Positions 1 to 64,000 of a stretch of DNA of 64,000 bases are shown piece after piece. The stretch spans positions 496,001 through 560,000 of the forward strand of contig JAJTBS010000002.1 of NCBI GenBank assembly GCA_021286765.1, in the 5' to 3' direction. The translations under genes and the position numbers were made by a program. The notes below the pieces were generated by a model. It was not told the origin of the DNA, did no database searches, and saw nothing but the letters and a program-made list of their open reading frames with translations. This DNA is from Holophagaceae bacterium. Its GTDB lineage: Bacteria > Acidobacteriota > Holophagae > Holophagales > Holophagaceae. Position 1 is the stretch's first letter; each line of letters begins with the position of its first letter.

Positions 1-90
1 ATGCTGAGCAACGCGGCGGGTGAGACCAACCACGAGGGCGTGGCCACGACGGATGTCCTTGAGTTGGCGGCGAAGTCGCTGAAGGCCTGA
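1..90 (+). CDS. C-terminal tail of an unidentified protein (5' partial)
   Basis: The frame is open from base 1 and ends at TGA 88-90, giving a 29-residue tail ending in ELAAKSLKA. The start lies outside the window. A strong hairpin follows directly, so this looks like the true end of a gene. The tail is too short to assign a family. Confidence 0.6.
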   Translation: MLSNAAGETNHEGVATTDVLELAAKSLKA

Positions 91-104
91 TCAGGTCTTC
101 CACC

Positions 105-135
105 ACCAAGCGGGGCGCCCTGCGCCCCGCTTGGT
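105..135 (+). terminator. Long perfect hairpin downstream of the partial gene
   Basis: ACCAAGCGGGGCGC (105-118) pairs perfectly with 122-135 around a 3-base loop, a 14-bp stem. There is no U tract afterwards, so it may be a weak intrinsic terminator or an mRNA 3'-end stabiliser. It separates the partial gene from the transporter starting at 178. Confidence 0.6.
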
Positions 136-177
136 CCGTACGGCCAGCGGCTGGTAGATTCCGGTGTGAGGTAGAGG

Positions 178-1281
178 ATGCAGGAGCAGCACCCGATCAA
201 GCATTTCGCCCCAGGCTGGTTCGCCGTCATCATGGGCACGGGGGGCTTGGCGAACATCCTGTTCCTCTGGGAACGCCAGTTCCCCGGCCTCTGGCGCACC
301 AGTTACGCCGTGGCGGTCCTCGCCGATGTCGGCTACTTCGTGGTGCTGATCCCGTGGCTGCTGCGCTGGATCCACCACTTCGAGTACGTGCGGCGGGACC
401 TCGAGCATCCTGTGGCCACCAACTTCTTCGTTACCATGCCGGTGGCCACGGTCATCCTGGGCACCAACCTGCATCTAATCTGGAGCCCGTATCTGGCACC
501 GGCCTTGGTTTTCTCTGCGACCCTGGCCTGCTGGATCATCGCCATTCTCGGCGTGGCAGGGTTCACGCTCTTCACCACCTTCCGTTTCATCCGCTCGGAC
601 GCGGCACCGGACCCCGCCACCATGAACTTCTCCTGGATCATGGCGCCCATCGCCAACATGGCCCTGCTGCTGCTGGGCAACCAGGTGCTCGGCTCGGTCC
701 TCCAGCGCCACCCCGCGTGGGGAATGACGGTCTTCGTGATGAACGCGGCCATGCTCGGCATCGGCTTCTTTTTGTTCCTCTTTGTCGGAGCCATCATCTT
801 CGTGCGGCTGGCCCAGCATCCCCTGCCGCCGGCGGACACCACCCCGACCTTCGGCATCTTCCTAAGCGCGGCGGGTCTCGCGGTGAACTGCCTGCTGGAC
901 CTGGGCCTCCATGCGAAGACCCTGGGCCTGGTGACGGAGCCGGGCCTCTTCACCGTGGGGGCTGCCGCCCTCTGGGGCTTCGGCATGTGGATCCTGGCCA
1001 TCATCGCCATCATCTGCGTCCACCAGATGCGGCGGGGCGGCATCCCCTTCAGCCTGGGCTGGTGGGCCTTCGTCTTCCCGCTCGCGGCCTACACCATCGG
1101 CAGCCAGAAGCTCGCGGGGCGCTTCCCCTCTCCGCTCACGCAGGGCTATGCCATGGCCCTGACGGTCCTGCTGGTCCTGCTCTGGCTCTACATTCTGGTG
1201 AACACGCTGCGGGGCGTGGCGCTGGGCACGCTGTTCAGGGGCCGCCCCCTGGCTCCCCCGGAGGGCGGCTGCACGCCCTGA
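178..1281 (+). CDS. TDT-family (TehA/SLAC1-like) anion transporter
   Basis: A 367-residue, highly hydrophobic protein with about ten predicted membrane helices. The opening (HFAPGWFAVIMGTGGLANIL) is typical of the tellurite-resistance/dicarboxylate transporter (TDT) family, which includes TehA, Mae1 and SLAC1 anion channels. It probably moves a small anion or weak acid across the inner membrane; the substrate cannot be read from sequence. The ATG follows a GAGG-type ribosome site, and a TAGATT -10-like hexamer lies at 155-160. It converges on the DAHP synthase gene with only 16 bases between them, where a small hairpin (about 1275-1291) could serve both ends. Confidence 0.85.
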   Translation: MQEQHPIKHFAPGWFAVIMGTGGLANILFLWERQFPGLWRTSYAVAVLADVGYFVVLIPWLLRWIHHFEYVRRDLEHPVATNFFVTMPVATVILGTNLHLIWSPYLAPALVFSATLACWIIAILGVAGFTLFTTFRFIRSDAAPDPATMNFSWIMAPIANMALLLLGNQVLGSVLQRHPAWGMTVFVMNAAMLGIGFFLFLFVGAIIFVRLAQHPLPPADTTPTFGIFLSAAGLAVNCLLDLGLHAKTLGLVTEPGLFTVGAAALWGFGMWILAIIAIICVHQMRRGGIPFSLGWWAFVFPLAAYTIGSQKLAGRFPSPLTQGYAMALTVLLVLLWLYILVNTLRGVALGTLFRGRPLAPPEGGCTP

Positions 1282-1297
1282 GGCCCCAGGGGCGCTG

Positions 1298-2365
1298 TCA
1301 CCGCCTCGGCAGGACTTCCTTCAGCAGGGAACGGGTCTCTCGGAGCATGGCCGCCGTGTCCTCCCAGCCGAGGCAGGCGTCGGTGACGGAGCAGCCGTAG
1401 CGCAGCTGGGTGAGGTCGGCGGGGATGGGCTGGTGGCCCTCCTCGAGAAAGCTCTCGATCATCACGCCCACGATGGAGCGGTTGCCGCGCAGGATCTGGT
1501 GGGCGCAGTCGTGCAGCACCAGAGGCTGGAGCTTCGGGTTCTTGAGGCTGTTGGCGTGGGAGCAATCGACCACGATGTTCTCGGCCAGGCCCGCCTTGCG
1601 CAGGGCCGCTTCGGCCAGTGAGACGCTCACGGTGTCGTAGTTGGGGCGGTCGCTGCCGCCCCGCAGCACCAGGTGGCCCAGGGCGTTGCCGCGGGTGCGC
1701 ACGATGGCGGCCTGGCCCTGGTCGTTGATGCCCAGGAAGCTGTGGGGATGCGAGGCCGAGAGGATGCCGTTCACCGCCGCGCCCAGGTCCCCGTCCGTGG
1801 CGTTCTTGAAGCCCACGGGCGTCGAGAGGCCGCTGGACATCTCCCGGTGGGTCTGGGACTCGGAGGTGCGGGCCCCGATGGCCGTCCAGGCGATGAGGTC
1901 GCCCAGATACTGGGGCGTGATGGGATCCAGGGCCTCGGTGCCGGCGGGCAGGCCCAGCTCGCCGATGCGGAGCAGGAATTCCCGGGCCTTCCGGACGCCC
2001 TCCTCGATGTGGAAGGAGTCGTCCATGCGCGGATCGTTCACGAAGCCCTTCCATCCCGTGGAGGTGCGGGGCTTCTCGAAGTAGACCCGCATGACCAGCA
2101 GGAGGGTATCCGCCACCTCGTCGGCCAGGACCTTGAGGCGCTGGGCATAGTCCAGACCCGCCATGGGATCGTGGATGCTGCAGGGGCCCACCACCACCAT
2201 GAGGCGGGGGTCCTCCCGGGCCAGGATGCGCTGGAGGTTGCGGCGGCCCATGGCCACGGTCTCGGCCACGGCATCCGGCACAGGCAGGGCGGCGTGGATC
2301 TCGCCGGGCGAGGGCATCCGGTCGAAAGCATCGATGTTGAGGTTTTCGAGGGCCTGGTGGGTCAT
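1298..2365 (-). CDS. aroG: 3-deoxy-7-phosphoheptulonate synthase (class I DAHP synthase)
   Basis: This enzyme condenses phosphoenolpyruvate and erythrose-4-phosphate to DAHP, the first step of the shikimate pathway. The 355-residue product from ATG 2365 matches the usual AroF/G/H length of about 350. Family motifs are visible: VVVGPCSIHDP, EKPRTSTGWKGFVNDP, and HANSLKNP near the C terminus. The frame stays open upstream, but a start at 2365 removes a non-homologous, proline-rich extension. An intrinsic terminator and an aromatic-rich leader peptide lie just upstream (see separate entries), so expression is probably controlled by attenuation in response to charged Trp, Phe or Tyr tRNA. Which of AroF, AroG or AroH it resembles most was not determined. 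Confidence 0.93.
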   Translation of the reverse strand: MTHQALENLNIDAFDRMPSPGEIHAALPVPDAVAETVAMGRRNLQRILAREDPRLMVVVGPCSIHDPMAGLDYAQRLKVLADEVADTLLLVMRVYFEKPRTSTGWKGFVNDPRMDDSFHIEEGVRKAREFLLRIGELGLPAGTEALDPITPQYLGDLIAWTAIGARTSESQTHREMSSGLSTPVGFKNATDGDLGAAVNGILSASHPHSFLGINDQGQAAIVRTRGNALGHLVLRGGSDRPNYDTVSVSLAEAALRKAGLAENIVVDCSHANSLKNPKLQPLVLHDCAHQILRGNRSIVGVMIESFLEEGHQPIPADLTQLRYGCSVTDACLGWEDTAAMLRETRSLLKEVLPRR

Positions 2366-2388
2366 GGATGCGGCTTTCCTGGGAAACG

Positions 2389-2419
2389 AAAAACCCCGAT
2401 CCCTGGGGAGGATCGGGGT
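2389..2419 (-). terminator. Attenuator terminator upstream of the DAHP synthase gene
   Basis: On the minus strand ACCCCGATCC (2419-2410) pairs with GGATCGGGGT (2402-2393), followed directly by a run of U (2393-2389). It lies between the leader-peptide stop (2442) and the aroG start (2365), the classical place for an amino-acid attenuator. Part of the 5' arm (CGATCC) can instead pair with GGATCG within the leader-peptide coding region, with GTGG/CCAC extending it. That gives a plausible antiterminator. Confidence 0.8.
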
Positions 2420-2441
2420 GGTCGGTGGGGGATTCCGGAGG

Positions 2442-2516
2442 TTAGGAAGGACCCTGGCCGCGCCACGCGCGATCCGCGCGGGGGCTCCAATAGGGATAGG
2501 TAAACCAATGGGACAT
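2442..2516 (-). CDS. Aromatic-rich leader peptide (24 aa) of the aroG attenuator
   Basis: A 24-residue open frame reads ATG (2516) to TAA (2442) and begins MSHWFTYPYW. It has Trp at 4, 10 and 18, Phe at 5 and Tyr at 7 and 9, so five of residues 4-10 are aromatic. A weak GGAAG ribosome site lies just upstream. A CGCGCG-GAT-CGCGCG hairpin (2466-2480) falls inside its coding sequence and could act as the pause stem. With the terminator downstream, this is the layout of ribosome-mediated attenuation. Stalling at scarce aromatic aminoacyl-tRNA would favour antitermination and DAHP synthase expression. The function is inferred; the frame and codons are directly visible. Confidence 0.75.
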   Translation of the reverse strand: MSHWFTYPYWSPRADRAWRGQGPS

Positions 2517-2537
2517 GGGGCTTCCAGGGGGTGTCCC

Positions 2538-2566
2538 ATCCTGAAGCAAGGCGAGGTGGATTTCAA
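2538..2566 (-). promoter_or_regulatory. Candidate promoter for the leader peptide-aroG transcript
   Basis: Reading the minus strand, TTGAAA (2566-2561) is followed after 17 bases by CAGGAT (2543-2538). The -35 is good and the -10 is weak. Transcription from here would start near 2530 and give a leader of about 165 bases containing the leader peptide and terminator. Confidence 0.4.
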
Positions 2567-2572
2567 CCATCA

Positions 2573-2614
2573 TACAAAATTGTTGAATCAATATTAAATT
2601 GATACAATTTTGTA
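2573..2614 (+). promoter_or_regulatory. AT-rich dyad overlapping the promoter of the NifA-like gene
   Basis: TACAAAATTG (2573-2582) and CAATTTTGTA (2605-2614) form a 10-bp inverted repeat, with ATCAAT (2587) and ATTGAT (2598) as inner arms. Within it lies a sigma70-like promoter: TTGTTG (2580-2585), 17 bases, TACAAT (2603-2608). A dyad covering both hexamers suggests an operator. A related element recurs immediately after the NifA-like gene (4179-4230). Confidence 0.6.
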
Positions 2615-2635
2615 AGATTCACTCTCGGAGCCCCC

Positions 2636-4177
2636 ATGAACGCCTCGGAGGATGCCCTTCTGCTCTCGCCCCTGCTGGAACTCAGCCACGCCCTGGCGGC
2701 TTCGGACATCCGCTCAGCGCTGCCCCGGGCCCTGGAGATCCTGTCGGAGGCCTTCGGGGCTCTGAACGGGGCCATCCTCCTGGCGGACGAGGAGGGCCGC
2801 GGGCTGCGCATCGAGGCGGCGCGCGGCCTGTCCAGGCAGGCGGCGGAGCGGGCCCACTACAAGGCAGGGGAGGGCATCAACGGCCGGGTCCTGGTGAGCG
2901 GCAAGGCCGTGGTGCTGCCCCAGGCCAGTCAGGAGCCCCTCTTCCTGGACCGCACCGGCGTGCTCAGGGAGCAGAAACGGAAGAAGACGGAGCTCTCCTT
3001 CTTCTGCGTGCCCATCTTCCTGGACCAGAAGACCGCCGGAACCCTCTGCCTCACGGTGCCCTACGACAAACACCGCGACTTCGACCGGGACACCAAGCTG
3101 CTGCAGATCGCCGCCTCCATGGTGGGCTTGGCCATGAAGGTGGCCCGGCTCGTCGCCGCGGACCGGCAGCGGCTGGTGGAGGAGAATCAGCAGTTGCGCC
3201 TGGAACTTCGCGAACGGTACGACCTGCGCCACCTCATCGGGCACAGCCATGCCATGCAGCGGGTCTACGAGGCTGTGGCCCAGGCGGCGCCCAGCAGCAC
3301 CACGGTGCTCATCCGGGGCGAATCCGGCACCGGCAAGGAGCTGGTGGCCCACGCCCTGCATTACAACTCGCCCCGGGCTGAGAAGCCCTTCATCAAGGTC
3401 AGCTGCGGGGCCCTGCCGGAAAACCTCATCGAGTCCGAACTCTTCGGCTACGAGCCCGGTGCCTTCACGGACGCAAGGCACCAGAAGAAGGGCCGCTTCG
3501 AGCTGGCCCATGGCGGCACGCTGTTCCTCGATGAGGTGGGCGAGCTGTCCGCAGCCACCCAGGTGAAGCTGCTGCGGGTGCTGCAGGAGCGGGAATTCGA
3601 GCGGCTGGGCGGAGTGAGCCCCGTGAAGGTGGACGTGCGCCTCCTCGCCGCCACTCACCGCGACCTGGAGGCCGCCGTGCGGGCCGGGACCTTCCGCGAG
3701 GACCTCTACTACCGCCTGCAGGTCTTCGAAGTGTTCATGCCACCCCTCAGGGAGCGCCAGGCGGACATCCTGCTGCTGGCCGACCACTTTGTGGAGAAGG
3801 TGGCGGCGGCCCAGGGCAAGGACGTGCGCCGCATCTCGACCTCGGCCATTGACATGCTGGCGGCCTATCACTGGCCCGGCAACGTGCGTGAGCTGGAGAA
3901 CGCCATCGAGCGGGCCGTCCTCGTCTGCGAGGGCGGGGTCATCCACGCCCACCACCTGCCGCCTTCCCTGCAGACCGCGGAGGTCTCGGGAACCCTGCCG
4001 GGTACGGGACTCGGCGAGGCCGTGGCCGCCTTCGAGCGGGACCTGCTGCAGGACGCCCTGAAGTCCGCCCGGGGGAACCGCTCCCGCGCGGCCCGGCTGC
4101 TCCAGACCACCGAGCGCATCTTGAACTACAAGGTGCAGAAATACGGGCTGGAGCCCGAGCGCTTCCGGAATATCTAA
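2636..4177 (+). CDS. NifA-like sigma54-dependent transcriptional activator (GAF-AAA+-HTH)
   Basis: A 513-residue bacterial enhancer-binding protein. Residues about 14-175 form a GAF sensor domain of the NifA type (GEGINGRVLVSGKAVV, EPLFLDRTG). The AAA+ core has Walker A GESGTGKE (228-235), Walker B GGTLFLDE (293-300) and the YHWPGNVREL segment (411-420). A Fis-type HTH lies at about 478-500. The sigma54-contact loop reads GAFTDA (275-280) instead of the usual GAFTGA. It stands directly before amt-glnK, which points to nitrogen control. No nif structural genes are in the window, so the target regulon is unknown. The ATG follows a GGAG-like site. Confidence 0.88.
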   Translation: MNASEDALLLSPLLELSHALAASDIRSALPRALEILSEAFGALNGAILLADEEGRGLRIEAARGLSRQAAERAHYKAGEGINGRVLVSGKAVVLPQASQEPLFLDRTGVLREQKRKKTELSFFCVPIFLDQKTAGTLCLTVPYDKHRDFDRDTKLLQIAASMVGLAMKVARLVAADRQRLVEENQQLRLELRERYDLRHLIGHSHAMQRVYEAVAQAAPSSTTVLIRGESGTGKELVAHALHYNSPRAEKPFIKVSCGALPENLIESELFGYEPGAFTDARHQKKGRFELAHGGTLFLDEVGELSAATQVKLLRVLQEREFERLGGVSPVKVDVRLLAATHRDLEAAVRAGTFREDLYYRLQVFEVFMPPLRERQADILLLADHFVEKVAAAQGKDVRRISTSAIDMLAAYHWPGNVRELENAIERAVLVCEGGVIHAHHLPPSLQTAEVSGTLPGTGLGEAVAAFERDLLQDALKSARGNRSRAARLLQTTERILNYKVQKYGLEPERFRNI

Positions 4178-4178
4178 T

Positions 4179-4230
4179 ATTACGAAATTGTATCATATTT
4201 TAGATGATATTACATTTTTGTCGAATCAAT
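4179..4230 (+). promoter_or_regulatory. Candidate amt promoter sharing sequence with the NifA-like gene promoter
   Basis: TTGTAT (4188-4193), 17 bases, TACATT (4211-4216) repeats the spacing and form of the promoter at 2580-2608. The 20-mer starting at 4211 matches the one at 2573 in 16 of 20 positions, including a shared GAATCAAT. An imperfect inverted repeat (ATCAT 4192-4196, ATGAT 4204-4208) lies between the hexamers. Transcription from here would give amt a leader of about 250 bases. The rest of the 4178-4475 gap holds the two structured elements listed next. Confidence 0.5.
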
Positions 4231-4282
4231 CGGGGAGAGTTGTTGACTGTCGCGGCTATTAAATAGCCCAATATAAGCATTT

Positions 4283-4321
4283 AAAAAAGAGCGTGGTGCC
4301 GATGCCGGTATCGGCACGCTC
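4283..4321 (-). terminator. Minus-strand intrinsic terminator inside the regulator-amt gap
   Basis: Read on the minus strand, GAGCGTG plus CCGAT (4321-4310) pair with ATCGG plus CACGCTC (4303-4289), with a 3-base bulge. Six U follow (4288-4283). The U tract exists only in the minus direction although both flanking genes are on the plus strand. Either an unannotated antisense RNA ends here, or the hairpin is part of the amt leader fold. Confidence 0.5.
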
Positions 4322-4377
4322 CCTGCCAATGGAATCAGGCAGAGGGGCCGATGGTCGGCTCCGAGAACTGGGAGGGT

Positions 4378-4451
4378 TGGATCGGAGCACACACGACCGT
4401 GGCCTGGGCTGGAACAACGGATTCCCACCGTGCTCAGGCCACACCGATCCA
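4378..4451 (+). ncRNA. Structured RNA element immediately upstream of amt
   Basis: Two perfect nested 8-bp stems are visible. TGGATCGG (4378-4385) pairs with CCGATCCA (4444-4451), and GTGGCCTG (4399-4406) pairs with CAGGCCAC (4435-4442). An ACGG/CCGT tip (4417-4420 with 4428-4431) is possible, as is an alternative GAGCAC/GTGCTC pairing. A smaller CTGCC/GGCAG hairpin precedes it. The outer stem closes about 10 bases before the AAGGAGG ribosome site of amt (4462-4468). It may be a cis-regulatory leader or, with the minus-strand terminator, a small RNA on the other strand. It does not match the glutamine riboswitch core as I remember it. Confidence 0.45.
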
Positions 4452-4475
4452 CTGACCTGTGAAGGAGGACTTTTC

Positions 4476-6053
4476 ATGGACCGGCGGAAGCTCTACAGGC
4501 TTGTCGCAATGGCGGTGGCCCTCGCGGCCATGACGCCTTTGCTCTTTGCGGGCGATCCGAATGGTGGTGCTACGGGCGGCATCCAGAATGTCCCCGCTGC
4601 CACTGCGGGCGCTCCGACCATCCAGGAACTGGGTGCGGCCGTGGGCCAGACTCGGGTGGCGCTCAACTTTGTATGGGTTCTCCTCGCCGGCTTTCTCGTG
4701 ATGTTCATGCAGGCCGGCTTCGCGTTGGCTGAGACCGGCTTCACCCGCGCCAAGAATGCTGCCCACACCATGATGATGAACTTCATGGTCTACGGCATCG
4801 GCATCCTCGGCTTCTGGGCCGTGGGCTACGCCCTGCAGATGGGCGGCAGCGGGGCGCCGATGGGCGCGGCCCTCTCCGCTCCCGAGGGCATGTCGAAGCT
4901 CATCGGGCCCACCATCAATGGCAACGTCTGGGGGCTCTTCGGAGGTAAGGGATTCTTCCTGACCGGTGTGGCCTATGACGTCTCGGCCTTCGCCATGTTC
5001 CTCTTCCAGATGGTGTTCATGGATACGGCGCTCACGATTCCCACGGGCTCCATGGCCGAACGCTGGAAGCTGTCGGCGTTCATCATCTACGGCTTTGTCG
5101 CCTCCGCCTTCATCTATCCTGTCTTCGGATGCTGGGCCTGGGGAGGCGGCTGGTTGGCCTCTCTTGGCAAACTCGGCATGGGCCATGGATATGTGGACTT
5201 CGCAGGTTCCGGTGTGGTGCACCTCACTGGTGGTGTGATGGCCCTGACTGGCGCCATCGTACTGGGACCCCGTATCGGGAAGTACATCAAGGGAAAGGCC
5301 CAAGCCATCCCGGGCCACAATCTACCCATGGGTGTACTGGGTTGTTTCATCCTGGCCTTCGGCTGGTTCGGCTTTAACGCCGGTTCTACCCTCGCGGGGA
5401 CGGACCTCCGCATCGCCGTGGTGGCCGTCAACACCATGCTGGCCTCCGCTTCCGGAGCGGCCTTGGCCTACTTCTACACCTGGAAGAAGTTCGGCGCGCC
5501 CGACTTGTCCATGGCTGTGAACGGCATGCTGGCTGGTATGGTGGCCATCACGGCGCCTTGCGCCTTCGTCAACGCCCCGATCTCAGTGCTGATCGGAGCC
5601 ATCGCGGGCTTCCTGGTGGTGGCCGCCGCCCTGTTCATCGAGAACACGCTGAAGATCGATGATCCGGTGGGTGCTATTGCGGTCCATGGCGTGAACGGGG
5701 CCTGGGGTCTCATCGCCCTGGGGTTGTTCGCAGATGGCACCTACGGCCAGGGATTGAATGGGCCCGCTGGTGGTGTGACGGGCCTCTTCTATGGCGACTC
5801 CAAGCAGTTCCTCGCGCAGGTCATCGGCATCGGCGCCAACCTACTCTGGGTGGGGGTGACCAGCTTCACGCTCTTCAAGGTATTGGACAAGCTGATCGGC
5901 ATGCGGGTCACGCCCGAGCAGGAAATGGGTGGGCTCGACTTCCACGAGGTGTCGGCGCCAGCCTATCCGGGTGACGGCTCCACGGTGAACACACCGGTGA
6001 TGATCCTTCCCAAGCCCCTGACAACGACTGCACCGATTGGAGGTAAGGCATGA
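4476..6053 (+). CDS. amt: Ammonium transporter Amt
   Basis: A 525-residue Amt/Mep/Rh channel for ammonium uptake across the inner membrane. It starts with a signal peptide (residues about 1-25), followed by a short Gly/Ala-rich segment and 11 predicted helices. The pore twin histidines are visible as VVHLTGG (H249) and AVHGVNG (H404), and the periplasmic DFAGSG motif carries D241. The start at 4476 is fixed by AAGGAGG 8 bases upstream and by the signal peptide; the frame is open further upstream without coding character. The last four bases overlap the PII gene (ATGA), the usual amtB-glnK pairing. The NifA-like gene lies before it and a structured leader precedes the start. Confidence 0.96.
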   Translation: MDRRKLYRLVAMAVALAAMTPLLFAGDPNGGATGGIQNVPAATAGAPTIQELGAAVGQTRVALNFVWVLLAGFLVMFMQAGFALAETGFTRAKNAAHTMMMNFMVYGIGILGFWAVGYALQMGGSGAPMGAALSAPEGMSKLIGPTINGNVWGLFGGKGFFLTGVAYDVSAFAMFLFQMVFMDTALTIPTGSMAERWKLSAFIIYGFVASAFIYPVFGCWAWGGGWLASLGKLGMGHGYVDFAGSGVVHLTGGVMALTGAIVLGPRIGKYIKGKAQAIPGHNLPMGVLGCFILAFGWFGFNAGSTLAGTDLRIAVVAVNTMLASASGAALAYFYTWKKFGAPDLSMAVNGMLAGMVAITAPCAFVNAPISVLIGAIAGFLVVAAALFIENTLKIDDPVGAIAVHGVNGAWGLIALGLFADGTYGQGLNGPAGGVTGLFYGDSKQFLAQVIGIGANLLWVGVTSFTLFKVLDKLIGMRVTPEQEMGGLDFHEVSAPAYPGDGSTVNTPVMILPKPLTTTAPIGGKA

Positions 6054-6412
6054 GACTCATCACAGCCATCATCCGGCCGGAGAAACTCGAGGATGTGAAG
6101 ACCGCCCTTTTCGCTGCCGAGGTAACCGGCATGACGATCCTCCGCGTCGCGGGTCACGGCGGCGAAAAGATCGCCCTGGAGACTTACCGCGGTGCACCGA
6201 TGGTCTACGAGTTCCACGAGAAGATCCAACTGGAGATCGCCGTGTCGGAGCCGTTTGTCTCCGTCACCGTCAAGGCCATCCTGGATGCCGCAAGAACCGG
6301 GGAGGTCGGCGACGGCAAGATCTTCGTGCGCCCCCTGGAGCAGGTCATCCGCATTCGGACTGGAGAACTCGACAACGAGGCCCTGACCCCCGAGCCCATG
6401 CGCCAACATTGA
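6050..6412 (+). CDS. glnK: PII-family nitrogen regulator (GlnK-like) without the uridylylation tyrosine
   Basis: A 120-residue PII signal protein, translationally coupled to amt by an ATGA overlap and with its own GGAGG site. PII proteins sense 2-oxoglutarate and ATP/ADP and plug Amt channels. The start MRLITAIIRPEKLEDVKTAL and the C-terminal segment GDGKIFVRPLEQVIRIRTGE are standard. The T-loop reads YRGAPMVYEF, so position 51, Tyr in uridylylated GlnB/GlnK (YRGAEY), is Met here. Tyr53 is present but off position. The protein probably works by ligand binding alone, without GlnD modification. Its direct coupling to amt makes control of Amt the most likely role. Confidence 0.93.
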   Translation: MRLITAIIRPEKLEDVKTALFAAEVTGMTILRVAGHGGEKIALETYRGAPMVYEFHEKIQLEIAVSEPFVSVTVKAILDAARTGEVGDGKIFVRPLEQVIRIRTGELDNEALTPEPMRQH

Positions 6413-6541
6413 GACTGGCTTCAATCCACCCCATTGGCGCCACCTGATCGGCGGCCCAGGTGCCCCACGGTCATGCCTCTCGGACCAGTTGGAGGGCTTC
6501 CGTCCACACTTTCGCCTTGACCTCATTCATGGAGTCTTCAG

Positions 6542-7345
6542 ATGCATCAGCTCCGCATCCTCTCCCTTTGTTCGGTTCTCGCCAACCAGTTGTTGGCGCA
6601 GGCGCCCGCTCCGCCGGCTGCCCCGCCTCCACCGGCGCCGCCTTCGATCCTGGGCTTCACCCTGACTGGATCCACCACCGTGGGCTCCCAGTACATCTTC
6701 CGTGGGCTCACCCAGACGGATGGGAAACCCACCGTGCAGGCCGAGCTCGACCTGGTCCATCCCACGGGCTTCTATGCCAGCGCGGCCTTCAGCAACATCT
6801 CCTGGATCACGGACCAGTTCATCGCCGGACCGGTCTCCGCCGGCATCGAAGTGGACCTGTTTGGAGGCTACAAGTGGGGCTTCGCCAAGGACTGGACCCT
6901 GGACATCGGGGCTTATCGCTACCTCTACCCCGGCGACTACAAGAGCCTTGCCGGCTACAACCCGAACACCACGGAAGCCTACCTGGGTCTCGCCTACAGT
7001 TGGGCCTCCCTCAAGTATTCCCGGGTGGTTAGCGGAGGCAACTTCGGCATCGCCCAGGCCGAGGGCTCCACTTACGTGGATCTCAGCGTGGCGATTCCGC
7101 TGGGGGAGAGCGGTTGGACGGTGCTCGCCCATGGCGGAAAGACCACCTTCAAGACAAGTGATGCGGCCATCAACGATCTGTTGGACTATATGGACTACAA
7201 GCTGGGCATCACCAAGGAGATCAAGGGTTACATGCTCACTTTGGCCGGGACGAATGCCGACACCAAGGACGCAGGGTACCGGAATGCCCTCGGACGGAAC
7301 ATCGGCAAGGACCGCGTGACGTTCACCATCGCCAAGACCTTCTGA
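6542..7345 (+). CDS. TorF-family putative outer-membrane porin
   Basis: A 267-residue secreted protein: signal peptide (about 1-20), a Pro/Ala-rich spacer, then beta-rich repeats with many aromatic residues and a terminal Phe typical of outer-membrane barrels. The opening of the mature part (GSQYIFRGLTQTDGKPTVQ) matches the TorF-type family often encoded beside amtB-glnK in proteobacteria. It may help ammonium or another nitrogen source cross the outer membrane; that is inference from context. ATG 6542 has GGAG 7 bases upstream. The 129-base gap before it shows no clear terminator, so it may be cotranscribed with amt-glnK. Confidence 0.8.
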   Translation: MHQLRILSLCSVLANQLLAQAPAPPAAPPPPAPPSILGFTLTGSTTVGSQYIFRGLTQTDGKPTVQAELDLVHPTGFYASAAFSNISWITDQFIAGPVSAGIEVDLFGGYKWGFAKDWTLDIGAYRYLYPGDYKSLAGYNPNTTEAYLGLAYSWASLKYSRVVSGGNFGIAQAEGSTYVDLSVAIPLGESGWTVLAHGGKTTFKTSDAAINDLLDYMDYKLGITKEIKGYMLTLAGTNADTKDAGYRNALGRNIGKDRVTFTIAKTF

Positions 7346-7352
7346 GCTCTGT

Positions 7353-8762
7353 GTGCTCAGCCTAGGCCCGGTTTCCGCTCCGGCAGGGGGGCATGGTCTG
7401 GTCGCTTTCCAGGGACTGGGGTCCTGGCTGGCCGCCGTGGGTGTTGCCCCCTTCTTGATCCTGCTCGCCGCCATCGCATTGCTGCCACTCTACCGGGGTA
7501 CGGCGGGCTGGTGGGGGCGCCCCTGGAACAAGTGGCTCCTGGCTGCGCTGTGCGGAGCGGCTGGCATCGGTTTCCACTATGCGGTGGCCGGCGATTTGGC
7601 GCGGCTGCTGGAGACCCTGCTGGACTACCTAGCCTTCATCGCGCTGCTGGCCTCGCTCTACATCGTGAGCGGTGGCATTCATATTTCCGGGGCCTTCTCA
7701 GGCCTGCCCTGGCTGAACACCGCCTTCCTGGCGCTGGGCGCCCTGCTGGCCAACGTCATGGGGACGACCGGCGCAAGCATGGTCTTCATCCGGCCGCTGC
7801 TCCACGCCAACCGGCGGCGGCGGCACAAGGTGCACGTGGTGGTCTTCTTCATCTTTGTGGTGTCGAACACTGGTGGACTGCTGACTCCACTGGGCGACCC
7901 GCCGCTGTACCTCGGTTTCCTCAAGGGTGTGCCATTCGGCTGGACGCTGGGGCTCCTGCCGCAGTGGGCCCTCCTCCAGGCCCTGCTGCTCACCGTCTTC
8001 CACTTCGTAGACGAGATCGTCTTCCACCGGGAGGAACTGGAGATCAAGCACGCGCTCGCGGAGGACCTGCGACTCGCGGAGCGGCCCCTGCACATCGAAG
8101 GCTGGCCGAACCTGCTCCTCCTCATGGCCATCCTCGGGGTGGTCCTCGGCGCGGGTCACCTGCTCCCGGGTCTCGCAAAGGCTCACGGCGACGCCCATGC
8201 TGCCTCCATCGCCAAGATTGGGCAGGTGGCGGCCCTAGCCCTGATCAGCGGGATGGCGCTCTGGCTCAAGGCGGGCCCGGCCGGTGGGGTGCCCTTCCGG
8301 AGGAACCACTTCACCTTTGAGCCGCTGGGCGAAGTGGCCAGTCTCTTCCTGGGCATCTTCGGGGCCATGCTTCCCGCCCTCGATCTCATGCAGGCACACG
8401 CCGGCCACCTCTCCCTCGACCGGCCCTGGCAGTTCTTCTGGATGAGCGGTGGGCTCAGCAGCTTCCTCGACAACGCACCGACCTACCTTTCCATCGCCTC
8501 GCTCGCCGCGGCGAAGGTAGGCATTCACGGAGGCTCGTTGGGGGCCCTGGCCCAGAACTCCCCGACCCTCTTGAAGGCTGTAGCCTGTGGTTCGGTGTTC
8601 ATGGGCGCCAATACCTACATCGGGAACGGGCCGAACTTCATGGTAAAGGCCATCGCTGAGCATAGCGGACTCGAGATGCCATCCTTCCTGGCCTACATGG
8701 GGTGGTCTGCCGCTGTGCTGCTCCCTATCTTCCTCATCGAGACACTGGTGTTCTTTCAGTAA
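7353..8762 (+). CDS. Sodium:proton antiporter-like membrane protein (CitMHS_2/NhaD type)
   Basis: A 469-residue polytopic inner-membrane protein of the ion-transporter superfamily, with about 11-12 helices. Recognisable stretches include NVMGTTGASMVFIRPLL, NTGGLLTPLGDPPLYLGFLKG and GGLSSFLDNAPTY, shared by putative Na+/H+ antiporters of the CitMHS_2 group. A His/Arg-rich cytoplasmic loop (about 150-160) lies between helices. The start is a GTG only 8 bases after the TorF stop and the ribosome site is poor, so the true start could be slightly downstream. The ion exchanged cannot be determined from sequence. Confidence 0.8.
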   Translation: MLSLGPVSAPAGGHGLVAFQGLGSWLAAVGVAPFLILLAAIALLPLYRGTAGWWGRPWNKWLLAALCGAAGIGFHYAVAGDLARLLETLLDYLAFIALLASLYIVSGGIHISGAFSGLPWLNTAFLALGALLANVMGTTGASMVFIRPLLHANRRRRHKVHVVVFFIFVVSNTGGLLTPLGDPPLYLGFLKGVPFGWTLGLLPQWALLQALLLTVFHFVDEIVFHREELEIKHALAEDLRLAERPLHIEGWPNLLLLMAILGVVLGAGHLLPGLAKAHGDAHAASIAKIGQVAALALISGMALWLKAGPAGGVPFRRNHFTFEPLGEVASLFLGIFGAMLPALDLMQAHAGHLSLDRPWQFFWMSGGLSSFLDNAPTYLSIASLAAAKVGIHGGSLGALAQNSPTLLKAVACGSVFMGANTYIGNGPNFMVKAIAEHSGLEMPSFLAYMGWSAAVLLPIFLIETLVFFQ

Positions 8763-8815
8763 CAGGTGTCCGGGTATGCACGCCATCCGCGCCTGATTCC
8801 GATAAGCTAGCCTCC

Positions 8816-8983
8816 ATGCCCGTCGATCCCCGCCTCCTCGAGATCCTCTGCTGCCCGGACTGCCACGGCGACCTGGCGGAGGAAGCTGAAGGACTGCACT
8901 GCCAGGCGTGCGGATTGCTCTATCCCATCGAGGACGGCATTCCCGTCATGCTGGTCGATGCGGCGAAGAAGGTGGGCCAGTGA
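8816..8983 (+). CDS. Trm112/UPF0434-family zinc-ribbon protein
   Basis: A 55-residue protein, MPVDPRLLEILCCPDC at the start, with two Cys pairs (CPDC 13-16, CQAC 29-32) and LLYPIEDGIPVML at the end. This is the bacterial Trm112-like YcaR pattern. Its role is poorly defined; in eukaryotes Trm112 activates methyltransferases. A TAAGCT -10-like hexamer sits 7 bases before the ATG. The stop overlaps the GTG start of the heptose kinase gene (GTGA), so the two are coupled. YcaR relatives are often found near LPS genes, which fits. Confidence 0.88.
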   Translation: MPVDPRLLEILCCPDCHGDLAEEAEGLHCQACGLLYPIEDGIPVMLVDAAKKVGQ

Positions 8984-9984
8984 GGCTGGACCGCGCCCAG
9001 GCCGAGTCGCTGCTCCAGCGCATGGAAGGCCGCAAGGTCGCCGTGCTGGGCGACGTGATGCTGGACGAGTACCTGTTCGGCGAGGTGAGCCGAATCTCGC
9101 CCGAGGCACCGGTACCTGTCGTCCGGGTGCTGCGCGAGCGGGCGGTGCTGGGCGGTGCCGCCAATGTGGCCGCCAACCTCAAAGCCCTCGGCACGGAACC
9201 CCTGCTCGTCGGGACGCTGCAGAAGGATGCGGCGGGGGACCGGGTGCTGGGCCTGCTCACGGGCCTCGGCGTCTCCATCTCTGGACTGGTGCTGGACACC
9301 TCCCGTCCAACCATCATCAAGACCCGCGTCATCGGTCAGCAGCAGCAGATGCTCCGCATCGACCGCGAGGACCCGGGCCTGCCCGACGCTGCGGTGCTCC
9401 TGGGGCTGAAGGACCGGCTGGAGCGGGCCCTGGGTTCGGCCTCGGCGCTGATCGTTTCGGACTACGCCAAGGGCACCATCAATGAGCCGGTCATGGATAC
9501 GGTCCGCGCAGTGTGCGCCGAGCGGGGCATCCCCTGGATCGTGGATCCCAAACCGTCCCACAAGGCCCTCTACCGCGGCGCCACCCTGATGACGCCCAAC
9601 ACCAAGGAAACCTCGGAGCTCACCACCCGCGACGCCAGGTCGGACATGGAGGTGACCATCGCAGGTCGGGCCCTCCTGGCTGAGCTGGACCTGAAGGGCC
9701 TGCTGGTAACCCGCAGTGAGCGGGGGATGGCCCTGTTCGCGCCCGATGCGGAGCATGCCGCGCCCTGGATGATTCCCACCGAAGCCCGCGAGGTGTTCGA
9801 CGTGAGCGGCGCCGGGGACACGGTCATCGCCGCCTTCAGCGCTGCCGTCGCCGCAGGCGCCGATTGGCGCGAGGCCGCCATGCTGGCCAACGCCGCCGCC
9901 GGCGTGGTGGTCGCCAAGGTGGGCACGGCCACGGTTACGCCCGCAGAACTGCTGGCCCACTACCACGAGCAGGAAGCGAATTAG
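8980..9984 (+). CDS. rfaE1: D-glycero-beta-D-manno-heptose-7-phosphate kinase
   Basis: A 334-residue PfkB/ribokinase-family enzyme that makes heptose 1,7-bisphosphate for the LPS inner core. Motifs: GDVMLDEYLFGEVSRISPEAP near the N terminus, GGAANVAANL, and the PfkB signature with catalytic Asp in DVSGAGDTVIAAF. Only the kinase half of HldE is present; the nucleotidyltransferase (RfaE2) must be encoded elsewhere. The GTG start at 8980 overlaps the upstream stop. This start is preferred because residues upstream in the open frame are the zinc-ribbon gene read in another frame. Confidence 0.93.
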   Translation: MRLDRAQAESLLQRMEGRKVAVLGDVMLDEYLFGEVSRISPEAPVPVVRVLRERAVLGGAANVAANLKALGTEPLLVGTLQKDAAGDRVLGLLTGLGVSISGLVLDTSRPTIIKTRVIGQQQQMLRIDREDPGLPDAAVLLGLKDRLERALGSASALIVSDYAKGTINEPVMDTVRAVCAERGIPWIVDPKPSHKALYRGATLMTPNTKETSELTTRDARSDMEVTIAGRALLAELDLKGLLVTRSERGMALFAPDAEHAAPWMIPTEAREVFDVSGAGDTVIAAFSAAVAAGADWREAAMLANAAAGVVVAKVGTATVTPAELLAHYHEQEAN

Positions 9985-10109
9985 GGCCTCTCCGCAGCCA
10001 GGGCAATCCCCAGGGCTTCGTGGGGAAGGTGCGGGAAACGGGGGTGCGTGCAAAGTGCGCCCCTTGTTCCTCGACTTGCATGCATCGCGAGGAGAACCCC
10101 CGAGGCAGA

Positions 10110-10682
10110 CTAATTCCGGAGTTCGATGGACAGGAAGAACTTATCGCCTGTGGCCAGCCGCTCCTTCACCTGGGTGAAGTTCAGGTCGAAGGTCTCGGTT
10201 TCCCCCGGCTTGATGGTACCGACCTTGGTGCCGCCGGAGGCCACGCCGATCAGGCGTCCCTCCTTGTCCAACACGGCCACGGCGAAGCCCGGCACCTTCG
10301 GATACTTGCCGGTGTTCGTGACCTCCACCTGGGCCCGCGTGCCGAATTCGGCGCCTTTCAGGAGGTTGAAGAAGCCGGGCTGCACCACACGCTTGTTGAA
10401 GAAGATGCTGCTGACCTTCAGCCCGTCCAGATCGATCGTCAAGGGGATGATGCGATCCCAGGCGAAGGGGAAGCTCTCGGAATAGAAGGACAGCGGTGTG
10501 GCGACGGCGGCGGCGGGTGCGGCCGGAGTTGAAGCCTTGGGTGCCTGGGCGGGAGCGGAGGCGGGAGGCGGCGCGGGCGTCGGCGCGGGGGCCTGGGCCG
10601 GTGCCTCCACAGGTGGGGGCGGAATCTGGAGCGGCGGTTCCTGGGGTAGGCCCAGGGCGGCGAGGAGGAGCAGCATCTGCAT
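10110..10682 (-). CDS. Exported protein with Pro/Ala-rich linker and a C-terminal Ig-like domain
   Basis: A 190-residue protein of unknown function. A short hydrophobic N terminus (MQMLLLLAALGLPQ) looks like a signal peptide. It is followed by a Pro/Ala-rich low-complexity stretch (about 20-60), then a roughly 120-residue beta-rich domain with ARAQVEVTNTGKYPKVPGFAVAVLDKEGRLIG and PGETETFDLNF. That layout resembles the FxLYD/CARDB-like domains of secreted proteins. The ATG at 10682 lies just after the stop of the zinc-ribbon gene at 10684-10686, so they form an operon. It converges on the heptose kinase gene across 125 bases with no clear function. Confidence 0.7.
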   Translation of the reverse strand: MQMLLLLAALGLPQEPPLQIPPPPVEAPAQAPAPTPAPPPASAPAQAPKASTPAAPAAAVATPLSFYSESFPFAWDRIIPLTIDLDGLKVSSIFFNKRVVQPGFFNLLKGAEFGTRAQVEVTNTGKYPKVPGFAVAVLDKEGRLIGVASGGTKVGTIKPGETETFDLNFTQVKERLATGDKFFLSIELRN

Positions 10683-10683
10683 G

Positions 10684-11745
10684 TCAGTTCTTCCCGAACA
10701 GGCCACCGAAGAGGCTCTTCTTGGAGGAGGACTCCCCGATGCCGGAATCCAGGCTGGGCGCGCCATTGCTCCGCTCGCGGCGGAGGCGCTCGAAGACCGG
10801 CCGCAGGCCCGGCACCTTGTGGGCCTCCAGCCAGTTCTCGCTGTGCTGCCGCGCCACGAGGTGGTTCTCGAGGATGCGGCCCTCCTCGACCCAGGCCATC
10901 AACTGGGGCATGGTGAGGCCGCCATAAATGTCCTCGCCGATCTTCAGGCGCAACAGCTCGGCGCCGCCATCGGGGGCCTCGGGGAGGGGGGCGAAGGAAC
11001 GGGGGACCGGAACCGTGGAGGCCGTGTCCTTGCGGGGTTCTGTGGCGGTGGCCAGGTCCGAGGCGCGCAGGGCCACCGTGGGTTCCGCGGGCGCCGAGGC
11101 GGCGGCGATGATGGCCTGCATGTCCTCCTGGCTCAGGCGCATGGTGGAGCTGGAAGGTCCGGCCAGATCCTCTTCCGTCAATCCGGCGGCCGTGGGGCTG
11201 TCGCCAAGGGTTTCCGTGCCGGGCGTGGGCCCGAGCGTGGAGTCCAGGGCGGACAGGGCGGCTTCCATGTCCATGGCATGGGGATCCTGGCCCCCCTTCA
11301 GGCCGCTGGCGGCCGGGGCATTGCCGAAGAGCTTCTCGATGGCATCCCGGGCCGAGGTGTAGCCCGACAGGGTGGTCTCCGTGATCTCAGGCGGGAAGGA
11401 GGCGGGGGTGGGTTCGGCCTTGGCTTCAGGCAGCGAATCGGGCACTGCCACCAGGGTCTTCTCCAGGATCTCCTCGTCCGCCACATCCAGGTCGCCCAGG
11501 GTGAGGGAAGGGGGCAGGACCTCGGCAGGCGGCGCCTCGTCCAGGTGAACTGATTCGATGACTTCGGGCATGGTCTCGGCCGGAAGCGCCTCGGCGGGAG
11601 GAGCCAGCAGCCGCTGGACCACATCGCCCACGGGGAACACGCCGCCGCAGGATAAACATTTTGCCCGGCGGATGACCGGCTTCAGCCGCTCGGGGCGAAG
11701 GCGGTAGCGGGTGGTGCAGCTCGGGCAATGGATCGCTTCGGCCAC
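10684..11745 (-). CDS. Zinc-ribbon (MJ0042-type) protein with C-terminal GYF_2-like domain
   Basis: A 353-residue protein from GTG 11745, chosen because AGGAG lies 8 bases upstream and the ribbon starts right away. Cys7/10 and Cys30/33 (HCPSC ... CLSCG) form an MJ0042-type zinc ribbon. A long acidic, Ala/Pro-rich disordered middle follows. The C-terminal part (IGEDIYGGLTMPQLMAWVEEGRILENHLV, then W) resembles the GYF_2/DUF4339 fold. Such proteins are common in Myxococcota and Acidobacteriota as presumed regulatory or adaptor proteins; the partner is unknown. It is divergent from tmk, with 88 bases between the starts. Confidence 0.7.
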   Translation of the reverse strand: MAEAIHCPSCTTRYRLRPERLKPVIRRAKCLSCGGVFPVGDVVQRLLAPPAEALPAETMPEVIESVHLDEAPPAEVLPPSLTLGDLDVADEEILEKTLVAVPDSLPEAKAEPTPASFPPEITETTLSGYTSARDAIEKLFGNAPAASGLKGGQDPHAMDMEAALSALDSTLGPTPGTETLGDSPTAAGLTEEDLAGPSSSTMRLSQEDMQAIIAAASAPAEPTVALRASDLATATEPRKDTASTVPVPRSFAPLPEAPDGGAELLRLKIGEDIYGGLTMPQLMAWVEEGRILENHLVARQHSENWLEAHKVPGLRPVFERLRRERSNGAPSLDSGIGESSSKKSLFGGLFGKN

Positions 11746-11833
11746 CGGGAACTCCTGGCGTTTCGAGCAGGATAGCACCGAGCCGGGGTTTGGCGTCCAG
11801 CCGGGCCGGGTATCCTCGAACCACGGAGGCACC

Positions 11834-12499
11834 GTGCAGGGCGTGTTCATCACCATCGAGGGCGTGGAGGGGTCCGGCAAGTCCACCCAGCTGCTCCACC
11901 TGTCGGAGCGCCTGCGCCGCCTGGGCCTGCCCCTGGTGGTGACGAAGGAGCCCGGCGGCACAGCCCTGGGGCGGGAGATCCGGCGCCTGCTGCTGGAACG
12001 CCACGGCAGCGGGGAGACCTGGTGCGCAGAGGCCGAGCTGCTGCTGTTCTACGCAGACCGGGCCCAGCACCTGGAGACCGTGATCCGCCCCGCGCTGGCC
12101 GAAGGCAAGGTCGTATTGGTGGACCGCTTCGAGGACTCCACCCGCGCCTACCAGGGCGCCAGCGGCGTGGCCGAATCCTCCCTGGACCGCCTGAGCGAAC
12201 TGGTGCTGCGCGGGCTCCGACCCCACCTGACCATCATGCTGGACATGGACCCCGAGACCTCGCTGCAGCGGGTCGAGGTGCGCAATCTGTCGCTGGGGGC
12301 CGAATTCGCGGAAACGCGCTTTGACGAGGCCGAGCTGGACTTCCACCGGCGGGTGCGGAACCGCTTCCTGGCCATTGCCCAGAACCACCCCAACCGCGTG
12401 GCCCTCATCCCGGCGCGGGATCCGGTGGATCAGGTGGAGGCCGCCATCTGGCTGCGGGTGGCCCCCCTGCTGCGCAACGCCGGGTTCGGAGTCGATTGA
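11834..12499 (+). CDS. tmk: Thymidylate kinase (dTMP kinase)
   Basis: A 221-residue enzyme that phosphorylates dTMP to dTDP. The P-loop EGVEGSGKST is at about residues 9-18, then EPGGTALG, and the DRFEDSTRAYQG substrate motif. The GTG start at 11834 has CGGAGG 4 bases upstream and gives the standard N terminus (GVFITIEG). A TATCCT -10-like hexamer lies about 15-20 bases before it. The stop overlaps the holB start, giving the common tmk-holB pair. Confidence 0.95.
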   Translation: MQGVFITIEGVEGSGKSTQLLHLSERLRRLGLPLVVTKEPGGTALGREIRRLLLERHGSGETWCAEAELLLFYADRAQHLETVIRPALAEGKVVLVDRFEDSTRAYQGASGVAESSLDRLSELVLRGLRPHLTIMLDMDPETSLQRVEVRNLSLGAEFAETRFDEAELDFHRRVRNRFLAIAQNHPNRVALIPARDPVDQVEAAIWLRVAPLLRNAGFGVD

Positions 12500-13509
12500 T
12501 GTTCTCGCCCGACATCGCCGGCCACCAGGCCACCCGAGAGCGGCTGCTCCAGCGGCTGCAGGGTGGGCGCATTCGCGGCTCACTGCTCTTCACGGGCCCC
12601 GAGGGCATCGGCAAGCGCCGCGTGGCACTGGAATTGGCCCAGCGGGAGCTCTGCCTACGGCGCAGCGCCTGCGGCCAGTGCGAGGGCTGCCGGATGTTCC
12701 AGGGGGAGGACCTGCCCTACGAGCTGCCCAACCTGCTGCGCATCGCGCCGGAGGGCAAGGCCGGCGTGATCCGCATCGACCAGATCCGCGAAGGCCTCGA
12801 TTCGAATAACCAGCCCCGGTTCAGCCGCGGGGTCATCGAGTGGGCCGCCCTGGCCCCGGCCATGGGCTGCCACCGCTGGATCCTCATCGAGGAGGCCCAC
12901 CGCCTCAACGAGTCCAGCGGCAACGTCCTGCTCAAGACCCTGGAGGAGCCCCCGCCGGACACTCACTTCATCCTGGTCACCCACCGCCCCGAGGCTCTCC
13001 TGCAGACCATCCGCAGCCGCTGCGAGCGCATCCCCTTCTCGCCCCTGGCCCCCCGTGAGGCCTGGGCCGTGGCGCAGCGGAATGGCTGGCAGGAGGCGGA
13101 TCATGACCGCTGGCTGGCCCTGGGGGAGGGCAGCCTGAGGCACCTGGACGAGGCGACCTTCCGCCGCGCCGAGGCCCAGGTGGAGGCCTGGCTTGCCCTG
13201 ATGGCCGGCCGCGCCTTCGCGGAAGCTTCTGGCCCCCTGCTGCCCGAGAAGGAATCCACCCTGGCCCAGGGCGAACAGCTGCGGCAACCCCTGGAACTGC
13301 TGCTGCGCCTGCTGGCGGATCTGGCCCGGATCCGCGCCGGTGAAACCCCGGCCCTGGGGCCCTGGCGGGAGGAACTGAGCGCCCTGGCAACGCCCGAGCG
13401 GAACCTGAAGGCGCCCCAGGAGGCGGCCCTCCAGGCCCTGCGCCACCTGCCCCGGAACCTCAGTCCCGAGCCGCTGCTCCGGGAGGTGGCCCTGGCCTTG
13501 GTGTCGTGA
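12499..13509 (+). CDS. holB: DNA polymerase III subunit delta' (clamp-loader)
   Basis: A 336-residue AAA+ clamp-loader subunit. The P-loop is GPEGIGKR (33-40). The zinc module uses C52, C58, C61 and C64. The DEAH-like segment ILIEEAHRLN and the sensor-1/SRC motif IRSRCERI are present. The ATG at 12499 shares its A with the tmk stop (TTGATG); a TTG three bases earlier is also possible. The C-terminal helical region is about as long as in other HolB proteins. Confidence 0.93.
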   Translation: MFSPDIAGHQATRERLLQRLQGGRIRGSLLFTGPEGIGKRRVALELAQRELCLRRSACGQCEGCRMFQGEDLPYELPNLLRIAPEGKAGVIRIDQIREGLDSNNQPRFSRGVIEWAALAPAMGCHRWILIEEAHRLNESSGNVLLKTLEEPPPDTHFILVTHRPEALLQTIRSRCERIPFSPLAPREAWAVAQRNGWQEADHDRWLALGEGSLRHLDEATFRRAEAQVEAWLALMAGRAFAEASGPLLPEKESTLAQGEQLRQPLELLLRLLADLARIRAGETPALGPWREELSALATPERNLKAPQEAALQALRHLPRNLSPEPLLREVALALVS

Positions 13510-13543
13510 CCGGCATCACCGATCCTGGCGCTAGAATGGATTT

Positions 13544-13569
13544 AGGAGCGTTGGCTCCTGAACAGGAGG
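13544..13569 (+). promoter_or_regulatory. Alternating hairpins covering the ribosome site of the YecH-like gene
   Basis: AGGAGC (13544-13549) pairs with GCTCCT (13554-13559) around GTTG. The same CTCCT can instead pair with AGGAG (13564-13568), which is the ribosome-binding site of the next gene. The two structures exclude each other. A TAGAAT -10-like hexamer (13532-13537) lies just upstream, so the element would sit at the very 5' end of the mRNA. Confidence 0.45.
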
Positions 13570-13573
13570 CCCC

Positions 13574-13816
13574 ATGTCCGAACCCCTCTACGGCCACGAT
13601 CTGCTGAGCCTGCTGGTGGAGAAGGGCGGCTCCTGCGCGCTGGACGACCTCCGCGCCGCCTCTGAAGCGGCCCACGGCAAGGCCGCGATCTACTGCAACT
13701 GCCACGGCGACAGCTTCGACTTCGATGGGGTCATCGCGTTCCTGGGTAGCAAGGGCAAGGTGTCGGTGGCCGGCGGCCAGGTGAGCCTGGGCATGGCGCC
13801 CGCCTGCCAGCACTGA
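13574..13816 (+). CDS. YecH-family (DUF2492) putative metal-binding protein
   Basis: An 80-residue protein matching the E. coli YecH family in length and pattern: GHDLLSLL near the start, YCNCHGDSFDFDGVIAFLGSKGK in the middle, and a C-terminal ACQH. Cys and His at positions 8, 41, 43, 44, 78 and 80 could bind a metal. Function is unknown; members of this family have been linked by annotation to maturation roles without firm proof. The ribosome site AGGAGG is strong but may be masked by the leader hairpins. Confidence 0.82.
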   Translation: MSEPLYGHDLLSLLVEKGGSCALDDLRAASEAAHGKAAIYCNCHGDSFDFDGVIAFLGSKGKVSVAGGQVSLGMAPACQH

Positions 13817-13854
13817 GGCGTGCTCCCCGCCTACAATGGCGGGAGGGAGGCCCC

Positions 13855-14265
13855 ATGCAGCTGCTCCGCATCAACCATCTGGGCATCGCGGCCCCGGGCC
13901 TGGACGAGGCCATGGCGCGCATGGTGCGCCTCTTCGACATGGCCCCGGAGCACACCGAGGAAGTGGCCGAGCAGAAGGTGAAGACGGCCTTCTTCCCCGT
14001 AGGCGAGAGCACCCTGGAGTTCCTGGAGAGTACCGACCCCGAGGGTCCCATCGGGAAGTTCCTGACGAAGCGCGGCCCCGGCATCCACCACGTGTGCTTC
14101 GAGGTGGACGACATCGACGCCGCCGTGGTCCAGCTGCTGGCCAAGGGCGTGCGCATGATCGACCAGACCCCCCGGAACGGCGCCCATGGCTGCCGCGTGG
14201 CCTTCATCCACCCGGCGGAGACTGGCGGCGTGCTGATGGAGCTGAGCCAGGGCGGGGCGCACTGA
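13855..14265 (+). CDS. mce: Methylmalonyl-CoA epimerase
   Basis: A 136-residue vicinal-oxygen-chelate (glyoxalase/bleomycin resistance) protein that interconverts (R)- and (S)-methylmalonyl-CoA in propionate and odd-chain metabolism. Metal ligands are visible as NHLGIA (His8) and GPGIHHVCFEVDD, with the final Glu in GVLMELSQ. A TACAAT -10-like hexamer (13832-13837) and a GGGAGG site precede the ATG. The mutase is not in the window. Confidence 0.92.
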   Translation: MQLLRINHLGIAAPGLDEAMARMVRLFDMAPEHTEEVAEQKVKTAFFPVGESTLEFLESTDPEGPIGKFLTKRGPGIHHVCFEVDDIDAAVVQLLAKGVRMIDQTPRNGAHGCRVAFIHPAETGGVLMELSQGGAH

Positions 14266-14271
14266 CCCGCT

Positions 14272-14403
14272 TCAGCCCACCCAGCCCAGATACCCCAGCC
14301 CCAGCGCCCGCCCGAAGAACACCACGATGGGCGTGGCCAGGGCCAGGAAGCAGCCGAAGGGCAGCATGGTCTGGCCGATGAGGTGGTACCTAGGGCAGAG
14401 CAT
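14272..14403 (-). pseudogene. Remnant of a prepilin peptidase 3' end
   Basis: A 43-codon frame (ATG 14403 to TGA 14272) encodes GQTMLPFGCFLALATPIVV and the rest of the final 34 residues of the prepilin peptidase at 17031-17945, almost unchanged. No catalytic part is present, so it cannot be an active enzyme. The first eight codons (MLCPRYHL) do not match the intact gene. With the intact copy at 17031 it brackets the FG-GAP lipoprotein gene. Confidence 0.7.
14276..14376. repeat. 101-bp direct repeat, left copy (flanks the FG-GAP gene)
   Basis: This stretch aligns without gaps to 17035-17135, with about five mismatches counted by eye. The copies lie 2.76 kb apart and bracket the gene at 14462-16876. 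No terminal inverted repeats or transposase were found, so the origin may be a duplication or recombination event. Confidence 0.85.
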
Positions 14404-14461
14404 GGGAAAAGTTGGCCTTAACCCTTCAAAGTCCGACTGAGGTGGTTCTGAATCTATTGAT

Positions 14462-16876
14462 TCACTCTCGATGGGTCATGGAGATGCCGCCGCGACCCAC
14501 CACAAGCACGTCATCTCGCACAGGTTGGCAGAAGGGTAGACACAAGAACCGGCTGCTCCGCGCTTGAGTTACGGGAATGACGATGGGGATTTCCTGGATT
14601 TCATCGGTGGAGAATGCGCCATTGGTTAGGTTGCGAAGAATGTGTAGTTGGCCGCGGTCAGTGAAAAGGGCTACATCCTGGTGGCTTGAATCCGTGGAGT
14701 GGAACACTTGGACGGCGTCGCCGATGGCTGAAAGCCTATTCGCTACCGGATTCAGTGGGACCGTCTGGAAGTTCGCGTAAGTAGGCGCCGTCGGGGAGAG
14801 TTGAAGGGTCCTGCTGATCTGTATGATTGGGTTGGTTCTGCCGATGACGAAATCCACCTCGTCACGGTCAGGGAACCGGACTGGAGCCATGCTGAATCCA
14901 GAGCCTACCCATTCGGGACCTGCCACCTTTTGGAATTGGGGGGTGTATGAACCGACCGCAGTCGTGTTTAAAAGAACATAACCCTTGGTCACAAGGTGGA
15001 CGCGATTCGGGTCCGTAGGGCGAGAGTACGCTTGGCAGTCCTGCAGGACGCCATAAGGAGCCGTCTCAGAGACATCGATGCGAGTGGGGAGAAAGGGGCC
15101 GGGATTAGTCCTTGTACCGGTATTCAGGAATAGGGTGATTGAGTAGTCATAGACGGAAGTGACCACAAGGTCTGGGAGCCCATCCTGATTCAGGTCCGCC
15201 ACAATCAGCTTGATGCAGTAGCCTCCACCACCACCAACATTGGTCGGGACAGGCCAGGGGATCTCACTTGGGGATCCAAAGCTTGGTGCCGAACCAGTTA
15301 CAGAAATGTTGTATCGGATCTGCAAGATCTGTGAACCTTCATCGGCAATAAGCAGATCTGCTTTACCATCCCCATTCAGGTCAGCTAGTGCGAGCGCATC
15401 CACCCGTCGCCCCATGGCCTGGGTGAACTGATCAAACCGGGGAAAACCACTGGCATCGAGGCCCCGATTCGCCAGAAGGGCTACTTGCTGGTCGCTACCA
15501 CTACCTACGGCGAGGTCCACCAGTCCGTCCCCATTGAGGTCCGCTGCCGCTACCCCCGTTCCTTCGAAGACTACCGGATAGACTCTAGGACCAGACAGAC
15601 TGGGCAATCCGGGAAGGGACCGGTTCCGGTTCCGGAAGACACCTTCTCCTCCTCCTACCAGGAGGGTTGTAGCCGATGGTGTCAAGCCCGGTTCCAATGC
15701 CAAGAAGGCCGAGGAATAGCCGGTGCCATAAAAGATCGGAGTTCCAAACGCAAGATCTCCGTTCGTGTCGAGTCCGTTGTTTTTGAGCACCCCGATGGAA
15801 CTAGCCTCTCGATGAAGAACGAGGATCTCCCTCTTCCCGTCGCCGTCCAGGTCGGCGGCGAGCAACTGGATTGGCCGGTAGCCGACCCGGGTCGCCAGGG
15901 GAGCAGCCAGGTGTATGGAACCACCTGAGGTTGTCAGGTTCCTTAGGAGAATCAGATGGTTGCCGTCCGCTGGCGCCACCACGAGGTCGGGCCGACCGTC
16001 TCCGTCCAGATCTTGCGTCATTGTTGCGCAGACCGACGTGTGGAATGTGCTGTCAAGGGGAAGTTTATCTGACCAAGGGCTAGTGTCGAGCAACTCAATC
16101 CATTGAGTCATGACAACCGAACTGGAACCTACCGGCGTTTGGTTCACCCCCAGATAAACCTTCTTCATGATTCTGGAAATGAGAACAATATCCTGCCTTC
16201 CATCGCCATTTACATCGCCGTTTGATAGCCCATCCACGTAGGCCCCAGGAATGTTGATGATGGTCGAAGAGAAGGTTGGTGAACCGGAGGTACCGACTAG
16301 GTTCACCCAGACGGTGATTTGTCCGAGTCCGACGCAGATGTCCAGGCGTCCATCCTGGTTGAGGTCCACCAGATGGAGCGATGAAAAGAAGCTCGTGGGC
16401 AGGACTTCGGGTGCGCTGAACTTGAACTGCCCGGCTGTTGTCGTGCGGTTATAGAACACATAGATCGAACCTGTAATAGCGACCAGATCCGGCTTACTGT
16501 CGCCGTCCAGGTCGCCGACAGCTAGGGAGGTGACCGTGCCACCAGGAACGCCAAGCACAGTGGGGGGCGCCCCGTGGTTGGATCCCGCCTCAATCTGCAC
16601 TTGGCCAAAGTTGGAAGATATCAAAGCTTCCTTTGCTCCATCATTGTCGAGATCGGCGGCGGCAAAGGCATAGACCACAGGATTGGATGACAGCCGGGCG
16701 GCAGTCGAAAACCCCTCGGCTCCGGTGTTCGGGGGTGTGCCTCCAGTTGTTCCGGGCCCAGGGGATGCAGCTGTTCCACCTCCCCCGCAATGGATCAGGG
16801 CGAGCGTGAGGGCTAACATCGTGACGAGTAAAACGCCCCCCCTTGAAATGGGGGATCCAGCTGAGAAATTGGTCAT
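14462..16876 (-). CDS. Secreted FG-GAP/VCBS-repeat lipoprotein
   Basis: An 804-residue protein with a lipoprotein signal (LALTLALIHC, lipid Cys30) and a Gly/Pro-rich linker. Many integrin-alpha-like repeats follow, carrying Ca-binding loops of the DxDxDGxxD type (DLDNDGAKE, DLDGDSKPD, DLNQDGRLD, DLNGDGLVD). These build a beta-propeller on the cell surface; no enzymatic domain is visible. Start is ATG 16876; a GTG nine bases earlier is possible. The gene uses visibly more A/T-ending codons than its neighbours and is bracketed by a 101-bp repeat, both signs of transfer. A weak TGAATC/GATTCA hairpin lies at its 3' end. Confidence 0.85.
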   Translation of the reverse strand: MTNFSAGSPISRGGVLLVTMLALTLALIHCGGGGTAASPGPGTTGGTPPNTGAEGFSTAARLSSNPVVYAFAAADLDNDGAKEALISSNFGQVQIEAGSNHGAPPTVLGVPGGTVTSLAVGDLDGDSKPDLVAITGSIYVFYNRTTTAGQFKFSAPEVLPTSFFSSLHLVDLNQDGRLDICVGLGQITVWVNLVGTSGSPTFSSTIINIPGAYVDGLSNGDVNGDGRQDIVLISRIMKKVYLGVNQTPVGSSSVVMTQWIELLDTSPWSDKLPLDSTFHTSVCATMTQDLDGDGRPDLVVAPADGNHLILLRNLTTSGGSIHLAAPLATRVGYRPIQLLAADLDGDGKREILVLHREASSIGVLKNNGLDTNGDLAFGTPIFYGTGYSSAFLALEPGLTPSATTLLVGGGEGVFRNRNRSLPGLPSLSGPRVYPVVFEGTGVAAADLNGDGLVDLAVGSGSDQQVALLANRGLDASGFPRFDQFTQAMGRRVDALALADLNGDGKADLLIADEGSQILQIRYNISVTGSAPSFGSPSEIPWPVPTNVGGGGGYCIKLIVADLNQDGLPDLVVTSVYDYSITLFLNTGTRTNPGPFLPTRIDVSETAPYGVLQDCQAYSRPTDPNRVHLVTKGYVLLNTTAVGSYTPQFQKVAGPEWVGSGFSMAPVRFPDRDEVDFVIGRTNPIIQISRTLQLSPTAPTYANFQTVPLNPVANRLSAIGDAVQVFHSTDSSHQDVALFTDRGQLHILRNLTNGAFSTDEIQEIPIVIPVTQARSSRFLCLPFCQPVRDDVLVVGRGGISMTHRE

Positions 16877-17030
16877 ATTAATCACTCGAGAACATTGACG
16901 ATCAGTCTATCGTAAAAAATTGTATGTATCGCGAGGCCTGATCCTAAATGAACAGTTCAGGAGGGCAGCTTCCATCCTTCTTGAGTAGCGGTTCACATTC
17001 TGAACGCCGCCTTGAAGTGACTTCAGCCCG

Positions 17031-17945
17031 CTACCCCACCCAGCCCAGATACCCCAGCCACAGCGCACGCCCGAAGAACACCACAATGGGCGTGGCCAGG
17101 GCAAGGAAGCACCCGAAGGGCAGCATGGTCTGGCCATCGCCTTTGCGCATCAGCATGAGCGGTACGCCCACGGCGGCGCCCAGGCCCGCGCCCAGGAAGA
17201 GGATGCCCAGCATGGGGCCCCAGCCCCAGAAGGCGCCCAGCCAGGCCAGCATCTTGAAGTCGCCCATGCCCAGGCCGTCGGTCTTGCGGATCCACTTGTA
17301 GAGCTGGTTCAGGAGGGCGGGCACGCCGTAGCCCACGGCCAGGCCGATGAGGCTGGCCTGCCAGGTGACCGCCGGCTCAAAGCCATGCCAGGCGGGAGCC
17401 GGCTGCAGGCCGTTGTGGAGGGCGAGGGCCTGGATGAGGTTTCCGCCGTCCGTCCAGATCTTCACCAGGGCTTCGGGCCTCAGGGCCTGGGGCAGGGTGA
17501 GGAGCACGCCCAGGGCCATGAGGGGGAACTGCAGCACGTCCGGCAGCATCATCTCGGTGAAGTCGGTGAAGAACAGGACGATCAGCGCGAAGCCGCAGAT
17601 CAGGCCCTTGAACCAGATCAGGGTTCCGAAGGGGAAGAGCCAGGGTGAGGCGGCGAACAACGCGCCGGTCAGCAGCTCCACCAGCGGGTAGCGCACGGGG
17701 ATCTTCCAGCCGCAGGCGGCGCACTTGCCGCGCAGCCAGAGCCAGCCCAACAGGGGCACGTTGTGCCAAGGCTTGATCTGCGCCTTGCAGCCGGGACAGT
17801 GGCTGGCCTTGGTGACCACGTTCCGGTCGGCGGGCTCCTCCTGGGGCAGGCGGTGGATCAGCACATTGCCGAAGGAGCCCACCACGAGGCCGAAGGGAGC
17901 CAAGAGCAGGGAGAGCATCCAGGGCGGGAGGTCGATGAAGGGCAT
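17031..17945 (-). CDS. pilD: Type IV prepilin peptidase / N-methyltransferase
   Basis: A 304-residue inner-membrane aspartic protease that cleaves and methylates type IV pilins and pseudopilins. Helix 1 contains VVGSFGNVLIHRLP. Zinc cysteines are CPGC (50-53) and CAAC (75-78). Catalytic aspartates are D128 in FFTDFTEMMLPD and D229 in GLGMGDFKM. Length and order are standard. Its 3' end is duplicated at 14276-14376. A divergent cyclophilin gene starts 67 bases away. Confidence 0.95.
   Translation of the reverse strand: MPFIDLPPWMLSLLLAPFGLVVGSFGNVLIHRLPQEEPADRNVVTKASHCPGCKAQIKPWHNVPLLGWLWLRGKCAACGWKIPVRYPLVELLTGALFAASPWLFPFGTLIWFKGLICGFALIVLFFTDFTEMMLPDVLQFPLMALGVLLTLPQALRPEALVKIWTDGGNLIQALALHNGLQPAPAWHGFEPAVTWQASLIGLAVGYGVPALLNQLYKWIRKTDGLGMGDFKMLAWLGAFWGWGPMLGILFLGAGLGAAVGVPLMLMRKGDGQTMLPFGCFLALATPIVVFFGRALWLGYLGWVG
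17035..17135. repeat. 101-bp direct repeat, right copy (inside pilD 3' end)
   Basis: This is the right-hand partner of 14276-14376. It lies within the intact prepilin peptidase gene and encodes its final residues, so this is probably the ancestral copy and the left one a duplicate. Confidence 0.85.
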
Positions 17946-18011
17946 GTTTCACGATACCGGGAGCTTCTGCCTCTTTCGCGGCAGAATGAAGTGTCCCCTG
18001 CAGGAGCCCCC

Positions 18012-18632
18012 GTGATCCGATCCGCCCTCGTCGCCCTGGCCCTCGTCATGCCCCTGGCCGCCCAGGCCCCCGCCTCCCCGGCCGCCCCGACGCCGGCACC
18101 CGCTCCGGTGGCCAAGCCCCGGGTGCAGCTGGTCACCAGCTATGGGCCCATCGTGGTGGAGCTGGAACCGGAACTGGCGCCCAAGACCGTGGCGAACTTC
18201 CTGCAGTACGTGAAGGACGGCTTCTACAAGGGCACCATCTTCCACCGCGTCATCGACGGCTTCATGATCCAGGGCGGCGGCATGCTGGACACCCTCATGG
18301 AGAAGCCCACCCGGGATCCGATCCTCAACGAGGTGGGTTCCACCTTCAAGGCCGGGCTGAAGAACACCCGGGGCACCATCGCCATGGCCCGCACGGCGAA
18401 CCCCCACAGCGCCTCGTCCCAGTTCTACATCAACCTCGTGGACAACCCCAGCTTGGACCCCCACGGCTTCAGCGAGGAGGGCTTCGGCTACTGCGCCTTC
18501 GGCCGCGTGGTCTCGGGCATGGAGGCCGTGGACAAGATCGCCAAGGTGCGCACCGAGTGGCGCCGGGGCATGGGCGACATCCCGCAGTTCCCGGTCTATC
18601 TCAAGGACGCGGTCCTGCTGCCGCCCCAGTAG
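18012..18632 (+). CDS. Periplasmic cyclophilin-type peptidyl-prolyl isomerase
   Basis: A 206-residue protein: signal peptide (residues about 1-17, ending AAQA), a short Ala/Pro linker, then a PpiA/B cyclophilin domain. Visible motifs are FHRVIDGFMIQGGG (catalytic Arg), GTIAMART, SSQFYINLVDN and FGRVVSGMEAVDKI. It probably assists folding of exported proteins. The GTG start at 18012 follows CAGGAG and gives a proper signal sequence. PlsC follows after 3 bases, so they are probably cotranscribed. Confidence 0.9.
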   Translation: MIRSALVALALVMPLAAQAPASPAAPTPAPAPVAKPRVQLVTSYGPIVVELEPELAPKTVANFLQYVKDGFYKGTIFHRVIDGFMIQGGGMLDTLMEKPTRDPILNEVGSTFKAGLKNTRGTIAMARTANPHSASSQFYINLVDNPSLDPHGFSEEGFGYCAFGRVVSGMEAVDKIAKVRTEWRRGMGDIPQFPVYLKDAVLLPPQ

Positions 18633-18635
18633 GAC

Positions 18636-19382
18636 ATGGCCGGCCGTCCGCTTCTGCGGCCGCTCCTCGTCTGGGCTGGTGGTTCCCTGGCCCTGGCGCT
18701 GGCCGTGGTCCTCTGCTTCCTTCTGGCGCCCTTCCTGGGCGGAGCGGCCGCCTTCTGGGCCGTGGCCCCGCGCTACATCCGCGCCACGGCCCGGGCCTTC
18801 GGCATCCGCCGGGAGCTGGAGGGCTGGGATCGTCTGCCGGCCGCCATCCGCGAGGGGGGGCAACCGGTCATCTTCGTCGGCAACCACACATCCCTGCTCG
18901 ACCCGCCCCTGCTGATCTCCACCCTCCCCGGCAGGCCAGTCTTCATCGCCAAGCGGGAGCTGGCTGGCGTGCCCTTCCTGGGCTGGGTGATCTGGCTGGC
19001 GGAGTTCATCTTCATTGACCGGACCGATCCCCAGGCCGCCCGGCGCAGCCTGGAGGTGGCGGCCGAGCGCATCCGGGCCGGGCAGAGCATCATGACCTTC
19101 CCGGAAGGCACCCGCAGCCAGGATGGACGGCTCCTGCCCTTCAAGAAGGGGACGTTCCACCTGGCGCTGGCCGCGGGGGTGCCCATTGTGCCGCTGGCCA
19201 TCCACGGCGGCCTGGCAATCCTGCCCCGGGGCACCTGGCGCGTGCGGGGCGGAGGCTACCGGATCACGATGGGCCAGGCGCTGCGGCCGGAGGACTTCGC
19301 CAGTCCCGAGGCGCTCCTTCAGGCCACGGAGGCCGCCGTGCGGGAGCTCCTGGAGCAGGTCACCGTCAGTTCACGACCTTGA
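18636..19382 (+). CDS. plsC: 1-acyl-sn-glycerol-3-phosphate acyltransferase
   Basis: A 248-residue membrane-bound acyltransferase making phosphatidic acid. After an N-terminal membrane helix (about 10-35), the HX4D motif is NHTSLLDPP (H84, D89). Further blocks are FIDRTD and FPEGTR (155-160), then VPIVPLAI. Its 3' end overlaps the convergent DUF360 gene by 17 bases. A second family member is at 49862-50470. Confidence 0.92.
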   Translation: MAGRPLLRPLLVWAGGSLALALAVVLCFLLAPFLGGAAAFWAVAPRYIRATARAFGIRRELEGWDRLPAAIREGGQPVIFVGNHTSLLDPPLLISTLPGRPVFIAKRELAGVPFLGWVIWLAEFIFIDRTDPQAARRSLEVAAERIRAGQSIMTFPEGTRSQDGRLLPFKKGTFHLALAAGVPIVPLAIHGGLAILPRGTWRVRGGGYRITMGQALRPEDFASPEALLQATEAAVRELLEQVTVSSRP

Positions 19383-19767
19383 TCGAAGGCGCAGGCCCCT
19401 GGGGGCGTTGCCGGTCCTTGGGGATGAAGATGGCGCCGAGGACCGAGGCGACCACGCTGGACACCAGGGCGCCGAAGAAGCCCGCCCAGAAGCCGCTCAC
19501 GGTGAAGGTCAGGCCCAGCTTGGCGGACAACGCTCCGGCCAGCCAGAAGACCAGGCCATTGATGACGAGGCTGAAACAGCCGAAGGAGCAGGCCATGGGA
19601 ACCAGGGCGATGAGCTTCAGGAAGCTACCCACCGTGGTGTTCAGGGCCGCCAGGATCACCGCCACGATGAGCAGATCCAGGAAGGAACCGTGGCCCAGGC
19701 CAGGGACGAAGGAACAGGCCACCAGCAGGCCGATGGCCGAGAAGACGAAGCGCAAGAGCACGCTCAT
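19366..19767 (-). CDS. Phage holin family 4 / DUF360 membrane protein
   Basis: A 133-residue protein with four predicted helices, starting MSVLLRFVFSAIGLLVACSFVPGL and ending in a short charged tail. This pattern belongs to the small conserved membrane family annotated as phage holin family 4 or DUF360, widespread in bacteria and not tied to phage. The start at 19767 overlaps the cysE stop (ATGA), so it is coupled to cysE. Function is unknown. Confidence 0.78.
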   Translation of the reverse strand: MSVLLRFVFSAIGLLVACSFVPGLGHGSFLDLLIVAVILAALNTTVGSFLKLIALVPMACSFGCFSLVINGLVFWLAGALSAKLGLTFTVSGFWAGFFGALVSSVVASVLGAIFIPKDRQRPQGPAPSIKVVN

Positions 19768-20660
19768 GAGGGCATCCCGTCCTTCTCGTTGGCCTGCGTG
19801 ATGACGCTGCCGGGGGGCACGCTGTGGGTGAGCCACACGTTGCCGCCGATGGCTGAGCCCCGGCCCAGGGTGATGCGGCCCAGCACGGTGGCATTGGAGT
19901 AGACGATGACATCATCCTCCACCACCGGGTGGCGGGGCACGCCCTTCACCGGGTGACCCTCCGCGTCCAGGGGGAAGCTCTTGGCGCCCAGGGTCACGCC
20001 CTGGTAGATGCGCACATTGCGGCCGATGACGCAGGTCTCGCCGATGACCACGCCGGTGCCGTGGTCGATGAAGAAGCGCTCGCCGATCTGGGCGCCGGGG
20101 TGGATGTCGATGCCCGTGAGGCTGTGGGCGTGCTCGGTGATCATGCGGGGCAGCAGGGGCACGCCCAGCTTCAGCAGTTCGTGGGCCAGGCGCTGGCTGG
20201 CCACCGCCAGCAGGCCGGGGTAGGAGAACAGCACTTCCTCGGGGCTGGTGGCCGCGGGGTCGCCCTCGAAACCCGCCTGGATGTCCGTGGCCAGCAGGTG
20301 GCGCACCTCGGGCAGCCGGGCGAGAAAGGCCTGGGCCAGTTCCACGGAGCGGGCCCGGCACTCGGTGCAGGCGGGATCGGTGGCCATGAGGCCCCGCTGG
20401 ATCTGGTCCGACAGACCGTGGAGCACGCGGTCCATGCGGGCCCCCAGGTGGTAGCGGAGGGTCTCGGCCGTGAGCTCGGAGGGGCCGAAATAGCCTGGGA
20501 AGAGCAGGGCCCGCAAATCCTCCACCAGGGCCGCCACGGCCGTGCGGGAGGGGAACTCCCGGCGGCCCAGGGGCATCTCGGTCAGGGCTGTGGAGGCTTC
20601 GGCCAGGGCTTCGATGACGGCGTGGAGGTCGGGCTTGGGCGCGGCAGAAGGGTTCTTCAT
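19764..20660 (-). CDS. cysE: Serine O-acetyltransferase (EpsC/CysE type)
   Basis: A 298-residue enzyme making O-acetylserine for cysteine synthesis. The N-terminal helical part (about 1-150) is the longer EpsC form. The C-terminal part is a left-handed beta-helix with GIDIHPGAQIGERFFIDHGT, GVVIGETCVIG and IYQGVTLGA, including the catalytic His/Asp region. ATG 20660 is 26 bases from the dnaE stop, so an operon dnaE-cysE-DUF360 is likely. A TATCCT hexamer seven bases before the ATG could also give a leaderless internal transcript. Confidence 0.92.
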   Translation of the reverse strand: MKNPSAAPKPDLHAVIEALAEASTALTEMPLGRREFPSRTAVAALVEDLRALLFPGYFGPSELTAETLRYHLGARMDRVLHGLSDQIQRGLMATDPACTECRARSVELAQAFLARLPEVRHLLATDIQAGFEGDPAATSPEEVLFSYPGLLAVASQRLAHELLKLGVPLLPRMITEHAHSLTGIDIHPGAQIGERFFIDHGTGVVIGETCVIGRNVRIYQGVTLGAKSFPLDAEGHPVKGVPRHPVVEDDVIVYSNATVLGRITLGRGSAIGGNVWLTHSVPPGSVITQANEKDGMPS

Positions 20661-20686
20661 GCGAATGAGGATACTCTCCGGGACAC

Positions 20687-23600
20687 TCAGTAGGTCCAGG
20701 TCAGCGAGCAGCCCGTCTCCTTGGCCACCTTTTCCTTCAGGGCCTCGTCGTACTTCAGGCGCAGGTCGCGGCCAGCCCGGACCCGGGCCACCAAGCCCTC
20801 CTTCGATCGGTACTCGAAGGTCACGGGCAGCTCGCCCTTGTGGTCGCCGAAGATCGTTGCCAGGCGTGGCGGGCACTCGCCCGGGGGCAGCCGCACCAGG
20901 GCGCCGGTGAAGCCCAGGCCCTGGAAGCCCTCCAGGGGCTCCAACAGGGTGGCGAAGACCTTCACCACGGTCTGCTCCTCGTCCTCCTCGCCATCGCCGC
21001 CGCCATTCCCGTTCCCCTGGATGGTCTCGACCCGCAGCTCGCCCGTGATGCGCAGCATGGCCTCGGGCACGGCGAAGTGGCGGTAGCGCTCGAAGGGGCG
21101 CAGGGTGGACTTCTTGGTGAGGGGATCCCACTTGCTGGCCATGAGCAGGACTTCCATCTTCCCCGTCGTGTCCTCCACCTGGAGGATGGCCCAGGGTTCG
21201 CCCTTCTGGTTGGTCTTGAAGGCCACGGTGGAGACCATGGCGCCGAGGGTGACTTCATTGCGGTCCCGCAGGCGGCCCGACGTGGCATCCTCCAGGATCT
21301 TCGCCAGGGTGCCGTGGGTGTGGACCTGGATGGCGTCGGCGAATTCCTCGAGGGGGTGGCCGCTGACGAAGAGCCCCAGCACCTCGCGCTCGGCGGCGAG
21401 GCGGGTCTTCCGGTCCCAGGGCTCGATGTTCTCGGGCACACGCCAGTCTTCGCTGAGGGTGGCCATCTCCGCATCGTCGAAGAGGCTCATCATGCCGGAG
21501 TCCTCGCTGCCGCGGGAGGCTGCCGAGATGGCATCGGGCAGGCCCTGCAACAGGGCGGCGCGGTTGGGCTCCAGGCTGTCGAAGGCGCCGGCCTTGATGA
21601 GGGATTCCCACACCTTGCGGTTGGCCTTGGAGAGATCGGAGCTCTTGAGCGCGTGGAAGAGGTCCTTGAAGCGACCTTCGGCCTGGCGGGCTTCGAGGAT
21701 CGCTTGCAAGGCCGCGTCCCCCAATCCCTTCACGGCCGCAAAGCCGAAGCGGATCTGCAGATCCCCCGTGGCCGTGAAGTCCAGGGTGGATTCGTTGATG
21801 TCAGGGCCCAGCACCTCGATGCCCCGTTCGCGGCAGTTCTGCACATATTTGGCCACGTCATCGGTGCGGCCGGACTTGGTGGAGAGCAGGCCCGCCATGA
21901 ACTCCACGGGGTAGTTGGCCTTCAGGTAGGCGGTCTCGTAGGCGACCATGGCGTAGGCGGCGCTGTGGCTCTTGTTGAAGCCGTAGCCCGCGAAGAACTC
22001 GATGAGGTCGAAGAGCTCGGCGACCTTGGCCTTGTCGTATTTCCGCTCGGCGCCGCGCTCGATGAACTTGGTCTTCTCCTTGGCCATCTTCTCCTTGTCC
22101 TTCTTGCCCATGGCCCGGCGCAGCATGTCGGCTTCGCCCAGGGAGTACCCGGCGATGAGCGAGGCGATCTGCATGACCTGCTCCTGGTAGAGGATCACGC
22201 CATAGGTGGGGGAGAGGATGGGCTCCAGGTCGGGGAACATGTAGGTCACGGGCTCGCGGCCGTGGCGGCGCTCCACATAGGTGGTGCCCATGCCAGCGCC
22301 CAGGGGGCCTGGGCGGAAGAGGGCGTTGAGCGCGATGAGGTCATCGAAGCGGTCGGGTCCGAGCTGGCGCAGCAGCTGCTTCATTCCGCCGGATTCGAAC
22401 TGGAACACGCCATCAGTGTCGCCGGCGGCGAAGAGCTCGAAGGTCTTCTTGTCATCGAAGGTCCGGATGGTGGTCATGTCCTTGGGCTGACCGTGGCGCC
22501 GGGCGATGACCTCCTGGGTCTTGGCGATCTGCGTAAGGGTCTCCAGGCCCAGGAAGTCCATCTTCAGCAGGCCCGCGCGCTCGGCCTCCACCATGGTGTA
22601 CTGCACCATCACCTTCTTGTCCTTATCGACGCTCAGCGGGGCGAACTGGGTGAGCTCGTCCGGCGCGATGATGACGCCGGCCGCGTGGACGCCGGTGTTG
22701 CGGGACAGGCCCTCCAGCCGGGCCGAGATGTCCAGGATGTTCTTCACCTCGGGATCGGACTCGTACAGCTCGCGCAGCTTGTCGCTCTTCTCCAGGGCTT
22801 CGCCGATGGTCATGGGCTTGCCGGGTTCCTGGGGCACCAGCTTGGTCAGGTTGTTGGCGAAGGCGAAGTCCTTCTCGAAGACCCGGGCCACGTCCTTGAT
22901 GACAGCCTTGGTCTTGAGCTGGTTGATGGTGATGATGTTGCTCACCTTGTCCTGGCCGTACTTCTCGGTGACGTAGTCGATGACCCGCTGGCGGCCGTCC
23001 CGGCAGAAGTCGATGTCCACGTCGGGCATGGACACGCGCTCGGGGTTCAGGAAGCGCTCGAAGAGCAGGTCGTACTGCATGGGATCGATGTCGGTGATCA
23101 TCATGGACCAAGCCACGATGCTGCCCGCCGCCGAGCCGCGGCCGGGGCCCACGGGAACACCCATCTCCCTTGCCTTGCGGATGAAATCCCAGACCAGCAG
23201 GAAGTAGCCCGGGAAGCCCATCTTCAGGATCATGTCCAGCTCGAAGGCCAGGCGCTCGCGGTATTTCTCCTCGCTGTGCTTGAGGGCGCCCGCCTGCCAC
23301 AGGGGCCGGCAGCCGGCGAGGCGTTCTTCGAAGGTCTCCCGGGCGATGTGCACGAAGTAGGAATCCAGGTCGAAGCCCTCGGGCACGGGAAAGCGGGGCG
23401 TGACGGGCTTGCGCGTGATGGGGAACAGGTCCACTTTCGCGGCGATCTCCAGCGTGCGCTCCAGGTATTCCGGATGGTCGGGGAACACCGCCCTCATCTC
23501 CTCCGGCGTCTTCACGAAGAACTGGTCCGTGGAGAAGCGCATGCGCTTCTCCTTGGCCTTGGTGGTCTTCGTGCCGATGCAGAGCAGGGTGTCGTGCAGG

Positions 23601-24316
23601 TCGGCATCCGCGTGGTTGAGGTAGTGGGCGTCGTTGGTCGCCACCAGGGGGATGCCGAGCTTCTGGGCCAGCTCCATCTGGAAGGGGATGATCTCCTTCT
23701 CCTTGTCGAAGCCCTGGTCCTGGATCTCCAGGTAGAAGTCCTCGCCGAAGAGGTCGCGGAAATCACGGGCGACGCGCTCGGCCTGATCCAGCCGGTTCTG
23801 CAGGATGCGGGCCTGCACTTCACCGCCCAGGCAGGCGGACAGCGCGATGAGGCCCTCGCTGTGCTCCCGCAGGATGTCCTTGTCGATGCGCGGCTTGTAG
23901 TAGAAACCCTCGGTGAAGCCCGCCGATACGAGCTTCGAGAGGTTGGCGAAGCCCACGGGATTCTTGGCCAGCAGCACCAGGTGGTAGCCCGCATCGCGGG
24001 AGCCGCTGGGGTCCACGCAGTCCTCGAGCCCCTCCTCTCCCGTGGCGTTCTTCGCCTCCAGCTTCTTGTCGAAGCGGGTCTTGGGCGCGACGTAGACCTC
24101 GCAGCCCAGGATGGGCTTCACGGCCCAGTTGCCATCGGCGTCCTTCGTCTTTTCGCAGGCGTCGAAGAGCTTCATCATGCCGAACATGTTTCCGTGGTCG
24201 GTGACGGCCACGGCGGGCATGCCGGAGGCACGGCACTTCTTCACGAGATCGGGAATGCGCGTGAGGCCGTCGAGGAGGGAGTGCTCGGTGTGCAGGTGGA
24301 GATGGGCGAAACTCAT
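20687..24316 (-). CDS. dnaE: DNA polymerase III subunit alpha
   Basis: A 1209-residue replicative polymerase of the DnaE1 type. It opens with the PHP domain (FAHLHLHTEHSLLDG, then VTDHGNMFG). The polymerase core follows with GPGRGSAAGSIVAW and the catalytic PDVDIDF motif, the thumb/fingers (FGVILYQEQ-like segment, GYGFNKSHSAAYAM), the HhH and OB domains and a C-terminal tail. Start and length are standard. No frameshift is visible. A long antisense frame covers it but is a codon-bias shadow. Confidence 0.97.
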   Translation of the reverse strand: MSFAHLHLHTEHSLLDGLTRIPDLVKKCRASGMPAVAVTDHGNMFGMMKLFDACEKTKDADGNWAVKPILGCEVYVAPKTRFDKKLEAKNATGEEGLEDCVDPSGSRDAGYHLVLLAKNPVGFANLSKLVSAGFTEGFYYKPRIDKDILREHSEGLIALSACLGGEVQARILQNRLDQAERVARDFRDLFGEDFYLEIQDQGFDKEKEIIPFQMELAQKLGIPLVATNDAHYLNHADADLHDTLLCIGTKTTKAKEKRMRFSTDQFFVKTPEEMRAVFPDHPEYLERTLEIAAKVDLFPITRKPVTPRFPVPEGFDLDSYFVHIARETFEERLAGCRPLWQAGALKHSEEKYRERLAFELDMILKMGFPGYFLLVWDFIRKAREMGVPVGPGRGSAAGSIVAWSMMITDIDPMQYDLLFERFLNPERVSMPDVDIDFCRDGRQRVIDYVTEKYGQDKVSNIITINQLKTKAVIKDVARVFEKDFAFANNLTKLVPQEPGKPMTIGEALEKSDKLRELYESDPEVKNILDISARLEGLSRNTGVHAAGVIIAPDELTQFAPLSVDKDKKVMVQYTMVEAERAGLLKMDFLGLETLTQIAKTQEVIARRHGQPKDMTTIRTFDDKKTFELFAAGDTDGVFQFESGGMKQLLRQLGPDRFDDLIALNALFRPGPLGAGMGTTYVERRHGREPVTYMFPDLEPILSPTYGVILYQEQVMQIASLIAGYSLGEADMLRRAMGKKDKEKMAKEKTKFIERGAERKYDKAKVAELFDLIEFFAGYGFNKSHSAAYAMVAYETAYLKANYPVEFMAGLLSTKSGRTDDVAKYVQNCRERGIEVLGPDINESTLDFTATGDLQIRFGFAAVKGLGDAALQAILEARQAEGRFKDLFHALKSSDLSKANRKVWESLIKAGAFDSLEPNRAALLQGLPDAISAASRGSEDSGMMSLFDDAEMATLSEDWRVPENIEPWDRKTRLAAEREVLGLFVSGHPLEEFADAIQVHTHGTLAKILEDATSGRLRDRNEVTLGAMVSTVAFKTNQKGEPWAILQVEDTTGKMEVLLMASKWDPLTKKSTLRPFERYRHFAVPEAMLRITGELRVETIQGNGNGGGDGEEDEEQTVVKVFATLLEPLEGFQGLGFTGALVRLPPGECPPRLATIFGDHKGELPVTFEYRSKEGLVARVRAGRDLRLKYDEALKEKVAKETGCSLTWTY

Positions 24317-24375
24317 GGGCCCATTCTCCGATGGATGCCGCGGCTTGGGGCAAGTGCCCCAGGTTCAGTGCGGTC

Positions 24376-25590
24376 TCAGCTCCGGGACAGAAGGCGCTCG
24401 AGGGTGCTCCGCAGGATCTCCTCCTGGGGCCGTGGCTCCAGGCGCGCGTGGGGGCCCTCGGTGGTGGGCCCGCCGATCTGGATCCACCGTGGCCGCCTCC
24501 GGGCCAGGTCATCCTCCCGCCAGACGGACAGGATGCTGGGCTCCCGGGCCCAGAGCAGGACGCTGGGATAGGGACCTTCCCGCGGCGGGACGGTGCCCCA
24601 GGCCTGCACCTCCGCGCCCCACACCCGCAGCATCGACTGGATCCGATCCCGCTCGGCGCCCTCTTCCATGCCAAGGCCCACCACCCAGCCGGACAGGAAG
24701 CCGTGGTGGCCGGGCTGGGTCTCCTCGTCGCGTTCGTACCAGCCGATCCGCTCCTGATGGTGGAGGATGCGGCTCCTGACGCGGTAGGTGGCACCGTCCA
24801 GTCCCACCAACGGAGCCTCGGGGGTGGCCTTCAGGCGCTCTGCCCAGGAGGCCCCGAAGGTCTTTTCCATCAGGGGGGAAGGGCGATCGGTGCGGAAAGC
24901 GTTGCCGGGAACCAGGCTGCGCCAGACCTCGACTTCGGCCTCGGCGCGCTGGATCCGGGTCTCCATGCCACTGACCTTCAGCCACTGCCACGAGGTGCCG
25001 ACACCCATGGAGAGGAAGACGAGGCTGAAGCCCGAGAGGCGGACCTTCATGTCGAAGAGGCTGAGGGCAGCGATCTCCACCACCACCGGGAGCGTCAGGC
25101 CGAGGAACCCGAGGAAGAGGCGACGGCCCATGGGGTCCCCATCCTGACGGGCCCGCAGGGTCCAGTAGATGGTGAGGCCACAGCCCACCAGGTAGGTCAG
25201 GTTGGCGGCATGGTGCAGCCCAGTGTCCCAGGGGCTGGGGTGTTGCAGCAGCAGGTTCCGGATGTAGCTGGGGGTCATGCCCAGGGCGATCCAGACGGGG
25301 AACCGGCTGGGGACATGGCGCGGGAAGAGCTGGGCCAGGGCGGTGCAGAGGGTGATGAAGCCGAAGGTCACCAGCAGGCTCTGGGCGCGGTCCACCAGGT
25401 CCGGGTTGAGGCTGGGCAGGGTGCCGATCACGAGGGCGATGTGGCGCAGGCCCACCAGCAGGCAGGTGAGGGAGAGCCATCCCATCATGCGGTCGCGGCG
25501 GGAGAAGGCATCGGTCCCGAAGCTGATGAAGAGCGCGAACAGGGCTCCCGCCTGGAGGGCGTCGAGGAAGGGCCAGTCCAGGAGTTGCAT
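24376..25590 (-). CDS. Uncharacterised polytopic membrane protein with cytoplasmic C-terminal domain
   Basis: A 404-residue protein with about six or seven predicted helices in the first 215 residues, then a charged, possibly coiled segment (about 215-235) and a soluble C-terminal domain of about 170 residues ending LERLLSRS. The layout resembles 7TM sensor proteins without a recognisable kinase or cyclase domain. Start at ATG 25590 (MQLLDWPF) removes a non-hydrophobic upstream stretch. It is divergent from the ABC operon at 25682. I do not recognise a family. Confidence 0.7.
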   Translation of the reverse strand: MQLLDWPFLDALQAGALFALFISFGTDAFSRRDRMMGWLSLTCLLVGLRHIALVIGTLPSLNPDLVDRAQSLLVTFGFITLCTALAQLFPRHVPSRFPVWIALGMTPSYIRNLLLQHPSPWDTGLHHAANLTYLVGCGLTIYWTLRARQDGDPMGRRLFLGFLGLTLPVVVEIAALSLFDMKVRLSGFSLVFLSMGVGTSWQWLKVSGMETRIQRAEAEVEVWRSLVPGNAFRTDRPSPLMEKTFGASWAERLKATPEAPLVGLDGATYRVRSRILHHQERIGWYERDEETQPGHHGFLSGWVVGLGMEEGAERDRIQSMLRVWGAEVQAWGTVPPREGPYPSVLLWAREPSILSVWREDDLARRRPRWIQIGGPTTEGPHARLEPRPQEEILRSTLERLLSRS

Positions 25591-25681
25591 GCAGAGGCGT
25601 CCGGGCGGTGGGAGGATGGAGGGGTACAGCCTAATCCATTTCGGAGCCCGCTTCGTAGCCGCCTTCAACCTGGAGCTCATC

Positions 25682-26611
25682 TTGATCGCCTTCGAAAACC
25701 TGGAAGTGCGCTACGCCGCTACCGCGGCGCCCGCCCTGAAGGGCCTAAGCCTCTCGCTCGAGCGCGGCATCGTGGGGCTGCTGGGGCCCAATGGTGCCGG
25801 CAAGTCCACCCTGTTGAAGGCCCTGCTGGGCCTGCTCAGGCCTTCGGGCGGCACGGGCTCGGTGCTGGGCGTGGCCCTGGGTGCCCCGGAAGCGGCCAAG
25901 CTGCGTTCCCGCATCGGCTACATGCCCGAGTACGACGCCCTCATCGAGGATGCGTCGGCCTACGAGCAGGTGGCCTTCTGGGGCGAGCTGAGCGGCCTGG
26001 CGCCCGAGACCTCGCGGGACCGCGCCCACGAGGTGCTCTATTTCGTAGGGCTGGATGAATCCCGCTACCGGCCGGTGAGCGGCTACTCCACCGGCATGCG
26101 ACAGCGGGTGAAACTGGCCCAGGCCCTGGTCCACAGCCCCGAGCTGATCTTCCTGGACGAACCCACCAACGGCCTCGATCCCGATGGCCGGCGCCGCTTG
26201 CTGGATCTGGTGCTGCGGGTCCACGCCGAGTTGGGCACCGGGGTCATCCTGGCCTCGCACCTGCTGGGCGACGTGGAACGGGTGGCGGACCAGCTGGTGA
26301 TCCTCGATCAGGGTGAGATCAAGGCGGCGGGTTCCATGGAAAACCTCAAGAAGGCCTTGGCTGGGCGTGTGGAATTGAAATTTCTTGATCCATTAGAGCC
26401 AGAACAAGAATCAGCTTTGTCTGAATTGGGTCAGGTTATGGGAAATATGAACGGTCTCTATGATGTGCAAATGTCCGAGGGTGATCCCACTCGTGCCTTT
26501 CAGTGGGCCCACGCTCGTGGTTTGACTTTGATCCAACTCACGCAGCGGCATGATCGCCTGGATGAGGTGCTGCTTAGGGCCTTGCACCCCGTCGCTCAGG
26601 TAGGGAATTGA
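25682..26611 (+). CDS. ABC transporter ATP-binding protein (exporter type)
   Basis: A 309-residue ATPase of the CcmA/DRA family. Walker A is GPNGAGKST (35-43), the signature is YSTGMRQR (a variant of LSGGQ) and Walker B is LIFLDEPTNGLDP. The C-terminal 70-80 residues form the usual accessory region. The start is probably TTG 25682 (GGAG upstream, good family N terminus); an ATG at 25616 would add 22 residues. From about 26360 the third codon positions become visibly more A/T-rich while the frame stays open. It is the first gene of a two-ATPase, two-permease operon. Confidence 0.88.
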   Translation: MIAFENLEVRYAATAAPALKGLSLSLERGIVGLLGPNGAGKSTLLKALLGLLRPSGGTGSVLGVALGAPEAAKLRSRIGYMPEYDALIEDASAYEQVAFWGELSGLAPETSRDRAHEVLYFVGLDESRYRPVSGYSTGMRQRVKLAQALVHSPELIFLDEPTNGLDPDGRRRLLDLVLRVHAELGTGVILASHLLGDVERVADQLVILDQGEIKAAGSMENLKKALAGRVELKFLDPLEPEQESALSELGQVMGNMNGLYDVQMSEGDPTRAFQWAHARGLTLIQLTQRHDRLDEVLLRALHPVAQVGN

Positions 26612-26614
26612 AAC

Positions 26615-27475
26615 ATGCCGATATATGCCCCTACGCTTCCTCCTGCAACGAACCTTGACCAAGGCCATCCGCCCGCTCTGGTGCTCATGCGCTTTGATCT
26701 GGCGCGGCTCTGGCGCCAGAAGATCGGCCGCTTCTTCAGCTTCATCTTCCTGCTGATCCTGCTCATCCAGGTGGGCTGGATCTACACCAAGTATCTGATG
26801 CAGACCAACCAGGCCTTCAAGCCCCTGAACGAGTTCGGGAAGGGGCTCTTCACCCAGGGTGCTGAATTCCAGGCCGGGTTGCTGAATCCCACGATGTACC
26901 TGCTCTGGTTCCTGGTGGCCCTGGTGGGCGGCGGCCTCGTGGCGCGGGACACCCTCTACCGCGTGCGGCCCCTCATGTATGCGCATCCCGTGGCCCCCAA
27001 GGACTACCTGCTGGCCAAGCTCGGTTTTGCCTCGGCGCTGCCCTTCGTCATCCTGCTGCCCTTCGTCCTGCTGCCCTGGGCCATGTCCCTGCTGCTGGCG
27101 GGCCTCCAGGGGCCCGTGTGGGCGACGGCGCCCCTGCGCCTGCTGCCGGCCATGGCCATCAGCTCGGCGCTGATGGGCTCCCTGGCCGTGGGTGCCTCCA
27201 GCCTGGCGGCCACGCCCCGGGCGGGCATCGGCTGGGTGCTCGGGCTCGTGCTGGGGGCCGGTACCCTGGCCTCCATGATCCACGGGCTCACCGGGATCAG
27301 GGCCGTGGACGCCCTGAACCCCGTCATGCTGGCCGAAGCCTGGCCCCAGCTCCTCGTTGGCGTGGCCCACCCGATGGTGGCCTGGCTGCCCGCGATCCTG
27401 GGCACGGCCTTCCACCTCGCCCTCTGGACCTTCGTGGCCGCCCGGCGGACGCGACCCTCCGAGGCGGTGATCTGA
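26615..27475 (+). CDS. ABC transporter permease
   Basis: A 286-residue inner-membrane protein with six predicted helices and a short basic N-terminal tail. LARLWRQKIGRFFSFIFLLIL and ARDTLYRVRPLMYAHPVAPKDYLLAK are typical of ABC-2-type permeases. It starts 3 bases after the ATPase stop and its stop overlaps the next ATPase start, so it is part of the operon. The substrate is unknown. Confidence 0.82.
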   Translation: MPIYAPTLPPATNLDQGHPPALVLMRFDLARLWRQKIGRFFSFIFLLILLIQVGWIYTKYLMQTNQAFKPLNEFGKGLFTQGAEFQAGLLNPTMYLLWFLVALVGGGLVARDTLYRVRPLMYAHPVAPKDYLLAKLGFASALPFVILLPFVLLPWAMSLLLAGLQGPVWATAPLRLLPAMAISSALMGSLAVGASSLAATPRAGIGWVLGLVLGAGTLASMIHGLTGIRAVDALNPVMLAEAWPQLLVGVAHPMVAWLPAILGTAFHLALWTFVAARRTRPSEAVI

Positions 27476-28395
27476 TGATCCAGCTCGATCGCGCCTCCCT
27501 CCGCTACGGCCACATCCTGGGCCTCAGCCCCACCTCCTTTGAGCTGCCCGATGGCGGCGGCATCACGGGCCTGCTGGGGCCCAACGGCGCTGGCAAGTCT
27601 TCCCTGCTCCAGCTGCTCTCGGGCCTCTTGCCGCCTTCCGGCGGCGAGGTCCGCGTCTTCGGCGAGGCCCCCTTCCGCAATCCCGCCGTGCTTGCCCGCC
27701 TGGGGCTGGTGCCCGAAGGGGACCGCCTGCCCACGGGCCTCCGTGCCGACCGCTGGCTGCGCATGATGGGCGAGCTGTCCGGCCTGTCAGGCGAAGGCCT
27801 GAATGCCGCGGTGGCCAAGGCCCTTGCCACCGTGGGCATGGCGGACCGCGCCCACCTCACCTTCGCGCGCATGTCCAAAGGCATGCGCCAGCGCATCCGC
27901 CTGGCCCAGGCCCTCATGCACGAGCCGGAGCTGCTCATCCTGGACGAGCCGTTCAATGGCCTGGATCCGGAAGCGCGGCTCACCTTGATGGCGCTGCTGC
28001 GCAGCCTCGCGGAAGGTGGCACGCGCATCCTGGTCTCCAGCCACATCCTCGGCGAGATCGCCCAGCTCACGGATCGCATTCTGCTGCTGTTCCGGGGGCG
28101 CCTCCTGGCGGAAGGCACGGTCACGGAAATCCGGCAGCTGCTGGACCGCCATCCGGTGGAGCTGCGCCTCACGGGCGGGGCGCAGGTGCTGGCCCGCTGG
28201 GCCGTGGAGCAGCCGGAGCTGGCGGCCCTCCGCATGGAGGAGGACGCCGTGGTGCTCTCCGTCCGCTCCCCCCGGGACATTCTCCCCCGTCTGCAGAAGG
28301 CCGCGGCGGAAGGCGGCCTCCCGCTGCGGGCGCTGGATCCCCTGGACCTCAACCTCGACGCGGTCTTTCAATACCTCACGAAGGATCACGCATGA
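27475..28395 (+). CDS. ABC transporter ATP-binding protein (second)
   Basis: A 306-residue ATPase with Walker A GPNGAGKSS, signature MSKGMRQRIRLAQAL, Walker B LLILDEPFNGLDP and the switch His in SSHILGE. It has the same domain order as the ATPase at 25682 but is clearly a different protein. The ATG overlaps the permease stop (TGATG). Having two ATPases and two permeases suggests a heteromeric exporter or two paired half-systems. Confidence 0.9.
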   Translation: MIQLDRASLRYGHILGLSPTSFELPDGGGITGLLGPNGAGKSSLLQLLSGLLPPSGGEVRVFGEAPFRNPAVLARLGLVPEGDRLPTGLRADRWLRMMGELSGLSGEGLNAAVAKALATVGMADRAHLTFARMSKGMRQRIRLAQALMHEPELLILDEPFNGLDPEARLTLMALLRSLAEGGTRILVSSHILGEIAQLTDRILLLFRGRLLAEGTVTEIRQLLDRHPVELRLTGGAQVLARWAVEQPELAALRMEEDAVVLSVRSPRDILPRLQKAAAEGGLPLRALDPLDLNLDAVFQYLTKDHA

Positions 28396-29183
28396 GCGCC
28401 GCACCTTCTCCCCTGGCGACGATCCGTGCCACGGCGCGGGGCTACCTGCCGCGAGTGTTCCAGGGCCGCGGCTGGGTGCTGGCCTCTCTGGTCATGGTGC
28501 CCGTGGCCCTCAGCCTCCTCATCTACACCGTGGCGCAGACCAAGGGTGGGGAAGGCGGCCCCCGGCCCGGCGAGGCCCTCAAGATCTTCCATGAAGTGCT
28601 GGTGAAGATGATGCTGCCCATCATGGCCTTGGTGGCCGCCCCGGCGGGCATTCGCGAGGACCTGGAGCAGCGCACCCTCCCCCTGCTGCTGGTCCGCCCC
28701 GCGCCCGTCTGGGCCCTGCCCCTGGGCAAGGGCCTGCCCTGGTTCGCCTGGGGCGCCGCCTGGCTCATCATCGGCACGCTGGGCCTGCAGGTCATCGGCG
28801 GGGATCCATCGCTGCTGCCAGGCCGCCTGGCTGCCCTGGTCAGCGCCTGGTGGGGCGAGCTGGCCCTGATGACCCTCGTGGGTCTGCTCTTCAAGCGCGG
28901 CACCCTCTGGGGCGCCGTGTATTTCTTCCTGTGGGAGCCCTGGGTGCGGATCTTCCCGCCCTTCCTCCAGCGGCTCACGTTCACCCACCACATCGAAAGC
29001 CTTGCCGGCAGCCGCGCGGCGGAGATCCAGACCAACCAGTTGCTGGCCCAGGAACAGGTGACGACCCATCCCGTGTTCGCCTGCCTGGCCCTCCTGGCCT
29101 TCGGAGGGCTCTGCTGGGCCCTGGCAGGCTGGAAGCTCCACCGCACGGCCCACGGCCTGGCCGGGAACGAGGCGGAGGGGTAG
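28392..29183 (+). CDS. ABC transporter permease (second)
   Basis: A 263-residue ABC-2-type permease with six predicted helices. REDLEQRTLPLLLVRPAPVWALPLGKGL is the cytoplasmic loop commonly seen after helix 2. It overlaps the upstream ATPase stop by four bases (ATGA) and closes the operon. No periplasmic binding protein is present, which fits an exporter or a membrane-remodelling transporter. Confidence 0.82.
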   Translation: MSAAPSPLATIRATARGYLPRVFQGRGWVLASLVMVPVALSLLIYTVAQTKGGEGGPRPGEALKIFHEVLVKMMLPIMALVAAPAGIREDLEQRTLPLLLVRPAPVWALPLGKGLPWFAWGAAWLIIGTLGLQVIGGDPSLLPGRLAALVSAWWGELALMTLVGLLFKRGTLWGAVYFFLWEPWVRIFPPFLQRLTFTHHIESLAGSRAAEIQTNQLLAQEQVTTHPVFACLALLAFGGLCWALAGWKLHRTAHGLAGNEAEG

Positions 29184-29197
29184 GCGACCCCCGGCGG

Positions 29198-29203
29198 TAG
29201 ACT
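29198..29203 (+). promoter_or_regulatory. -10-like TAGACT six bases before the M16 peptidase ATG
   Basis: TAGACT followed by exactly six bases and ATG, with no Shine-Dalgarno sequence. This spacing would put the transcription start on the A of ATG (leaderless mRNA). The same layout occurs at 32659, 50615 and 51798. Confidence 0.45.
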
Positions 29204-29209
29204 GGTGGA

Positions 29210-30481
29210 ATGTCGAATGCACTGCACCGCACCGTCACGCCCGAGGGCACCGAGATCCTGATCGAGCCGCTGCCTCATGTGCGGAGCTGCTCGGTGGGCC
29301 TCTGGGTGCGCCGGGGCTCTCGGCACGAGGGCGGGCAGGAGGAGGGTCTGGCTCACTTCCTGGAGCACACGGTGTTCAAGGGCACCGAGTCCTATCCCAC
29401 GCCCGATGAACTGGCGGCGGCCACGGATCGGCTGGGTGGCCACGTGGACGCCTTCACCGGCAAGGAGGTGGCCTGTTTTTACGGCAAGGTGCTGGCCGAC
29501 CAGCTGCCGGAGCTGGTGCATCTGCTAGGTGAACTGGTGACCTCACCCCGCTTCGAGGCTGAGGAGCTTGTCCGTGAGCGCGGCGTCATCCTGGAGGAGA
29601 TCGCCCAGAGCGAGGACCAGCCGGATGACTGGGTCAGCGAGCTGTTCTACGGGGGGTTCTGGGAGGGCACGCCCCTCGCCCACCCCATCCTGGGGCGCCG
29701 GGATCAGGTGTCCAGCTACGGCCCCGCCGAGGCCCGGGCCTTCTTCGACCACACCTACCGGGCGCCGAACCTGGTGGTGGCCGCCGCCGGCGCCATCGAT
29801 CCCGAGGCCTTCCAGCGCTTGCTGGCCCCGGTGCTGGAGCGCCTCCCGAAAGGGGCCGCGCAGGCCTCCGCTCAGGAGGTCCGCACCCGCCCCTTCCTCC
29901 TGAACACGCCACGGAAGGATCTCCAGCAGGCCAACCTCGTGATGGGTTTTCCCGCCCCGGGCCATCACTCGTCGGATCGCGCCGCGGCGCACCTGCTCAG
30001 CCACGTGCTGGGTGGCGGCATGGCCTCCCGGCTGTTCATGGAACTGCGCGAGCGCCGGGGTCTCTGCTACCAGGTGGGCAGCTACCTGAGCCCCTACGCC
30101 GACACGGGCGCGCTGCAGATCAGCGCCAGCTGCGCACCAGCCCAGCTGCGGGAGCTGGTGCAGCGGACCATGGCCGAGTGCGCCCGCGTCCGGGCCAAGG
30201 GTGTGGACTCGGACGAGCTGATCCGGGCCAAGCTACAGGCCCGCACGGGGCTGGTGTTCAGCCAGGAGAGCAGCAGCAGCCGCATGTTCAGCCTGGCCCA
30301 CCAGGCCATCCATCTGGGCGAGATCCGCAGCCTCGATCAGCAGATGGCCGAGATCGAGGCCGTGACGCCTGGCGACCTTCTGCGCGTCGCCCAGGATCTG
30401 CTGGATCCCACCCAACTGGGCGTCAGCGCCCTGGGAACCCGGCGGGGCTGTGACATCCGGGCTCAGGACCTGGTGGCCTGA
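29210..30481 (+). CDS. M16 family zinc metallopeptidase
   Basis: A 423-residue pitrilysin/processing-peptidase-like protein. The inverted zinc motif HFLEH is at 49-53, with the third ligand at E130 in GVILEEIAQSEDQPDD. The C-terminal half (residues about 170-400) has the non-catalytic M16 fold with GLCYQVGSYLSPYADTGALQI. The size matches single-chain bacterial M16B (YmxG/PqqL-like) enzymes. No signal peptide is seen, so it is probably cytoplasmic. Confidence 0.92.
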   Translation: MSNALHRTVTPEGTEILIEPLPHVRSCSVGLWVRRGSRHEGGQEEGLAHFLEHTVFKGTESYPTPDELAAATDRLGGHVDAFTGKEVACFYGKVLADQLPELVHLLGELVTSPRFEAEELVRERGVILEEIAQSEDQPDDWVSELFYGGFWEGTPLAHPILGRRDQVSSYGPAEARAFFDHTYRAPNLVVAAAGAIDPEAFQRLLAPVLERLPKGAAQASAQEVRTRPFLLNTPRKDLQQANLVMGFPAPGHHSSDRAAAHLLSHVLGGGMASRLFMELRERRGLCYQVGSYLSPYADTGALQISASCAPAQLRELVQRTMAECARVRAKGVDSDELIRAKLQARTGLVFSQESSSSRMFSLAHQAIHLGEIRSLDQQMAEIEAVTPGDLLRVAQDLLDPTQLGVSALGTRRGCDIRAQDLVA

Positions 30482-30508
30482 GGGTACGGAGCCCGACGGC
30501 TTCTGTGA

Positions 30509-32560
30509 TCACTTGGGCATCTGGGTGCCCCAATAGCAGTCGTTGAACAGGGCGCTGTAGTTCTTCTTGGCGGCCAGGCTGGCGACTTGCTCGACGGATT
30601 GGGTGGTGAGGAATTTCCAGCGGAAGTTGGCCAGGAGCGACTTCATGAACACGGCGAAGGCATTGTCGCCCATCTCGCGATGCAAGGCAGCGAGGATGAG
30701 GCCTCCTTTCTCATACAGAAGGGTGGCCCGGCCAATGTAGGAACCTCTCGGATTGTTGATCCAGTGAAGGCGGTTCGCGAAGGGGATGGTGGATTCCCGG
30801 GCATAGGGGGTGGATTGGCTCCGCCATTGGTTGAGCAGCCCGTCGTAGGAGGAATTGCCTTTGCCCTTCATGCTCCTCAGTACGAGGGCCGAGGCATAGT
30901 TGGAGAACGACTCGGAAAGCCACTGCTCTTCCAGAGCGGGCATTTTGACGAGGTGGCCCCAGTACTGGTGGGCGATTTCGTGGGCGAATCGCTGGTTGAT
31001 GCCGCGGGTGAAGAGTGCGCTGAAATCATCCACCTTGCCGTCGAAGGCCTCGTTGGTGATCTTCATCATGCCCGGGGGGGCCTGACCCCACCCCACGTCA
31101 TTGACTTGCACGATGTTGTACTCCTCGAAGGGGAACTTTTCGAAGATCTGCTCGTAGAACCCGATGATCTGCCGGGCCAGATCCGCCAGGCGCTTCTGAG
31201 AGGTGTTCGTTCCGCCGCCATAGGCCGCGACGCGAATGGTGAGGCCGTTCTGGGTGTCTTCGATGAATTCGTAAGTTCCGGCCATGACCGTGAAGAACTG
31301 GATAGGCTTCTCGACCTTGACCTCCAGGAGGTTCCCGTCCGCGCTCTTCTCCCGCCTCAGGGTCTTGCCTCCCGAAATCGGGATGTCCTTCGAATGGGTC
31401 CGGATCAACGCGTGAACCGTGTAGGTCTGGCCTCCCATTTCAGGCTGCGGGAACCACGGCTCCAGCCCCAGTTCCCAGTAGCTGTCGCCTCCGGGTCGGA
31501 AGAGAATCTGTCCCGAGTATTCGAAAGTCAGGCGGAAGGGCTCACCGGCCTGGAGCGGGGCGGGGAACTCGATGAGGATCCGGTCGTTCCGGTGATGGAA
31601 GGGGAGGGGACGGCCAGCGCCGTCCAGGACCCGGGAGACTTTGTACTGTCCGCGGCCTTCCTCGGGGTAACGCAAGGTGTAGAGGTCAAGCGCGATGACA
31701 GAAAGGCCCTGATCCGCGACAACGAGCGTATCCTCCACTTTCAAGTTGGCTGAGCCCAGATTGGCCTGGAGGTTGATATCGACGTGGGTCAGGTTGACCA
31801 GGGGGGAAAGCGGCTCTTTCCAGGTCCAACCGAGCGGCTGCTGGGATTGGAGGACCCGGCGCAGCCCGTCATAGGCCACCGGGTTTGCAGGAGGCGACAC
31901 CGACCACAGGCTCTCCAATTGAGTGCCGCCCTCGTCCAGGACATGGATGAACGGGGCGCTGGTTCCCGTGATCTCGGCGCGGGCCAGGGTCTTGCCCGGC
32001 GTGTTTGCAAGATGCATGGCGAAATCCTGGCCCCGATCACCAAGCCCATCCCGGTTGAAGTAGGCCCACTCCTTGGCCATGGCCGCTGCGTCGGCCGGGG
32101 TGGACTCTCCGGACGGCATGGGCAGGGCGGCCCCGGCCTGCCAGTAGAAGAAGCTTTTCACCGTCTCGGTGAGCACCATTTGGCCGTTCAACTCCTTCAG
32201 CTTCACGCTGCTGCTGAACCCGCCCAGGTTTTGCTTGTGGTTTGATGTGAACGTGGCCCATTCGCCCGGATTCGTAGAGCTGAAGCTGAACTGACCGCTT
32301 CCACGGAAGTGGAAACCGAGGACCTTGCCCTCCGAGAGCAGGGGGGTCACCACCCCGTTTAGCCCCTGGAAGGTCAACCGGCCGGACGAGAAGCCCCAGT
32401 CATGGGCCGTGATGGCGCCTCCGGGCCGGGGCAGGGTCGAGTAGGCCTCGACATTCCGGTGGAGCGAGGACTGCGGTGCCGCATCTGTGGACCGGCCTGG
32501 AATTGCCAGGGAGAGGCAGCAGACAGCCGAGAGGAATGGTCGTGCCAGAGACATTTTCAA
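30509..32560 (-). CDS. Exported M1-family aminopeptidase
   Basis: A 683-residue protein with a signal peptide (about 1-27). The N-terminal 300 residues are beta-rich. The M1 catalytic core has HEIAHQYWGH (zinc ligands H527 and H531) and E550 in WLSESFSNYA, the exact HEXXH-X18-E spacing. The exopeptidase GxMEN motif is replaced by PPGMMKITN, so substrate choice may differ from classical aminopeptidases. The start is TTG 32560 (GGAG 6-7 bases upstream) or ATG 32554. It converges on the M16 gene, suggesting two independent peptidases. Confidence 0.88.
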   Translation of the reverse strand: MKMSLARPFLSAVCCLSLAIPGRSTDAAPQSSLHRNVEAYSTLPRPGGAITAHDWGFSSGRLTFQGLNGVVTPLLSEGKVLGFHFRGSGQFSFSSTNPGEWATFTSNHKQNLGGFSSSVKLKELNGQMVLTETVKSFFYWQAGAALPMPSGESTPADAAAMAKEWAYFNRDGLGDRGQDFAMHLANTPGKTLARAEITGTSAPFIHVLDEGGTQLESLWSVSPPANPVAYDGLRRVLQSQQPLGWTWKEPLSPLVNLTHVDINLQANLGSANLKVEDTLVVADQGLSVIALDLYTLRYPEEGRGQYKVSRVLDGAGRPLPFHHRNDRILIEFPAPLQAGEPFRLTFEYSGQILFRPGGDSYWELGLEPWFPQPEMGGQTYTVHALIRTHSKDIPISGGKTLRREKSADGNLLEVKVEKPIQFFTVMAGTYEFIEDTQNGLTIRVAAYGGGTNTSQKRLADLARQIIGFYEQIFEKFPFEEYNIVQVNDVGWGQAPPGMMKITNEAFDGKVDDFSALFTRGINQRFAHEIAHQYWGHLVKMPALEEQWLSESFSNYASALVLRSMKGKGNSSYDGLLNQWRSQSTPYARESTIPFANRLHWINNPRGSYIGRATLLYEKGGLILAALHREMGDNAFAVFMKSLLANFRWKFLTTQSVEQVASLAAKKNYSALFNDCYWGTQMPK

Positions 32561-32658
32561 GGTCTGCTCCGAAGTCCTAATGAGTCGAATCCGAATTGAA
32601 CTTTCTCGGCCAAAGATTATCGGTGGGCGGCCGGACCTAGGTCACGATTGCCTGCGCA

Positions 32659-32664
32659 TACACT
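32659..32664 (+). promoter_or_regulatory. -10-like TACACT six bases before rlmN ATG
   Basis: TACACT, six bases, ATG, with no ribosome site. No good -35 is visible 17 bases upstream. It suggests a leaderless rlmN transcript. Confidence 0.45.
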
Positions 32665-32670
32665 GGTCTG

Positions 32671-33750
32671 ATGGTTCCGTCCTCTTCCACGCCATGGGAT
32701 CGCCCAGCCCCCGAGCGGGACGGCCTGCCCTCGGCTTGGTCGCTCTTCCCCGAGGAGCTGGAGGCCCTGGGCTGTCCGGGCAGCGCCTTGGAGACCTTCA
32801 AGCGCCTGCACCGGCCCTGGACCTGGAAAGGGGGGGCGCCAGACCTGGGCTCGGGCATCCGCGCCTGGCTGCAGGGGGTGGCGGACCTGCGCCTGCCCGC
32901 CCTCGTCGAGCGCCAGCCCTCGGATGATGGCTCCACCAAGCTGGCCCTGGAACTGGGGGATGGGAAGCGCATCGAGGCTGTCCACATGCCGCGCAAGGTG
33001 CGGAACCCCCGGGTGACCTACTGCATCTCCAGCCAGGTGGGCTGCGCCATGGGTTGCACCTTCTGCGCCACCGGCAGCATGGGCATCCTGCGCAACCTGC
33101 AGGCCGGCGAGATCCTGGGCCAGGTGCTGGCCCTCATGGTGGAACTCGGCCCCGACCGGGGCCACGAGCTGACCCTGGTGTTCATGGGCATGGGCGAGCC
33201 CCTGCACAACCTGGAGCACTTGCATCGGGCCATCCGCCTGATGTGCCATCCGGCGGGTCTGGGCCTCGGGAAGAACCGCATCACGGTGAGCACCTCGGGT
33301 CTGGTGAGCGGCATCGACAGGCTGTCGAAGCTGGAGCCCCGGCCCCTGCTGGCGCTGAGCCTCAACGCCACCACCGACGAGGCCCGGGGCCGCACCATGC
33401 CCGTGAACCGCGTGTGGAACCTGGCTCGGCTGCGCCGGGCCCTGGACGACTGGGGCCTGAAGCGCGGCGAGAAGTTCTGCTTCGAATACGTGCTCCTGGA
33501 AGGCGAGAATGACACCGAGGCCGACGCGGAGCGGCTGGCGGAATGGCTGGGCGAACTGCGGGGCGCCCACAACCTGAACCTCATCCCCATGAACGAGCAT
33601 GCCGCCAGCGCCTTCCACCAGCCCAGCGAGGACCGTGTCCAGCAGTTCGCCCGGTGGCTCAAGGCCCGTGGCTGCTTCGTCACCGTGCGCCGCAGCCGGG
33701 GGCGGGATGTGCAGGGGGCTTGCGGGCAGCTGATCAAGGAAAGGGCTTGA
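32671..33750 (+). CDS. rlmN: 23S rRNA (adenine2503-C2)/tRNA methyltransferase RlmN
   Basis: A 359-residue radical-SAM enzyme methylating A2503 of 23S rRNA. The [4Fe-4S] motif CAMGCTFC uses C125, C129 and C132. Further landmarks are [10 protein letters not shown], the substrate-binding STSGLV and [17 protein letters not shown]. The conserved C-terminal methylated Cys equivalent is C351 in QGACGQL. It is divergent from the M1 peptidase gene and 32 bases ahead of dut. Confidence 0.95.
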
Positions 33751-33782
33751 GTCGGGAGGCCGGAGGCTGGAGGCTGGAGCCC

Positions 33783-34238
33783 ATGCACATCCCCGTCCAC
33801 CAGCTCCCCCACGGCCTCGGCCTTGACCTTCCGGCTGCGGCCACGCCCCACGCGGCGGGCATGGACCTGCGGGCGGCGATCCCGGAAGGCGAGACCTGGG
33901 CCATCGCGCCGAGTCAGCGCCGCCTCGTGCCCACGGGCCTGGTGATGGCCATTCCCCCGGGGTTCGAGGGGCAGGTGCGGCCCCGCTCGGGTCTGGCCCT
34001 GCGCCACGGCCTCACGGTGCTCAATGCTCCGGGCACCATCGATGCGGATTATCGTGGCGAGGTGCAGGTGCTGCTGGTGAACCACGGCGAGGCCCCCTTC
34101 GAGCTGCGGCGCGGCGAGCGCATCGCCCAGCTCCTGATCGCCCCGGTGGCCAGCTGGACCTGGGTTTCCGAGCCCAGCGTGGAGGCCCTGGGCGACACCG
34201 AGCGCGGCGAAGGCGGCTACGGCAGCACGGGACGCTGA
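33783..34238 (+). CDS. dut: dUTP diphosphatase
   Basis: A 151-residue trimeric dUTPase that hydrolyses dUTP to dUMP. All five family motifs are visible: [41 protein letters not shown] and [14 protein letters not shown] 33783 gives a normal length. It follows rlmN by 32 bases with no terminator between. Confidence 0.95.
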
Positions 34239-34301
34239 CGGGTTTCCCTGGAATAGCCGTTCAAACAGCTATACGATCGGTCTCCCATCCCAGGAGGCTC
34301 C

Positions 34302-35060
34302 ATGCGATCCGCCGCCCTCGCGCTCTCCCTTGCGGCCCTTCCCATCCTTGCCGGTCAGCCGCTGAACTATGCGGACGGCGCCACCAAGCTGGCGGGTTAC
34401 CTGGCCCACCCGGCCGATGCCAAGGGCAAGGTGCCGGGCGTGGTGGTGATCCACCAGTGGATGGGGCTCACGGACCATGAGCGCAAGGTCTCAGACGACC
34501 TGGCCCGCTTGGGCTACGCGGCCCTGGCAGCGGACATCTACGGGGAGGGAGTGCGCCCGGCCAACACCGGCGAGGCGGGCAAGCTGGCGGGCTCGTTCAA
34601 GGGCGACCGCGCGCTGTACCGCAGCCGCATCGCTGCCGCCATCGAGGCCCTCAAGGCCCAGAAGGGCGTGGATGGCAGTCGCATCGCCGTCATCGGCTTC
34701 TGCTTCGGTGGCACCGGGGCCCTCGAGGCAGCCCGGGGCGGCCTGCCAGTCAAGGCGGTGGTCTCCTTCCACGGCGGGCTCGATGTGCCCACGGGCTACA
34801 CCCCCGGGCCCGTCAGTGCCAAGGTGCTGGTTTGCCACGGCGCGGACGATCCCTGGGTGCCCGCGAAGGATGTGGCCGCCTTCCAGGAGGAGATGCGGCA
34901 GGGCAAGGCCGACTATGTCTTCGTGGCCTATGCAGGCGCCGTGCATGCTTTCACCCAGAAGGAGGCGGGCGGCGACAACAGCAAAGGGGCGGCCTACAAC
35001 GAGGCCGCCCATCGCCGCAGCTGGCAGCACATGAAGGACCTGTTGAGCGAGGTCTTCTGA
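34302..35060 (+). CDS. Exported dienelactone hydrolase-family protein
   Basis: A 252-residue alpha/beta hydrolase with an N-terminal signal peptide (about 1-18, ending ILAGQ). The nucleophile elbow GFCFGG carries C134 in place of Ser, as in dienelactone hydrolases. Asp in HGADDPWVP and His in AGAVHAFTQ complete the triad. Export would place it in the periplasm. It has a strong AGGAGG ribosome site and a TATACGAT -10-like element about 25 bases before it. The natural substrate is unknown. Confidence 0.9.
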   Translation: MRSAALALSLAALPILAGQPLNYADGATKLAGYLAHPADAKGKVPGVVVIHQWMGLTDHERKVSDDLARLGYAALAADIYGEGVRPANTGEAGKLAGSFKGDRALYRSRIAAAIEALKAQKGVDGSRIAVIGFCFGGTGALEAARGGLPVKAVVSFHGGLDVPTGYTPGPVSAKVLVCHGADDPWVPAKDVAAFQEEMRQGKADYVFVAYAGAVHAFTQKEAGGDNSKGAAYNEAAHRRSWQHMKDLLSEVF

Positions 35061-35068
35061 CCGTACAA

Positions 35069-35098
35069 GCCAGCGCCCCGCCGGAACGGGGCGCTGGT
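35069..35098. terminator. Bidirectional terminator hairpin between convergent genes
   Basis: CCAGCGCCCCG (35070-35080) pairs perfectly with CGGGGCGCTGG (35087-35097) around a 6-base loop. It lies between the stop of the hydrolase and the stop of the tricorn-like protease, so it can serve both. No strong U tract is present. Confidence 0.7.
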
Positions 35099-35112
35099 GG
35101 CAGGTCGTGGCC

Positions 35113-38100
35113 CTAGCGGGAGCGGTCCGGGTAGACGGGCTTCCGGGTGGGGACTGGCGGGTTCCGTTTGAGGGAGGCCTCCACTTCCTGGATGGCCCGG
35201 TCCAGCTGAGGGTCCTTGCCCTGGGTGAGCAGGGCGGGATCGTCGATCACTTCAATGTCGGGATCCACGCCGTAGCCTTCCACGATCCACTGCCCCTCCT
35301 TGGAGAAGATGCCGAAGGTGGGCACCGTCACATTGCCGCCGTCGATGAGGGCCGGAGCGCCGCTGATGCCGATGAGCCCGCCCCAGGTGCGCCGCCCGAT
35401 GAGGGGGCCGAGGCCTGCCTTCTTGAACAGGAAGGGGAAGCAGTCGCCGCCGGAGCCGCTCCAGCCGTTGATGAGCATGGCCATGGGGCCGTCGTGGGCG
35501 ATGGCCGGCCACTGCCAGTCCTTGCCGTCGCGCACGCCGTAGTAGTTGAGGGTCTTGCGGCCCAGCATCTCCACGAAGCGGTCGGGGATCTGGCCGCCGC
35601 TGTTGAAGCGCTCGTCGATGATGAGGCCGGCCTTGTCCCACTGGCCGCGGAACTGGCGCACCAAATCGTTCTGGCCGCCGATGCCGGTGTCCGGCACGTA
35701 GACATAGCCGATGCGACCGTTGGAGGCCTTCTCCACGTAGCGCCGGTTGCCTTCGATCCAGTCCCAGTAGCGGGCCTGGTAGTCATTGGCCACCGTGTCG
35801 ACGAGGACTTCCCGGGCGCCCTCGAGGGAGGGCTTGTCGTTGACGCTGAGCAGCACGGTCTTGCCGGCCAGGCCCTGGAAGGCGGCCCAGGGATCCTTGC
35901 TGACATCGAGGGGGATTCGGTTCACGGCGAGGAGGTAGTCCCCCTCCTTCACCTTCAGGCCGGGCTGGGCCAGGGGGCCCCGGGCCTGGGCATCCCAGGC
36001 CGCACCACGGAGGATCTTCTTGATGCGGTAGGCTCCATTCTCCAGGCTGAAGTCGGCGCCCAGCAGGCCCGCGCCCAGGCGGAGGGGTTGCTCGAGGTCG
36101 CCGCCCCCGCGGTAGGTGTGGGAGGCGTTCAATTCGGAGATCAACTCGCCGATGACGAAATTCACGTCCTCGCGGGTGACACAGTCCTTGAGCAGCTTGC
36201 CGTAGCGGGCGCGCATGGCCTTCCAGTCCACGCCGTGCATGCCCGGGTCATAGAACATGTCGCGTTCGAAGCGCCAGGCATCGTTGAAGATCTGCTGCCA
36301 CTCGGCCGCGGGGTCCACGGCCATCGTCAGCTCGCCCGTGGGCAGCTTCTTCTCGAACTTCTGGTCCGGCTTGGGCTCGATGAGCGCGTAGTCCAGCCTC
36401 CGGTTCACGAGCACCTTGGAGCCGTCCCCGCTGAGGAGGGCGCCGTCCAGGTCCGCCAGCACGGCCTTTTCCTCACGTTCCTCCAGGTCGTACACGAAGA
36501 GCGTGCCCTTGGTCGGGCCATCCTGGCTGGGCTGGGCGGCGCGGCGGTAGAGGAGCTTGCCCTTGGCGGCGGCGACGTCCATGTAATAGCCGGCCGTGGG
36601 CGGGAGCAGCACCATGCGGGCTTCCAGGCCCTCGAGATCAATCTCCACGGGCTTGGGACCTTCCTTCTTGTCGTTCCCTTCCTTCTTGTCGCCCCCCTCC
36701 TTCTTCTCGTCCTTGCCCTTCTCGTCCTTGTCCGCATCGTTGCGGGGAGCCATGGGGGAGGGCACGTCCTTGCGGAGCGGCAGGGCCGCGAGCCGCGTGG
36801 TGGCGGCGTAGATCCAGGTGTTGTCCAGGTCGCTGTAGGTGGGGCTGAACTGCTGGCCCGTGCTGAGGAAGAGATACTTGCCTTCCGGGTCGAAGACGGG
36901 GTCGCCGGCATTGTAGAAGGGGGAGGTCACATCCTTCCGGGTGCCGGTCTTCGTGTCGTAGAGGACCACGACATTGTTCTGGTTGGCGGTGTCACGGGGG
37001 TAGGCGAACCAGCGGCTGTCCGGCGACCAGCTGGCCCGGAAGCCATCCAGGGGGTCCTCGAACATGAACAGCCCCTTGTCCACCTGCTGCACCTTGCCGG
37101 TGTCCAGGTCGCAGAGGTTGATGCCCATGGCCTGATCGGCGAAGACCACCCGCTTGCCATCCGGCGACCAGCTGATGTGGTAGCGGAAGCCGGGGCCCAG
37201 GTGCGTGACCTGGCGCTCCTCTCCAGAGCCGTCGGCGGCACGGAGGCACAGCTCGTACTCGCCGCTGCGGTCGCTGAAGTAGGCCACCTGCCTGCCATCG
37301 GGCGACAGCGCGGGGAAGCGCTCCGCGGCCCCCGGCGTGCGGGTGAGGTTGATGACATAGCCCTTTTCCGCGGGCACCGAGAACAGCTCGCCTCGGGCCT
37401 CGAAGAGCGCCCGCTTGCCCTGGGCTGAGAGGGACGGATTCCGGAGCAGGCGGCTGGCGTTCTCGTTCCTGGGCTTCAGGGTGGCGCGGTCGGTCACCAC
37501 GTCCACCTTCACCTCGACCACCTTTTCCGAGGGCAGCTCGATGCGGTGCAGGCGGCCGCCGGCCTCGACCACGATGTCCTCAGGCCCGATGGCGGGGAAG
37601 TGGGCGTCGTAGTCCTTGAAGAAGGTGATCTGTTTGAAGGCCTTGGTCACCGCGTCGTAGGACCAGATGTTGGCGCGCTTCGCCTCGCCGCGGTCCGACA
37701 GGAAGTAGAGCTTGGCGCCATGCCACATGGGCTGGGAGTCATTGGAGCCATCCGCGCTCGGCAGGCGGCTGGCGGTCTTCTTCTCCAGGTCGAAGAACCA
37801 GATCTCCGAGGCCATGCCGCCGCGGTAGCGCTTCCAGGTGCGGAAGTCCGTGCTGATGGGCTGGTAGGCGAGGATCTTCCCATCCGGGGAGAGGGCCCCG
37901 AATTCGGCGTAGGGCAGGGGCAGCGCCTTGGGCAGACCACCTTCCTTCGGCACGAGGAACAGCTTGTTGAACCGGTCCTTCCCCGATTCCATGCCCGAGG
38001 CGAAGAGCAGCGACTTGCCATCGGGCGTCCAGTCCACGAGCCGATCGGCCATGGGGTGATGCGTCACCCGGGTGGGGACGCCGCCCGCCACGGGCAGCAC

Positions 38101-38364
38101 GTAGACGTCCGGGTTCCCGTCGTAATTGGCGGTGAAGGCCAGGTGCCGGCCATCGGGGGAGAACCGCGCGAACGCCTCTTCGCCCTTGGGCGTGGATAAC
38201 CGCTGCGCTGCGCCGCCGGTCTTGGGCACGATCCAGAGGTCGTTGGCGTAGGTGAACGCGATCTGCGTGGCGGATACGTCGGGGTAGCGCATCAGGCGCG
38301 CATCGATCTGCGCGGAGGCGGTGGCCGCGACCAGGGCGGCGGTGACGAAGGGAAGTAGGCGCAT
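35113..38364 (-). CDS. Exported tricorn-like S41 protease
   Basis: A 1083-residue protein with a signal peptide (about 1-19, ending ATASAQ). It carries two N-terminal WD40/PD40-type beta-propellers (repeats such as FSPDGRHLAFTANYDGNPDVYVL), a Lys/Glu/Asp-rich linker, a PDZ-like region, and a C-terminal S41 peptidase with LINGWSGSGGDCFPFLFKKAG around the catalytic Ser. This is the layout of tricorn protease and its homologues, which degrade peptides released by larger proteases. ATG 38364 with GGAG upstream is the better start; an upstream ATG would not give a signal peptide. Catalytic residues were not individually aligned. Confidence 0.9.
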   Translation of the reverse strand: MRLLPFVTAALVAATASAQIDARLMRYPDVSATQIAFTYANDLWIVPKTGGAAQRLSTPKGEEAFARFSPDGRHLAFTANYDGNPDVYVLPVAGGVPTRVTHHPMADRLVDWTPDGKSLLFASGMESGKDRFNKLFLVPKEGGLPKALPLPYAEFGALSPDGKILAYQPISTDFRTWKRYRGGMASEIWFFDLEKKTASRLPSADGSNDSQPMWHGAKLYFLSDRGEAKRANIWSYDAVTKAFKQITFFKDYDAHFPAIGPEDIVVEAGGRLHRIELPSEKVVEVKVDVVTDRATLKPRNENASRLLRNPSLSAQGKRALFEARGELFSVPAEKGYVINLTRTPGAAERFPALSPDGRQVAYFSDRSGEYELCLRAADGSGEERQVTHLGPGFRYHISWSPDGKRVVFADQAMGINLCDLDTGKVQQVDKGLFMFEDPLDGFRASWSPDSRWFAYPRDTANQNNVVVLYDTKTGTRKDVTSPFYNAGDPVFDPEGKYLFLSTGQQFSPTYSDLDNTWIYAATTRLAALPLRKDVPSPMAPRNDADKDEKGKDEKKEGGDKKEGNDKKEGPKPVEIDLEGLEARMVLLPPTAGYYMDVAAAKGKLLYRRAAQPSQDGPTKGTLFVYDLEEREEKAVLADLDGALLSGDGSKVLVNRRLDYALIEPKPDQKFEKKLPTGELTMAVDPAAEWQQIFNDAWRFERDMFYDPGMHGVDWKAMRARYGKLLKDCVTREDVNFVIGELISELNASHTYRGGGDLEQPLRLGAGLLGADFSLENGAYRIKKILRGAAWDAQARGPLAQPGLKVKEGDYLLAVNRIPLDVSKDPWAAFQGLAGKTVLLSVNDKPSLEGAREVLVDTVANDYQARYWDWIEGNRRYVEKASNGRIGYVYVPDTGIGGQNDLVRQFRGQWDKAGLIIDERFNSGGQIPDRFVEMLGRKTLNYYGVRDGKDWQWPAIAHDGPMAMLINGWSGSGGDCFPFLFKKAGLGPLIGRRTWGGLIGISGAPALIDGGNVTVPTFGIFSKEGQWIVEGYGVDPDIEVIDDPALLTQGKDPQLDRAIQEVEASLKRNPPVPTRKPVYPDRSR

Positions 38365-38499
38365 GCGACGCTCCGGGCTCGAGAGGGGTCCAGGCAGCTT
38401 ACGCCGGATTCCATGGATGGTTGAGCCGGGGAACGCTTGCATTAGGCAACCAATTTGTCAAAAATGATCTAAAGGGCATTTATCCCCTGGGCACCCTCC

Positions 38500-39327
38500 A
38501 TGAAAACCATCTTTTCCGTCTGGCCCCTCGACGAGCGCTCCAACCTCAACTGGCGGTTGGGGGAGCCCGGACCCCACAGCCACCCCTTCCATCAGGTCTT
38601 CTTCATCACGAAGGGATCGGGTTCCCACTGGGTGGATGGGGTCGAGACGCGCATTCACGGGCCCTGGGTCATGCTGGTGGCCAAGGGGAAGACGCACCTC
38701 TACCTCCCGGACGCCCAGGATGAGGGCTGGATGTTCGACTTCGGCGAGGACTTCCTGGATGCGGACGCCTCCTGGGTCTTTTCGGACTTCCTGGCCTCGC
38801 CAAACCTTCCGCTGCCCCAGGGGGAGATCGTCCAGCAGGCGACCGCGCTGGCCCGGCTGCTGTGGGACCTGGGGAAGGTCCGGACCGAAGCCCTCCAACC
38901 CGCGCTCCGCCACCTGCTTTCCGCCTTCCTCCACCTCCTCCAGGCGAGGATCCGGGAGCGGTCTTCCCATCCGAAGAATCCAGGAACCTCGGACTTCAAG
39001 CTCTTCCAATCCTTTCTCCAGCAGCTGGACAAGCACTTCCAGGAGGAGAATGAAGTGGAGTTCTATGCGCGCAAGCTGCGTTGCACGGCACGCCGGTTGG
39101 GCGCTGCTTGCAAAGGTGTCCTGGGAAAGACCCCGCAGACGCTCATCATCGAGCGGGTCATGCTCGAGGCCAAGCGCCTCCTCCTCCACTCCGACATGAG
39201 CGTCCAGCAGATCGCCCTGCTGCTCGGGTGCGAGGAGCCGTCCAACTTCACCAAGGCCTTTCGGAAGGCCACCGGGGAGACGCCCTCGGCGTTCCGGCGA
39301 TCAAGGCAGCTGCCTTCGCAGACCTGA
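38500..39327 (+). CDS. AraC-family transcriptional regulator with cupin-like sensor
   Basis: A 275-residue regulator. The N-terminal cupin-like half (about 1-140, with HPFHQVFFITKGSGSHWVDG) probably binds a small ligand. The C-terminal 100 residues contain two HTH motifs ending in VQQIALLLGCEEPSNFTKAFRKATGETPSAFR. It lies 177 bases upstream of the porin and Tat-exported reductase genes on the same strand, so it is a good candidate for their inducer-responsive activator. The 135-base gap upstream is AT-richer than its surroundings and probably holds its promoter. Confidence 0.85.
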   Translation: MKTIFSVWPLDERSNLNWRLGEPGPHSHPFHQVFFITKGSGSHWVDGVETRIHGPWVMLVAKGKTHLYLPDAQDEGWMFDFGEDFLDADASWVFSDFLASPNLPLPQGEIVQQATALARLLWDLGKVRTEALQPALRHLLSAFLHLLQARIRERSSHPKNPGTSDFKLFQSFLQQLDKHFQEENEVEFYARKLRCTARRLGAACKGVLGKTPQTLIIERVMLEAKRLLLHSDMSVQQIALLLGCEEPSNFTKAFRKATGETPSAFRRSRQLPSQT

Positions 39328-39504
39328 GGGTTCCCGGGACCTCACGGTCCAGACCGACTTTCACCAGAAATTGTCAGATCCGTACCAGGCATGACCAGGG
39401 CCGAAGGTCTAAGCTGGCCTTGCCTCGGGTATTGAGAACCCAAAGGTCAACTTAGTTTATAACCATTGAAATGTTGCTGCTAAGCAACACAGAGGAGGTC
39501 TGCC

Positions 39505-40758
39505 TTGAAGCTTCGAACCCTGACCGCAACCCTGGCCTGTGCCTGGCCCGCCCTCCTCGCCGCGCAGGCGAGCGAGACCCAGATCTATGGCACCTTCCTG
39601 CCCTTCGTGGACCACGTCAAGACCAGCGGCGCCACGGCCCCCGGCCTGTCGCCCGCCACCGGCGGCGCAACCCAGGTGGCGGCCTCCGCCTACACGGGGG
39701 ACCTCGGCAACCTGCCCGCCCGGAACCGCATGACCTCCGGGACCTCGAACCTCGGCTTCCGCGGCAGCTACAAGATCGCCGACGACCTGAAGATCATCTG
39801 GCAGATCGAGAGCGCCGTGAGCCCCGATGGCGACGCGCCCAACTCGCTCACGAGCCGCAACAGCTGCCTGGGACTGGAAGGCAGCTGGGGCCGCGTGTTC
39901 TATGGCAACTGGGACACGCCCTACAAGTATCCCGTCCTGTTCGTCGGCGCGCTGCGCGGGCTCAATCCCTTCGACAATGCGCTCACGGCCAACCCTGGAT
40001 TCAACGTGCCCGGCACGACCACCCAGAACGGCCGGGTGAACGGCAAGGCCGATGCCGCCTTCAACCGCCGCCAGGGCAACAGCATCCAGTACTGGAGCCC
40101 GGATCTGAACGGGTTCTCGGGCCGGGTGGCCTACTCCGTGAACGAAGGGACGACCACGGCCACGGCCACCGCGCCCTCCATCAGCCCGGAGCTCTATTCG
40201 CTCCTGCTCTCCTACAAGAAGGGCGCCTTCTCCATCAGCTACGGCTTCGAGCAGCACAAGGACTACTTCGGCTTGGCCCAGCTGGGTGGATCCGCCGGGG
40301 CCACGCTCACCAACGCCTCCTCCAAGGACGTGGCCCACGAACTGGTGGCCAGCTACGCCTTCCCCGTGGGCACCAAGGTCTCGGCCATCGTCGAGCGTCT
40401 GGCCTACGACACGGACGACACCGTGGCCGGCAAGGTGAACCACTACGAGCGGGATGCCTGGTACCTGCTGATCCAGCATCGCTGGGCCAAGCACCAGCTC
40501 TTCGGCGCCTACGGCAAGGCCGCCGCCGGGAGTGTCACGGTGGTGGGCGGGGGCCCGGCCACCACGAACGGCCTGGGCGGTACCCAGTGGAGCGCCGGGT
40601 ACACCTACAGCCTCTCCAAGAGCGCGGACCTCTACACCTCGGTCTACGGCATGACCAACGAGCGCTCCGCCAGCTACGCGCTGTTCCCGCCCGTGGGGAC
40701 CGTGGCGCCTGGCGCCTCCACCACCGGCTTCGGCCTGGGCATGCTCTACACCTTCTGA
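39505..40758 (+). CDS. Outer-membrane porin (Gram-negative general porin fold)
   Basis: A 417-residue protein from TTG 39505, fixed by the strong AGAGGAGG site 7 bases upstream and a signal peptide ending LLAAQA. Mature residues carry porin features: LGFRGSYKIADDLKIIWQIE, LGLEGSWGRVFYGNWDTPYK, alternating beta-strands, and a C-terminal FGLGMLYTF with terminal Phe. It opens the reductase cluster and may admit the reductase substrate to the periplasm. The 177-base gap before it contains a GTTGCT/AGCAAC hairpin and is probably the regulated promoter region. A perfect terminator hairpin follows the gene. Confidence 0.9.
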   Translation: MKLRTLTATLACAWPALLAAQASETQIYGTFLPFVDHVKTSGATAPGLSPATGGATQVAASAYTGDLGNLPARNRMTSGTSNLGFRGSYKIADDLKIIWQIESAVSPDGDAPNSLTSRNSCLGLEGSWGRVFYGNWDTPYKYPVLFVGALRGLNPFDNALTANPGFNVPGTTTQNGRVNGKADAAFNRRQGNSIQYWSPDLNGFSGRVAYSVNEGTTTATATAPSISPELYSLLLSYKKGAFSISYGFEQHKDYFGLAQLGGSAGATLTNASSKDVAHELVASYAFPVGTKVSAIVERLAYDTDDTVAGKVNHYERDAWYLLIQHRWAKHQLFGAYGKAAAGSVTVVGGGPATTNGLGGTQWSAGYTYSLSKSADLYTSVYGMTNERSASYALFPPVGTVAPGASTTGFGLGMLYTF

Positions 40759-40768
40759 GGCGCTTTGG

Positions 40769-40803
40769 CGGGAGGGACCTGCTTTGAGGCCAGGTCCCTC
40801 CCG
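40769..40803 (+). terminator. Terminator hairpin after the porin gene
   Basis: CGGGAGGGACCTG (40769-40781) pairs perfectly with CAGGTCCCTCCCG (40791-40803), a 13-bp stem with a 9-base loop. There is no long U tract. It lies between the porin and the first tatA, so porin mRNA may be in excess over the downstream genes. Confidence 0.65.
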
Positions 40804-40844
40804 TCCGTATGTCGCAGGGCCTCTGCCACCCGAGGGATGACGCC

Positions 40845-41012
40845 ATGGGCAACCTGGGCATGACTGAGATTCTTTTGATCGGCGCTGCTCTGCTGATCTT
40901 TTTCGGGCCCTCGCGCCTGCCCGAGCTGGGCAAGTCACTGGGCCGGAGCATTCACGAGTTCAAGAAGGCGGGACGCGAACTGACGGCCGGCACCGGGGAC
41001 GCCGCGAAGTAG
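40845..41012 (+). CDS. tatA: Twin-arginine translocase TatA/E subunit (first copy)
   Basis: A 55-residue Tat pore subunit: MGNLGMTEILLIGAALLIFF membrane helix, the FGPSRLPELGKSLG hinge and an amphipathic helix IHEFKKAGREL. ATG 40845 is the family start; the open frame upstream is not TatA-like. It lies 52 bases before the Tat-dependent flavoprotein gene. It is a close relative of the copy at 43203. Confidence 0.92.
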   Translation: MGNLGMTEILLIGAALLIFFGPSRLPELGKSLGRSIHEFKKAGRELTAGTGDAAK

Positions 41013-41064
41013 CGGTGCCGATGCCGGCGCACCACCCATTCATCCACACAAGGAGAGACGACAC

Positions 41065-42753
41065 ATGAGCGACGAACGCAGGGACGAAGCCACAGCGCCG
41101 GACGCGTACACTCGCCAGATGCTTGAGCAGGGCCTTTCCCGCCGGAGCTTCCTGGGGCGGGCCGCGGGGGGGGCTGCCGCCGCGGGATTCCTTGGCTTGG
41201 GCGCCATGCCGGCCCTGGCCGGCGTGGCCTCCGAGGGGAAGGGGGCTGGCGCCTTCGCCCACAGCGCGGATGGGGGCGCCACCCTGTCCTTCCTCCCGAA
41301 GCCGAAGCCCATCCGGGACCGGGAGATCGCGGAAACCCTGACGTTCGACGTCGTGGTGGTGGGTGCCGGGGCCTCGGGCGTGCCCGCGGCGTTGTCGGCG
41401 GCGGAGCATGGCGCCAAGGTGGCGGTGGTGCAGAAGGCGCCCTTCGCCCTGTCCCAGGGCAACACGGGGTCGGGCGTCGACCTGGCGACCAGCGAGAAGG
41501 CCGGTGTCGAGGCCCTGGTGGCCCGCTTGATCGCCGACAGCAACCACCGCTGCAATCCGAAGCTCATCCGGCAGTGGGCCTACAACTCCGGGGAGGCGGT
41601 CCGCTGGGTCATCGACCGGGCGAAGCAGGGCGGGGCCACGGTGGTGGACCAGGGGAGCCCCGCCCAGCGGGCCATCCTGAAGGTCAATGGCTACGGCATG
41701 GGCTATGTCACCTCCTTCTTCGGGCCCAAGCCCTACACCACGGGCGACGGCATCCGCGCCCTGGCGAAGACCGCGGAGAAGGCGGGCGTGAAGTTCTTCT
41801 TCCAGATGCCTGCCGTGCAGCTGGTTCAGGGCCGCTCCGGCGAAGTCCAGGGTGTCATCGCCCGGGGTCAGGACGGGAAATACCGCAAATTCCTGGCGAA
41901 GAAGGGCGTCATCCTCGCCACCGGGGACTACCAGAACAACAAGGCCATGTCGGACTACTTCATCCCCGACGTGAAGCACCTGGAGCGCAAGCAGCTGGAC
42001 AAGACCGGCGACGGCTACGCCATGACCTACTGGGCGGGCGGCGTGTTCGAGCCCATCGGCCACACCAAGATGCTCCACGACTTCGACGCGGGCCCGGCCT
42101 CCATGTGCGACACGCCGTTCCTGGCCGTGGACCGCAAGGGCCGCCGCTTCGTCAACGAGACGGTGGAGATGTCCCTGCTCAACAACTACCTGAAGGATCC
42201 GGAGAACGCCGGGCACTACGCCCAGGTCTTCGACGCCGACTACATGACCCAGGCCGCCACATGGCCCGGCAAGCAGGTGCCGCCCGAGGGCCTGAAGAAC
42301 TACATGCCCGACGAGCCCGGCCCCAAGAAGGGCGTGTTCGAATCCCAGGTCAACACCCACAGGGCGGATACCCTGGAGGAGCTGGCCCGTAAGCTTGAGC
42401 TGGATCCCGCCACATTCGTGGCCACCGTGAAGCGGTACAACGAGGTGGTGGCCTCCGGCAAGGACAGCGACTTCGGCAAGCCCGCCACCTTCCTGGCCCC
42501 GGTGGCCAAGGCGCCCTTCTACGGCATCCACCGCCGCGTGCGGCTGTCGGCCATCTGCTCCGGCATGCTGGTGGACGAGCACCATCAGGCCCTGGACGCC
42601 GACGGCAAGCCCATCAAGGGCCTGTTCCTGGTGGGCAACCTGGGCGGCGGTTTCTACGGTGGCGTGGACTACCCGCTCACCGTGTTCGGGCTCTCCCTGG
42701 GGCGCTGCTACACCTTCGGCTACCTGACCGGGCGCCACGTCGCGCGCCTCTGA
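41065..42753 (+). CDS. Tat-exported FAD-dependent respiratory reductase (flavocytochrome c family)
   Basis: A 562-residue flavoprotein with a Tat signal (LSRRSFLGRAAGG, residues 24-36). The FAD-binding fold is DVVVVGAGASGVPAALSAAEHGA, the capping domain follows, and the second FAD segment is GLFLVGNLGGGFYGGVDYPL (519-538). It belongs to the fumarate-reductase/urocanate-reductase/3-oxosteroid-dehydrogenase flavoprotein superfamily. As compared by eye, the Arg and His residues used by fumarate reductases are replaced (RRFVNETVEM at 360-369; VDYPL instead of NRLGG), so the acceptor is unlikely to be fumarate. A tetraheme cytochrome gene follows 29 bases on, its likely electron donor. SD AAGGAGAG precedes the ATG. 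Confidence 0.88.
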   Translation: MSDERRDEATAPDAYTRQMLEQGLSRRSFLGRAAGGAAAAGFLGLGAMPALAGVASEGKGAGAFAHSADGGATLSFLPKPKPIRDREIAETLTFDVVVVGAGASGVPAALSAAEHGAKVAVVQKAPFALSQGNTGSGVDLATSEKAGVEALVARLIADSNHRCNPKLIRQWAYNSGEAVRWVIDRAKQGGATVVDQGSPAQRAILKVNGYGMGYVTSFFGPKPYTTGDGIRALAKTAEKAGVKFFFQMPAVQLVQGRSGEVQGVIARGQDGKYRKFLAKKGVILATGDYQNNKAMSDYFIPDVKHLERKQLDKTGDGYAMTYWAGGVFEPIGHTKMLHDFDAGPASMCDTPFLAVDRKGRRFVNETVEMSLLNNYLKDPENAGHYAQVFDADYMTQAATWPGKQVPPEGLKNYMPDEPGPKKGVFESQVNTHRADTLEELARKLELDPATFVATVKRYNEVVASGKDSDFGKPATFLAPVAKAPFYGIHRRVRLSAICSGMLVDEHHQALDADGKPIKGLFLVGNLGGGFYGGVDYPLTVFGLSLGRCYTFGYLTGRHVARL

Positions 42754-42782
42754 TCCCTGGACCCAGCTTGCATGGAGATGAG

Positions 42783-43145
42783 ATGAACACTTTCACGATT
42801 CCACGATCCCTCGGCCGAAGCCTTGTTGGCCTCTTGGCCACCACGATCCTGACTGCGGCTCCCGCGAAGGGCCCTGGGCCCTCCAAGCATGCCGGACGGG
42901 GGATTGCCTGCGCCCAGTGCCATGGGAAGGGGGGCAAGCGCGAGGCGGTCCCCATGCGCCAGTGCCAGACCTGCCACGATCCCGAGGCCCTGGCCGCGCG
43001 GACCGCCCAGGTCAAGCCGACCAATCCCCACCAGAACCGGCACTACGGCACCCAGACGGACTGCACCCGTTGCCACCATGAGCATAGGGCCTCCGAGAAT
43101 TTCTGCCTGCCCTGCCACACCCGCTTCGGCTTCAAGGTTCCGTGA
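42783..43145 (+). CDS. Exported tetraheme cytochrome c3-type protein
   Basis: A 120-residue protein with a signal peptide (about 1-26) and four CXXCH heme sites: CAQCH (43-47), CQTCH (61-65), CTRCH (94-98) and CLPCH (108-112). Extra His at 36, 83, 87, 99 and 101 can supply bis-His ligation. This is the size and pattern of the N-terminal cytochrome domain of Shewanella-type flavocytochrome c. Flavoprotein and cytochrome are thus separate subunits here. It would carry electrons from a quinol dehydrogenase to the reductase. Start ATG 42783 has GGAG just upstream; a TTG 15 bases earlier is possible. Confidence 0.9.
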   Translation: MNTFTIPRSLGRSLVGLLATTILTAAPAKGPGPSKHAGRGIACAQCHGKGGKREAVPMRQCQTCHDPEALAARTAQVKPTNPHQNRHYGTQTDCTRCHHEHRASENFCLPCHTRFGFKVP

Positions 43146-43202
43146 GGTCCCCTCGGGCCTGCCTTCACACTTAGAGCCGCAGCACCGTAAATGGAGCACA
43201 CC

Positions 43203-43388
43203 ATGGGCAACCTGGGAATGATGGAAATCCTGCTGATCGGCATCGCGCTGCTGATCTTCTTCGGGCCCTCCCGCCTGCCGGAGCTGGGCAAGAGCCTGGG
43301 CAAGGGCATCCAGGAGTTCAAGAAGGCCAGCCGCGAGCTCACGGATTCCGTGAAGGAAGACGTCGTCGTGGACAAGGACAAGAAGTAG
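43203..43388 (+). CDS. tatA: Twin-arginine translocase TatA/E subunit (second copy)
   Basis: A 61-residue Tat pore subunit, nearly the same as the first copy over the first 40 residues (MGNLGMMEILLIGIALLIFF, FGPSRLPELGKSLG). Its tail is different and more charged (EDVVVDKDKK). ATG 43203 has GGAG 7 bases upstream; the ATG at 43191 is less likely. An intrinsic terminator stands right after it, before tatC. Confidence 0.92.
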   Translation: MGNLGMMEILLIGIALLIFFGPSRLPELGKSLGKGIQEFKKASRELTDSVKEDVVVDKDKK

Positions 43389-43405
43389 GCCCGGCCCTTC
43401 GATTC

Positions 43406-43438
43406 AGCCCGGCCTCCCCTTGGGGGCCGGGCTCTTTT
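43406..43438 (+). terminator. Intrinsic terminator between tatA and tatC
   Basis: AGCCCGGCC (43406-43414) pairs with GGCCGGGCT (43425-43433), followed by CTTTTCC. It ends only about 13 bases before the tatC ATG. Transcripts from the reductase operon would mostly stop here, leaving tatC dependent on read-through or an unseen promoter. Confidence 0.75.
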
Positions 43439-43452
43439 CCTGATCGAGCCCC

Positions 43453-44223
43453 ATGTCCATTCCGGTCACGCCCCCCGAGAAGATGAGCTTCTGGGAGCAC
43501 CTGCAGGAACTGCGGGTGCGCATCGTGCGTTCCCTGCTCGCCGTGGCCGTGATCTTCGCCCTCACCTACGCCTACCGCTTCAAGCTCTGGGCCTGGGCCC
43601 AGAAGCCCTTCCTGGAGGCCATGGCCCGCCAGACCGGCAAGGCCATCGCCAGCCTCGATCCCTTCGCCTTCACCGACCTCACCGAGCCCTTCTTCAGCAT
43701 GATGCGGCTCTCCCTCTGGGCCGCCGCCTTCCTCTCCGCGCCGTTCCTCTTCTACCAGCTCTGGGCCTTCATCCGGCCCGGCCTGCTGCCGAAGGAACGC
43801 CGACTGGTCATCCCCTTCGTGCTGGTGACCTCGGGCTGCTTCCTGGCCGGCGCCGCCTTCGCCTACAAGCAGGCCTTCAAGTTCCTGGGCGACATCCTCT
43901 TCCAGGAGGCCGCCTCCGCGGGCCTGCGGGCCAACCTCCACGCCTCGGACTACCTCGACCTCTTCATCTCCACCACGCTCATCACCGGCGTGATGTTCGA
44001 GCTGCCCGTCCTGTTCTTCTTCCTGGCCAAGTTCCGCATCGTGACCGCCCGCCTCATGCTGAAGTACTGGCGCCACGCCACCATGGCCATCCTGATCTTC
44101 AGCGCCTTCTTCACGCCGGGCGACGTGGTCGTCACCACCATCTTCTTCAGCGTCGTGCTCCTCGGCCTCTACGCCCTCTCCGTCGCCGTCGCCTGGATCG
44201 CCGAACCCCGCCAGCCCCGGTAA
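43453..44223 (+). CDS. tatC: Sec-independent protein translocase TatC
   Basis: A 256-residue inner-membrane receptor for twin-arginine signal peptides, with six predicted helices. Landmarks are MSFWEHLQELRVRIVRSLLAV at the start, FTDLTEPFFSMMRLSLWAA, FLFYQLWAFIRPGLLPKERR and AFFTPGDVVVTTIFFSVVLLGLY. No tatB-like gene is seen here; the two TatA/E-type proteins may be the only partners. It is followed within 22 bases by the M28 peptidase gene. Confidence 0.95.
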   Translation: MSIPVTPPEKMSFWEHLQELRVRIVRSLLAVAVIFALTYAYRFKLWAWAQKPFLEAMARQTGKAIASLDPFAFTDLTEPFFSMMRLSLWAAAFLSAPFLFYQLWAFIRPGLLPKERRLVIPFVLVTSGCFLAGAAFAYKQAFKFLGDILFQEAASAGLRANLHASDYLDLFISTTLITGVMFELPVLFFFLAKFRIVTARLMLKYWRHATMAILIFSAFFTPGDVVVTTIFFSVVLLGLYALSVAVAWIAEPRQPR

Positions 44224-44245
44224 GGTGGAAGCCAGGGAGGCCGCC

Positions 44246-45796
44246 GTGCGACTCATGCTCTGTGCTGTTCTGGCCTGTGTCTCGTTGCTGGCCCAGGGGC
44301 CGAAGGTGGACGAGGCGGCCCTTCGCGCCCACCTCGCCTTCCTGGCCGACGATGTGCTGGAGGGCCGGGGCACGGGGCAGCGGGGCGGCGAGCTGGCCGT
44401 GCGCTACCTCGAGACCCAGCTGCAGGTCCTGGGCCTCCAGCCCGCGAACGGGAGCAGCTACCGCCAGCCGGTGCGGCTCTCCGGCCTGCGCCTGGATCCA
44501 GCGGCCAGCAGCCTCCGATTCGAAGGACCGAAGGAGGGGCTGGCGCCGGTCCTGGGCACGGACCTCGTGATGGGTGCAGCCGCCGCGGAGACCACTCTGG
44601 CCGTGGATGCGCCCCTGGTCTTTGTGGGGCATGGCATCACGGCCGCCGACGGCAGCCGGGACGATTTCAAGGGCCTGGATGTCCGGGGCCGCATCCTCGT
44701 GATGCTGGTGGGCGACCGCAAGGGCGGAGCGCCCATGCCCCTCTGCTGCGAACCGGAGAACCTCTACGGCCGGTGGACCCACAAGTTCGAGGAGGCCCGG
44801 CGGCGCGGCGCCGCGGGCGCCCTGCTGGTGCATACGGATGCCTCGGCCGGCTACGGCTGGGCCGTGGTACGGAACGGCTGGGTCCAGGAGCGCTTCCAGC
44901 GGGAGGGCACGGGACTGGCGGGTGCCATGCAGGGCTGGATCACGGAGGCCATGGCCGTCCGTCTCTTCGCCGTGGCGGGTCAGGACTACCGGGCCCTGGC
45001 CGCTGGCGCGGAGGCCTTGACGTTCCGTCCCGTGGCCCTGCCCATTCAGGCCCGCGGGCGGCTGGTGTCCGCGGTGCGGAGCCTGGAGCAGTGGAACGTG
45101 GCGGGCGTCCTGCCGGGCACCGATCCTGCCCTGAAACAGGAACTGGTCATCTACTCGGCCCACTGGGACCACTTCGGCAAGGGGGCCGACGGCGCCATCT
45201 ATGCCGGTGCCGTGGACAACGCCACGGGCTGTGCCGCCGTGCTGGCCCTGGCCCAGGCCCTCGCGCACCAGCCCCTGAAGCGCAGCGTGATGTTCCTCTT
45301 CCCCTGCGCCGAGGAGATGGGGCTGCTGGGCACGTCCGCCTACGTCGCCGCACCGCTCTGGCCCCTGGCCCGCACCGCGCTGGACATCAACCTGGAGAGC
45401 CTGAACGTGATCGGCCCCACCCGGGACATCGGCCTGCTGGGATCAAACGATCCGAAGCTGCGGGCGCTGTGCGCCCAGGCGGCCGCCTCGACCGGCCTGG
45501 TCATCACGGCGGCCAAGGCCGATCCAGCCGGACTCTGCTTCCGGTCGGACCATTTCCCCTTCATGAAGGCGGGTGTGCCGGCCCTGTCCCCGGGCTTTTC
45601 GCTGGATGGCGGCTGGGACTACCTGGGCGACAAGGCCGCGGCCCAGACCAGGGCTGCGGACTTCCTCAACCACTACCACCGGCCCACGGACCGCTACGAT
45701 CCCGCCTGGAATCTGGCCGGGCTCATGCAGCAGGTGCACTTCGCGCTGGAGCTGGGGCGATTGGCGGGTGGCTCGTCGACTACCGGTTCGCGTTGA
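44246..45796 (+). CDS. Exported M28-family zinc peptidase
   Basis: A 516-residue protein with a signal peptide (about 1-18, ending SLLAQ). A protease-associated (PA) insert lies at about 130-270. The M28 zinc site is SAHWDHFG, GAVDNATG, CAEEMGLLG, NLESLNVIG and FRSDHFPF, supplying the usual His-Asp-Glu-Asp/Glu-His set. It probably cleaves peptides in the periplasm. The GTG at 44246 has GGGAGG upstream and gives a clean signal sequence; an earlier GTG at 44225 would add seven polar residues. Confidence 0.9.
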   Translation: MRLMLCAVLACVSLLAQGPKVDEAALRAHLAFLADDVLEGRGTGQRGGELAVRYLETQLQVLGLQPANGSSYRQPVRLSGLRLDPAASSLRFEGPKEGLAPVLGTDLVMGAAAAETTLAVDAPLVFVGHGITAADGSRDDFKGLDVRGRILVMLVGDRKGGAPMPLCCEPENLYGRWTHKFEEARRRGAAGALLVHTDASAGYGWAVVRNGWVQERFQREGTGLAGAMQGWITEAMAVRLFAVAGQDYRALAAGAEALTFRPVALPIQARGRLVSAVRSLEQWNVAGVLPGTDPALKQELVIYSAHWDHFGKGADGAIYAGAVDNATGCAAVLALAQALAHQPLKRSVMFLFPCAEEMGLLGTSAYVAAPLWPLARTALDINLESLNVIGPTRDIGLLGSNDPKLRALCAQAAASTGLVITAAKADPAGLCFRSDHFPFMKAGVPALSPGFSLDGGWDYLGDKAAAQTRAADFLNHYHRPTDRYDPAWNLAGLMQQVHFALELGRLAGGSSTTGSR

Positions 45797-45804
45797 TGGC
45801 AGTT

Positions 45805-47883
45805 TTATAACTCGTTGATGAGGAGGTGTGCGGTGAAGACTCCATCCTGTATGCGGCCAGTGCCCTGATCCAATCGGAGCTTTCGTGTGCGTGTGAAAGC
45901 GACCGCCATGGGGTACTCGGCATTGCTGTACAACGCATGGAGGGCGTGGGCCTGCCAGTTTCCGTTCTCACGCACGGCAATGATGTTGGCCATGGAGCCT
46001 CGGTAGAGTATGGCGAGACGGACGCCGTCTTCCGAAAGGGCAACATCGAAGCCGGTGTAGGCGTAACGCTCCGGTATGGGAACTCTTGAGGGGGTCCCCC
46101 AACCTGACGACGTCAGTTCAAGGGTTTCGATAAGGTCCTGCACTGGGGTTAACTGGGACTCCAGGAACCGGAAAAACCTGACAAAGACGGTTCGATCGCC
46201 GCGTCGGAGCATGCGGACTTGATTTTCCAGGAGTGCATTGGATTCGAAGGGAAGGGCTGTGGTGGTCCACTGACCAGCGATGCTTCGTTGTATGAGATCG
46301 AAACCCGAGGGGATATTGAAATCCGAGTCGTATCTGGAACGCACGATGCTCAAATCGCCGCCCGTCCCTGCAGCGAGGCCCAGTTTCATCCATGATCCAT
46401 GAAACGGCGCTGGGGTCTGGATGGGTTCGCTGGACCACGTGCCTCCAGCGTTTGAAAGATAGGTAAACAAAGTGCCGTTCCGCCACGCCACATGAAGGTG
46501 CTGGCTCTCATCAAGGGTGGCCGCGAGTTCCATGGTGCCGGTCCGGACGTACGCCTGTGTCGCGATCAATGTGTTGGTCCATGCCCCCTCTACAAACCTC
46601 GAATGGTAGATGCTGATCTGATCAGGGAACTGGAGGTTGACGTGAGAATAGATGACGTTAACCGCACCCGACGGCTCCACCATGCAGCCCGGAGGTGCGA
46701 TGCCCTGTTCCCACTCTCCGTTCGAGATGGAATAGACGTCCCAGGAGGAGCCGGAGGGGATGCCGACGACCCCATAGCTACTGTCATTCCAGGCGGTATA
46801 CCAGCGCTCTGCTATATCCATCACTGGGGGCATGGAAGCCGTGGGCATGTAGGCCACCTGCGCCTGGAACTGGAAGGGGCCCGATGGTAGGGGAAGGTTG
46901 ACCCTGGCTACATCGCTTAAATTCCATTGGGACCCGGGTGCTCGAGCTTCGATGCAGTAGACGCGTAGAGAACTTGGACCGGTAATTTCGTGGTTGAATT
47001 CCGTGGTCCCCGGAGGGAGGACGGCGACCATATCCCAATACACCATACCGAGGGGGTCGGGCTGCTCGTTGACGTTTGCTGAGTGGTACACCCTGAGTTC
47101 TGATGCACCTTGGCTTTCGTTGCGCCAAGTCAAATGGACGTTCCCATTCACCTGAGTGCCAAGGAGGTCCTTGGGGCGGAACAGATTGAAGAATTTCGCC
47201 TGGCTCTCAGCCAACTGACTGGTGACTGCTCCAGCTCGGTTGTAGACCCTGAATCGGTAGTAGGTCAGTTCGCGTATTCCGTTCGACTTGTTGAACAGGA
47301 AGCTGGTGGTAGAGGGAGCCATAGTGCCAAGGAGGGTCCAGTTGCCCAGTGCATTTCCGGATGCGTCGACCTGTTTGGCCTCGATGACGGTTTCGATGGC
47401 CAATTTCGAATACTGCACCCAGTTGATCGTGATGCCATCAATGGAGGGATCGTACTCCAGCGCCGTTAAATCTATGACGGTTGGATCCAGTGGGATGGAG
47501 ACACTCGCTTCATTGGAGTAAACAGGAGGTGCACTGTTCAGGCTTGCCCCAATCCTGAACGTCACGCTCTCAAGTTCGCCCAGAGGGTTGGGCAGCGTGA
47601 CTCGCGTTTTGAATTGGCTCACCCTATCGATAAGCATGGTTGCCAGTGTGGTGAATGGACCGCCCCCGGTTCGAAACTGGACGTTGTAGTTGATGGCCGT
47701 GGAGTTTGGGGTGGTGAACGTAATATCCATCGCGTTCTGCCGAATGATTTCGACAGAAAGTATGGTGGGCGTGGCATCGATGGGCTTGGGCACAGGCGAG
47801 GAGTTCCCGCCCCCGCTACCGCATCCAAGGTTGAGGAGCAGAGCTGAAAATAGGATTCCGAATACCTTTGATGCTCGAGTCAT
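45805..47883 (-). CDS. Secreted lipoprotein with fibronectin-III-like and propeller-like regions
   Basis: A 692-residue protein with a lipobox (ALLLNLGC, Cys21) and a Gly/Ser-rich spacer. Two or three Ig/Fn3-like repeats follow (residues about 40-300, for example YYRFRVYNRAGAVTSQLAESQ), then a C-terminal part with aromatic, propeller-like repeats. No catalytic motif was found. Codon use is visibly more A/T-ending than in neighbours, as in the FG-GAP lipoprotein at 14462, suggesting a similar acquired or fast-evolving surface protein. It converges on the M28 gene with 8 bases between stops. Confidence 0.75.
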   Translation of the reverse strand: MTRASKVFGILFSALLLNLGCGSGGGNSSPVPKPIDATPTILSVEIIRQNAMDITFTTPNSTAINYNVQFRTGGGPFTTLATMLIDRVSQFKTRVTLPNPLGELESVTFRIGASLNSAPPVYSNEASVSIPLDPTVIDLTALEYDPSIDGITINWVQYSKLAIETVIEAKQVDASGNALGNWTLLGTMAPSTTSFLFNKSNGIRELTYYRFRVYNRAGAVTSQLAESQAKFFNLFRPKDLLGTQVNGNVHLTWRNESQGASELRVYHSANVNEQPDPLGMVYWDMVAVLPPGTTEFNHEITGPSSLRVYCIEARAPGSQWNLSDVARVNLPLPSGPFQFQAQVAYMPTASMPPVMDIAERWYTAWNDSSYGVVGIPSGSSWDVYSISNGEWEQGIAPPGCMVEPSGAVNVIYSHVNLQFPDQISIYHSRFVEGAWTNTLIATQAYVRTGTMELAATLDESQHLHVAWRNGTLFTYLSNAGGTWSSEPIQTPAPFHGSWMKLGLAAGTGGDLSIVRSRYDSDFNIPSGFDLIQRSIAGQWTTTALPFESNALLENQVRMLRRGDRTVFVRFFRFLESQLTPVQDLIETLELTSSGWGTPSRVPIPERYAYTGFDVALSEDGVRLAILYRGSMANIIAVRENGNWQAHALHALYSNAEYPMAVAFTRTRKLRLDQGTGRIQDGVFTAHLLINEL

Positions 47884-47913
47884 GGTGCAATCCAGCTGGT
47901 CAAAGTCATTGGC

Positions 47914-48795
47914 TCAGCGACCCGTTGTTACAGCGTCGGTCGGGTTTCCACCCGACTGAACCTTGTTGTAGTCCAGCTGGCTGCCCCGCATGCTGTGGGG
48001 GATGAGGTAGACCACGGCCATGGCCACGGTGGCCGCGAGCACCGCGGCGCGGCTCCAGGCTTCCCGGCTGCGGGGCCGGGGCCCCGCGACGATGGCCGCC
48101 AGCACCCACACGCCCCACATGAGCAGGGTCTTGTTGTCCGTCAGGTCGTAGCCCCAGGGGAAGCCGGTCCAGTAGTGGCCGAAAGCGGCCTTCTGCACGA
48201 AGGGCCCCAGCACCAGGCCGCCCAGGGTCATGCAGCCGAGCGTGAGCCACAGAAGGCGGCGGGGCGCGGTGGCGCCGAACAGCGCCCCCAGGCCCGTCCG
48301 CAGGCCGATCAGCACCGCGATGAACATCATGGAGACATGGGGCAGCAGCACCGCCAGGGCCACCGGGCCCTTGTAGCGCAGCACCACGGGGCCACCCTCC
48401 GGCAGGCGCACCGCGCTGGAGCCTTCGCCCAGTTCCACGGTGTATTCCAGCTTGCCGGCAGCGGGCTGCTTCGGCAGGTAGCCCGCCAGCTCGGCTTTGC
48501 CGTCTTTCTGCTCGCGGACCATGGGCTGGCGGGTCCAGGTCTCCTGCAAGGGGAACCGCCGCCACACCAGGGTGCCGGGCACGCCCGGATCCGGCAGGGC
48601 CACACGGGCATCGCGCACCGTCTCCTCGCTGCGGATGAGCCGGTAGGCGGTGGTCGTCCCGGCGACGGTCACGGTGCCACGCAGCGGGTGCGTGGGGCCC
48701 GTGCGGCGCTGGTAGACCACGGTGGCGGCCATGAGCAGCACGGCCAGAATCCAGAGGGCCGTCGTGCGGAGGGGGGAGGCTGGGGCAGTGGTCAT
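47914..48795 (-). CDS. Conserved multi-pass membrane protein of unknown function
   Basis: A 293-residue protein: one N-terminal helix (about 12-30), a soluble, probably periplasmic domain of about 120 residues, then four or five helices with PHVSMMFIAVLIGLRTGLGALFG and GFPWGYDLTDNKTLLMWGVWVLA. The pattern recurs in conserved hypothetical membrane proteins of Bacteroidota and Acidobacteriota, but I cannot name a function. Start at ATG 48795 (MTTAPASP). The gene sits 23 bases after the rsmH stop and is probably cotranscribed. Confidence 0.7.
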   Translation of the reverse strand: MTTAPASPLRTTALWILAVLLMAATVVYQRRTGPTHPLRGTVTVAGTTTAYRLIRSEETVRDARVALPDPGVPGTLVWRRFPLQETWTRQPMVREQKDGKAELAGYLPKQPAAGKLEYTVELGEGSSAVRLPEGGPVVLRYKGPVALAVLLPHVSMMFIAVLIGLRTGLGALFGATAPRRLLWLTLGCMTLGGLVLGPFVQKAAFGHYWTGFPWGYDLTDNKTLLMWGVWVLAAIVAGPRPRSREAWSRAAVLAATVAMAVVYLIPHSMRGSQLDYNKVQSGGNPTDAVTTGR

Positions 48796-48818
48796 ATCCG
48801 ACCACCCTATCGCAAGCC

Positions 48819-49853
48819 TCACGACCTTGGAAGACGCGCCCAGCGGAGCTTCGCGCTGGTGGAACGGGGATTGGCCCGCCGTTCCTCCGCCGAAGCCCGC
48901 TGGGGCTCGGCGGCCACCTCGGCGTAGAGGCCATCGCGAAGGCCCTGCTGGAAGGCCTTCTTCACGCGCCGGTCCTCCCCCGAGTGGAAGGTGAGGATGG
49001 CCACGCGGCCCCCGGGGTTCAGCACCCCCGGCAGCAGCGCGAGGAACTGGTCCAGTACCGTCAGCTCATCGTTCACGGCGATGCGCAGGGCCTGGAAGGT
49101 GCGCTGCAGGGCCCGTTTCACCTCATCGTCGTCGAGTCCCTCGGTGCGCAGCGCCGAGCGCACGCACCCCGCGAGGTCGCGGGTGGTCTGGATCGCTTGC
49201 CCATGGACCGCGCGGGCGATGGCCGCCGCATGGGGCTCGTCGGAATTCTCAAGGAGCAAGTCCGCCAGGGCCTGCTCGTCCAGAGTGGCGAGCAGGTCGG
49301 CCGCGGGCTTTCCCCGCTGGGGGTTCAGGCGCAGGTCCAGGGGGCCTTCCGCCTTCCAGGTGAAGCCCCGGGCCGGGTTGTCGATTTGCATGGAGGAGAC
49401 GCCCAGGTCCGCCAGCACCAGGTCGAACCCGCCGGCCTCGGCCTGGAGGCGCGGCAGCCCGGCGAAGTTCATGCGGCGCACGGTGAGCGCATCTTCTCCG
49501 AAGCCCAGGGCCCTCAAGCGGGCCTCGGTGCGGGGCAGCTCCAGGGGATCCACGTCCACGCCAAAGAGCCGCCCTCCCGGCAGCAGGCGCGGCAGCAACT
49601 CCCGCGTGTGGCCACCGTAGCCCAGGGTCGCGTCCAGGGCCACTTCGCCGGGCTGCGGATCCAGCACCGCGAGAATCTCACCCACCATGATCGAGCGGTG
49701 GGTACCGGCCGGCGTATGGCCCCGCGCCATGACCTTCTCCAGTTCCGCCGCGTGCTGCTCGGGGGACAACTCCTTGTACTTCTCCACGAAACGTCGGGGG
49801 TGCGTGCCCTTGTAGCGGGGCCGGCGGGGACGGGGGGTATCGTCGGGGCCCAT
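48819..49853 (-). CDS. rsmH: 16S rRNA (cytosine1402-N4)-methyltransferase
   Basis: A 344-residue MraW/RsmH enzyme. It has a basic N-terminal extension of about 50 residues, then HRSIMVGEILAVL, the SAM motif DATLGYGGHT, GVDVDPLEL, ADLGVSSMQIDNPARGF and TFHSGEDRRVKKAF. In most bacteria this gene opens the dcw cell-division cluster. Here it lies between a PlsC gene and a membrane-protein gene, with no mraZ, ftsL or ftsI nearby. Confidence 0.95.
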   Translation of the reverse strand: MGPDDTPRPRRPRYKGTHPRRFVEKYKELSPEQHAAELEKVMARGHTPAGTHRSIMVGEILAVLDPQPGEVALDATLGYGGHTRELLPRLLPGGRLFGVDVDPLELPRTEARLRALGFGEDALTVRRMNFAGLPRLQAEAGGFDLVLADLGVSSMQIDNPARGFTWKAEGPLDLRLNPQRGKPAADLLATLDEQALADLLLENSDEPHAAAIARAVHGQAIQTTRDLAGCVRSALRTEGLDDDEVKRALQRTFQALRIAVNDELTVLDQFLALLPGVLNPGGRVAILTFHSGEDRRVKKAFQQGLRDGLYAEVAAEPQRASAEERRANPRSTSAKLRWARLPRS

Positions 49854-49861
49854 GGTCGGCG

Positions 49862-50470
49862 TCAGGCTTCCAGCCGGAGTTCGGCCAGGGCCTTCATGAC
49901 CTGGTCGGCGCAGGCCTGGTAGCGCTCCCGGCCCGTGAGCTCTGAGGGCACGGTCGAGAAATCCACCGGCGGTCCGGGGACGATGGTGATGCGGCCCGGC
50001 CGCGGCCAGCTGGACCCCCGGGGGAAGCACTCGAAGGCGCCGAAGATCCGTACGGGCACCACGGGCACGTCGCACTTGGCGATGATGAAGCCGATGCCGG
50101 CCTCCGCCGGCTGGATCTCCCCGTCGGTGGACCGGGTGCCTTCCGGGAAGATGAGCACCCGGTGGCCCTCCTTGAGGAGGCTCAGGATGCGCTTCATGCT
50201 GGCGAGGTCGCCCTTGCCCCGGTCCACGGGCAGCACCTGGATGCGGGGCAGCAGCCAGCCCAGGAAGCCCTTGAAGAGGGATTTTCGGGCCAGGTAGTAG
50301 ATGGGCTTCCGGAAGGCGATCCCCACCACCACCGGATCCAGGTAGCTCACGTGGTTGGCCACGATGAGGGCGCCGCCGGATTCGGGCAGCAGCTCCGGGT
50401 GGAGCGTCCGGTGCCGGAAGCAGAGGCGGCCGACGAGACGGGATCCGGCGTGGGCAATCCGATAGATCAT
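49862..50470 (-). CDS. 1-acyl-sn-glycerol-3-phosphate acyltransferase (second copy)
   Basis: A 202-residue PlsC-family enzyme with the HX4D block NHVSYLDPV, the second block PVDRGKGD and FPEGTRS, then VPVVPVRIFG. It is shorter than the copy at 18636 and lacks that copy's long N-terminal helix. Start is taken at ATG 50470 (MIYRIAHAG); ATG 50518 would add 16 residues. It ends 8 bases before rsmH, so they are probably cotranscribed. Confidence 0.88.
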   Translation of the reverse strand: MIYRIAHAGSRLVGRLCFRHRTLHPELLPESGGALIVANHVSYLDPVVVGIAFRKPIYYLARKSLFKGFLGWLLPRIQVLPVDRGKGDLASMKRILSLLKEGHRVLIFPEGTRSTDGEIQPAEAGIGFIIAKCDVPVVPVRIFGAFECFPRGSSWPRPGRITIVPGPPVDFSTVPSELTGRERYQACADQVMKALAELRLEA

Positions 50471-50614
50471 GGGCAGGCAGTCCGGAGGAACAGCGGTTGG
50501 GAGGCGGGCGGCGTGCATCCGCCGCCTTGGTGATGCTCCTATCCATGGCCCTCCGCGTCCAGCCCAAGTCAAGGGCGGGGATGGGTTCAATGGGTTCCGG
50601 GGCCCGGGGAGCGC

Positions 50615-50620
50615 TACGCT
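50615..50620 (+). promoter_or_regulatory. -10-like TACGCT six bases before trmO ATG
   Basis: TACGCT, six bases, ATG, with no Shine-Dalgarno. It fits the same leaderless pattern as at 29198, 32659 and 51798. Confidence 0.4.
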
Positions 50621-50626
50621 TCACCC

Positions 50627-51154
50627 ATGGACGCCCCCGACTTCACCTACCACCCCATCGGGTTTGTGCGCACGCCCTACGCGAAACGCATCGACGCGCC
50701 TCACCAGCCCACGGTGGTGGAGGGCACCGAATCGGGTGCGCCGGCCGAGGCCACCCTGGAGCTTGATGCCGCGCTGCCCGAGACGGTGCTGCGCGACCTG
50801 GCGGGCTTCGAGCGCATCTGGCTCATCTTCGCCTTCCACCTCAGCGAGGGCTGGGCGCCCCTGGTGCAGCCTCCCCGGGGCCCGAGGGGCAAACGGGGCG
50901 TGCTGGCCACGCGCTCGCCCCACCGGCCCAACGCCATCGGCCTCTCCGCCGTGGAGCTGGTGGCCATCGAGGGGAGGACCCTGCGCCTGCGGGGGGTGGA
51001 CCTGCTGGATGGCACGCCGGTGCTGGACCTGAAGCCCTACGTGCCCTACGCGGATGCCTTCCCCGGGGCCCGGGCTGGCTGGATCGATGCCGTGGACGCC
51101 GCCACCGGCACCCATTCCGCGCCGGGGCCCCGGAAGCCCCGCCGAAACGCTTGA
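50627..51154 (+). CDS. trmO: tRNA (t6A37 N6)-methyltransferase TrmO
   Basis: A 175-residue protein of the TsaA/YaeB family that adds a methyl group to t6A at position 37 of some tRNAs. Motifs are YHPIGFVRTPYA, ATRSPHRPNAIGLSAVEL and LDLKPYVPYADAFPGARAGW. The length is short but within the range for versions lacking the C-terminal extension of the E. coli protein. Confidence 0.9.
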   Translation: MDAPDFTYHPIGFVRTPYAKRIDAPHQPTVVEGTESGAPAEATLELDAALPETVLRDLAGFERIWLIFAFHLSEGWAPLVQPPRGPRGKRGVLATRSPHRPNAIGLSAVELVAIEGRTLRLRGVDLLDGTPVLDLKPYVPYADAFPGARAGWIDAVDAATGTHSAPGPRKPRRNA

Positions 51155-51220
51155 CCGGCCCCGGCTGCGAGTCCACCCTACGGACGCCCCCAGACCGATG
51201 TTCTGACAACAGGAGCCGCC

Positions 51221-51787
51221 ATGCCCCATGTCTCGCTCGCCCAGCTCTGGATCCCCATCCTGCTCTCGGCCGTCTGTGTCTTCGTGGCCAGCAGCCTCGT
51301 GCACATGGTGCTGAAGTGGCATGCCTCGGACTACAAGGCCCTGGCCCACGAGGATGACGTGCGCGCCGCGATCCGGAAGGAGGCCCCGGCCCCGGGCCAG
51401 TACGTGATGCCCCACTGCGCGGACATGAAGGACATGGGCAAGCCGGAGATGCTGGCGAAGTACCAGGAGGGCCCCGTGGCCATGCTGGTGGTGATGCCCA
51501 ACGGCGCCCCCGCCATGGGCGCGGCCCTGGGCAAGTGGTTCGTCTACACGATCCTGGTGGCCTTCATGGCGGCCTACCTGGCCGGCCGCACCCTGGCCCC
51601 TGGCGCCCACTACCTGCAGGTGTTCCGCGTCGTGGGTGTCGTGTCCTTCCTGGCGTACGGCTTCGGCAGCATCCAGATGGCCATCTGGATGGGCAAGCCC
51701 TGGAGCAGCGTGGCCAAGGACCTGGCGGATGCCCTCATCTATGGCCTGCTCAGCGGTGGCGCCTTCGGATGGCTGTGGCCCCGCTGA
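51221..51787 (+). CDS. Conserved membrane protein of unknown function
   Basis: A 188-residue protein with an N-terminal helix (about 8-30), a soluble segment containing MPHCADMKDMGKPEMLAKYQEGP, and two or three C-terminal helices. Several His and Met residues in the loop could bind a metal, but there is no defined motif. The ATG follows AGGAGCCGCC. I do not recognise a named family. Neighbours trmO and the methyltransferase give no functional hint. Confidence 0.7.
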   Translation: MPHVSLAQLWIPILLSAVCVFVASSLVHMVLKWHASDYKALAHEDDVRAAIRKEAPAPGQYVMPHCADMKDMGKPEMLAKYQEGPVAMLVVMPNGAPAMGAALGKWFVYTILVAFMAAYLAGRTLAPGAHYLQVFRVVGVVSFLAYGFGSIQMAIWMGKPWSSVAKDLADALIYGLLSGGAFGWLWPR

Positions 51788-51797
51788 ATCCCGGGTC

Positions 51798-51803
51798 TAC
51801 ACT
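51798..51803 (+). promoter_or_regulatory. -10-like TACACT six bases before methyltransferase ATG
   Basis: TACACT, six bases, ATG, with no Shine-Dalgarno. It lies just after the stop of the preceding membrane-protein gene, so the methyltransferase gene may be transcribed separately as a leaderless message. Confidence 0.45.
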
Positions 51804-51809
51804 CCATCC

Positions 51810-52577
51810 ATGAGTGGATCTGAGCCCGACGCCTACGGACGCATCGCCTACCGGGGCCTCATCGCCTGGCCCGAGCGCCTCCAGCGGGAAGCGCCCCTGC
51901 TCCAGCGGGTTCTGGCGCAGGCCCCCTCGCGCCGGGTGCTGGACCTCGGCTGCGGCAGCGGGGAGCACACGCGGTTCCTGGCGGCCCTCGGCTTTGAAGT
52001 CACGGGGGTGGATGCCTCGACCGCCCAACTGGAGGCCGCCCGGGAGGCTGATCCCCAGGGCCAGTATGTCCAGGCGGGCCTCACGGAACTGACGGGGTTG
52101 GAAGCTGGTCAGGGCGCCGCGATCTGCGTGGGCAACACGCTGCCCCACCTCTGCGGGGAGGTCGAGGTGCGGGCCTTCTTCTCGGGGCTGGCCGGCCGCC
52201 TCGCGCCCGGGGCGCCCTTCCTGCTGCAGCTGCTGAACTACGACCGCATCCTCGCCCGCGAGGAGCGCACCTTCCCGGTGGTGATGCGGCCCGGGGACGT
52301 GGAGGGGGAGAGCACCGTGTTCCTGCGTCTCATGACCCACCATGGCGAGGGCCGTCTCACGTTCACCCCGGCCCACCTTCGCTACCGGCCGGGCACTGCC
52401 GCGCCGCTCGAGCTGGTGGCAGCCCATGACGTGGTCCTCCAGGGCTGGCGCCGCGCCGAGGTGGAGGCCTTCCTCCGGGAGACGGGCTTCACCGTGGTCG
52501 AGACGCTGGGCACCATGACCGGCGAGGCCTGGAGCCCCGCCTCCTCGGACCTGGTGGTCGTCGCGCGACGGGTCTGA
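51810..52577 (+). CDS. Class I SAM-dependent methyltransferase
   Basis: A 255-residue Rossmann-fold methyltransferase. Motif I is VLDLGCGSGEHTRFLAALG, motif II includes VTGVDAS, and GNTLPHL and FLLQLLNYDRIL follow. It resembles small-molecule methyltransferases with an inserted C-terminal beta-domain. The substrate cannot be predicted. It is preceded by the possible leaderless promoter at 51798. Confidence 0.85.
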   Translation: MSGSEPDAYGRIAYRGLIAWPERLQREAPLLQRVLAQAPSRRVLDLGCGSGEHTRFLAALGFEVTGVDASTAQLEAAREADPQGQYVQAGLTELTGLEAGQGAAICVGNTLPHLCGEVEVRAFFSGLAGRLAPGAPFLLQLLNYDRILAREERTFPVVMRPGDVEGESTVFLRLMTHHGEGRLTFTPAHLRYRPGTAAPLELVAAHDVVLQGWRRAEVEAFLRETGFTVVETLGTMTGEAWSPASSDLVVVARRV

Positions 52578-52619
52578 GGCCGCGCCGATCAGGGCCCTTA
52601 TGTCTCGCTTCCTCTCCCG

Positions 52620-53198
52620 ATGGGCTACCTTGGTTGGATGCTTCACGTTCCCCAGGGCGAATCGGGCATCCACGGTCTGCAGTTGGCCTACCTGGCAGGC
52701 TTCGCCGCCATGCTCTGGCTGCTGAATCAGGCGCGGCGCTCCTTCTGGCTGTTTTCGCTGCTGGTCCTCCCGGGGACCTTCTGCCACGAGCTCTGCCACT
52801 GGATCTGCGGGCACCTGCTGGGCGGGCGGCCCACCCACTTCACGATCCTGCCGAAGCGCGAAGGCCGGGGCTGGGTGCTGGGCTCCGTGGGCCTGGGCAA
52901 CCTCCGCTGGCACAATGCCTTCTTCATCGGGCTGGCGCCGCTGCTCCTGCTGCCCCTGGCCTACGGACTGCTCCTCTGGCGGCTGGGCGGCAGCCCGCGC
53001 TTTGGCTGGGCGGAGGCGGGGATGATCTTCCTCCTGGCGAACCTGGTCTTCGGGGCCATCCCCTCGAAGCAGGATCTGAAGATCGCGGCGCGCTCCCCCA
53101 TCGGCTGGCTGCTGCTGGCGGCGGCCCTGGCCTGGGGCTGGTGGCGGCTGACCCGGCCCGCCCGCCAGCCCTCGCCCACAGCCTCGATGAGGAGATGA
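52620..53198 (+). CDS. Membrane protein with HEXXH motif (M50-like)
   Basis: A 192-residue protein with four or five predicted helices. The second helix ends in PGTFCHELCHWICGHLLGG, an HEXXH zinc-protease motif (residues 56-60) within the membrane, as in site-2/M50 proteases. The usual second M50 motif (NxxPxxPLDG) is not seen, so catalytic activity is uncertain. The start may be ATG 52620 or 52638; neither has a good ribosome site. Confidence 0.65.
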   Translation: MGYLGWMLHVPQGESGIHGLQLAYLAGFAAMLWLLNQARRSFWLFSLLVLPGTFCHELCHWICGHLLGGRPTHFTILPKREGRGWVLGSVGLGNLRWHNAFFIGLAPLLLLPLAYGLLLWRLGGSPRFGWAEAGMIFLLANLVFGAIPSKQDLKIAARSPIGWLLLAAALAWGWWRLTRPARQPSPTASMRR

Positions 53199-53251
53199 CT
53201 GTCGGAACATGCTAAAGTTCCGCCGGTAACGCCAGCCATTCCGGAGGACGC

Positions 53252-53659
53252 ATGCCGACCGGCACCCCGCGCAGCCAGGCGACGACCCGCGGGGCCATGC
53301 CGTGCCTGGCGACCGCAGCCGATGTGATCCTTGATGTCCTGGTCGAGCGTGGTGGGCTCCACTTCGTGCTGGCTTGCGCGGGCGGCCATGCCCACGGGGT
53401 GCGGGTGCGCTTCAGCCGCGTGATCCGCGATCTGGCGGGCCAGCAGATGAACGAGCAGCCCCTGTTCACCCGCCTGGAATTCCTGGCCGCCGGCCGCCGC
53501 ATTCCCCTGCTGATCGACACCCTCGCCGGCTACCAGCAGCGTCGGCAGCCCATGCAGTTCGAGGTTCGCCTCGAGTGGCATGGCGAGGACGGCCAGCGTT
53601 TCCGCCGGACCATCCGCCATGACCTAGCGGCCTGGATCCGGCTGCGCGAAACCCTCTGA
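53252..53659 (+). CDS. Hypothetical protein, probably beta-sandwich
   Basis: A 135-residue protein with a good GGAGG site. After a polar N terminus it contains LHFVLACAGGHAHGVRVRFS and EFLAAGRRIPLLIDTLAGY, alternating hydrophobic stretches that suggest a small beta-sandwich. No named family is recognised. A TAAAGT -10-like element lies about 40 bases upstream. It is 33 bases before the gp19-like gene on the same strand and may be its partner. Confidence 0.55.
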   Translation: MPTGTPRSQATTRGAMPCLATAADVILDVLVERGGLHFVLACAGGHAHGVRVRFSRVIRDLAGQQMNEQPLFTRLEFLAAGRRIPLLIDTLAGYQQRRQPMQFEVRLEWHGEDGQRFRRTIRHDLAAWIRLRETL

Positions 53660-53692
53660 CGCGCCGAGCGCGCCTGACCAACCGGAGGCCGC

Positions 53693-54127
53693 ATGACCGC
53701 CCACCATCCGCACCAGTCCTTCCACTTCCGCGTCGAGGCGGGCTTCTCCCGCATCGGGTTCACCCACGTGCAGCTGCCCCGCCTGGAGCGGGATGTGATC
53801 CGGTACCGGGAGGGCTCGGATCCCGTGGACTCCGTCCGCCAATTGCCGGGGCTGCTCCGCTTCACCGACTGCCTGCTGCAGCGCGGTGTGGTCCCCGCGG
53901 ACCACGAGTTCTTCCAGTGGATGAACACCGTCCACTTCGGGCAGGCCGAGCGGCGGGACCTCACTGTGAGCCTGCTGAATGAGCAGCACCAGCCCACCCT
54001 GACCTGGCGCCTGCGCAACACGTTCCCCGTGGGGCTGGAGTGGTCGCCCCTGGATGCCCAAGGCAGCGCCGTGCTCATCGAGAGCCTGCGCCTCAGCGTC
54101 GAGGGAATGGACCTCCTGGCGACCTAG
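53693..54127 (+). CDS. Phage tail tube-like protein (T4 gp19 / contractile-injection family)
   Basis: A 144-residue protein matching the gp19-like tail-tube family (TIGR02241 type) along its length: FHFRVEAGFSRIGFTHVQLP, YREGSDPVDSVRQLPGLL, LLQRGVVPADHEFFQWMNTV, RRDLTVSLLNEQHQPTLTWRL and ESLRLSVEGMDLL. These proteins form the inner tube of contractile tails and extracellular injection systems. No sheath, baseplate, AAA+ or spike genes are nearby, so it is an orphan. Its stop overlaps the convergent symporter stop. Confidence 0.82.
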   Translation: MTAHHPHQSFHFRVEAGFSRIGFTHVQLPRLERDVIRYREGSDPVDSVRQLPGLLRFTDCLLQRGVVPADHEFFQWMNTVHFGQAERRDLTVSLLNEQHQPTLTWRLRNTFPVGLEWSPLDAQGSAVLIESLRLSVEGMDLLAT

Positions 54128-55833
54128 GGGGCGGGTTCGCTCTCCGGTTGAGGCAATGGCGCCTGGAAGAGGCTGAACAGCCAGGCCAGCGCCACCACTG
54201 CCGCGCAGCCGATGAGGTTGTACCAGAGGAAGGAGATGGCGGTGAACTTGAAGCAGGCCAGCACGCCAGCCTCGGCGACGAGGGCGGCCCAGAAGGCCGT
54301 GCCGCCGCGGACGCGCTTCACATAGAAGGCCGTGATGAAGATGCCGAGGATGGTGCCGTAGAAGAGCGAACCGAGGATGTTCACGGCCTCGATGAGCGAG
54401 CCCAACCGGGCCGCGTACTCGGCGAAGGCCATGGCGAAGCAACCCCAGGCGAAGGTGGCGGCGCGGCCCACCCACACCTCTCGCTGGCCTTGGCTGCCGC
54501 CGATGAGGCGCCGCCACAGATCCACGACCGTCGTGGCCCCGAGTGCGCTGATCTCGCCGGACATGGAGGACATGGAGCCCGAAAACACGGCGGCGATGAC
54601 CAGGCCCACGAGCCCCACGGGCAGGACGCTCAGCACATAGGCCAGGAAGATGTAGTTCGTGTCGCTGGGATGGGTGCCGGGGTTGGCCTTCTCGATGAGG
54701 GCCACGCCCTCCTTCCGCTTGGCCTCGCTGTGGGCGTGGGCCTGCTGGAGCTCCGACCTGCGGGTGGCGATGAGACCCGGGTCTCCGGCATGCCGGGCGC
54801 GGATGTAGGCTTCGGCCCGCTGGGACTGGTCGGCGCGGGCCTGGGCGAAGGCCGCCTCCGCGGCCCGGTACGCGCCGGCATCGGGACCGGCCAGCACCTG
54901 CTGCACAGGGCCCGGGTTGAAGAAGAGGGGCGGCGCGTGGAACTGGTAGAAGACGAACACCAGGGCGCCCAGCAGCAGGATGAGGAACTGCATGGGCACC
55001 TTGATCATGGCGTTCATCAGCAGGCCCAGCCTGCTTTGCGTGAGGTCGCTGCCTGCCAGGTAGCGCTGCACCTGGGACTGGTCCGTGCCGAAGTACGACA
55101 GCATGAGGAAGAAGCCGCCCAGGAGGCCGGACCAGAGGTTGTAGCGGTTGTTGGGATCGAAGTGGGTGTCGATGACGTTGAGGCGCCCCAAGCCTCCCGC
55201 CACGTGGAGGGCGTCGCTGAAGCTCACCTCGGTCGGCAGCCGGTACGCGGTCATCACGCCGGCGAGCAGCATGCCGCAGGCGATGATCACCATCTGCGAG
55301 CTGTGGGCCCAGGCCACGGCCCTGGTGCCGCCAGTCACGGTGTAGAGCATGACCAGGGTGCCCACCAGGAGGATGTTGGCGTGGAGGCTCCAGCCCAGCA
55401 GCACCGAGAGCACCAGGGCCGGCGCGAAGATGGTGAGGCCCACGGCGAGGCCCCGCTGGATGAGGAAGAGCCCCGCGGCCAGCAGCCGGGTCTTCAGGTC
55501 GAAGCGCGCCTCCAGCAGCTCATAGGCGGTGGAGACCTTGAGCCGGTGGTAGAGGGGGATGAGCGTGACCGACAGGACCACGGCGGCCAGGGGCAGGCCG
55601 AAGTAGAACTGCACGAAGCGCATGCCATCCACGTAGGCCTGGCCCGGTGTGGAGAGGAAGGTGATCGCGCTGGTCTGGGTGGCGATGATGGAGAGCCCGA
55701 TGAGCCACCAGCGATGGTCGCGGCCCCCGCCGATGTAGCCCTCCCCGGTGGTGGCACCACGCCCTTTGTACAGGCCCCAGAGGACCACGAAGAGCAGGGC
55801 GCCGCCCAGGACCAGCCAGTCGAGGCGGCTCAC
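54124..55833 (-). CDS. Sodium:solute symporter family protein
   Basis: A 569-residue SSS-family transporter with about 13 predicted helices and a long charged loop around residues 340-385. Landmarks are YIGGGRDHRWWLIGLSIIATQTSAITFLSTPGQAYVDG and FLMLSYFGTDQSQVQRYLAG, as in sugar, myo-inositol and sialic-acid transporters. It is the last gene of an operon with a PIG-L deacetylase and a 38-residue membrane protein. The GTG start overlaps the stop of the small gene. Substrate is unknown, but the deacetylase context suggests an amino-sugar or a conjugate of one. Confidence 0.9.
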   Translation of the reverse strand: MSRLDWLVLGGALLFVVLWGLYKGRGATTGEGYIGGGRDHRWWLIGLSIIATQTSAITFLSTPGQAYVDGMRFVQFYFGLPLAAVVLSVTLIPLYHRLKVSTAYELLEARFDLKTRLLAAGLFLIQRGLAVGLTIFAPALVLSVLLGWSLHANILLVGTLVMLYTVTGGTRAVAWAHSSQMVIIACGMLLAGVMTAYRLPTEVSFSDALHVAGGLGRLNVIDTHFDPNNRYNLWSGLLGGFFLMLSYFGTDQSQVQRYLAGSDLTQSRLGLLMNAMIKVPMQFLILLLGALVFVFYQFHAPPLFFNPGPVQQVLAGPDAGAYRAAEAAFAQARADQSQRAEAYIRARHAGDPGLIATRRSELQQAHAHSEAKRKEGVALIEKANPGTHPSDTNYIFLAYVLSVLPVGLVGLVIAAVFSGSMSSMSGEISALGATTVVDLWRRLIGGSQGQREVWVGRAATFAWGCFAMAFAEYAARLGSLIEAVNILGSLFYGTILGIFITAFYVKRVRGGTAFWAALVAEAGVLACFKFTAISFLWYNLIGCAAVVALAWLFSLFQAPLPQPESEPAP

Positions 55834-55946
55834 GAGAAGGCCCAGGAGAAGAGGCGGAAGAGCAGGATGCAGAGCAGCAGCTCACCCAGCACCAGGGCAT
55901 AGAGGCGCTTCCAGGAGCCCAGGACCGGCGGAGCGGGTTCCGTCAT
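55830..55946 (-). CDS. Small 38-residue membrane protein linked to the symporter
   Basis: ATG 55946 to TGA 55830 encodes 38 residues beginning MTEPAPPVLGSWKRLYALVL and ending in LFSWAFS: a basic patch followed by one membrane helix. The ATG overlaps the deacetylase stop (ATGA), and its own stop overlaps the GTG of the symporter. Such exact coupling on both sides argues for a real gene. It may be an accessory subunit of the symporter. Confidence 0.75.
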   Translation of the reverse strand: MTEPAPPVLGSWKRLYALVLGELLLCILLFRLFSWAFS

Positions 55947-58456
55947 GGATGACCCAGGGACAGGAGATTCGCAAAGAGGCGCGTGGCGCCGGGTACGCCG
56001 TCCGGCAGCTGGCGGAAGAAGGCCAGGCCCGTGTACACGTAGTGGCCCTTGCCATGTTGCGCCACGATCAGGGCGCCGGCATCCTCGGCCTCGCCGGGAT
56101 CCGCCATGCCCAGCAGGGGGGTGTAGCGGGCGTCCCAGCCCTCGGCGTGGTAGAGGCTCCGCTCCTGCACCCAGCCCTCGAAATCCTTCGCCGTGAGCTC
56201 GTTGGGCAGGTGGAAGACCGGGTGCCCGGGCTGCAGGAGGCGCACCGGCACGGTCTCGTCGGTGACGCGCTTCCGGCCCACCTTGAAGGGGTAGGGGCCG
56301 ATGGCGTCCGTGACCATGGCGGCGTTGATGCCGGGGAAGCCCGTGTTCACGGTGTAGAGCACCACCTCGGTGCCGCCGCCGGCGACGTAGGCATGCAGGC
56401 GCTCCTTCAGCGTCTGCAGGGCCGGGCGGGTGTTGTAGGCGCGGATGCCCAGCACGATGGCATCGAAGCGCCCGAGGTCCTCCCGGGCCAGGGCCTCGTC
56501 GCTGAGCAGGTCCACCTCGTAGCCCAGGCGGCGCAGGGCCTGGGGGATGTCGTCGCCGGCGCCCATGACGTAGCCGATGCGGTGCCCGTTGTGCTTCAGG
56601 TCGAAGCGCTCCACCCGTGCCCGGGCCTCCGGCAGCAGGGTCTGCAAGGGGATGTGCGGGTGATCCAGCTTCACGAGGCCACGGGCGACCGCGAACCCGG
56701 CTCCGGTGTCCACCTCCACCCTCAAGTCACCGGAGGCGGTCGAGGCCGGCGGCGTGAGGCGGAAGGAGATCTCCTGCTCCTCCCCGGCGCGGCTGAGGGC
56801 AAAGGCCCGCTCGGCAGGCTCCACCTTCCAGGGTGAAGGCACCTGAAGGCGGACCCGGCCTGCGGCGCGGGCAGCCCCGGCGATGACTTTCAGCCGCACC
56901 TCCTTCGCGCCTGGGCCCTCGAAGACCTGGACGCCCTCCTCCAGGTGGACGAAGGCCGTTGGCACCACAGCGAGGGGCTGGTAGCGCTCACCCAGGACCG
57001 GATCCCGGAAGCGGAACTGCACGGGCACCACGGCGTCGAAGCTGCCCCCGGGGAGGGCCACCCGCGCCCGCAGGCGGAAGGGGGCTGGTGATTCCGGCAG
57101 GCCCGCCCAGGCCTCCGCGCCCGGGCCGCCCAGCCAGTGCGGCTGTGCCAGGGGCGTGGTCGCGGGCACCGTGAAGGCGAAGGACTCCTTCCGGGGGGCG
57201 TTATCGGGCAAGGGGTTGCCGTCCGGGCGGGCCTCCAGGGTGCGCGGGCCCTCCGGAGTCACCGCCTCAAGGATCATGGACTCAAGCACCAGGGGGCTGC
57301 CACCCCGGGCCAGCACCGCGGCGTTCACCGCGAGGCGGTCCCCGGGCGCCAGCCGTTGCCGGTCGGCGATGGCCTCCACCCAGAGGCCCGCCGCGGCCCG
57401 GAGCAGATCCTCCAGCTCGGCGGCCTTGGCCTGGACGAGGGGCTCGGCCCGCAGGGCTGTAGGCAGGGCCAGAAGGGCGCTGCGGGCCTTGAGCAGGGCT
57501 GGCAGGCTGGCGGCGGGGCGCTCGGGTCGGAAGCCCTGCCGCGCCTCCAGGAGGCGGGCGGCCACCTCGCCGGTGCCAGGGAAGCGGGACCAGCCCAGCT
57601 GGATCCCCTCGAACAGGTCGGCCTTCGCCGGCTGCCCCGCCAGCAGCTCGAAACTCTCCTCGCGGGCGCCGCGCTGGGCCAGCACGCCGAAGCCCTGGCT
57701 GCGGTGCTGGCTGCGGCTCTCGGCGGCGAGCTCGCCGTGGGAGCGACCCAACAGGGGATCGAAGGTACCGACATCCAGGGTGAGGCTGCCGGGAGCGGGC
57801 TTGGGGGCGTCCTCGGTGAAGCGGAAGTGATTCCACAGCAGCCGGGTGGCCTGCCAGGGGCGCAGTCCGGCCTTCAGCTGCTCCGGGAAGCGGGTCGGAT
57901 CCGCGGCGGCGGCGAAGGCCTCGATGGCCAGCATGGCCGAGGCGGTGTGGTGGCCGTGGCCGGCCCGGGTGTCGGGGGGGAAGCGGGTGAGGATCACGTC
58001 GGGCCGGAAGGTGCGGATGGTGCGCACCACGTCGCCCAGCACGGTGTCGTGGTGCCAGAGGCGCAGCGATTCCTCCGCCGTCTTGGAGAAGCCGAAGTCC
58101 ACGGCCGAGGTGAAGAACTGCTCGGCCCCATCCAGGCGGCGTGCGGCCAGCAGCTCTTGGGTGCGAATGGCGGCGAGGCCATCGCCCAGCTCCGGGCCGA
58201 TGAGGTTCTGCCCGCCGCCGCCCCGGGTGATGGAGAGGTAGGCCGTGCGCAGGTTCCGCCCCTTCGACAGGGTGGCCAGCACGGCGGTGTTCTCATCATC
58301 GGGGTGGGCGGCGATGTAGAGCACGCTGCCCAGGGTCTGCAGCCGGTCCAGCTGCTTCTGCAGCTCCGCGGCGTCTCGCACGGGCACCTGGGCCTGGAGC
58401 CAGGGCAGCGCCGTGGCGACGAGAACGAATGGGGCGAGGTGGGCGAACCGTGGCAT
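55943..58456 (-). CDS. Exported PIG-L (LmbE) family deacetylase with C-terminal extension
   Basis: An 837-residue protein with a signal peptide (about 1-22, ending WLQAQ). The zinc-dependent deacetylase domain begins with LYIAAHPDDENTAVLATLSKG (HPDDEN at 51-56), then RGGGGQNLIG and AGHGHHTAS. The remaining 500 residues include beta-sandwich stretches and a C-terminal glutamine-amidotransferase-like part (LLSDEALAREDLGRFDAIVLGIRAYNTRPAL). Members remove acetyl groups from N-acetylated sugars or conjugates. It is the first gene of an overlapping operon with the small membrane protein and symporter. Confidence 0.9.
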   Translation of the reverse strand: MPRFAHLAPFVLVATALPWLQAQVPVRDAAELQKQLDRLQTLGSVLYIAAHPDDENTAVLATLSKGRNLRTAYLSITRGGGGQNLIGPELGDGLAAIRTQELLAARRLDGAEQFFTSAVDFGFSKTAEESLRLWHHDTVLGDVVRTIRTFRPDVILTRFPPDTRAGHGHHTASAMLAIEAFAAAADPTRFPEQLKAGLRPWQATRLLWNHFRFTEDAPKPAPGSLTLDVGTFDPLLGRSHGELAAESRSQHRSQGFGVLAQRGAREESFELLAGQPAKADLFEGIQLGWSRFPGTGEVAARLLEARQGFRPERPAASLPALLKARSALLALPTALRAEPLVQAKAAELEDLLRAAAGLWVEAIADRQRLAPGDRLAVNAAVLARGGSPLVLESMILEAVTPEGPRTLEARPDGNPLPDNAPRKESFAFTVPATTPLAQPHWLGGPGAEAWAGLPESPAPFRLRARVALPGGSFDAVVPVQFRFRDPVLGERYQPLAVVPTAFVHLEEGVQVFEGPGAKEVRLKVIAGAARAAGRVRLQVPSPWKVEPAERAFALSRAGEEQEISFRLTPPASTASGDLRVEVDTGAGFAVARGLVKLDHPHIPLQTLLPEARARVERFDLKHNGHRIGYVMGAGDDIPQALRRLGYEVDLLSDEALAREDLGRFDAIVLGIRAYNTRPALQTLKERLHAYVAGGGTEVVLYTVNTGFPGINAAMVTDAIGPYPFKVGRKRVTDETVPVRLLQPGHPVFHLPNELTAKDFEGWVQERSLYHAEGWDARYTPLLGMADPGEAEDAGALIVAQHGKGHYVYTGLAFFRQLPDGVPGATRLFANLLSLGHP

Positions 58457-58628
58457 CGATCTACGTCCAGCTGGCGGGCGGAATGATGAACATGGAGCCT
58501 CTCCGATTGGAGGGCCAGCATAGCGCCACGCGGAACCATCAATGCCGGGGAATGTGGCCGGCCGTCAGGGGCGCGGGGTGGGCCCGCCTCCCATCGTTGT
58601 GGGACCATGCCAGGGACGAGGAGGATGC

Positions 58629-59867
58629 ATGGACCGGTCGCTTTCCCGCTGGGCCTCGGACTATGTGAACCTGGTGCTGGCGGTGGGCCGCCACGACGGG
58701 GACTTCGTCGATGCCTACTACGGGCCCAGGGCCTGGAAGCTGGTGGCGGAAGCCGGGGAACCCCGCCCCCTGGCCGAGCTGCGGGCCGAGGCGGGCCAGC
58801 TGCTGGAGGAGGTGGCCAGCGCGGACCTGGAGGAGGGCGAGGCCCTGCGCCGCGACTACCTGCTGGGCCAGCTGGGGGCCGTGGCGGCGCACCTGACGCG
58901 CCTGGATGGCCAGAGCTACTCCTTCGATGAGGAGGCCGAGGCCCTCTACCAGGTGCGACCGCCAGTGACGCCCGAAGCCTCCCTGGAGGCCGCCCTGGCC
59001 CGGCTCGACCAGCTGCTCGACGGACCCGGCTCCGTGCAGGACCGCTACCAGCGCCTGCGGGAACGCATCGTCGTGCCCACCTTGCGGGTGGATGCGGTCT
59101 TCCAGGCGGCCATCGCCGAGGCGCGGGACCGCACGCGCCGGCATGCGGTGCTGCCGGATTCGGACCACTTCCGCGTGGAATATGTCACCGGCAAGTCCTG
59201 GTCCGCCTACAACTGGTACCAGGGCGGCGGGCATTCGGTGATCCAGGTGAACCTGGACCTGCCCATCGCCATCGACCGCGCCCTGGACCTGGCCGCCCAC
59301 GAGGGCTACCCCGGCCACCACGTCTACAACGCCCTGCTGGAGCAGCGCTTCGCCCAGCCCCCGCCCACGGGGAAGGGCTGGGTGGAGTTCACCGTCTACC
59401 CGCTGTTCTCGCCCCAGTCCCTCATCGCCGAGGGCACCGCCAACTTCGGCATCGAGGTGGCCTTCCCCGGCGCCGAGCGCCTGGCCTTCGAGCGCGATGT
59501 GCTCTTCCCCCTGGCGGGCCTCGATCCCGCCGAGGCCGAGCGCTGGGCCCGGGTGCAGGCGGAGATGAAGGTGCTGGCCTTCGCCGACAATGAGGCCGCC
59601 CGCGGTTACCTGGATGGCCGGCTGGATCGCGCCCATGCCGAGGCCTTCCTGGTGCAGTACTCCCTGCGCACGGCGGACCAGGCCGCCCAGCGCCTGCGCT
59701 TCATCGACACCTACCGGAGCTACGTCATCAACTACAACCTGGGCGAACAGCTCGTGCGGCGGTGGGTCGAGGGACAGGGCGGCACCGAGGCCGACCCAGG
59801 TCGGCGGTGGGAGGTCTTCGTCGACCTGATTTCCAGCCCGCGCCTGCCGCGGGCGCTGGGACTGTAG
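58629..59867 (+). CDS. Uncharacterised protein with HEXXXGHH metal motif
   Basis: A 412-residue protein, probably cytoplasmic, with no signal peptide. The segment LDLAAHEGYPGHHVYNALLE (H224, E225, H230, H231) resembles the metal site of DUF885-like proteins, and SLIAEGTANFGIE could supply a Glu ligand. It may be a metallopeptidase, but the HEXXH spacing is not standard. ATG 58629 with GAGGAGG-like sequence upstream is chosen over the longer frame. It is 9 bases before the solo ABC ATPase. Confidence 0.7.
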   Translation: MDRSLSRWASDYVNLVLAVGRHDGDFVDAYYGPRAWKLVAEAGEPRPLAELRAEAGQLLEEVASADLEEGEALRRDYLLGQLGAVAAHLTRLDGQSYSFDEEAEALYQVRPPVTPEASLEAALARLDQLLDGPGSVQDRYQRLRERIVVPTLRVDAVFQAAIAEARDRTRRHAVLPDSDHFRVEYVTGKSWSAYNWYQGGGHSVIQVNLDLPIAIDRALDLAAHEGYPGHHVYNALLEQRFAQPPPTGKGWVEFTVYPLFSPQSLIAEGTANFGIEVAFPGAERLAFERDVLFPLAGLDPAEAERWARVQAEMKVLAFADNEAARGYLDGRLDRAHAEAFLVQYSLRTADQAAQRLRFIDTYRSYVINYNLGEQLVRRWVEGQGGTEADPGRRWEVFVDLISSPRLPRALGL

Positions 59868-59876
59868 GGCGCGGCG

Positions 59877-60716
59877 ATGCCCCTGGCCGGCGCGGACTCC
59901 CTGGAGGACCCGACTCCGCCCCTGCTGTCGCTCCGCCATGCGACGGTACTCCGGGGCGGGAGGCCGGCCCTGCATGACCTCAGCTTCGAGATCCGGGAAG
60001 GCGAGCACACGGCCATCCTGGGCCCCAACGGCTCGGGCAAGTCCTCGCTCATCCGCCTGGTGACGCGCCAGGACCACCCGCTGCTGCCTGATCCGGAAGC
60101 CCCGCCGATCCGCATTCTGGGCCAGGATCGCTGGGACCTGTTCGAGCTGCGTACCCAGCTGGGCATCGTCTCGGCGGACCTGCACCAGGCCTTCCTCCGC
60201 GCCGAGGCCGGCGGCGCCCGGGAGGGCCTGGACGTGGTCCTCTCGGGGTTCTTCGCGAGCCATGGGCGCTTCTCCCATCAGCGGGTGACGGCCACCATGC
60301 GCCAACGGGCCGGGGCGGCTCTGGCACGCGTCGGCGCGGCACACCTCGCGGGCAAGCCCCCCGAGGCGATGTCCACGGGCGAGGCCCGGCGCGTGCTCAT
60401 CGCCCGGGCCCTGGTCAACGACCCCCGGGCCCTGCTGCTGGACGAGCCCACCACGGGACTCGATCTTGCCGCCCGGCAGGCCTTCCTGGACATGCTCCAG
60501 GGCCTGGCGGAGCGCCACAAGACCCTGCTGCTGGTGACGCACCACATCGAGGAGGTCCTGCCCCAGGTGGAGCGGGTGATCCTGCTGAAGGCGGGCCGTG
60601 TGTTCCGCGACGGCCCGAAGGCCGAGGTCCTCACCAGCGCGAACCTGTCGGCCCTGTACGAGACGGCCGTCCAGGTGCAGGTCCAGCTTGGGCGGTACAC
60701 CGCCACCTGTGGCTGA
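59877..60716 (+). CDS. Solo ABC-type ATP-binding protein
   Basis: A 279-residue single-ATPase-domain protein. Walker A is ILGPNGSGKSS, the signature is MSTGEARRVLIARAL (a variant of LSGGQ), Walker B is ALLLDEPTTGLDL and the switch is VTHHIEE. No permease gene is adjacent. It resembles YheS/ModF-like ATPases, which lack membrane partners or use remote ones. It ends exactly where the convergent UvrA-like gene ends. Confidence 0.85.
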   Translation: MPLAGADSLEDPTPPLLSLRHATVLRGGRPALHDLSFEIREGEHTAILGPNGSGKSSLIRLVTRQDHPLLPDPEAPPIRILGQDRWDLFELRTQLGIVSADLHQAFLRAEAGGAREGLDVVLSGFFASHGRFSHQRVTATMRQRAGAALARVGAAHLAGKPPEAMSTGEARRVLIARALVNDPRALLLDEPTTGLDLAARQAFLDMLQGLAERHKTLLLVTHHIEEVLPQVERVILLKAGRVFRDGPKAEVLTSANLSALYETAVQVQVQLGRYTATCG

Positions 60717-63700
60717 CTAGCGGCGCGCCAGCGCCTGCCCCGTGGGGGAGCTCTCGCAGGCGCGCACGAGGCTGGGCGGGCCCTCCACCACGACCTGGCC
60801 GCCCAGGGCGCCCCCTCCGGGACCCAGGTCGATGATCCAGTCGCTGGCGGTGATGAGGTCCAGGTCATGGGTCACCGCCACGACCAGGTGGCCGTCCTGG
60901 GCCAGACGGTGCAGCGTCGTGGCCAGGCGGTCCACATCCTCGAAGCCCAGGCCGCGGGTGGGCTCGTCCAGCAGGATCGCGGCCCGGGTTCCCGGGGGCT
61001 CTGCCAGCAGGCCCGCCAATCGGAGGCGCTGTCGTTCCCCGGCGGAGAGGGTGGCGCCCCCCTGGCCCAGCCTCAGGTAGCCCAGGCCCACCCCCTCCAG
61101 CGCTTTCAAAGGCGGGGCCAGGCGCGCGTCTCTCGAGAATGTCCCGGCCAGTTCGGCCACGGTGGCCTCCAGCACCTCGGCGATGCTGTGGCCTTCCAGA
61201 CGGCATTCCAGCACCTCGGGCCGGAAGCGCAGCCCACCGCAGGTCTCGCAGCCCACGGTGACATCCGGCAGCAGGTCCATGGCCACGGTGACCACCCCGC
61301 GCCCTTCGCAGGTCTCGCAGCGGCCACCGGAGCCGGTGGTGGAGAAGTGCTTCGCGGAGAGCTTCCGGGCCTTGGCCTCGGGCGTGGCCGCGAACCGCTT
61401 CCGCAGCGGCTCCGCCAGACCTGTCAGGGTGAGGACCGTGCTGCTCCACGCCGCGCCCAGCGCCGCCTGTTCGGCGGTGATCACCTCCCGGAGGTCGGCC
61501 AGCAGGTCCAAGCCCGCGCAGCCCACCGGGCCCCGGCCCGCCAGGTGGTTCCGCAGCGAAGGCGCCAGCACCTCCAGGACGAGACTGGACTTGCCGCTGC
61601 CCGAGACGCCCGTCACCACGACCAGGCCGCCGATGGGAATGGTCACCTCGATGCCCTGGAGGTTGTGCAAGTGGGCGCCCCGGACACGGAGGCCCGGGGT
61701 GAGAGCGGCGGTGGTTTCGTGGGGAACCGCCCGCGTCCGGCGGAGCAGGGCGCCGGTTCGGGAGTCCGCCTGCCGCTCCAGCTCCCGGGGCGGCCCGCAT
61801 GCGAGGAGGCGGCCGCCGTCGGGACCGGCGCCGGGGCCCAGCTCCAGGACCTGATCCGCTGCGGCGATGAGGGCGGCGTCATGCTCCACCACGATGACCG
61901 CATTGCCCGCGTCGGCGAGGCGGCGCAACACCCCGCCCAGGCGCTGGACATCCTTGGGATGCAGCCCCTGCGTGGGTTCGTCCAGCACGTAGGTGACGCC
62001 GACCAGGCCTCCACCCAGCGCCGCCGCCAGGCGCACCCGCTGAGCCTCGCCGCCCGAGAGGCTGGCCAGCTCGCGGCGCAGGGCGAGGTAGCCGAGACCC
62101 GCGTCCGCCAGGGCCCGCAGGTGGGCCAGGAGATCCTGCCGGAGGGCCTCGGTGAGCGTGAGGGTGCGGGGCGGAAGACCCAGGACGGCTGGCCCCTCGA
62201 GCCACGCCAGGGCCTCGTCCACGGACAGGGCCAGCAGCTCGGGCAGGCGGAGGCCGCCAAAGCGCACGCTCCGGGGCAGGTCCCGCAGGCGCTCTCCGCC
62301 ACAGGCTGGGCAGGGTGCGTCCGCCAGCAGCGCCTCCAGCTCCTCGCCCTTGGCCTCGGCGTGGATGCGCTCGTACTCCCGCTCCACGAGCGTGGCGAGG
62401 CCGTCCCAGGTGGTCTCCAGGCGGTGCACCCCTTCAGACCGCCCGCGCCGGTAGTGCCAGGCCACCTCGTGCCGGGTGGCGCCGCTGCCCTCCATGGCCA
62501 GCAGCCGCTCGGCCGGCCCCAGCTCCCGCCAGGCGCGGGAGAGGTCCAGGCCCGCCTGGGCCGCCGCGTGCCGCAGGGTGGCCATGAACTGGCCATCGGC
62601 CTCGCCCAGGTAGGCGCCGAAGCGGGTGCCGTCCATGGCGCCGCGATCCAGCGCCAGGTCGGGATAGCTCACCAGGCGCTCGGGGTCGCAGCGCTGGAGG
62701 AATCCGAGCCCCTTGCAGCGGGGGCAGGCGCCGCGTTCCGAGTGCGGCGAGAAATCCGCGGCCCAGAGTTCCACGGGGCTCCTGGTGCCCGCCCGGGCGA
62801 AGAGCAGGCGCAGCCGTTCATCCAGCTCGGTGGCGGTACCCACCGTGGCCCGGGGGTTCCGGCGGCCCGCCTGCTGAGGCACGGCCAGGGTGGCCTGAAG
62901 CCCGCGGGCCGTGTCGAACTCGGCGCCACCCTTGCGGGGCAGCAGGCGCCGCGCCCAGGGGGAGACCAGGTCCGCGAAGCGGTTCTGGGCCTCGGCCAGC
63001 AGCGTGTCGAAGACGAGCGAGGACTTGCCCGAGCCTGAAGGCCCCGTGACCACCGTGAGGCCCTGGGCAGGCAGGGTCACGTCGATACCCTGCAGGTTGT
63101 GGGTGCGCACGCCCGTCAGCTCCATGGGCGGCGCTTCCCTGGGCCCTGAGGGGGCCTCGACGGGGGAGGCCACCTCCCGCAGGGCCGCGCCGGTCCGGGA
63201 GGCTACGCAGGCGGCGACGGTCTCGGCTGAACCGCTCACCACCAGCCGTCCGCCTTCGGGGCCGCTGCCGGGCCCCAGGTCCAGCACGCGGTCCGCGTGA
63301 CGCACCACCGCCAGGTCGTGGTCCACCACCAGCAGCGTGTGGCCTGCGTCCAGCAGGCGATCCCAGGCCTGCAGCAGCACGGCCACATCGGCGGCGTGCA
63401 GGCCTGTGGTGGGCTCGTCCAGGGCGATGAGGGCGGGGCCGCTTCCCGCACGGGCCAATTCCGTGGCCAGCTTCACGCGCTGAGCCTCGCCACCGGAGAG
63501 CGTCGTGGCGGGCTGGCCCAGGGGCAGGTAGCCCAAGCCCACGTCCAGCAGGGCGTCGAGGATGCGCCGCAGCCGCGGGTGGTCCGCAAAGTGTGTTGCG
63601 GCTTCGGCGATGCTGCCCTCCAGCACGTCCGCGATGCTCCGCCCGCGCACCTTCACGGCCAGCACCTCGGGATGGAAGCGCCGCCCACCACAGGCCTCGC

Positions 63701-64000
63701 AGACCAGCTCCACGCTGCCCAGGTACCGCATGCCGATTTCCTGGACGCCCGCGCCCTCGCAGGCTTCGCAGCGACCGCCTGCGGTGTTGAAGGAGAAGCT
63801 CCCCTTGCCCAGGCCCCGGGCCTTGGCCTCTGCCGAGCTGGCGAAGAGGTCCCGGATGAGGTCGAAAGCCCCGCTGTAGGTGGCAGCGTTGGAGCGGGGC
63901 GTGCGCCCGATGGGATCCGCGTCCACGGTGACGATGCGGTGGAAGGGCGCGCCGGGCACCGCCCCCGCCTGGAAGCGCGCCACCACCTCGTCGAGCAGGG
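60717..64000 (-). CDS. Tandem-duplicated UvrA2-like ATPase (5' truncated by window)
   Basis: About 1090 residues are visible and the frame runs to the edge, so the N terminus is missing. From 64000 to about 63130 is the second half of one UvrA copy (CEACEGAG, CEACGGRR, LSGGEAQR). From about 63128 to 60717 is a complete second copy of about 800 residues: Walker A TGPSGSGKSS, CPRCKGLGF, CPACGGERL, LSGGEAQR, then GVSGSGKSS, CETCEGRG, CETCGGLRF and LSAGERQR. After LLFARAG the copy jumps to FSPHSERGACPRC, so the UvrB-binding domain of E. coli UvrA is absent, as in UvrA2/DrrC-type proteins. It may protect DNA from intercalators or be a self-resistance factor; canonical repair is less likely. Confidence 0.85.
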   Translation of the reverse strand, partial: LLDEVVARFQAGAVPGAPFHRIVTVDADPIGRTPRSNAATYSGAFDLIRDLFASSAEAKARGLGKGSFSFNTAGGRCEACEGAGVQEIGMRYLGSVELVCEACGGRRFHPEVLAVKVRGRSIADVLEGSIAEAATHFADHPRLRRILDALLDVGLGYLPLGQPATTLSGGEAQRVKLATELARAGSGPALIALDEPTTGLHAADVAVLLQAWDRLLDAGHTLLVVDHDLAVVRHADRVLDLGPGSGPEGGRLVVSGSAETVAACVASRTGAALREVASPVEAPSGPREAPPMELTGVRTHNLQGIDVTLPAQGLTVVTGPSGSGKSSLVFDTLLAEAQNRFADLVSPWARRLLPRKGGAEFDTARGLQATLAVPQQAGRRNPRATVGTATELDERLRLLFARAGTRSPVELWAADFSPHSERGACPRCKGLGFLQRCDPERLVSYPDLALDRGAMDGTRFGAYLGEADGQFMATLRHAAAQAGLDLSRAWRELGPAERLLAMEGSGATRHEVAWHYRRGRSEGVHRLETTWDGLATLVEREYERIHAEAKGEELEALLADAPCPACGGERLRDLPRSVRFGGLRLPELLALSVDEALAWLEGPAVLGLPPRTLTLTEALRQDLLAHLRALADAGLGYLALRRELASLSGGEAQRVRLAAALGGGLVGVTYVLDEPTQGLHPKDVQRLGGVLRRLADAGNAVIVVEHDAALIAAADQVLELGPGAGPDGGRLLACGPPRELERQADSRTGALLRRTRAVPHETTAALTPGLRVRGAHLHNLQGIEVTIPIGGLVVVTGVSGSGKSSLVLEVLAPSLRNHLAGRGPVGCAGLDLLADLREVITAEQAALGAAWSSTVLTLTGLAEPLRKRFAATPEAKARKLSAKHFSTTGSGGRCETCEGRGVVTVAMDLLPDVTVGCETCGGLRFRPEVLECRLEGHSIAEVLEATVAELAGTFSRDARLAPPLKALEGVGLGYLRLGQGGATLSAGERQRLRLAGLLAEPPGTRAAILLDEPTRGLGFEDVDRLATTLHRLAQDGHLVVAVTHDLDLITASDWIIDLGPGGGALGGQVVVEGPPSLVRACESSPTGQALARR

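Follow-up and report, generated by a model that had tools for sequence, protein, structure and literature searches.

A structured RNA element, probably cis-acting, in the leader of the ammonium transporter genes of Geothrix

A strongly structured stretch directly before an ammonium transporter gene, noticed in a preliminary description of 64,000 nucleotides of Holophagaceae DNA (hereafter the window), raises the question of whether the amt-glnK transcript carries a regulatory leader RNA and, if so, of which kind and acting at which step. The answer depends on where the transcript starts, on which strand the structure is formed, on how it is conserved among relatives, and on what occupies its place in species that lack it.

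The amt-glnK locus and its promoter

The following features surround the structured stretch:

2636 to 4177, plus strand: gene for a NifA/NtrC-like sigma-54 activator of the GAF-AAA+-HTH type (NCBIfam nifA-like profile, E 3e-146, under the NifA cut-off)
4181 to 4192 and 4211 to 4222, plus strand: putative tandem activator sites TACGAAATTGTA and TACATTTTTGTC, 30 bp apart
4313 to 4326, plus strand: putative sigma-54 promoter GGCACGCTCCCTGC (GG at -24, GC at -12), conserved in the leaders of the genus
4462 to 4468, plus strand: amt ribosome-binding site AAGGAGG, from the sequence
4476 to 6053, plus strand: amt, ammonium transporter, starting at ATG 4476 (TIGR00836 above cut-off)
6050 to 6412, plus strand: PII/GlnK-family regulator (profile match)

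In about 30 congeners, an orthologue of the NifA-like gene precedes this leader as well, and torF is also found downstream of the leader with amt and the PII/GlnK gene. Genes for Amt proteins of two different types follow the structured element; in several species, a stand-alone short ORF resembling the Amt N-terminus follows it. At loci L057-L067, one type of promoter and leader serves Amt proteins about 77-87% or about 41% identical to that of the window, and the order of torF, amt and glnK differs. The first ORF after the leader at L057, L059, L060, L061, L063 and L064 is a stand-alone one of 50-66 aa (MNRRTLYR...), similar to an Amt signal peptide and followed by torF and a different amt; it is perhaps the remnant of a lost amt, or a retained small protein.

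The sequence at 4313-4326 is very probably the sigma-54 promoter of amt. It combines the -24 GG/-12 GC spacing with activator sites upstream, RpoN is encoded in the genome, and this is the sole perfect match there to the extended sigma-54 pattern; leaders of the genus share the consensus GGCA[C/T]..CCTGC. The window holds five TACAAWWTTGTA sites against 0.28 expected, and a pair of them, 30 bp apart (29 in G064), lies upstream of the sigma-54 promoter in 24 of the 26 genomes examined. The two sites are about 100 and 130 bp from the promoter in 23 of these genomes, and the pair of G004 lies much further upstream. The product of the adjoining NifA-like gene is the likely activator of this promoter; judging from the conserved anatomy, it probably binds the two sites within 4181-4222 and, once bound, would probably switch on transcription. 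A second TACAAWWTTGTA pair, also 30 bp apart, precedes the NifA-like gene itself (2573-2584 and 2603-2614), which suggests autoregulation. A strong inverted repeat (GAGCGTGGTGCCGAT..ATCGGCACGCTC, 4289-4321) overlaps the -24 half of the promoter and was not seen in those relatives' promoters that were read.

Transcripts from sigma-54 promoters start about 12 nt after the -12 element. The promoter initially proposed at 4188-4216 did not hold, as our scan gave no sigma-70 promoter on the plus strand and this candidate overlaps the conserved activator sites. Given that overlap and the conservation of the sigma-54 site, the amt transcript should start near 4338, 12 nt past the -12 element.

Fold, strand and conservation of the leader element

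A transcript from near 4338 would carry two structures, hairpin A and then an element that we call P1-P3, followed by the amt ribosome site:

4344 to 4362, plus strand: hairpin A, GGGGCCGA-UGG-UCGGCUCC, near the predicted transcript 5' end and present in 25 of 25 leaders tabulated
4378 to 4451, plus strand: element P1-P3 (z = -4.4; 12 carriers)
4378 to 4385 with 4444 to 4451, plus strand: P1, the outer stem, exactly 8 bp, U4378-G4385 paired with C4444-A4451
4399 to 4406 with 4435 to 4442, plus strand: P2, the inner stem, exactly 8 bp, G4399-G4406 paired with C4435-C4442, spanning 4399-4442
4416 to 4426, plus strand: invariant apical-loop sequence AACGGAUUCCC (A[A/C]CGGAUUCCC), the same in 12 of 12 carriers

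The two perfect 8-bp stems of the preliminary description are thus exact. Folding of the 74-nt element gave -34.0 kcal/mol on the plus strand (z = -4.4), a stability equalled by none of 200 shuffles, compared with z = -2.2 on the minus strand. Addition of 10-19 nt of flank on each side left a z of only -1.6, implying that the excess stability resides in the element itself. The z-score was lower on the plus than on the minus strand in 10 of the 12 carriers, and G-U cells outnumber A-C cells in the stem columns; both observations leave without support the antisense small RNA that had been suggested as one identity of the structure. No intrinsic terminator was found in the plus-strand leader, where no T-run follows the stem.

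Across the carriers, P1 has 7-8 bp (12 bp in G019), P2 has 7-8 bp and P3 is short, while the internal loop between P1 and P2 is one-sided, 8-13 nt long, and variable in length and sequence. Pairing near the loop is ambiguous in the window and in G019, G028 and G064, for which the energy model favours an inner hairpin. When whole leaders were folded, other pairings competed with P1 in several carriers, and the P1 values of G019 and G028 are unreliable in these folds, the longer stem having been mis-indexed. In the window, the outer stem closes 10 bases before AAGGAGG, as first described, and the distance is 10-14 nt in the 10 carriers measured.

The alignment of carriers contains compensatory changes in P3, the inner pair of which is U-A, A-U or G-C depending on the species. 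P1 and P2 hardly vary and have no covariation support of their own; being nearly invariant, they rest more on stability and conservation. The apical loop stays constant while the adjacent P3 bases and the internal loop vary. The whole element is identical in four species (G006, G008, G017 and G025) whose nifA four-fold sites are 84-89% identical, and for most pairs identity is only about 45-65% between nifA and the promoter. In the most distant comparisons, the element taken as a whole is no more identical than four-fold sites are, which implies constraint on the stems and loop and not on every base.

Hairpin A also shows pair changes across 25 leaders, with one pair appearing as C-G, U-G or U-A and another as G-C, A-U or G-U. 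Its outer seven pairs hold nine G-T cells against one A-C cell, which points to an RNA of the plus strand and not to a DNA operator, although these counts are only a leaning since the sequences are related. The idea that hairpin A alternates with another hairpin, B, was rejected, as their complementarity averaged no better than that of shuffles in 27 leaders.

Conserved structured leader RNAs are recognized by 5' leader position, here seen in 12 carriers, and by compensatory changes, here in P3 and hairpin A and of modest weight given the few varying pairs. P1-P3 is therefore very probably a conserved cis-acting leader RNA, in keeping with the structured amt-glnK leader RNA of the preliminary description; that proposal was to fall if related genomes showed no compensatory substitutions, and they do show them.

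Distribution among genomes

The element was found at the same place and in one copy per genome in 12 of 47 genomes of the genus Geothrix (G000, G006, G007, G008, G014, G017, G019, G024, G025, G028, G063 and G064). A DNA similarity search returned 11 further congeners, among them G066, which shares only 29 bases around hairpin A. A covariance model (R1) matched 13 genomes of the genus, and the same 13 and no others among 396 genomes of the phylum; the match in G069, with hairpin A present and the P3 loop absent, was left out of the carriers. A wider model (R2), built from hand-trimmed, equal-length sequences, brought up no further convincing copy elsewhere in the genus or in the family, and the 396-genome phylum sample contained no copy outside Geothrix. 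Scanning 84,980 species genomes with a pattern returned 49 stretches; the ones outside Geothrix had model scores at chance level. Better-scoring matches in G030, G035 and G026 were set aside as they do not have the P3 loop; there (L167, L168 and L169, near 1501-1546), a shape resembling P1, the internal loop and P2 (GGATCGGAGCAGGTCGCGGCA...) precedes a probable response-regulator gene.

No Rfam 15 family matched the window at gathering level, and lax thresholds applied to the leader and its relatives gave chance-level matches in the element; the check for a known family, proposed at the outset, was accordingly negative. Among the papers searched, none described an RNA of this kind in Geothrix. 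P1-P3 is restricted to the genus Geothrix and is unlisted in the RNA-family catalogue.

On the tree of the activator gene, the element is patchy, with at least four gains or losses needed, implying that it is dispensable or exchanged between species. Several losses or gains would suit a passive 5' structure, in which hairpin A and P1-P3 stabilise the mRNA or space the ribosome site with no regulatory role, and stable hairpins at 5' ends commonly protect mRNA. However, a passive structure would not call for a loop invariant over 11 nt or for an element identical in four species, and we consider this explanation distinctly unlikely.

A proposed former upstream start and the readings of the element

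In six clade members that do not have the element (G005, G013, G015, G033, G036 and G066), an upstream AUG or GUG is in frame with the main ORF; it lies 39-42 nt from where the hairpin A core begins, and its Shine-Dalgarno sequence matches at 5 of 6 positions. Sister species with and without the element thereby provide a natural experiment on its role. In the carriers, a GUG lies at the matching place (+42 in G007, +50 in G019 and +51 in G064), and the alignment sets MAWHAD of G015 against VAWTVL of G007. The 5' strand of P1 aligns with the upstream Shine-Dalgarno sequence of the sister species and the 5' strand of P2 with their start codon, so that GUG 4399, within P2, is the counterpart of that codon, which is AUG in most sisters.

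Translation from this GUG could in principle produce a leader peptide, with conserved codons, that couples to or attenuates the downstream gene. The frame from GUG 4399 runs for 18 codons in the window, ending at 4454 before the main start, and in G007 and G064 it enters the main ORF. Four carriers of the G006 type, however, read GUG GCC UGA, in which the third codon is a stop; length differences that are not multiples of three move the frame relative to the invariant loop, and the ACC/CCC/CUC changes alter the amino acid while P3 mostly stays paired. The inconsistent frame argues against a conserved peptide, which we regard as very improbable, and for conservation of the RNA; it further suggests that an upstream start of earlier use is now shielded by the element.

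A leader element that shields the upstream start and acts in cis on translation initiation is the reading that we favour, tentatively and at somewhat less than even confidence. P1 and P2 would hide the upstream start and so direct ribosomes to the Amt start; the invariant apical loop might adjust this shielding, either as the surface touched by a trans factor or through a tertiary contact. Because the stem does not include the main ribosome site, any effect on the Amt start would be indirect. Stated more broadly, the leader element probably helps to set where or how well ribosomes start on the ammonium-uptake genes. A stronger version, in which a nitrogen metabolite or PII-linked factor binds the invariant loop and toggles between upstream and main start, would make this a new nitrogen-sensing RNA class of Acidobacteriota, and appears highly unlikely.

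The constancy of the loop A[A/C]CGGAUUCCC amid changing P3 neighbours and internal loop would also be consistent with an RNA-binding protein that recognizes the apical loop on P2-P3 and controls translation or decay, the upstream start then being irrelevant. Simple hairpin elements confined to one locus and one genus are often protein sites. This explanation nevertheless comes with no candidate protein, and we judge it unlikely, if credible. CsrA, hinted at by GGA motifs, is excluded because its gene is missing from nine of the 12 carriers (PF02599 absent in G000 and eight others); csrA loss is lineage-specific, the regulator being usually conserved and present in 33 of 47 congeners. A search for ANTAR proteins (PF03861), whose targets carry two hexaloop hairpins ahead of a terminator, had no match in 16 genomes, with the control search equally silent; the plus-strand leader has no terminator.

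A riboswitch that senses nitrogen status through a small molecule (glutamine, glutamate, 2-oxoglutarate or ammonium) would fit the location before amt-glnK, the invariant loop sequence and a candidate contact, GGGA-UCCC, between the loop and a segment upstream of P1. As a pseudoknot, this contact was rejected: its positions are either invariant or mismatched, with no covariation. Against a riboswitch stand the lack of any match to an Rfam riboswitch, the variable internal loop of 8-13 nt, the single copy per genome in a single genus, and the failure to find an alternating expression platform, the hairpin A/B switch having failed its control. A riboswitch is thus improbable here, and shielding of the upstream start remains our preferred reading.

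Among the closest known systems are the glnA (RF01739) and Downstream-peptide (RF01704) RNAs, which, like P1-P3, lie in the leaders of nitrogen genes, including amt, PII genes and short ORFs (PMC2864571, PMC6316151); both are glutamine riboswitches and are reported to occur only in cyanobacteria (PMC6316151). Neither model matched at gathering level, nor up to E 10 on 4178-4500, bearing out the early impression that known glutamine riboswitch cores are not matched, and P1-P3 differs from them in forming a single hairpin column whose internal loop is one-sided. Acido-1 (RF01686), a small RNA of Acidobacteria, overlaps the leader weakly at 4341-4398, but the score of 16 bits (E 0.84) is below the cut-off of 50, and the leader is not a member. 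The locus shares with other sigma-54 amt-glnK promoters of the NifA/NtrC type the enhancer-type activator, tandem sites, the -24/-12 promoter and the order of amt then PII gene; what sets it apart are the neighbouring activator gene and the conserved RNA structure of the leader, such that activator, paired sites, promoter, leader RNA and amt-glnK form a complete sigma-54 circuit. As in leaders that occlude a ribosome-binding site, a stem lies over a translation start region; here, in contrast, the covered start is upstream and apparently degenerate, and the stem does not reach the main ribosome site. P1-P3 belongs to the known kind of cis-acting leader RNAs as a new, genus-restricted case, and with it the nitrogen regulation of Acidobacteriota gains a well-delimited leader RNA that the catalogue does not list.
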